A DNA stretch of 22,307 bases from the IMG/VR virus record IMGVR_UViG_3300025326_000221, positions 1 through 22,307 of that record, one strand, 5' to 3'. A program made the position numbers and the translations under genes. Of this stretch, positions 1 to 22,307 are shown in pieces. The notes below the pieces were generated by a model, which saw nothing but the letters and a program-made list of their open reading frames with translations, did not search any database and had not been told where the DNA came from. Every line of letters begins with the position of its first letter. Positions within the stretch are counted from its first letter, which is position 1. Source of the DNA: a virus.

Positions 1-527
1 ATCCCTTGGCCCACGCTGGCGCCTGCCCGACCGGGATTGGAAGCGCCGTTCCGCCCCTGGCCGGGATTGGTTTTGTCAGCACCCTGCCCGCCCTTGCTGC
101 CGGTCGCGTTGCCGCCCGCCTCCGAGGTTGGCCCGCCACCAGCCCCGCCCGGTGCGCCGTCCTGCGGTGCCGCTACGGCATGTCCGCCCCCTCCGCCTCC
201 CCCCCCCCCAGCCACCGCCAAAACATCTGCCTCCACCGCTTCCGGGCCAAAAAATACCCCGGTCATGCCGCCACCCCCGCCACCACCTCCGAACTCGGCC
301 CCGCTTGGAGCGCCGTCACCGCCTCGACCAACGACCACGAGGAGCGCCTGCCCATCCGTCACGGCCTCGGAGCAAGCGACGAAACCGCCCGCCCCGCCCT
401 GGCCACCCGGTGCTGCATCCCCGCCAGCACCACCACCCCCACCAGCGCCCCAGACCATGATAGCAGCCGATGTCATGCCCGCAGGCACGGGGAGGAGGTA
501 AGAGCCCGGATCGGAATATGCTGGCAT
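1..527 (-). CDS. Glycine-rich tail-tip/adhesin protein, N-terminal part (runs off the left edge)
   Basis: ATG at 527 follows the baseplate J stop by 9 bases, with an AAGGA Shine-Dalgarno that overlaps that stop. About 175 residues are visible and the frame is still open at base 1. After a short N-terminus (MPAYSDPGSYLLPVPAGMTS) comes an IMVWGAGGGGG segment and then repeated Gly-rich runs (residues about 26-48, 79-88 and 106-113), ending in a Gly/Ala/Asn/Pro-rich tail. This pattern matches the Gly_rich_2 type domain of phage tail proteins and the polyglycine-helix folds of tip adhesins such as that of phage S16; those family links are from memory. Position next to baseplate J fits a tail-fibre, receptor-binding or tip role. 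The gene contains a run of 11 G on its coding strand (bases 199-209), so its frame depends on that count being right. Confidence 0.72.
   Translation of the reverse strand, partial: MPAYSDPGSYLLPVPAGMTSAAIMVWGAGGGGGAGGDAAPGGQGGAGGFVACSEAVTDGQALLVVVGRGGDGAPSGAEFGGGGGGGGMTGVFFGPEAVEADVLAVAGGGGGGGGGHAVAAPQDGAPGGAGGGPTSEAGGNATGSKGGQGADKTNPGQGRNGASNPGRAGASVGQG
199..209 (-). repeat. 11-base homopolymeric G tract inside the Gly-rich adhesin gene
   Basis: The plus strand has 11 consecutive C, so the coding strand has 11 consecutive G encoding glycines within a poly-Gly stretch. With 11 G the frame stays open to the window edge. With 9 G, for example, the frame would shift and stop at a TAG shortly downstream. 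Such tracts are prone to slippage in replication and to sequencing miscounts. Confidence 0.95.
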
Positions 528-536
528 CTATTTTCC

Positions 537-2006
537 TTACAAGTGCGCGTCGATCCTGGAGCTGTCGAATACCGCTACCTCCGCCGCCCCGATGGCGATG
601 TCCGCGCCGGTCAGTGTCGGGGGGTCGAGCGGGGCTGCCGTCGCGTCCGCCGTCACCACCGCGCTGGCGATCCCGGGGATGCCGAAGGTGGGGACGAGGA
701 ACCGCTGGAGCAGGACGTTCTTGCCGACGGGGTGGTTGGCCAGGGCGTACTCCAGCACCGCCGCCTCCACCTGGACCAGGCCGTCGGTGGGGAAGTCCTC
801 CTCGCTGTATAGCGTCAGCTCTAGGTCGAGGTGGATGTACTGCGGGACCGGGCGGGAGAAGTTCACGGTCTGGTTGTCGCCGTTGCTGTCCACTACAACC
901 GCGCTGGTGTTGCCGTAGGTTTGGATGCCGGCGGGCTTGTTTTCCCAGATCGACTGCGCCACGTCCTGATCGGTTCCGCCCTGCACCACCACCTCGAAGG
1001 AGTGCGGCGGGCGGCCTGCGCCGTCGATGACGTCGGTGTTGTTCTCGTAGATGGTGGCGGCGGTAACGTCCTCCACGTCAGCCAGTATGTGCGATAAAAT
1101 AGCGGCGAGCGTGGCCCGGCCCCCGAGGCTCAATACCTGTTTCCGGCGCAGGCGCAACTCGGTGTCCGTCTCCAGGTTTCGGCCCAACTCGCCGTCCTGC
1201 AAATTCGTGATCGCATCGAAGCCCGATACCGGGGTCTCTATTTGGGTGAGCGTCCCGGCCAGGCACGGCACGGGCCCGGCGTCGACGGCCGCGTACTGCT
1301 GCGGCGTCCAGATCTCCAGGAACTCCAGGCGCTCATCGCCGTCTAGTTCCTGCGGGTCCACGTCGAAGGCCAGCGGGGTCTCGCTGTCGTCCACGGTGAT
1401 GGTGAGCGTGCCGTCGAGATGATCCACGGCCGTGACCGGCGCCGCGCTGGCGTTCACGGACGAAGTCAAGCCAGCGGCGATCTCCAGGTTCGTGGCGGAG
1501 GCGTCGCTGGTGAAGTCGGAGTCCACGCCGCCCGCGCTGATCCGGTACAGCGTGGTATTGGCGACCTCGCTGACATTGATCTTGACGCGCAGCGCGGAGG
1601 TGCGGGAGATGGTGGCGTCGGCCTGGGCCTCGAACTCCGAGCCAGTCGGAACCACGGACGCCCGCGTGCCTGCGGGTACGAGTGTTCCCTCGTCGCCCTG
1701 GACCATGGCCAGCACCTCGGTAGCGGTGGCCGGCAGGCGCGTGATGTTCTCCAGGGCGGCGAGGTTGTCGAGCGCGATCCCGGTGGCGCTGTTCGGGTAC
1801 TGGCTGTGGTAGATCGCTTCGAGGGCCTCCCACAGGAGCCCGAGCTGGTGCGCGACCACGCCGTCGATCTGTCCCGCGACGGAGTCTGGAGTGATGGGCG
1901 AGCCCTCGGGGATACCGAGGATCGGGCGCACCTCGGCGTCGATGGCCTCCAGAACATCGCTCTCCAGCATCCGCAGGAACCCGGTGGAACTCAGGCCGAA
2001 GGTCAT
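537..2006 (-). CDS. Baseplate J-like protein (baseplate wedge)
   Basis: 489 residues. The ATG at 2006 overlaps the TGA of the gpW-like gene (ATGA). The N-terminus (GFLRMLESDVLEAIDAEVRP), the LGLLWEALEAIYHSQYPNSATGIALDNLAAL segment, the GTLVPAGTRASVVPTG segment near residue 110 and the later NLETDTELRLRRKQVLSLGG region near 277 are the standard landmarks of Baseplate_J/Mu gp47 family wedge proteins. These wedges join the baseplate hub to the fibres. Residues about 142-216 are an extra module (ANTTLY...GV...FTSDASAT...) that is also present in the sheath protein of this genome. The order gpW, then J, then a fibre-like gene is canonical. Confidence 0.93.
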   Translation of the reverse strand: MTFGLSSTGFLRMLESDVLEAIDAEVRPILGIPEGSPITPDSVAGQIDGVVAHQLGLLWEALEAIYHSQYPNSATGIALDNLAALENITRLPATATEVLAMVQGDEGTLVPAGTRASVVPTGSEFEAQADATISRTSALRVKINVSEVANTTLYRISAGGVDSDFTSDASATNLEIAAGLTSSVNASAAPVTAVDHLDGTLTITVDDSETPLAFDVDPQELDGDERLEFLEIWTPQQYAAVDAGPVPCLAGTLTQIETPVSGFDAITNLQDGELGRNLETDTELRLRRKQVLSLGGRATLAAILSHILADVEDVTAATIYENNTDVIDGAGRPPHSFEVVVQGGTDQDVAQSIWENKPAGIQTYGNTSAVVVDSNGDNQTVNFSRPVPQYIHLDLELTLYSEEDFPTDGLVQVEAAVLEYALANHPVGKNVLLQRFLVPTFGIPGIASAVVTADATAAPLDPPTLTGADIAIGAAEVAVFDSSRIDAHL

Positions 2007-2368
2007 GGTATTGAAACCTCCACGTCGACGCTGCCAAAGGTAGTCTTGACGCGCATGTTAACGGTGAGGATACGGCTGATGCCGATGTAGTCCAGCTCCA
2101 GCGCCTCCAGCTCCTCGACGTCCGGAGTGGTGAGTACTTGCTCCCGGATCAGCGCCTCCACCAGCGCGAGCGGCGGCGGCTTCACGCCCAGCACCTCTTG
2201 GAACCAGGGGAAGCCGAAGTCGAGATCCAGGAACCACTCCCCGAGGAAAAACTGGAGTCGGATCGCTACCTGTTGGCGCACGCGGTCGGCCCCGTCCACG
2301 AGCTGGAAGTCGAAACCATCGACCAGCAGATCGTGAGTAGCGGGGTCGAGCTTGATGTCCTTCGCCAT
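2003..2368 (-). CDS. Baseplate assembly protein W / gp25-like wedge protein
   Basis: 121 residues. The start overlaps the preceding stop as TAATG. The sequence has the usual gp25/GpW pattern: an N-terminal LDPATHDLLVDGFDFQLVDG segment, then VRQQVAIRLQFFLGEWFLDLDFGFPWFQEVLG with its conserved aromatic residues, and a C-terminal beta region ending in VEVSIP. Proteins of this family (T4 gp25, P2 W, DUF2634-like) sit in the inner baseplate and trigger sheath assembly and contraction. The following baseplate J gene begins within its stop codon, as expected for coupled production of wedge partners. No catalytic lysozyme function is implied. Confidence 0.9.
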   Translation of the reverse strand: MAKDIKLDPATHDLLVDGFDFQLVDGADRVRQQVAIRLQFFLGEWFLDLDFGFPWFQEVLGVKPPPLALVEALIREQVLTTPDVEELEALELDYIGISRILTVNMRVKTTFGSVDVEVSIP

Positions 2369-2616
2369 TACGTCACCACCGTGGCGATGGGAGTGGGGTT
2401 AAGGACGCCGCCGGTGGCCGCAACCAGCACGGTACCGGCCTGGATCACGAGGGGATGCGCGTTCAGGTGGTCCACGATGGCCGTAGCCAGCAGGTCGCAA
2501 AAATCCTGCTTCATGGTGCTGGGGTCCTCGTTCTGGATGTCCGACAGCATCTCCGCCTCTGCGGTGTCGAGCGCGGACTTGATGGCGGCGGAGAGGGCGG
2601 GGGCGGAGTAGCTCAT
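2368..2616 (-). CDS. Small baseplate-region protein, unknown
   Basis: 82 residues between the spike and gpW genes, with 4-base or shorter overlaps on both sides (ATGA at its start, TAATG at its end), so it is clearly part of the baseplate operon. The first 55 residues look helical and acidic (SAAIKSALDTAEAEMLSDIQNED); the last part, from VIQAGTVLVAATGG, is small and hydrophobic. It has no cysteine pair, signal peptide or membrane helix. I do not recognise the family. Position suggests a small component of, or chaperone for, the spike or wedge complex, but that is inference. Confidence 0.75.
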   Translation of the reverse strand: MSYSAPALSAAIKSALDTAEAEMLSDIQNEDPSTMKQDFCDLLATAIVDHLNAHPLVIQAGTVLVAATGGVLNPTPIATVVT

Positions 2617-3248
2617 GGGAGGTTTCCCAGCAGGAAATTTACTAGCCGCAGCTTGATCGCGGCGAGGTTTCCGTTCGTGACCTCGCTGAGCTGCTGCGGC
2701 CCGATGGCGGTGGGCACGAAGGAGACGATCAGGGCGTTGAACAACTCGTCGAGAATGTCCAGCAGCTCCTCCTGGGCGTTGCCCAGCGCCACCTTGCCGT
2801 CTGGCTGGAGCTTAAGCGCGGCGGTCTTGAACCGGAGCGTGAGGCTGCCATCTGCGGCGGCCGGGCTCGCGGCGTTGAACGGGTAGAGCCCAGGCAGGAA
2901 TATTCCGTCGGTGAGGTCGAACCGGCGCCGGTCCCCGGGCTCGGCCTCCCCGCCCTTGGCCAGCCAGTTCTCCAGGCTCCGCTCCGCGAACAGCAGCAGG
3001 CCGGTGTCGCCCTTGGCCAGGGGAAAGGTCATGGAGGCGTCGACCGTCCGGGGAAAGATCACCGGCACATTGGACACAACCGGCATGCTCACTTTTAGCC
3101 CGTTCCGGTAAATCCTTTTAATCAAAGGTTTTACCGACACCATAGCGCGGACACGGTCGAACGTCTCCACCCGGCCCGGGATAGCGGTATGGATCTTCGC
3201 CAGCTCGGCCTTGACTCCGCGGCGGATCGCCTCGGGTAGCGTGCTCAC
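2613..3248 (-). CDS. Baseplate spike/puncturing protein (Gp138 N-terminal OB-fold type)
   Basis: 211 residues. The GTG start at 3248 overlaps the hub stop (GTGA). Residues about 20-120 (IPGRVETFDRVRAMVSVKPL, then SNVPVIFPR, then the FPLAKGDTGLLLFAERSLENWL segment, then HDL-like RFDLTDGIFLPGLYP) match the Gp138_N OB-fold seen in central spikes of small myophages and in gpV-like proteins. The C-terminal part (GSLTLRFKTAALKLQPDGKVALGNAQEELLDILDEL) is a short beta repeat followed by a helical tail. The protein lacks an obvious lysozyme domain or a metal-binding HxH apex. Its neighbour upstream is the hub, so a trimeric tail tip is the likely role. Confidence 0.85.
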   Translation of the reverse strand: MSTLPEAIRRGVKAELAKIHTAIPGRVETFDRVRAMVSVKPLIKRIYRNGLKVSMPVVSNVPVIFPRTVDASMTFPLAKGDTGLLLFAERSLENWLAKGGEAEPGDRRRFDLTDGIFLPGLYPFNAASPAAADGSLTLRFKTAALKLQPDGKVALGNAQEELLDILDELFNALIVSFVPTAIGPQQLSEVTNGNLAAIKLRLVNFLLGNLP

Positions 3249-4147
3249 GTCCGCCCCGTCCTATCCAACACCTCGACGGCCGTCTCCCAGGGCTTGCCGT
3301 GGGTGTCCCCACGGTGGGTGAGTCGCAAGACCTTGAACTGCGTCTCCCGCCCGACGGCAGCGCTCTGGACGGCCACTACGCCCCCGGGCTCGACCTTGGG
3401 CTGGAGCAGGGAGGTGATTTTCCACCCCTCCTCCTTGGGCTTTTCCTTGGCGTCCTCCTCCCGCTTGGCCAGGCGCTCCGGGCTCCCGAGCAGGCCGGTG
3501 GCGGGGGAGAGCAGGACCACCTGGGGGGAACCGTCGTCCCCGTCCTCGGTGACGATCTTGACCTCGTTGTTCTGGCTGGATACATTAAGGCCTAGGCGCT
3601 GAGCGAGCTTTTGCAGTGCGTCCTCGGTCCGGCCCTCGAAACTGAACCCTTGGAGGTACTTGCTGTCCCGGAACTTAGACAGGAACTTATCCCGGAACTG
3701 GGAGGCTGGGATACTGGCGCCGAACACCTTGACGGCGGCCCCGTACTGCTTCAAAATATCCTGCATCACTTGTGGTGCGCTGGCATCGGCCCCGTAGGAG
3801 ACGGCGATCCGCTTCTCCCTAGCGAGCCGGGCACCGTCGTTGGCTTCCAGCTTGGTTACAACGTTGGGCGGGACCACGGCATGGGCTACGCTCACGAGGT
3901 CGCCAGCAAATACCAGCTCCGGCCCCGTCTCCTGGCGGTAGCCGGCGAATAGCAGCAGCAGGTCATCCCGGCGGAAGCGGTTGCGGGTATCCGCGGACAG
4001 GTTGTAGATGCTCACCTCGGCGGTATTCTTAGTCCTGTCCGTATCCTTTTTGACCGTGAACTCGATACGAACCCCTTCCACCCGGAACGGCAGGGCCGGG
4101 ATGGCGACGGGGTGAACCTCGATGGCGGCGATCCTATCAAAGAGCAT
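3245..4147 (-). CDS. Baseplate hub protein (gp27/gpD-like)
   Basis: 300 residues. The ATG at 4147 overlaps the end of the plug gene by 11 bases. The N-terminal third (VEGVRIEFTVKKDTDRTKNTAEVSIYNLSADTRNRF, then GPELVFAGDLVSVAHAV) is typical of phage baseplate hub proteins: beta-strand rich with the conserved AEVSIYNLS segment. The middle region (GFSFEGRTEDALQKLAQRLGLNVSSQNNEVKIV) is the second hub barrel. A charged loop of Lys/Glu residues lies around 226-242. The protein should form the trimeric hub that the Gp138-like spike, encoded immediately downstream, caps. Confidence is high because both sequence and gene order agree. Confidence 0.88.
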   Translation of the reverse strand: MLFDRIAAIEVHPVAIPALPFRVEGVRIEFTVKKDTDRTKNTAEVSIYNLSADTRNRFRRDDLLLLFAGYRQETGPELVFAGDLVSVAHAVVPPNVVTKLEANDGARLAREKRIAVSYGADASAPQVMQDILKQYGAAVKVFGASIPASQFRDKFLSKFRDSKYLQGFSFEGRTEDALQKLAQRLGLNVSSQNNEVKIVTEDGDDGSPQVVLLSPATGLLGSPERLAKREEDAKEKPKEEGWKITSLLQPKVEPGGVVAVQSAAVGRETQFKVLRLTHRGDTHGKPWETAVEVLDRTGRT

Positions 4148-4463
4148 CGACCTCGGCCTCCAGGACGTAGACGGGCTCCACGTTCGTGGGGACGTCGTCG
4201 CGCCCGATCACCTTGAGCTGGCCCCGGGGATCGGTGAAGAACACCTCGCCAGGCGGGAGGCCGCGCCCGGGGAACTGGCGGATCAGCTCGTAGTCCGGCA
4301 CGATGCGGATGCCCTCGACCAGGGAGTTGGAATCCAGGTCCCGGAAGTGCATCGTCCAGTGCGCGGCCCGCGTGTTCCAGGCGAAGGCCAGGCGGAACGG
4401 GACGCCATCGAGCGTAACCTCCTCGGTGAAGGCGGGCGCGGTCTGGAAGGGGAGCTGCTGCAT
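4137..4463 (-). CDS. Baseplate plug protein family
   Basis: 108 residues. The pattern matches the small baseplate plug family found beside the hub in Pam3-like myophages: QTAPAFTEEVTLDGVPFRLAFAWNTRAAHW, then MHFRDLDSNSLVEGIRIVPDYEL, then a LPPGEVFFTD segment. The plug closes the tail lumen within the hub in the known structure; here that is inferred from family and position. It begins 6 bases after the Dit-like stop and its end overlaps the hub start, so translation is probably coupled. No membrane segment or catalytic motif is visible. Confidence 0.82.
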   Translation of the reverse strand: MQQLPFQTAPAFTEEVTLDGVPFRLAFAWNTRAAHWTMHFRDLDSNSLVEGIRIVPDYELIRQFPGRGLPPGEVFFTDPRGQLKVIGRDDVPTNVEPVYVLEAEVDAL

Positions 4464-4469
4464 GGTGCC

Positions 4470-5081
4470 TCAGTTGAAGATCCCGAATAGGGCGGAGCGG
4501 AGCCGGGTCTCGGCTTTCGGCGTCGTTGGTGGCGGAGTTTGTTTCCCGGCATCGGCGACGGGTTTGGATCTTTCCTGCGCCACGTTTTTTGATAAGCGTT
4601 CCACCGTCCGAGATTGCACACGCTCCAACTGCCGGAAGCTGGCAGAGAACCGCAGGGCGTCGCCGGTAGCCCGATCCTTCGGGATCGACAGGCGGGTCAT
4701 AACCATCTTGGTGTAAAATTTCCTCGGCGTGGACACGATCATCGTGTCCTTGGCGTTGTAGATCCGCTCCAGCTCGGCGAACGCAAGCTCGACCAGGTTT
4801 AGGCTGGGGCCTATCACGATGCCGCCGGCAGAAGAGCCACGGATCAATTTTGCGGGGATGCCGCCCAAAAACCGGATCGGGTTATTGGTGATCATACCCT
4901 CGATGCTGATCTCCCTCGGCTCGTTGCGGATGTGGTCGGAAATATTACCGCCGGTCTCGACGGGAAATTCCGTCACCTCGGATCGGAAGTCGTGGGACTC
5001 GCGCACGAGTGCATCCAGGATAAGGTTCGGCCCTATTTGCGTGGGCGCGGGGCGCGGGCTGACCAGGTTCTCCAGGGCCAT
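4470..5081 (-). CDS. Dit-like baseplate/distal tail protein
   Basis: 203 residues. The ATG at 5081 overlaps the tape-measure stop as ATGA. The N-terminal 140 residues (LILDALVRESHDFRSEVTEFPVETGGNISDHIRNEPREISIEGMI, followed by a barrel up to LSIPKDRATGDALRFSASFRQLERV) resemble the N-terminal barrel of Dit-like tail proteins, which link the tube to the hub. The last 50 residues are a Lys/Pro/Thr-rich low-complexity tail ending in RSALFGIFN. Position directly after the tape measure and before plug and hub fits. Homology to the Dit family is by pattern only. Confidence 0.78.
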   Translation of the reverse strand: MALENLVSPRPAPTQIGPNLILDALVRESHDFRSEVTEFPVETGGNISDHIRNEPREISIEGMITNNPIRFLGGIPAKLIRGSSAGGIVIGPSLNLVELAFAELERIYNAKDTMIVSTPRKFYTKMVMTRLSIPKDRATGDALRFSASFRQLERVQSRTVERLSKNVAQERSKPVADAGKQTPPPTTPKAETRLRSALFGIFN

Positions 5082-6712
5082 CAGTCAACCTCCGGGTTTT
5101 CCTGGTTGACGTGGTCGAAGCTGCGGCGCAGGCGGTCGTCCACCACCTCGGCCACGGCGCCACGGATGGCGTCCACCTGCTGCTGGGGAGTGCCCGGCGG
5201 CACGGTGACGTAGTTGTTGACGGTGGCCTGCTGGCTGCTGCTGCCGCCAGCAACGGCCGATGGACGCACCAGCGAGGAGGGAACGAACCCACCCGCGAGC
5301 CCGGCCGCGGCGAGGTTGGGTCCGCCGAAGCCTCCGGTGAAGCCACCAGCAACTCCTTGCGTAGCCGTCCCTCCAGGTGTTACCTTCGTTAAAAGCGCCG
5401 CAACAGTAGTAAATCTTCCGCCGGTCAGTGTATTTATTACCCTATCTGCCGTCTTTTCAAGACCTTCCATTACTTTCTCTGCATCCTTTATTGACCTCTT
5501 AAAATCCAGCGCGAACAGCGACTCTATGAAGTCCATGCCGGATCGAAACGTTTCCTTAACCGATGTCCATATTTCCTTTACTCGGATATTGAATTTTTCA
5601 AAACTTCCGAGCCATTGCCCGATCACGGAATCCCCGTCTTTCAACCAAACATATAGATCCTCGATGGCCGCAATTAATAAGAAGATACCGAAGGCAATAA
5701 GAGCAGGCACAAAAAGCATTTTCGCCCATGCTGCTAGAGCAGCGGCCCCGACAGCAATTAGGGATAAGTTAAGGATTGCAAGAGTGGAAATAAGTGCAGC
5801 GAGACCGAACAGCACGAGTTTGATAGTGTTGTTAAATCCTCCCAAATTTTTTATCAGATTAAAGAATACTTTCGCCACCTTCTCCCCGACGGCCAGCAAC
5901 ACGGCCAGGGCTTGGGTCAACCGTTCCACAAACTTGTCCAGCTTCTGTTTAATCACGGCGGAATTGGCCACAAGCCACTTCTGCATCCGCTCAGATATGT
6001 CCCTAACGGTTTTGAAAAGGCGTTGGCCTAGTTCGTTGCGAAGCCCGCCCGCCAACGCTTTCAGATTGAGCAGACTATCGCCCAGGGCGTCCGCTTCCTT
6101 GGCACCGGCATCCGAGAACAGGCCGAACGTGGAGACGGCGGCGGAGGCGGCTTCGAGCCCCGCCGATCCCTGCATCAAGAACCGGCCCATGCGCACGCCC
6201 CCGCGCCCGAACAGATCCATGCTCAGCGAGGCCCGGGCGGCCGGATCCTGGATTTGCTGGAAGCGGTCGGCCACGTCGCGGAGGATAGCGCCCGAGTCGC
6301 GGGTCTTGCCGCTGGCGTCCGTGAGGGTGATCCCGAGCTTCTGGAAGGCCTTGCCGGCCTCGCCCTGGCCCCGGAGGGCGTCGCCAACGTTCCGGGTCAG
6401 GAACCGCATGGAGGTACTGAACTGCTCGTTGCTGACCTCGGCCAGGGCGGCGGCGTGGCGGTATTTCTGGAACTCCTCGACGGTGAGGCCGACCAGCTCG
6501 GCGGTGGCCAGGACCTCCTCGCCAGCGCGCGTGGCCGAGATGGTGACGCCCAGGAGCGCGGCACCGGCCGCCACGGAGGCCCCGACGAGCGCGAGCAGGC
6601 CTACCTTCGCCGTACCCACGGCCCGGTCGAACCGCTTGATCGTGTCCTCGTCGACGTCCCACCCGAGCTTGGTGATCAGCTCCCGAACCGTGATCCCGCC
6701 GCCGTCAGCCAC
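5081..6712 (-). CDS. Tail tape measure protein
   Basis: 543 residues. I chose the GTG at 6712 because AGGAGGT lies five bases upstream. Residues 1-240 are helical and tape-measure-like (GEEVLATAELVGLTVEEFQKYRHAAALAEVS; MDLFGRGGVRMGRFL). Two strongly hydrophobic helices at about 297-325 and 331-353 could enter the host membrane. The Gly-rich stretch 447-475 and the end VNNYVTVPPGTPQQQVDAIRGAVAEVV are typical of tape measure C-termini. At about 1.5 angstrom per residue the tail would be near 80 nm, a short contractile tail. Codons for residues about 212-445 are much AT-richer than the rest, suggesting a mosaic origin. The gene follows the frameshifted chaperone, as usual. Confidence 0.92.
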   Translation of the reverse strand: MADGGGITVRELITKLGWDVDEDTIKRFDRAVGTAKVGLLALVGASVAAGAALLGVTISATRAGEEVLATAELVGLTVEEFQKYRHAAALAEVSNEQFSTSMRFLTRNVGDALRGQGEAGKAFQKLGITLTDASGKTRDSGAILRDVADRFQQIQDPAARASLSMDLFGRGGVRMGRFLMQGSAGLEAASAAVSTFGLFSDAGAKEADALGDSLLNLKALAGGLRNELGQRLFKTVRDISERMQKWLVANSAVIKQKLDKFVERLTQALAVLLAVGEKVAKVFFNLIKNLGGFNNTIKLVLFGLAALISTLAILNLSLIAVGAAALAAWAKMLFVPALIAFGIFLLIAAIEDLYVWLKDGDSVIGQWLGSFEKFNIRVKEIWTSVKETFRSGMDFIESLFALDFKRSIKDAEKVMEGLEKTADRVINTLTGGRFTTVAALLTKVTPGGTATQGVAGGFTGGFGGPNLAAAGLAGGFVPSSLVRPSAVAGGSSSQQATVNNYVTVPPGTPQQQVDAIRGAVAEVVDDRLRRSFDHVNQENPEVD

Positions 6713-7348
6713 CCTTACCTCCTCGGGCCTGGGCCGCCCTGATCGCCGCGGCCTCGGCTTCCGCCCTGAAATCTAACGCAGCGTTGGCGCGGTAGACGTC
6801 GTCCAGGCTCCAGGTGGTTTCGAGTTCGTGCAAGGTCGCCGCTCCCTCCAGGACCACCCGCCAGACCGGCAGCTCGTCCCGCAGCTCCGGGCTCAGGCGC
6901 TGGGCGAGGGAGAGGGCGGCAGCGGAGGCGCGAACCTTTGCAGGATGCTTCCAATGCCGCCCGCTCCGAAAAAATCGGCGAAGTTCACCTCCAGCACGAA
7001 GCCCAGCACCTTGTACAGGAAGGCGAGGTTGCCGAAGTTGGCGTCGAAGGCCTCGTCGGTCTTGACGTCCTTGCCGTCGATCCAGGTGTCCTGGAGCAGC
7101 TCGTGGACGAGCTGGAGGAAGGCCTGGGGGTCCAGGGCGTCGGCGAGCTTCTGCACCGCCGGCCCGATAACCTCCGGCCCGAGCTTGGAGTCCATGCCGG
7201 AACCCTTGGCAGCGCCGGCCGCAGCCCCGAGGGCGGGGCCGAGCAGCTTCACGAGCTTGATCTGGAGGAGGAGCTTGCGGCGCGCCGCGAACTCGATCAC
7301 CTTGACCAGGTGCGCGTCGATGGTTTTTTCTTTGCTCTGGAGGCTCAT
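6705..7348 (-). CDS. Tail assembly chaperone, -1 frameshift fusion product
   Basis: The upstream frame (7348-6893) ends early, while the -1 frame is open through the slippery site to a TGA at 6705-6707, just before the tape measure. A shift at TTTTTTC (6974-6968) would join 127 residues of the first frame to 87 residues of the second, giving about 214 residues. The extension (AQRLSPELRDELPVWRVVLEGAATLHELETTWSLDDVYRANAALDF) is protein-like and has no credible start of its own near its beginning. This matches lambda G/GT, P2 E/E' and many other tail chaperones, where the fusion loads tube subunits on the tape measure. The frame relation was checked from coordinates; the efficiency is unknown. 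Confidence 0.82.
6893..7348 (-). CDS. Tail assembly chaperone, unshifted product
   Basis: 151 residues. The ATG at 7348 is preceded by AAGGGGG. It is mostly helical and neutral (KTIDAHLVKVIEFAARRKLLLQIKLVKLLG; GPEVIGPAVQKLADALDPQAFLQLVHELLQDTWIDGKDV), and ends with a Pro/Ser-rich tail just after the slippery site. Position between tube and tape measure is the fixed location of tail assembly chaperones in tailed phages. The short proline-rich end (PPLPPSPSPSA) is what follows the site without a shift and need not be functional. Family assignment relies on position and the frameshift more than on sequence. Confidence 0.8.
   Translation of the reverse strand: MSLQSKEKTIDAHLVKVIEFAARRKLLLQIKLVKLLGPALGAAAGAAKGSGMDSKLGPEVIGPAVQKLADALDPQAFLQLVHELLQDTWIDGKDVKTDEAFDANFGNLAFLYKVLGFVLEVNFADFFGAGGIGSILQRFAPPLPPSPSPSA
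6968..6974 (-). promoter_or_regulatory. -1 ribosomal frameshift slippery heptamer TTTTTTC
   Basis: On the coding strand the zero-frame codons are GAT TTT TTC, so T TTT TTC has the X XXY YYZ form. A -1 slip re-pairs both tRNAs with UUU and continues with CGG, entering the frame that runs to the tape-measure gene. GC-rich sequence downstream could supply a stimulatory structure, but I did not identify a specific pseudoknot. Confidence 0.78.
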
Positions 7349-7357
7349 GGTGCCCCC

Positions 7358-7795
7358 TTACGCCGGCTCGGTTTCGGGGTTCCCACCGACGAAGTAGTCC
7401 ACGTCGGCCAGGTCCAGCACCCACTCGCGCTCCTCGATCTCCTTGCTGAACGAAGCAGCCGGGCGCTTGCGCACCCAGGCCGTGGCGGAGAACAGGGTCG
7501 TGCGCCCGCTTCCGTCCTGGATCAGGAGCGGCACCACGCCTGCGTTGGAGAGGCGGTCGGCCTGCGCGAACCCGGAGAGGACATCGTTGCTCGGGCTGGT
7601 CTGCATCAGCGTCAGCGTAGCGCTGCCGCCGTTGTTGTTGGACTTCGCGCGCGCGGTCTCGCCATCGGCGCCAGTCTCCTTGGAAAAGGAATCCTCGTCC
7701 ATTTCCAGATTGAGGAAGGTGCCGTCGGCGAAGCCGCCGATGGGAAACCCTCCGACGACGATGCGGACGTCCTTGGGGTCGTAAGTTCTGAGCAT
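7358..7795 (-). CDS. Tail tube protein (DUF3277-type structural protein)
   Basis: 145 residues. ATG at 7795 is chosen because AAGGAGG sits eight bases upstream and the family N-terminus fits (MLRTYDPKDVRIVVGGFPIGGFADGTFLNLEMDEDSFSK). The segment GADGETARAKSNNNGGSATLTLMQTSPSNDVLSGF is the typical core of DUF3277 tube proteins, with a C-terminal ASFSKEIEEREWVLDLADVDYFVGGN. It lies directly after the sheath and before the chaperone. The protein should stack as hexameric rings forming the inner tube. A longer reading upstream of the ATG in this frame would run antiparallel through the sheath gene and is not credible. Confidence 0.88.
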   Translation of the reverse strand: MLRTYDPKDVRIVVGGFPIGGFADGTFLNLEMDEDSFSKETGADGETARAKSNNNGGSATLTLMQTSPSNDVLSGFAQADRLSNAGVVPLLIQDGSGRTTLFSATAWVRKRPAASFSKEIEEREWVLDLADVDYFVGGNPETEPA

Positions 7796-7827
7796 GGGCA
7801 GATCCTCCTTGAAAGTGACGGGCTCGG

Positions 7828-9129
7828 TTAGACGGACACCACGCCGCTGATCTCGGTCTTGTGAATAGCGCCGGCCAGGGTGGCCTTGAACTTCACGTCT
7901 GGCAGCAGACGGTTCTGCTTGTCGATTGCCGAAACGTCCGCGACCAGCGGAGCCGTGACGGTCGGGGCGGGATTGTTCGACAAGAACGTGCGGTCCACGC
8001 CCTGCTGGAGCTGGGCCTTGACCTCCGCCACCACCACGGCCACGCCGGAGTCGGTGTACGGAACCTTGAGCGCGCCAGCGAGCTTGCCGAACACGCGCTC
8101 CTTGATGCGCGCCTCCAGCCAGTCGATCCCGATGATCGTGTCGATGTAGTCGCCCTCGGACACCTGGCCCTCGGCGGTGATGTTGACGCCGGCCACCTGC
8201 TCGTAGGTGTTGCAGAACTTGGCCCGGGCGTTGGTGGACTGCGTAGAGGTGAGGGTAGAGACGGCGATCCCGGCCAGGTTTTTGAACATGGCGGTGTACG
8301 TGCCGGGCTCCAGCGCCAGCACGCGGCCCATGAGGGCGGCGTCGGGGTAGACGGTGTCCGCGGCCGCGTGGTAGATGCACGCGCTGCGGGAATAGTCGGC
8401 AGCCTTGAGGATCGCGGCGAGGGACGTGGTGTCGCTCAGATCGGCGACGTCCACGACGTCGGCTTCCTGCGTGGCGGCGAAGAAGAACTTCTTGTTCGCC
8501 TCGACCCACAGCGCGGCGGCCTGCATGTTGGCGGAGCTGCGGTCGGTCAGGACCAGACCGTACCAGTCCGGCTGCTCGTTGTTGACAGCGCTGAGGTCGT
8601 CGGCCATGGCATCGGCTGCCGTGAGGGCGTCGATGGTCAGGCGCGCGGAGACGGCCATGGTCCAGGCGTCGCCGGGCACGTCCTGCGTGAGTGAGAAGGT
8701 GTCGGAATCCACCGAGGCGGCGGTGACGGGCTCGGAGCCGCCGTTGACCGCGGCGATCAAGCCGTCGCGGATCTCGGTGGCGGTGGCGGAGGCATCGGAA
8801 GTGAACGGAAAGTTCACGCCGTTGATCGTGACGCTGTACAGCGTGGTGTTGGCCACGACGCTGACGGTGACGTTGGCGACGTCCACATGGCGGCGGCCGA
8901 TGGCCACGCGCTCGGGCGCGGGCGTCTGCGCGAAATATTCCGATGCGGCCTTGTAGGCCTCGGTCGTGGACGGGTGGACCAGGGCCAGCGCGGAGAGCGA
9001 GTCGAAGTACTCGACGCGCGCGGTGCCGCTCAGGTGCGTGGCCAGGATCAAGCCGGTGCCGAACCCCTGCTGGGTAACGGTCACGCTGTCGCGGGTGATT
9101 ACGACGTCGACGATGTCGGTGAGTTCCAT
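7828..9129 (-). CDS. Contractile tail sheath protein (DUF3383 family)
   Basis: 433 residues, ATG at 9129 with AGGAGG five to six bases upstream. The N-terminus (IVDVVITRDSVTVTQQGFGTGLILATH) and the segment YKAASEYFAQTPAPERVAIGRR are characteristic of DUF3383 sheath proteins. The C-terminal part contains the sheath fold (NTYEQVAGVNITAEGQVSEGDYIDTIIGIDWLEARIKERVFGKLA, then LPDVKFKATLAGAIHKTEISGVVSV). Residues about 85-162 form an inserted module, ANTTLYSVTINGVNFPFTSD and onward, shared with baseplate J. A sheath implies myovirus morphology. Only a short gap separates it from the tube gene. Confidence 0.93.
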   Translation of the reverse strand: MELTDIVDVVITRDSVTVTQQGFGTGLILATHLSGTARVEYFDSLSALALVHPSTTEAYKAASEYFAQTPAPERVAIGRRHVDVANVTVSVVANTTLYSVTINGVNFPFTSDASATATEIRDGLIAAVNGGSEPVTAASVDSDTFSLTQDVPGDAWTMAVSARLTIDALTAADAMADDLSAVNNEQPDWYGLVLTDRSSANMQAAALWVEANKKFFFAATQEADVVDVADLSDTTSLAAILKAADYSRSACIYHAAADTVYPDAALMGRVLALEPGTYTAMFKNLAGIAVSTLTSTQSTNARAKFCNTYEQVAGVNITAEGQVSEGDYIDTIIGIDWLEARIKERVFGKLAGALKVPYTDSGVAVVVAEVKAQLQQGVDRTFLSNNPAPTVTAPLVADVSAIDKQNRLLPDVKFKATLAGAIHKTEISGVVSV

Positions 9130-9138
9130 GCTGTCCTC

Positions 9139-9711
9139 CTACGGGGTTGAGTCCACGGTGAAAGCCTGCACGATGTCCGGCGCGGGCGGGTGCTCGATGG
9201 TGGCTTCAACCTGCACCTCTCCAATATAACTCACATCGGCGTCTACTGTACTGGCATGAGTGCGGAACCGGATGTCTAGATTCCCCCGCTCCAGGAACTG
9301 AGAATCGTATAGCCCGGTCAGGTCCGTGATCCCGAGGGCCTGGATCACGGCAATAGCCTCCTCCCGGAGTTCCTCCATGGCTGAATCAATGTCAAGTGCG
9401 GCCCGCAGATCCTCCAAAATTTGCAAAGCCCCGACCCCAAAAGCCTGGAGGTTGACCGTAAATTCCCTGTCTCCCACCAGTTCCACGTCGAAAACATCCG
9501 GCGCGGATTCAACGAGAGGTAAGGCGAAATCCCGAAGGTTCGGTTTGAGGAGGGGAGAAACAAAGATCGTGACGTATTTGCTTGGCGTGGCCTCATTCGA
9601 CGGGCGCGGCGCATTTTGACGCTCGAAAATAGCCTTCCAACCCACCGGCAAACGGTCGGCCACGAAGGCCTGGATCGCGGTTCGAAGCTCGGCAATAGTT
9701 GGGGATGACAT
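9139..9711 (-). CDS. Neck terminator protein (LIC_12616/gp12-like family)
   Basis: 190 residues. ATG at 9711 begins five bases after the preceding stop and matches the usual family N-terminus (MSSPTIAELRTAIQAFVADRLPVGWKAIFERQNAPRP). Later landmarks are DVFDVELVGDREFTVNLQAFGVGALQILEDLRAALD and the C-terminal LERGNLDIRFRTHASTVD followed by a beta hairpin IGEVQVEATIEHP. The family closes the head-proximal end of the tail or neck. A longer in-frame upstream start at 9789 would overlap the previous gene extensively and lacks support. Codon use is somewhat less GC-rich than neighbours. Confidence 0.85.
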   Translation of the reverse strand: MSSPTIAELRTAIQAFVADRLPVGWKAIFERQNAPRPSNEATPSKYVTIFVSPLLKPNLRDFALPLVESAPDVFDVELVGDREFTVNLQAFGVGALQILEDLRAALDIDSAMEELREEAIAVIQALGITDLTGLYDSQFLERGNLDIRFRTHASTVDADVSYIGEVQVEATIEHPPAPDIVQAFTVDSTP

Positions 9712-9716
9712 GGTAA

Positions 9717-10067
9717 TCAGGCCAGGACGGCCGGCTGCTCCAGCTTGACAGCCACGGCCTTGAAATGAGGGATCACCTGGTTCTGCCACACCTCGACGGA
9801 CAGGATCTCGAACTCCTCGCCGAACAGCTCCACGCGGTCGGGGTTCTGGTCCCGGACGGTGTGCAGTTCCACGTCGGTATAGATCCGGTAGGCCTGGGAA
9901 TTGCGGCGGCCCTCGGGCAGGGTCTCCATCTCCTTGGGCTTGAGCGGCTGCACGGAGGCGCGGATCGTGAACGGCGCGTTCTCGGCCTCGGCCTTCCAGG
10001 TTCCATCCACGTAGGTGCCGGAGCCAAGGCGGCGGATGCTCAGGGTGAAGTTGCGGAGGCTGCTCAC
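9717..10067 (-). CDS. Head-tail joining / neck protein, function approximate
   Basis: 116 residues. GTG at 10067 overlaps the previous stop as GTGA. The sequence is beta-rich (FTLSIRRLGSGTYVDGTWKAEAENAPFTIRASVQPLKPKEMETLPEGRRNSQAYRIYTDVELH), followed by FGEEFEILSVEVWQNQVIPHFKAVAVKLE. The TIRASVQPLKPKEMETLPEGRR and VELHTV segments recall head-closure or minor capsid proteins of tailed phages (head-tail joining, HK97 gp7/SPP1 gp16-like barrels). Position between two tail-completion genes supports a neck role. I am confident it is a gene, less about the exact family. Confidence 0.75.
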   Translation of the reverse strand: MSSLRNFTLSIRRLGSGTYVDGTWKAEAENAPFTIRASVQPLKPKEMETLPEGRRNSQAYRIYTDVELHTVRDQNPDRVELFGEEFEILSVEVWQNQVIPHFKAVAVKLEQPAVLA

Positions 10068-10537
10068 TTCTTCACCACGTTTACATGACGAATGCTTTGC
10101 ACCAATTGCCTAGTATCAATCAAGGTGCGGCTGCTGCCCTTCTTCTCGATGGTGGCCGCGGCCAGGGGCGGGGGGACGTTGGAGCTGATCTTCGCTTGAA
10201 CTTGGGCGGTGTGCAGGAGCCCGACCACGTCCAGGGACTGCTCGATGGTGCGGGTGCCCGCCAGGATCGCGCCCTTCTCTTTGGCCAGCACTTGGTCGAT
10301 CTCGCGCCGGTGCTGGTCGAAGGCGGAGCGCAGGAATGACCGCTGGGGGATGTTCCGGTTCGGCGCCCCGAACTCATGAACGGCTCCGACCGTGACCAGG
10401 GAGGACAGCCCCCCCTCGTCGTTGCGCTGGCTCCCCTGCTGGAGCCCGACCTTGGTATAGGAGCCAGAGAGCCGGGACATGGTACGCTTGATGCGGCCCC
10501 AGCCAAGGTCGGTATCCGTGACCCCTCTGCGGCTCAC
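10064..10537 (-). CDS. Tail-completion / virion morphogenesis protein (HK97 gp10-like)
   Basis: 157 residues. The GTG start at 10537 overlaps the DUF4054 stop by four bases. Visible landmarks are TKVGLQQGSQRNDEGGLSSLVTVGAVHEFGAPNRNIPQRSFLRSAF, in which the VGAVHEFG and NIPQRSFLRSAFD segments are shared by HK97 gp10-like and Mu virion morphogenesis proteins that link head and tail. The C-terminal half (PPLAAATIEKKGSSRTLIDTRQLVQSIRHVNV) also fits: the LIDTRQLVQSIR segment is conserved in that family. Both neighbours overlap it by four bases, so neck proteins are likely made in stoichiometric coupling. Confidence 0.85.
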   Translation of the reverse strand: MSRRGVTDTDLGWGRIKRTMSRLSGSYTKVGLQQGSQRNDEGGLSSLVTVGAVHEFGAPNRNIPQRSFLRSAFDQHRREIDQVLAKEKGAILAGTRTIEQSLDVVGLLHTAQVQAKISSNVPPPLAAATIEKKGSSRTLIDTRQLVQSIRHVNVVKK

Positions 10538-10890
10538 AGGCCCGCCATCATCCGGTTACGCGCGGCGAAGATGGTGGAATCCCGCAGGCGCTTGAGTTCC
10601 AGGCCCCAGGAGGTCTGGGCCAGGTCGCCGGAGAGGTCCGCCCCGCCCCCGCCGTAGGAGCGGGCCAGGTCGCCCTCGCGCTCGCTGGTGACGGGCCCAG
10701 CCGCAGCCGAGGCCCCCCGCTGCTCCAAAGCCAGCCAGTGCAGGACCAAGTAGGCGATGGCCGTGTTCTGGTGCGCGCCGAAGATGGCGCCTACTTGGCC
10801 CGTGGCCAGGACTATCAGGTCGGGAATGCGGGCGGCGTAGGTGGTGGCCAGCGCCGGAGCCCGCAGGGTGATGATCTCTGCCGGGGTCAC
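10534..10890 (-). CDS. Head-tail connector protein (DUF4054 family)
   Basis: 118 residues. GTG at 10890 has a G-rich ribosome-binding stretch about five bases upstream. The helical sequence with an Ala/Leu-rich middle (AHQNTAIAYLVLHWLALEQRG) followed by VTSEREGDLARSYGGGGADLSGDLAQTSWGLELKRLRDSTIFAARN is the usual layout of DUF4054 proteins: a helical connector core, then a loop containing a SxGGGG-like turn and the SWGxELxRLR segment. This family sits under the portal as adaptor. Gene order (capsid, small gene, DUF4054, gp10-like) agrees. Confidence 0.85.
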   Translation of the reverse strand: MTPAEIITLRAPALATTYAARIPDLIVLATGQVGAIFGAHQNTAIAYLVLHWLALEQRGASAAAGPVTSEREGDLARSYGGGGADLSGDLAQTSWGLELKRLRDSTIFAARNRMMAGL

Positions 10891-10905
10891 GGCGTCCCCC
10901 CGGGG

Positions 10906-11262
10906 TTATTCCTGGTTGGCGGCCTCGATGGCCTTCATGCGCGCGCGCACGGCGTCACGGACGCCCTTGCGCTCGTCGGTCTCGAACAGGGTGCGGAGGT
11001 CGCCCATGTCCTCCATGCCCGCGATCTCTTTCGCCATATCGGCTACGGTCTTGCCCGTGGCTTCGGGAGCGGTGGCGGGCTTGGGTGCCTCGGCCTTTTT
11101 GATCTCCTCGATCACGAGGATGCCAGCCTTAAGGGCGCGCTCGGCCGACCAGTGCCGCTTGACCTCGGCCGCGACGGCATCCTCGACCGAGTGGGTGCCG
11201 GGCAGTACCGCCACCTTGCCGAAGTAGGTCAGGTGGGGGCGGGTCCAGGTTACGTTCTTCAT
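10906..11262 (-). CDS. Unknown head/neck-region protein
   Basis: 118 residues, ATG at 11262 with GGAGG five bases upstream (GGAGGAACG ATG). The first half is a compact segment (LTYFGKVAVLPGTHSVEDAVAAEVKRHWSAERALKAGILVIEE); a Lys/Ala/Pro-rich linker follows near residues 55-70, and then an acidic helical region (VADMAKEIAGMEDMGDLRTLFETDERKGVRDAVRARMKAIEAA). No enzyme motif, cysteine cluster or membrane helix is seen. Proteins of this size often sit between capsid and connector genes in such phages, where they may be decoration or linker proteins. I do not assign a family. Confidence 0.75.
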   Translation of the reverse strand: MKNVTWTRPHLTYFGKVAVLPGTHSVEDAVAAEVKRHWSAERALKAGILVIEEIKKAEAPKPATAPEATGKTVADMAKEIAGMEDMGDLRTLFETDERKGVRDAVRARMKAIEAANQE

Positions 11263-11310
11263 CGTTCCTCCAGGTGGCCGGCCGGTATGGCAGGCTCAGG
11301 GCGAAGGTAA

Positions 11311-11328
11311 TAAACCCGCGGCGGTTTA
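11311..11328 (-). repeat. Perfect inverted repeat at the end of the major capsid gene
   Basis: TAAACC and GGTTTA, each six bases, are separated by six GC bases; one arm includes the capsid stop codon. In RNA this forms a small hairpin. It has no U-tract after it, so it is a weak candidate for partial termination or for mRNA 3'-end protection of the abundant capsid message. Confidence 0.45.
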
Positions 11329-12264
11329 GACCTCCAGGCCGTCCACGACGGTCACGGAGAGCGGGTAGTACACGATCACGCCGCCCGTGCGGGAGTGGGT
11401 CGGGACCACGAACTCCAGGTTGCGCTCCTGGGCGGGGAACTGCTCGTATGGCTGCGGGATCTGGAGCCCGAGCTTGTCCGTGCTCCGGCGATAGATCAGC
11501 ATGATGTCCGTCGGGCCGGCGCCGCCGGTCGAGGGGATGGTCGCCAGGGCCTCGAACTCGGGAACGCCCACGAAGTTGACCCCGGGCCAGACGCGCCGCA
11601 GGAACTCCAGGATCGTGGTGTCGGAGGTCGTCGACCGCGGGGTCGAGCCGATGTGGGCGAACTGTTTCAAGGCGATGGCCACCGTGTCCGACCGCTCCAC
11701 GCCCTTTGTGAGCGAGAGCTGGGCACCGATGGCGGTGTTGACATCTTCGATGATCTCGTCCGGGGTAGCCGTCAGCCATGCCCCGTTTACCGCCGCCGTC
11801 TTGGTGACATTGGCGTTGTAGATTAGGCCCTCGATCCCGTGGCTGGCGTCGCCGAACCACGCGATCTGGTTGGTGAGTTGGTCGTTGGAGTGGCGGGCGG
11901 CGTTGGCCTTCCGCTGCTCCAGGGGCAGGCCGGTCTTGGAGGCGCGGCGGATCTCTTGGATGTTGTAGCCGAAGCTGCCGCCGATGCCGCGCACCTTGGC
12001 TGTGAACTCCTTGCCGAAGATGTCGGATCGGGGCAGGTCGTCCGCATAGCTGGAGATGATCTTCGCCATGCCGACGTGGTCGTACTGGCGATAGGTGATC
12101 GTCTCCGCGCCGGGGCCGGCGTCCGTCTCGATGGGGATCAGCTCGTAGGCCATGAACTCTGGGTAGATCACGTCGTAACTGCGGGCCTTGATGGCTTCCA
12201 GCTCGCGCTCGAAGAACGCGGTTTCGTTCGCGTTCAGGTTCTGGGTATGGATAGCTTCCTTCAT
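11326..12264 (-). CDS. Major capsid protein (DUF2184 family)
   Basis: 312 residues, ATG at 12264 preceded by GAGGAG at suitable spacing. Landmarks of DUF2184 capsid proteins are visible: an N-terminal helix (NETAFFERELEAIKARSYDVIYPEFMAYELIPIETDAGPGAETITYRQYD), SSYADDLPRSDIFGKEFTAKVRGIGGSFGYNIQEIRRASKTGLPLEQRKA, then AWFGDASHGIEGLIYN. The C-terminal end is PAQERNLEFVVPTHSRTGGVIVYYPLSVTVVDGLEV. The family has the HK97 fold and in related phages lacks a self-cross-linking motif. It follows the protease/scaffold and cement genes, giving the complete procapsid set. No delta-domain-like extension is visible at the N-terminus. Confidence 0.92.
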   Translation of the reverse strand: MKEAIHTQNLNANETAFFERELEAIKARSYDVIYPEFMAYELIPIETDAGPGAETITYRQYDHVGMAKIISSYADDLPRSDIFGKEFTAKVRGIGGSFGYNIQEIRRASKTGLPLEQRKANAARHSNDQLTNQIAWFGDASHGIEGLIYNANVTKTAAVNGAWLTATPDEIIEDVNTAIGAQLSLTKGVERSDTVAIALKQFAHIGSTPRSTTSDTTILEFLRRVWPGVNFVGVPEFEALATIPSTGGAGPTDIMLIYRRSTDKLGLQIPQPYEQFPAQERNLEFVVPTHSRTGGVIVYYPLSVTVVDGLEV

Positions 12265-12331
12265 GGCTTTTCTCCTCGTGCCCTCTCGGGGCGTTTGGTT
12301 CGTTTTCCCGTGCTCCGTGGTCCGGTTCAGG

Positions 12332-13081
12332 TTACGGCTGGTTGATCTCGACGACGGCGAGCTGGCCAGTGGTGGCCGCGCTGCGGAACTTGGCTCCCGT
12401 CACTTGGATCGAGTTCGTGCTATCGTTGCGGAACTTACCCTCGCTGCCCGCGGCGTAGCTGATGTAGACGTCGTCGCCGTCGGCGATGGTGTCCACGACC
12501 GGCACCCAGGCCTTGCCGCGCCGGAGCGTGTTGACGCTGTCCAGCGTCTCGTAGCCGACCAGGGATTCCTTCTGCTCGTGCAGGGCGATGCCCCGGACGG
12601 TAGCAGCGGTATCGCCGCTGGAGGCGGTAACCACGACTCCGGCCTGCGATGCGCCGCCGGTGACGATGGCGTTGTTCACGGTCACAGTGACGTTCTCGCC
12701 CACGATGGTGAGGGTACGATTTCCAGCGCCGCCTACGGTGGCGGAGAGGACTCCGTCCACGGCTTCCACGGCCGCCTCGGCGGCTTGCATGGTGGCCAGG
12801 TGGGAGGTGGCGAACAGGACGCTGATCACCGTGGTGACCCCGTCCACGACCAGGTCGAAGGAGAGGGTGTTGGCGGTGATGAGGTCGGCGTCAAGCACGA
12901 CCGCTGAGGTGTTGATCAGGGGCCTGCGCACGGCCGTGAGGTCGGTTTGGGCTTGGACCACGCCGAGGCCGAAGTCTACCTGGGCGGCGGCGGGGTGGCT
13001 CTCGACGTAGTCGAAGCCGGCGTCCGCCTTCATGCCCGCGATGGCGGCGGCGGTGGTGAGGGAATAGCTGGTCTGCGACAT
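12332..13081 (-). CDS. Capsid cement/decoration protein with inserted module
   Basis: 249 residues, ATG at 13081 with AAGGAGA upstream. The outer parts (AIAGMKADAGFDYVESHPAAAQVDFGLGVVQ at residues 14-44 and VRGIALHEQKE through IQVTGAKFRSAATTGQLAVVEIN at 162-246) resemble the Gp24-like structural cement proteins made next to DUF2184 capsids; there is a conserved DGDDVYISYAAGSEGKF segment. Residues about 59-158 interrupt this with a separate beta/alpha module (ANTLSFDLVVDGVTTVISVLFATSHLATMQAAEAAVEAVDG) similar to modules in sheath and baseplate J. Cement proteins bind the capsid exterior, so an insertion could be displayed on the particle surface. Confidence 0.8.
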   Translation of the reverse strand: MSQTSYSLTTAAAIAGMKADAGFDYVESHPAAAQVDFGLGVVQAQTDLTAVRRPLINTSAVVLDADLITANTLSFDLVVDGVTTVISVLFATSHLATMQAAEAAVEAVDGVLSATVGGAGNRTLTIVGENVTVTVNNAIVTGGASQAGVVVTASSGDTAATVRGIALHEQKESLVGYETLDSVNTLRRGKAWVPVVDTIADGDDVYISYAAGSEGKFRNDSTNSIQVTGAKFRSAATTGQLAVVEINQP

Positions 13082-13150
13082 TTGATTCTCCTTTGGGTGG
13101 CGATCAGCCGACCCGGTTGCGTTCAGTTGCTCGGTGCGGTTCCAGTCCGG

Positions 13151-13714
13151 TTACTCGCCGTCCTTCTTCTTGTCCTTGCCGCCGTTCTTGAGGCGGTCCA
13201 GCATATTGTTGCGGGCCTCGTCCTGGCCACCCTTCTCCGGGGTGTTGTCGTGCCGATGGGCGGAGGCGCTGCGGCTGGCCGCGAGCTTGTCGTCGGCGTT
13301 GTCCTTGTCCACGTTCTCCGTGGCGATGTCGAAGCGGGCCTGGATATACTGCTCGGTCTGGCCGTTCAGGCTGGTGCCCTTGGCCGACTTCGCCAGGACC
13401 ACGGCGGTCTTGATCTCCAGGTCGGTCATGGTGTCGAGCTTGTTGACGGCCTCGGCGTCCAGCACCTTGGCCGCGATCCCGGTGAGGACCGCGCGCGCCT
13501 TCGAGGCGGCGAGGATCTTGGCGGGCATTTCGTTCGTGGCGGTGTCCAGCTTGGTCTTCAAGCCGTCGCGCTCGCCGGTGACTGTGTCGAGCTTCGCCTG
13601 CGCCGTGACCTTATCGCTATTGAGCGAAGTGTTTGCGGTGTTCAGGCGTTCCAGTTCCTTCGCCACTTCGGGTGCGGCCTCGTACTGGATTCCGTTGATC
13701 GTGACCTTTACCAT
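13151..13714 (-). CDS. Nested scaffold protein from an internal start (predicted)
   Basis: An ATG at residue 196 of the DUF2213 gene has GAGGAG six bases upstream, and the following sequence MVKVTINGIQYEAAPEVAKE reads like a native N-terminus at exactly the protease/scaffold boundary. The product would be 187 residues: a predicted coiled coil (KELERLNTANTSLNSDKVTAQAKLDTV), then a charged C-terminus. This is the arrangement of lambda C/Nu3, where scaffold alone is made in excess of the protease fusion. Internal initiation is inferred, not proven; the ribosome-binding site could be fortuitous. Confidence 0.6.
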   Translation of the reverse strand: MVKVTINGIQYEAAPEVAKELERLNTANTSLNSDKVTAQAKLDTVTGERDGLKTKLDTATNEMPAKILAASKARAVLTGIAAKVLDAEAVNKLDTMTDLEIKTAVVLAKSAKGTSLNGQTEQYIQARFDIATENVDKDNADDKLAASRSASAHRHDNTPEKGGQDEARNNMLDRLKNGGKDKKKDGE

Positions 13715-14299
13715 TTTCGTCTCCTCGTTGGGGTTGGCGTTGTTCCTGGCTTCGACCCTTACGGCATAAGGTACATCCGAATTGATGCGCATGGTGGAAC
13801 CGAACCGCGCCTCGTCTACGAGGGCTAGGTGGTTCTGCCGGATGTTCCGCTGGCGGAAGTTGTAGGCTTGACCCTCGTAAACGCCGGACTCCTCGTACAG
13901 GTCGAGGAAATAGCCGGTCGACAGCTCGTGCTTTCCGGCCTCGATGGCGCGGATGGCGGCGGCGTCGGTGATCACGACCTCGGCGGAAAGGAACGGGGCA
14001 TCCACCTGGATGCTGTTGCCGACGTGGCCCACGCTCAGCTCCTTCGAGTTGGAGGCGGTGAGCATTTCCTTCGGGTGTTCCAGCGTGATTGGGATATTCT
14101 TCAGCGAGTCCATCGACGCCTTGCTGAATACGTCGTCGGGGTGGCATAGCTCGTAGCGCAGGGAACCGTCGCCGTTGCGATAAGCGAACACGCCAGTCTT
14201 GCCGACGGTGCCCACGCCCTTGAGGTAACCCTCGGGCGTTTTTTCCGCGTTGAGGTGAACCTCGTGGCGGTCAAAGCGTGCGACGCGTTCTTTCGTCAT
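13151..14299 (-). CDS. DUF2213 prohead protease-scaffold fusion
   Basis: 382 residues. The start at 14299 is the only start codon after an in-frame stop at 14341, and begins directly after eight T of a terminator. Residues 1-170 match the DUF2213 head-maturation protease: TPEGYLKGVGTVGKTGVFAY, ITLEHPKEML (His75), a KELSVGHVGN segment, HELSTGYFLDLYEE (Ser127) and QNHLALVDEARFG (His157). Ser127 with the two His residues are the likely catalytic groups, by analogy with the herpes/HK97-type serine protease fold. Residues 196-382 form a Lys/Glu-rich helical scaffold with a polar tail ending GGKDKKKDGE. The protease would cut scaffold and itself during maturation. Upstream expression may be controlled by the adjacent attenuator. 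Confidence 0.88.
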   Translation of the reverse strand: MTKERVARFDRHEVHLNAEKTPEGYLKGVGTVGKTGVFAYRNGDGSLRYELCHPDDVFSKASMDSLKNIPITLEHPKEMLTASNSKELSVGHVGNSIQVDAPFLSAEVVITDAAAIRAIEAGKHELSTGYFLDLYEESGVYEGQAYNFRQRNIRQNHLALVDEARFGSTMRINSDVPYAVRVEARNNANPNEETKMVKVTINGIQYEAAPEVAKELERLNTANTSLNSDKVTAQAKLDTVTGERDGLKTKLDTATNEMPAKILAASKARAVLTGIAAKVLDAEAVNKLDTMTDLEIKTAVVLAKSAKGTSLNGQTEQYIQARFDIATENVDKDNADDKLAASRSASAHRHDNTPEKGGQDEARNNMLDRLKNGGKDKKKDGE

Positions 14300-14342
14300 A
14301 AAAAAAACCCCCGGTGCCTTGTGGGCTCGGGGGCGTTCTCAC
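14271..14342 (-). other. Possible leader ORF through the terminator
   Basis: A GTG at 14342 lies about 12 bases after GGAGG and opens a 23-residue reading frame (VRTPPSPQGTGGFFYDERTR and so on) that spans the terminator hairpin and ends at TGA 14271, overlapping the DUF2213 start in another frame. If translated, a ribosome would prevent the hairpin from forming. Its existence as a real peptide is uncertain. Confidence 0.3.
14300..14333 (-). terminator. Strong intrinsic terminator abutting the DUF2213 start codon
   Basis: On the minus strand, CCCCCG and CGGGGG form the outer stem and GCC/GGC the inner stem around a CACAA loop (14308-14333), followed immediately by eight T (14300-14307) and then the ATG at 14299. 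The direction is unambiguous because the T-run follows the hairpin only on the minus strand. It lies between the packaging and capsid blocks. Confidence 0.85.
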
Positions 14343-14390
14343 TGCTGGTTTTCTCCTCCAGGTGATCCGGCTACCTATGCGTTGACCCAT

Positions 14391-14419
14391 ATCATACTCG
14401 CTTGCATAGAATTTGGCAA
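14391..14419 (-). promoter_or_regulatory. Sigma70-type promoter upstream of the capsid operon
   Basis: On the minus strand a -35 TTGCCA (14419-14414) and a -10 TATGAT (14396-14391) are separated by 17 bases, each one mismatch from consensus. Transcription would start near 14384, giving a leader of about 85 bases before the DUF2213 start. GTTGAC (14433-14428) and GTCAAC (14386-14381) are a six-base inverted pair flanking the promoter and could be an operator, but six bases may be chance. Confidence 0.7.
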
Positions 14420-14443
14420 GTGGTTCTGTCAACCTCCGAGAAA

Positions 14444-14641
14444 TTATCCCAGGTGGGTAGTGGGAACTGGGGGAGGGCGGTCGGCGGTTCTGGCCCGCAG
14501 GTCGTGCTCCTTCCGCACGCTCACCTTGGCGATGGAGCCCTGGCGCAGGTCCAGGTCGAAGGAGATCCGGCCGGTGAAACCGGCTCCTAGCTCTGGCGCT
14601 ACCACGGTGCCGGCAGCCTCTATCCACTCACGCAGATTCAC
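14444..14641 (-). CDS. Small unknown protein after the head morphogenesis gene
   Basis: 65 residues. GTG at 14641 overlaps the preceding TGA as GTGA, and this tight coupling is the main reason to accept it. It reads MNLREWIEAAGTVVAPELGAGFTGRISFDLDLRQGSIAKVSVRKEHDLR and ends in a Pro-rich tail. The middle looks like a beta structure (GRISFDLDLRQGSIAKVSV). It is the last gene of the packaging block before the regulatory gap. I do not recognise the family. There is no membrane helix or cysteine pair. Confidence 0.68.
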   Translation of the reverse strand: MNLREWIEAAGTVVAPELGAGFTGRISFDLDLRQGSIAKVSVRKEHDLRARTADRPPPVPTTHLG

Positions 14642-15534
14642 TCCTCGGCCTCCGCCAATAGGCCGGTGAGGTCCGGCTCAGCGGTGCAACGACAGTTGAT
14701 CGGCTGGCCGGGGTGGCCGTCGGATGGCGGGTTGCTCCAAGCGAACTTCTTCCCCTCGCGCGTCCAGTGGGACGGTTTCGCATCCGGATATTTCCCGGCG
14801 GGGTTTCCACGCACGCGCTCGTCCTGGCTATTGCGCCAGATATAGCCGGTGACTCCGGCGGCGGTTTGTCGGCGCTGCGTGAGGTCGGCGTTGAGCTTGG
14901 CGGTTTGATCGCGGGCCAGCAGCTTAGCCTTCGAGCGGGAGACGTCGAGGCGCTCGCGGATCTTCTTCGCGATCTCCTCGTGGCGTTGGCCAGAGCGGAG
15001 GCCGGAGAGCGTCCACCGTTCGACCTGGGCGACGGCATCCTCCTCCAGGCTGGTGATCAGGCCGGCGTTCTCGGTGGCCCAGGCCGCCAGCTCCGGACGG
15101 AGCCACGGCTCGGCCTGGAACAGTTCCACACCCAGCACGGATCGCAGCACCTTGCGCCACTCCTTGTCGTTCCACTTTCCGATGTCGTCGGCGAATCCCT
15201 CGGCCAGGCGTGTGGGCGGGGTTCGGCCTCGTCCGAGGTTCAGTTTGAGCACGGCGATCAGGCGCGCGGCCTCCTCAGGCCATTGATTGCGGCGGGCGGT
15301 GTTGGTGGTGGGGCGGCCGGCAGCGGCCTCTGCCACGAGTCCAGGAAGATGAGGGAGAAAGAACTCCACCCATATGGCCTCTATCCGATCGATCAGCTCC
15401 AGCAGGCGGTTGCGATAGCTGCGGCCGATTGCGGCGGGGCGGATCATTACCGGCGGACGGCGGAGGCGCTTCGGGATCTTGCCGCGCTGGCGGGCCGCGC
15501 GGAGGCGGAGGCGCAGCTCGTCGGAGATCGGCAC
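14638..15534 (-). CDS. Phage head morphogenesis protein (Mu F / SPP1 gp7-like)
   Basis: 298 residues, GTG at 15534, preceded by GAGGAG across the portal end. The C-terminal domain is diagnostic: a helical HEEIAKKIRERLDVSRSKAKLLARDQTAKLNADLTQRRQTAAGVTGYIWRNSQDERVR segment, and then a FAWSNPPSDGHPGQPINCRCTAEPDL ending in the conserved PxxGHPGxxxNCRC motif with its cysteine pair. The basic N-terminus (RLRLRAARQRGKIPKRLRRPP) is unusual in charge but plausible. This family helps assemble heads or eject DNA and is encoded after the portal, as here. Confidence 0.92.
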   Translation of the reverse strand: MPISDELRLRLRAARQRGKIPKRLRRPPVMIRPAAIGRSYRNRLLELIDRIEAIWVEFFLPHLPGLVAEAAAGRPTTNTARRNQWPEEAARLIAVLKLNLGRGRTPPTRLAEGFADDIGKWNDKEWRKVLRSVLGVELFQAEPWLRPELAAWATENAGLITSLEEDAVAQVERWTLSGLRSGQRHEEIAKKIRERLDVSRSKAKLLARDQTAKLNADLTQRRQTAAGVTGYIWRNSQDERVRGNPAGKYPDAKPSHWTREGKKFAWSNPPSDGHPGQPINCRCTAEPDLTGLLAEAEE

Positions 15535-15537
15535 TCG

Positions 15538-16902
15538 CTACTCCTCGCCCGTATTACCGGGGGGTTCTGATGGCGGCGCCTCGCTCTCGGCAATGATTCC
15601 ACCAAAACCCTCGCCCATGAAGCGCTGGTCGTGGACTTCCTCTGGGCTCAGCACGCCGTTGGTGATGTATGCGGCATCGCCATCGGCCGTGGCCTTGTAT
15701 TGCTCGGCCTTCTCCTTCTCGGTCAGTTCGTACAGCGGGTTCCAGCGGATGCCCCAGTTGTCGGGTTCCTTCCCGTTGAAGCCGCCGTCCCTGGAAATAA
15801 AAACCAAGTAGCACAGGCGCTCGTAGAGAGGAGACAGGATCTCCTCCTGGTCCGCGCGTACGTCGTCGTACCAGTTGCGGGTGTCGCTCTCGCCGGTGGC
15901 GTTCAATCCCGCAGGGGCGCGGCCGAGCAGCTTGGTCACGGGGATGCCGGTCACGGCCGCGAGCGTGATCCCGAAGCGGTCGAGCAGGTCCGGGAGCCCT
16001 GCGATGCTGCTGGCCTCTTTGGAATACGTCTCCCCGTTGGCGTCGAGCAGTTTGATGTGCAGGACGTGGCGCGCGAGGTCCATCATGTTCAGGCGCTGCT
16101 TCACCAGCTCGGTGCCCTGGGGCGTGGCCAGCATGTCCTGGAGGTTGTTGATCGACAGCACCGCCTGGATAAAGTCCTCGACGATAAGCTCCGCGCCGCC
16201 GTGGACCGCCGCGAACTGGCGGAGCTGTTCAAAGCAGGACTGGATCACGCTGTCGCCCCAGCCCTGGTTCGAGACCCGGTCCTGGTCGTGCACCTCCAAG
16301 CCGTCGAGGATAACGGCGCGCGACTCGTGAACGCGGAAGGACCTGCCAGCGCCGCCGGTGATGGGGCTCACGGTGTAAATCTTCGGCTTGCCGAACTTCG
16401 CTTCCGTGGGATCGTTGTAAAGATCGGCGCTGGTCCACTGCACGCGGTAGCGGTCGAATACGTGGAGAAACTCGACGGACTGGAGCCCGCGCTCGTTCAG
16501 CGGCTTCCACAGGTCCCGACCGTCCTTGAGCCCGAGCACCCCGAAGCCTCCGCCGAATAGCCGCGACCACTTGAGCATCTTCCGGACCGCCTTGTGTACT
16601 CCGATCTCCTGGAAGCGTGCGTTCACCATGTTCTCTGGGTCGCCGTCCAACTTGAAACCCTTGCGCAGCATCTCCTTCGCGGGGAGGTCCACCACCTTGC
16701 GCGCGAAGCCGTCGCCGCGGTACATGTCGCGCAGCACGCCCTCGACCAGGCGCTTGGTGGGCTTGTAGGTGGTGTCGACGCGGCGATCGATGCCCTGGAC
16801 GCCGACGCCGGTCAGGAGGTTGGCCCAGGCGTTCTCTCGGGTCTTGATGTCGCGCGCGTCGCGGCGCTGCTGGATGTCGGTTTTATTCGCCTTGTTGGTC
16901 AT
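15538..16902 (-). CDS. Portal protein (DUF1073/HI1409-like)
   Basis: 454 residues. The ATG immediately follows the terminase stop (TAA ATG). Pattern: RVDTTYKPTKRLVEGVLRDMYRGDGFARKVVDLPAKEMLRKGFKL at residues 42-86, then SRLFGGGFGVLGLKDGRDL, then an acidic GWGDSVIQSCFEQLRQFAAVHGGAELIVEDFIQAVL region, and ASSIAGLPDLLDRFGITLAAVTGIPVTKLLGRAPAGLNATGESDTRNWYDDVRADQEEILSPLYERL. These are the marks of DUF1073 portals. The protein should form the dodecameric DNA channel at one capsid vertex. It sits between large terminase and the F-like protein, as expected. Confidence 0.92.
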   Translation of the reverse strand: MTNKANKTDIQQRRDARDIKTRENAWANLLTGVGVQGIDRRVDTTYKPTKRLVEGVLRDMYRGDGFARKVVDLPAKEMLRKGFKLDGDPENMVNARFQEIGVHKAVRKMLKWSRLFGGGFGVLGLKDGRDLWKPLNERGLQSVEFLHVFDRYRVQWTSADLYNDPTEAKFGKPKIYTVSPITGGAGRSFRVHESRAVILDGLEVHDQDRVSNQGWGDSVIQSCFEQLRQFAAVHGGAELIVEDFIQAVLSINNLQDMLATPQGTELVKQRLNMMDLARHVLHIKLLDANGETYSKEASSIAGLPDLLDRFGITLAAVTGIPVTKLLGRAPAGLNATGESDTRNWYDDVRADQEEILSPLYERLCYLVFISRDGGFNGKEPDNWGIRWNPLYELTEKEKAEQYKATADGDAAYITNGVLSPEEVHDQRFMGEGFGGIIAESEAPPSEPPGNTGEE

Positions 16903-18432
16903 TTACATCTCCGCGAGGGCGCCATAGGTCCAGCCCTTGGCGAGGTGATTGAAGGCGCCGCTGGAGGCGTCCACCTGATCGGTGAAGGCACCGTGGGGAG
17001 GAGATGCCCGAAAGGCGCGCAGCTCGTTGACGTAGGCCTCGTTCCAGTCGCCGCGGAGCATCTTCACGTTGCGCGCCTCCACCTGGGCGCTGAAAGGTTC
17101 GGCGCGGACGGCTTTGTCGCCGGTCGGTGGATCTTTGCGCACGGACCAGCCGGCGAGGTTTTTGGCCGAGGCTTCAAAGGATTCCTTGCCGCCCGATCCG
17201 GGCTCCTGCTCGATGATAATTGTAATCGCTTTCCCGTCTGTCTGTGCGATGGCTTTCAGGTTCTCCTCCCTCCGGAACGCGGACCACTGCCCGCGCGTGA
17301 GGTTTTCGATTAGGTAGCTCTTGTCCTTGAGCAGGGACATTTTCAGGCCAGCGGTGTATTTCCCGCCGCCCTCGGTGCCGGCCTTGTCCCAATATCGGAC
17401 CGTTTTTTGGCGGGCCGCTGGAGGCTTGTCCACTATTTCGATCCGCTCCGGCATGAAGAACTCGCCTTTCTTCGGCTTCGGAGTTTGCTGGTAAAGGGAA
17501 TCGAACCCATACGGGTTACGGGCGCGCCTCTCCTCCAGGACTTTCCTTGCGCGCTGCTCCAGCTCCGCCTGGGAAATATCGTCACGGCGTCCGCCCCACC
17601 GCCAGGGCCAAAGCGTCTCGCCGTCCTTGCGTGGGTCCAGCGGGTGCAGGTCTCCATCAGCGATGGCGGGAAGGATCAGGACTTCCCACTTCTCTCCGGT
17701 TTCGTCCTCAGCTTCCTCGGCCAGGAGGAGACCAGTCAGGTCTCGCTCATGCCAGCGGGTGGCCATAATGCAAATACCGCCGTCACCGTCCAGGCGGGTG
17801 CGGAGATCGTCGTTGTACCATTCCCATGTGTCGTCCTGGACCCGGGCCGAGGATGCGTCCTTCCGGCTGCGGTATGGGTCGTCCACCAGGATGTAATCCG
17901 CCCCGACGCCGGCCGCCGCTCCACCGCGTCCGAGGCACAGGTAGTTGTCGCCATGCCCAACAAGGTCGAACTGCCGCTCCGTCTGCTTCCACTCCTGGCC
18001 CCACCGCTCGCTCCCGGCCACGAGGGATTGGATGCGGGTCTCAGGAAACAAGGCCCGAAAGTTCGGGGTGGTAATGAGCCGCTGGATCTTCCGGCTCCAG
18101 CTCCGAGCGAATAGGTCGGTATGGCTGGCGGCGATTATTTTGGCCGATGGTTCACGGCCGAGGATGTAAGCCGGCATGCGGAGAGAGACCAGCTCGGACT
18201 TGCCGGTGCGCGGAGGCGCGGCGAGGATCAGCCGTTTAATTTCCCCGCGGGCAAACCGTTCCAGGTACGATGCCAGGAGCTTGTGGTGCCAGTTGACCCG
18301 GTAGCCGCGCGGGTCCTGGTAGGTGTAAAGGGTGAACAGCAGGAGGTCGTCGCGGGCCCCGGCGCGGACCGTTTCTTCCAAGGCCTCCAGGTCGTCGAGG
18401 TCGACGGCCGGTTCAGACTGGGTGGCCGGCAT
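16903..18432 (-). CDS. Terminase large subunit
   Basis: 509 residues. I chose the ATG at 18432, which overlaps the small-subunit stop by 20 bases; the longer frame upstream to 18660 has shadow-like Ser/Pro/Arg-rich sequence. The ATPase part shows Walker A AAPPRTGKS (residues 71-79), Walker B ILVDDP (181-186) and a motif III region CIMATRWHERDLTG. The nuclease part has an RNase-H-like set: Asp in RYWDKAGTEGG, Glu in IIIEQEPGSGG and Asp in GAFTDQVDA. It powers DNA packaging and cuts concatemers at the portal. Confidence 0.95.
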   Translation of the reverse strand: MPATQSEPAVDLDDLEALEETVRAGARDDLLLFTLYTYQDPRGYRVNWHHKLLASYLERFARGEIKRLILAAPPRTGKSELVSLRMPAYILGREPSAKIIAASHTDLFARSWSRKIQRLITTPNFRALFPETRIQSLVAGSERWGQEWKQTERQFDLVGHGDNYLCLGRGGAAAGVGADYILVDDPYRSRKDASSARVQDDTWEWYNDDLRTRLDGDGGICIMATRWHERDLTGLLLAEEAEDETGEKWEVLILPAIADGDLHPLDPRKDGETLWPWRWGGRRDDISQAELEQRARKVLEERRARNPYGFDSLYQQTPKPKKGEFFMPERIEIVDKPPAARQKTVRYWDKAGTEGGGKYTAGLKMSLLKDKSYLIENLTRGQWSAFRREENLKAIAQTDGKAITIIIEQEPGSGGKESFEASAKNLAGWSVRKDPPTGDKAVRAEPFSAQVEARNVKMLRGDWNEAYVNELRAFRASPPHGAFTDQVDASSGAFNHLAKGWTYGALAEM

Positions 18433-18877
18433 CCTGGAGCATTTTGGCCAGCTTACGCCCACGGGCGAGGATAGCGTCCGGGGTCCGGTCCTCGGTGTGG
18501 ACGGGCGGCGCGTTCTCGTCCCCGCCGATGGCCAGGCGTTTCCGCCAGTGGGAGAACTTGCGCTCCAGCAGCCAGGCGGAGGCCTGCCAGGTGCGCGGGT
18601 TTCTGGAGGCCGCGAGGATGTTGGCCAGGCGGACCTGCTCGAAGGCGGTGTCTGCTGCAATAAGGTCGTTCACGAATTTGGAAAAAACCGTGGTTCGCCC
18701 TGCGTCTAAGTCGTTGACGCCTCTCGACTTCCACTTAGAAACTGCTGCCGGGGAATAGTTGGCGGCCATTGCTGCCCGGCTTTCCGGGAGGCCGGCGCGT
18801 ACACCTTTGACGATGGCTTCGGCCAGGGCTTTGGTGAGTTCCGGCTGGCGCCCGCTCTTGCCTTTAATTCCGGCCAT
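18413..18877 (-). CDS. Terminase small subunit
   Basis: 154 residues from the ATG at 18877. The longer frame up to 18955 adds a Ser/Pro-rich shadow of the methyltransferase gene and is rejected. The N-terminus MAGIKGKSGRQPELTKALAEAIVKGVRAGLPESRAAMAANYSPAAVSKWKSRGVND reads as a helix-turn-helix typical of small terminases, followed by helices (FSKFVNDLIAADTAFEQVRLANILAASR; NPRTWQASAWLLERKF) and a basic tail. It recognises packaging sites. Its start lies inside the end of the methyltransferase gene (14-base overlap), linking methylation and packaging in one transcript. Confidence 0.88.
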   Translation of the reverse strand: MAGIKGKSGRQPELTKALAEAIVKGVRAGLPESRAAMAANYSPAAVSKWKSRGVNDLDAGRTTVFSKFVNDLIAADTAFEQVRLANILAASRNPRTWQASAWLLERKFSHWRKRLAIGGDENAPPVHTEDRTPDAILARGRKLAKMLQDAGHPV

Positions 18878-20126
18878 GTTGCAGCTCTGCCTTCTTTCCG
18901 GTGAAGGATTCCCAGCGGGAGACGACGACGTCGATAAATTTGGGCTCGCACTCAATGCCGAAGCAGGTGCGACCGGTCTGCTCCGCGGCGATCAGGGTGG
19001 TTCCGGATCCGAGGAAAGGGTCGAGGATGGAGCAGGAGCCCCGGGAGCACTTGGCGTCGTTGTTCAGAATCTGGATCAGGAGGTCGACAGGCTTCTCGGT
19101 GTAGTGGAGCTTGTTTCCGGTACGATCTGCCTTAAGGATGTTGCCGCTGGCGTCCTCGCCGTTTTTGCGTTGGTTCGTCCCTCGGGTGGCGAACATGATC
19201 AGCTCGTGCTGGGTCCGCCAAAGGCCGCCGAGGCCGGGGGTTCCTTTATCCCATACGATCATCTGCCTGGCCGCTATTCCGGAGGCTTCGACCAGGTCGA
19301 AAAGGGTTGTCCACATTCTCCAGTCGGTGAAGATGTAGGCGGCCTGGGGCCGGCACGCCTGGAGGACGGCGCGGATGAGGGCGGAATATCCGCGGCTGCT
19401 CAGGTTGTCGGCGGCGATGTCGCCGAAGGTTCCCGCGGCGCGGCCGGCTTCCTGGAAGCCCCCGGAGCAATAAGGCGGATCGGTGAGGAGGAGGGGGGCC
19501 TTCTGGTCGCCGAGCAGAGCCGCGATGGCCTTGTCGTCCTTGGCGTCGCCGCAAAGAATACGGTGGCGGCCGAGGTGGTAGACGTCGCCCTTCTTTGCGG
19601 TGGCTTTTTTCGGGAGTTCCGGAACGTCGTCCGGGGCTGTGTTCCCGGCGCCTTTCTCCTGGTCGATTTCCTGGAGGCGGTCCAGGCGCAAAGCCTTGAA
19701 GGCGGCCTCCTCAGTTGCGAGGAGGCGGGAGAGTTTTGGCTGCAGGTCTTTTGAAAACTCGCCGGCGATATGCGGGTTGTTCGCGGCCAAGGAGGCAAGG
19801 TGTTGCCGGTTCAAGTCCCAGGCAACCACCCGGACCGGGAATCCGTCTTGCCCGGCGCGAAGAACCGGCGTAGCCCCGACGCCGGTGCCGAGGTCGAGCT
19901 GGAGCGCAGCGCCATACTTCTCCCGGAGGGCCTGGAGGCGCTGATGCCCGGCAACGAGTTGGCCGGTGTTTCTATTCCAAACCAGGCCGGAGATGTCCCC
20001 AAAGCTGCCAAGGGACTCCCGGAGGCCAGCCATAGCCTCGGGGGTTATTTCGCGGGGGTTCTCTGGGTCGGGGTGGAGGTCGTCGATCGTGGTGAGGCTG
20101 TAAGCTGGCTCGGGTTTCTTTGACAC
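18864..20126 (-). CDS. ParB-like domain fused to an adenine/cytosine-N4 DNA methyltransferase
   Basis: 420 residues, GTG at 20126 with GGAG five bases upstream; an in-frame stop lies at the end of the preceding gene and no other start codon was seen between. Residues about 10-130 are ParB/Srx-like (PDPENPREIT; LVAGHQRLQAL at 58-68). Residues 178-416 are a beta-class DNA N-methylase: HRILCGDA, motif IV TDPPYC (215-220), HYTEKPVDLL (341-350) and motif I DPFLGSGTT (369-377). The order IV then I marks the beta class. Such phage enzymes mark DNA to evade restriction or control packaging; target specificity is unknown. Fusion with ParB-like domains is widespread. Confidence 0.92.
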   Translation of the reverse strand: MSKKPEPAYSLTTIDDLHPDPENPREITPEAMAGLRESLGSFGDISGLVWNRNTGQLVAGHQRLQALREKYGAALQLDLGTGVGATPVLRAGQDGFPVRVVAWDLNRQHLASLAANNPHIAGEFSKDLQPKLSRLLATEEAAFKALRLDRLQEIDQEKGAGNTAPDDVPELPKKATAKKGDVYHLGRHRILCGDAKDDKAIAALLGDQKAPLLLTDPPYCSGGFQEAGRAAGTFGDIAADNLSSRGYSALIRAVLQACRPQAAYIFTDWRMWTTLFDLVEASGIAARQMIVWDKGTPGLGGLWRTQHELIMFATRGTNQRKNGEDASGNILKADRTGNKLHYTEKPVDLLIQILNNDAKCSRGSCSILDPFLGSGTTLIAAEQTGRTCFGIECEPKFIDVVVSRWESFTGKKAELQHGRN

Positions 20127-20236
20127 GAAGGCTCCGAACTCGGGCGAGGATTTATCCGGCGCGAGGGTCGGCCGCTCCTCCCCGAGCAGGGGGCGGCGTC
20201 GCTGGCTCGATGCCGTTTCGGGATTTTCCCGCGCCC
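20127..20236 (-). other. Intergenic stretch without a gene
   Basis: This 110-base gap separates the DUF5131 and methyltransferase genes. The methyltransferase frame stays open back to a TAG inside the end of the DUF5131 gene, but I found no ATG, GTG or TTG start there. A small hairpin (CGGGA/TCCCG, plus-strand bases 20219-20231) lacks a U-tract. I see no convincing promoter. Confidence 0.5.
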
Positions 20237-21058
20237 TTAAATTAATCTATTTTCGGCCGCTTCAAGTTCCACGTGAAACGCTGGCTCCGGTTTCCTGGGA
20301 AGGCGCGGGTATTCGTCCCAGTTCCGGCCGTCGAGGAGGTGGCCGGCGGAATCCGGGCGATAGCCTCCCCACTGCTTATGCAGGAACTTCGTGCCGAAGG
20401 CGAGGCACTGGTCCCGGATGGACTGCACCCAGGAAATGCGATCTGGCCTGGGCGTCCACTTGTAGCCGTTGTAGGTGCATAGGGACCGGCTTTCCCGGAT
20501 GGCTGGGTCCATGAGGTGAGCCCCGGATTCCCCGCCTGTAATGAGCCAGGAGACCCCGGATAGGTCCAGGGTGAGAGGGCCGAGGAGAGGTTCCGCCGAT
20601 ACCCACAGGATCCCCGCCTCGATTTCCTTGAGGACGTCCAAGCGGCCAGCCGTGCTCTGGTTCTCGATGGAGACCCCCATCCAAAAATTACCAGGCAAGG
20701 GGCGGCGCCTGGAATAGCGGAGGGCATTTTCCGGGCGCTTGGTCAAGACCTGGTACTCGTGCTGTGGCGTGGCCTCGATTACGTCAAGGGCGCGGTCCCG
20801 GTCCTGGTCTGTGACCTGGTCCAAGAAGAAGTCCGACATGGAGTTAACGAAAATCAGGGACGGAATTTTGACGGCGAAAGGTTCGCGCAGCTTGTGCGGG
20901 CGCATGGTCAGGTCGAACCCTTTGGGGAATGCTGGGGTGCCGCGCTTCGCTTCCGCCAGGGTGAGGGCGTAACAATGCCGGCAGCCGGCGGAAACCTTGG
21001 TGCAGCCGCTCCAAGGGTTCCAGGTTTTCTCGGTCCATCGTATGGCTGTGTCGTTCAT
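20237..21058 (-). CDS. DUF5131 family three-cysteine phage protein (Gp37/Gp68-like)
   Basis: 273 residues. ATG at 21058 is preferred to one at 21118 because AAGGAG lies nine bases upstream and the family N-terminus is there (MNDTAIRWTEKTWNPWSGCTKVS). A cysteine cluster GCTKVSAGCRHCYA (C-x6-C-x2-C) is the hallmark, followed by LIFVNSMSDFFLDQVT, QVLTKRPENAL, FWMGVSIENQ, LWVSAEPLLGPL and WLITGGESG. The end contains FLHKQWGGYRP...GRNWDEYP. The spacing resembles an iron-sulfur/radical-SAM-like fold, but no reaction is established that I can assert. It is common in mobile elements and phages. Confidence 0.9.
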   Translation of the reverse strand: MNDTAIRWTEKTWNPWSGCTKVSAGCRHCYALTLAEAKRGTPAFPKGFDLTMRPHKLREPFAVKIPSLIFVNSMSDFFLDQVTDQDRDRALDVIEATPQHEYQVLTKRPENALRYSRRRPLPGNFWMGVSIENQSTAGRLDVLKEIEAGILWVSAEPLLGPLTLDLSGVSWLITGGESGAHLMDPAIRESRSLCTYNGYKWTPRPDRISWVQSIRDQCLAFGTKFLHKQWGGYRPDSAGHLLDGRNWDEYPRLPRKPEPAFHVELEAAENRLI

Positions 21059-21092
21059 GTCTTTTCGCTCCTTCTCTTTATATGCCAATGAC

Positions 21093-21383
21093 TTAGGCGG
21101 TTTTTTTGTTGTCCTCAAAAATAGCTTTTGATGGTCCTGGTGCGAAGCTGTGGAACTTCCTGTCCTTGATCACGATTTCATCCAGGCTGTTCTCGCTGTC
21201 GTAGTAGAAAAGCCGCTGCCCAGCCTTGAGGTGGCCGAACTGGAATAGCCGAGCGACCACGCCCTCGGCGTCGTTGGTCACGGTGGGGTGCTGGTCCCAT
21301 GGGCCTTGGTCCATGATCAAGACGTGATCGCTGGCCCGGTGGAGTATGCAGAAGTTCGCTGCACGCCATAGTGGAGGGCTCAT
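21093..21383 (-). CDS. Unknown phage protein
   Basis: 96 residues. The ATG at 21383 overlaps the stop of the zinc-ribbon gene (ATGA), supporting its reality. Features seen: HVLIMDQGPWDQHPTVTNDAEGVVARL, LKAGQRLFYYDSENSLDEIVI, and a Lys/Asn-rich end. No known motif, signal peptide or membrane helix is present. It sits just before the DUF5131 gene in the accessory block. The conserved-looking DQGPWDQHPTVTN and LFYYDS segments suggest a true protein family, but I cannot name a function. Confidence 0.75.
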   Translation of the reverse strand: MSPPLWRAANFCILHRASDHVLIMDQGPWDQHPTVTNDAEGVVARLFQFGHLKAGQRLFYYDSENSLDEIVIKDRKFHSFAPGPSKAIFEDNKKTA

Positions 21384-21637
21384 GACCGGCCTCCGACTGG
21401 TATCATCCGGCCGCCGTTTCGGAATGTCCAGCAGGTGGAGCAGTATTTCCGGCCCTCCTCCTCGTGTTGGGTTTTCTTTTTCCCGCAGCCGAAGCAGAAT
21501 GGGAGAACCGCCGGAGAGGTCGGCGCGGCCGGCTCAGGTTCCTGAGCCGCCGGTTTGCCCATGTCAATGGACTGGGAAAGGATGGCCATTCCCATGCCGT
21601 AAAGGTTCGGCCTGGTGCTGCTGGTTCGGTTACGCAT
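21380..21637 (-). CDS. Small zinc-ribbon-like protein
   Basis: 85 residues, ATG at 21637 with GGAG upstream, overlapping the SpoVG-like stop by eight bases. Four cysteines, C48-x2-C51 and C66-x2-C69 (FCFGCGKKK and KYCSTCW), are spaced like a zinc ribbon. The N-terminus is basic and then Pro/Ala-rich. A shifted frame from 21660 is longer at its start but lacks these motifs and is treated as a shadow. Such small ribbons often bind nucleic acids or act as adapters; that role is not shown here. Confidence 0.72.
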   Translation of the reverse strand: MRNRTSSTRPNLYGMGMAILSQSIDMGKPAAQEPEPAAPTSPAVLPFCFGCGKKKTQHEEEGRKYCSTCWTFRNGGRMIPVGGRS

Positions 21638-21920
21638 GGGCCATCTCCAGCTCGCTCCATGCCGCCAGGACCTTCACCGCGACCTCCTCCTGGAGGGCCT
21701 TGGTGATGGGGTGGACCATCTGGAAGCCATTTTGCGCGGCCTTGTCGAAGTGGGATGGCCAGGAAACGAACGGGCCGAATTTGCCCCGGACGACCCGGAG
21801 GTGGTTGACCACCAGCGCGCCGTTGAATACGACCCGCGCGAAGGCGCGTACCTGAGCGTCTGGCGCCTGGTTCGGGATGGGGTTGACTTTGACCTCGGTG
21901 ACTTCGATGCCGTTGATCAT
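21630..21920 (-). CDS. SpoVG-like protein
   Basis: 96 residues, ATG at 21920 with AGGAGA upstream. The pattern matches SpoVG: EVTEVKVNPIP near the start, then AFARVVFNGALVVNHLRVVRGKFGPFVSWPS, the HPITKALQEEVAVKVLAAW end, and spacing close to the 80-100 residue bacterial family. In bacteria SpoVG binds nucleic acid and influences cell-wall and septation genes, and in phages it may be a regulator; its role here is unknown. It opens a cluster of small genes tightly joined to it (zinc ribbon next, eight-base overlap). Confidence 0.88.
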   Translation of the reverse strand: MINGIEVTEVKVNPIPNQAPDAQVRAFARVVFNGALVVNHLRVVRGKFGPFVSWPSHFDKAAQNGFQMVHPITKALQEEVAVKVLAAWSELEMAHA

Positions 21921-21976
21921 GGTGGTTCTCCTTCTGGACTTAGGACCAGACCCAGCGGAATTGCCGGGGGCCTTCC

Positions 21977-22002
21977 AGCGGAGGAGGGCTCCCTCCCCCG
22001 CT
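21977..22002 (-). repeat. Near-perfect inverted repeat after the DUF932 gene
   Basis: Two 12-base arms (plus strand 21977-21988 and 21991-22002) differ from a perfect match at one position that forms a G-U pair in RNA. They are separated by two bases, so a GC-rich hairpin forms 10 bases after the DUF932 stop. No T-run follows on the minus strand, so it may be a processing or stability hairpin rather than a classical terminator. Confidence 0.7.
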
Positions 22003-22011
22003 GCCTTCGGC

Positions 22012-22307
22012 TTAGGCTGAGAGAGCGGAGGCGTAGGTCAGGTCCAGGGCGCGCCGCTTGAAGCTGGCGTCCGCCCCGAACAGGATGGAGGAGGCGCGGT
22101 TGGCGATGGGCGCGACTTTCTCCATGTTGCCGAAGGGTTGCTTGTGGAAGTCCACGTACCGGGTGATCGCGTTGTAGAACGCCCAGGCCGTGCCGCGGAT
22201 TTCCGGGAAGGTGTTGCGGTCGTTGTCCTCGAACAGGGCCAGGATGTTCTCGTGGTGCGCGAGGCGGAAGGTCTTGTCCTCGTCGTCGCCATCGTCCCGG
22301 AGGGGGA
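22012..22307 (-). CDS. DUF932-type phage/plasmid protein, C-terminal part (runs off the right edge)
   Basis: Ninety-seven residues end at TAA 22014-22012; the start lies beyond the window. The segment IRGTAWAFYNAITRYVDFHKQ, followed by VAPIANRASSILFGADASFKRRALDLTYASALSA, matches the C-terminal end of the DUF932 (TIGR03299) family, found on plasmids and phages and of uncertain function. The acidic DDGDDEDK section near the visible start is a linker-like region. The next gene begins 91 bases later. Confidence 0.83.
   Translation of the reverse strand, partial: PLRDDGDDEDKTFRLAHHENILALFEDNDRNTFPEIRGTAWAFYNAITRYVDFHKQPFGNMEKVAPIANRASSILFGADASFKRRALDLTYASALSA

Follow-up and report, generated by a model that had tools for sequence, protein, structure and literature searches.

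A recurrent promoter–leader–terminator cassette before the DUF2213 head maturation protease gene of phages, and its possible role in the timing of head building

In the viral DNA analyzed here (the window: 22,307 nucleotides, positions 1 to 22,307 of IMG/VR record IMGVR_UViG_3300025326_000221), a promoter, a short leader and an intrinsic terminator are set in series directly before the gene for a DUF2213 head maturation protease. Sequence comparison confirms that this arrangement is real and recurs in a dozen quite different phages, a recurrence that is not apparent from the window by itself. Because the same arrangement occupies the same spot in so many phages, it probably serves as a switch, or encodes a small RNA, in the timing of head building. 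The interpretation we favor, to which we would give about an even chance, is that the element represents a terminator-gated promoter of the lambda pR′–tR′ or AlpA–alpB kind, opened by a predicted antitermination factor.

Results

The element lies within a block of minus-strand genes (Table 1), which runs from terminase (PF17289) and portal (PF06381) through the Mu F-like (MuF) protein and a 65-aa ORF to the promoter, leader and terminator, and then to the protease, cement, major capsid and further genes. The earlier note on this DNA had placed the element at the start of a capsid operon; the capsid gene does lie downstream, but the gene immediately behind the terminator encodes the head maturation protease.

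Table 1. Features of the element and its surroundings in the window
Feature	Position	Strand	Remarks
Major capsid gene	11326–12264	−	PF09950; 3′ of the putative gate
Cement gene	12332–13081	−	PF22758; 3′ of the putative gate
DUF2213 head maturation protease	13151–14299	−	PF09979, 5e-40; phrog_530, 6e-84; first gene past the terminator
GTG leader ORF	14271–14342	−	23 codons, GGAGG upstream; present in the window, judged not functional
Intrinsic terminator	14300–14334	−	Stem GCCCCCG/CGGGGGT, inner stem GCC/GGC, then T8
Leader RNA segment with hairpin 1	14335–14384	−	Identical in L007 and L013
Hairpin 1	14339–14365	−	TCACCTGG (14365–14358) pairs with CCAG (14348–14345) and GTGA (14342–14339); four-sequence alignment
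Sigma70-type promoter	14391–14419	−	−35 TTGCCA (14419–14414), 17-nt spacer, −10 TATGAT (14396–14391)
65-aa ORF	14444–14641	−	Upstream of the promoter; start overlaps the MuF stop codon
Mu F-like head morphogenesis protein	14638–15534	−	PF04233; final large gene of the upstream packaging block

The promoter that the note had described can be read directly from the sequence and matches the consensus at 10 of 12 positions; its position predicts a transcription start at about 14384. By itself it is non-significant in the window, where a scan of 17.3 kb returned two matches, this one included, against an average of 2.2 in shuffled sequence, and the case for it therefore depends on recurrence. The strong hairpin with a T8 run, likewise claimed from the letters, holds up on direct reading (hairpin 14334–14307, T8 14307–14300, protease ATG at 14299 directly after) and on folding, at −20 kcal/mol (z = −3.65), with none of 200 shuffles as good. 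A simple terminator scan does not list this hairpin, presumably because its stem is bulged. Since the T run leads directly into the ATG, an RNA that ended there would lack the start codon, and expression of the protease and the genes behind it would depend entirely on readthrough transcripts. It had also been suggested that the G5 arm of the hairpin could serve as a weak ribosome-binding site, which would then be hidden in the stem; this is possible in the window and in one other carrier (L144), but four others (L024, L025, L062 and L142) have a Shine–Dalgarno (SD)-like sequence past the terminator, so that a hidden site is not a general feature.

The predicted leader RNA, from the start at about 14384 to the T8 run, is about 80 nt long. 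An alignment of four leaders—the window, L007, L013 and L008—backs two helices, hairpin 1 and the terminator, with modest support, as three of the four sequences are close. In helix 1 (TCACCTGG with CCAG/GTGA), 93.8% of cells are paired and one change is two-sided; in the terminator helix, three base pairs are altered on both sides. No Rfam 15 family matches the element at the gathering threshold, the best sub-threshold matches being far below it. A leader pattern scan across all viral contigs returned three contigs already known and no others, and distant carriers have a hairpin and terminator with no recognizable likeness in leader sequence. A refolding antiterminator, formed by the 5′ segment of the leader and a terminator arm, was dropped as a candidate after inspection by eye, few such pairs being possible in the window.

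Relatives of the window fall at several distances. An IMG/VR contig (3300002460_000226) is 99.99% identical to an 11.1-kb stretch of it, while three further relatives share its gene order at 65% (L007 and L013) and 52% (L008) identity in DUF2213; the 65-aa ORF is also kept in these three (tblastn). The note had proposed comparing the element in related genomes, and its hairpin and promoter are indeed retained in these three: in L007 and L013 the whole series from promoter through leader to terminator still stands immediately before the ATG, and in L008 the promoter, the leader hairpin and the terminator persist in altered sequence. The edges of the promoter spacer, AATTC and CGAG, are common to the window, L007 and L013; such conserved edges fit a factor that binds the spacer, and in three sequences this is suggestive.

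The comparison of L007 with L013 provides something of a natural footprint. These two contigs are about 99% identical overall, apart from a more diverged block from about 3841 to 4464, probably recombined, in which the small ORF differs at about 8% of positions. Within this block, 76 positions (4384–4459), which comprise the final spacer bases, the −10 element, the leader and the 5′ stem of the terminator, show zero changes, and the −35 element, the terminator stem and T8 are unchanged as well. By contrast, the spacer core carries five changes in six bases, the terminator loop carries three in five with the stem retained, and the alignment upstream of −35 is poor. This distribution of changed and unchanged positions argues that promoter, leader and terminator stem are constrained and the remainder is free, although part of it could also have arisen through small tracts of recombination. 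The short diverged block (L007:3841–4464, L013:3541–4464) ends within the terminator loop, and L013 has an insertion of about 275 bp between MuF and the small ORF; from these alignments, the edge of the cassette looks like a recombination boundary.

The footprint also bears on the GTG leader ORF. This GGAGG-led frame of 23 codons, which the note had reported as crossing the hairpin, is present in the window, and ribosomes translating it would, under leader-peptide attenuation, open the terminator hairpin. An SD-led leader ORF is otherwise found, with a different sequence, in L064, but not in the closest relatives (L007, L013 and L008) or in L024, L025, L048, L060, L062, L068 and L142. Furthermore, the differences between L007 and L013 that fall within the GTG frame, in the loop, change amino acids, and thus the peptide; and an open frame through the hairpin is not special, since the window's frame remains open far upstream (14271–14627). 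Readthrough by translation of the leader, as the note had supposed, is thus not upheld by the relatives; a translational leader-peptide attenuator, for which a conserved translatable ORF is expected, was rejected as a classification, and we consider the mechanism very improbable.

The recurrence of the cassette was assessed in 128 non-redundant DUF2213 loci, 81 viral and 47 from genomes, where a terminator was defined as a hairpin of −10 kcal/mol or lower with a T-rich tail at most 120 nt ahead of the protease, and a promoter as a consensus match of at least 10/12 lying 30–150 nt upstream of the terminator. A terminator precedes DUF2213 at 17 of the 81 viral and 6 of the 47 genome loci, and a promoter stands ahead of the terminator at 10 of those 17 viral loci and at 1 of the 6 from genomes. 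Ahead of other terminators in the same viral loci, a promoter was found once in 90 (p = 6e-9, a value that overstates independence because the rows are related). An earlier count had placed a terminator at 16/81 DUF2213 starts, against 0/26 portal and 0/36 MuF starts and a background expectation of 3.5%. Most relatives are without the cassette. Among carriers, the −10 element and the T run are separated by 80–101 nt in nine (the window, L007, L008, L024, L025, L035, L048, L062 and L064) and by 61–67 nt in three (L068, L142 and L144), and the divergent relatives have TTGACA-17-TAnnnT-like promoters at the equivalent position. In a quick DUF2213 tree, all 13 carriers fall within one group of 60 rows, in several sub-lineages; their distribution requires four changes by parsimony, as low a number as in none of 500 shuffles, which indicates clear clustering, and a single origin of the cassette is compatible with this tree. 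At the level of sequence, these comparisons show a shared anatomy, its recurrence and selective constraint on the element.

Among isolate phages, the window element has no DNA match in the collection searched, and scans of 16 annotated phages found the promoter-then-terminator order in none. In B054, a terminator-like hairpin lies ahead of DUF2213. In Vibrio phage 99E28-6 (L225:880–1014), the head maturation protease gene is preceded by a terminator and then a promoter, the reverse of the order in the window. Pseudomonas phage phiKT28, a Pbunavirus, has an AT-rich gap of about 550 bp without annotated genes before the protease gene (L224:815–1365), with TATAAT-type promoter candidates and no terminator found.

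Terminators alone are more widely distributed. Promoterless terminators precede DUF2213 in some Clostridia prophages and, in prophages of Achromobacter, Cupriavidus and Pasteurellaceae, the major capsid gene; in beta- and gammaproteobacterial prophages (L094, L095, L107, L108 and L112), the intrinsic terminator lies just upstream of the capsid gene at 5001. Terminators inside head operons are therefore not rare, and reflect a wider phenomenon; the distinctive part of the cassette is the promoter set before the terminator. Such promoterless cases speak for a leaky, unregulated internal terminator that holds head and packaging proteins at a constant ratio, or insulates neighboring units. As an account of the cassette, however, we regard it as quite unlikely, as it leaves unexplained both the constraint on the leader and a promoter that lies 60–100 nt ahead of the terminator and is directed into it.

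The main rival of the gate is a phage small-RNA gene, whose RNA of about 80 nt would act in trans with its position incidental, or would serve a dual purpose as IsrK does. The element has the fitting size, its own promoter and terminator, and a U8 tail; the leader is fully conserved between L007 and L013, single-stranded parts included; the leader of the same cassette in L060 bears a solitary CRISPR-like repeat; and IsrK provides a precedent (PMC4825925). Against this stand the fixed place of the cassette directly before DUF2213 across several sub-lineages and the persistence of its architecture while leader sequences diverge strongly among lineages. A covariance model of the leader, moreover, matched once in each carrier record tested, always at the position before DUF2213 and nowhere else. 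On balance, a small-RNA gene appears possible, though rather unlikely.

The solitary repeat in L060 (IMGVR_UViG_3300036885_000129), GTCGCGCCTTTCGTAGGCGCGTGGATTGAAAC at 1166–1197, is absent from the cassette of its close relative L062. A degenerate form of GTCGCGCCTTTCGTAGGCGCGTGGATTGAAAC matches tandem arrays with a spacing of about 66 nt in three viral contigs (L257, L258 and L268), on the strength of which it looks like a CRISPR repeat, which we take to be of type I-C. It is a candidate RNA anti-CRISPR unit by its sequence; solitary CRISPR repeat units have elsewhere been shown to work as small RNA (PMC10651486).

A factor that could open the terminator was sought in 11 records, several of them fragments. 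Of the diverse Q-type factors, which include lambdaQ (PF03589), Q21 (PF06530) and Q82 (PF06323), the search covered the first two and matched neither in any of the records, positive controls being matched. NusG-like proteins (PF02357), which NusG/LoaP-type processive antitermination would call for, likewise went unmatched in these 11 records, with controls matched; such a factor may instead come from the host. The window encodes a SpoVG-family protein (PF04026, 3e-15) at 21630–21920, beside a small cysteine-containing protein (21380–21637). The SpoVG-like protein had been put forward as a readthrough factor, a role at odds with the lack of a homolog in 11 other records, nine of them with the cassette and several of them fragments.

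Discussion

Comparison lends good support to the gate that the earlier note envisaged before the head genes; that the genes downstream would need readthrough follows from the anatomy. In a terminator-gated promoter of this kind, host sigma70 RNA polymerase would start at about 14384, make the leader RNA with its one conserved hairpin, and mostly halt on reaching the T8 run, immediately ahead of the protease ATG. Genes of the same direction flank the cassette on both sides in most carriers, and the terminator would therefore also stop packaging-block transcripts, halting polymerase that arrives from the terminase–portal–MuF block. The head genes would be turned on when a modified polymerase passes the terminator through a phage or host antitermination factor. 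The target of this factor may be the spacer of the promoter, in the manner of lambda Q and AlpA, or the conserved leader RNA, on the model of HK022 put, or both. We infer promoter firing, termination and regulated antitermination from the anatomy described above.

Between co-directional genes, such a gate would make sense of an internal promoter from which polymerase runs at once into a terminator. Several observations weigh against the gate: a leader of about 80 nt is of ordinary small-RNA size; the leaders of distant carriers diverge more than would be expected for one reading factor; the cassette is missing from most relatives; and lambdaQ, Q21 and NusG went unmatched in the 11 records, several of which are fragments. 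It is also conceivable, though unlikely, that the element belongs to a new class of switch, in which a structured leader and terminator gate the head genes of DUF2213-protease phages, the leader itself or a new factor provides antitermination, and the same RNA serves as a small-RNA platform, a role at which the CRISPR-like repeat in the L060 leader hints.

The delay of virion genes in tailed phages that have neither a known Q nor a phage polymerase is often unexplained. A conserved cassette that spans about 120 bp and keeps to a single position is compact and directly testable, and may provide a handle toward a new antitermination factor or a phage small RNA.

The leader between lambda pR′ and tR′ is about 190 nt long. 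The window resembles this system at the sequence level in its sigma70 promoter, short leader and intrinsic terminator before late virion genes. It differs in that its leader is shorter, its element lies amid genes for morphogenesis, and the 11 records gave no match to the lambdaQ or Q21 families; lambda Q loads at a promoter-proximal pause by way of a DNA element (PMC7171158). In the case of IsrK of Gifsy-1, one promoter gives rise both to a short RNA that ends at a terminator and to an mRNA that reads through (PMC4825925); IsrK adjoins antQ and regulates an anti-repressor gene, whereas the next gene in the window is the head protease and the RNA is a predicted one. The put RNA of the lambdoid phage HK022 makes polymerase resistant to termination in the early genes (PMC9378689); by its description, a structured nascent leader near the promoter, such as that of the window, could itself confer resistance, although put acts on early genes and the window element precedes head genes. 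Finally, AlpA of Pseudomonas aeruginosa binds between −35 and −10, after which polymerase bypasses a terminator (tB) immediately upstream of alpB (PMC7969949). AlpA–alpB, unlike the window, governs cell-lysis genes of a bacterium; the window terminator nevertheless stands, as tB does, immediately before the first ORF, and where AlpA has its binding element in the −35/−10 spacer, the spacers of the window, L007 and L013 share their edges, a likeness that is suggestive only.
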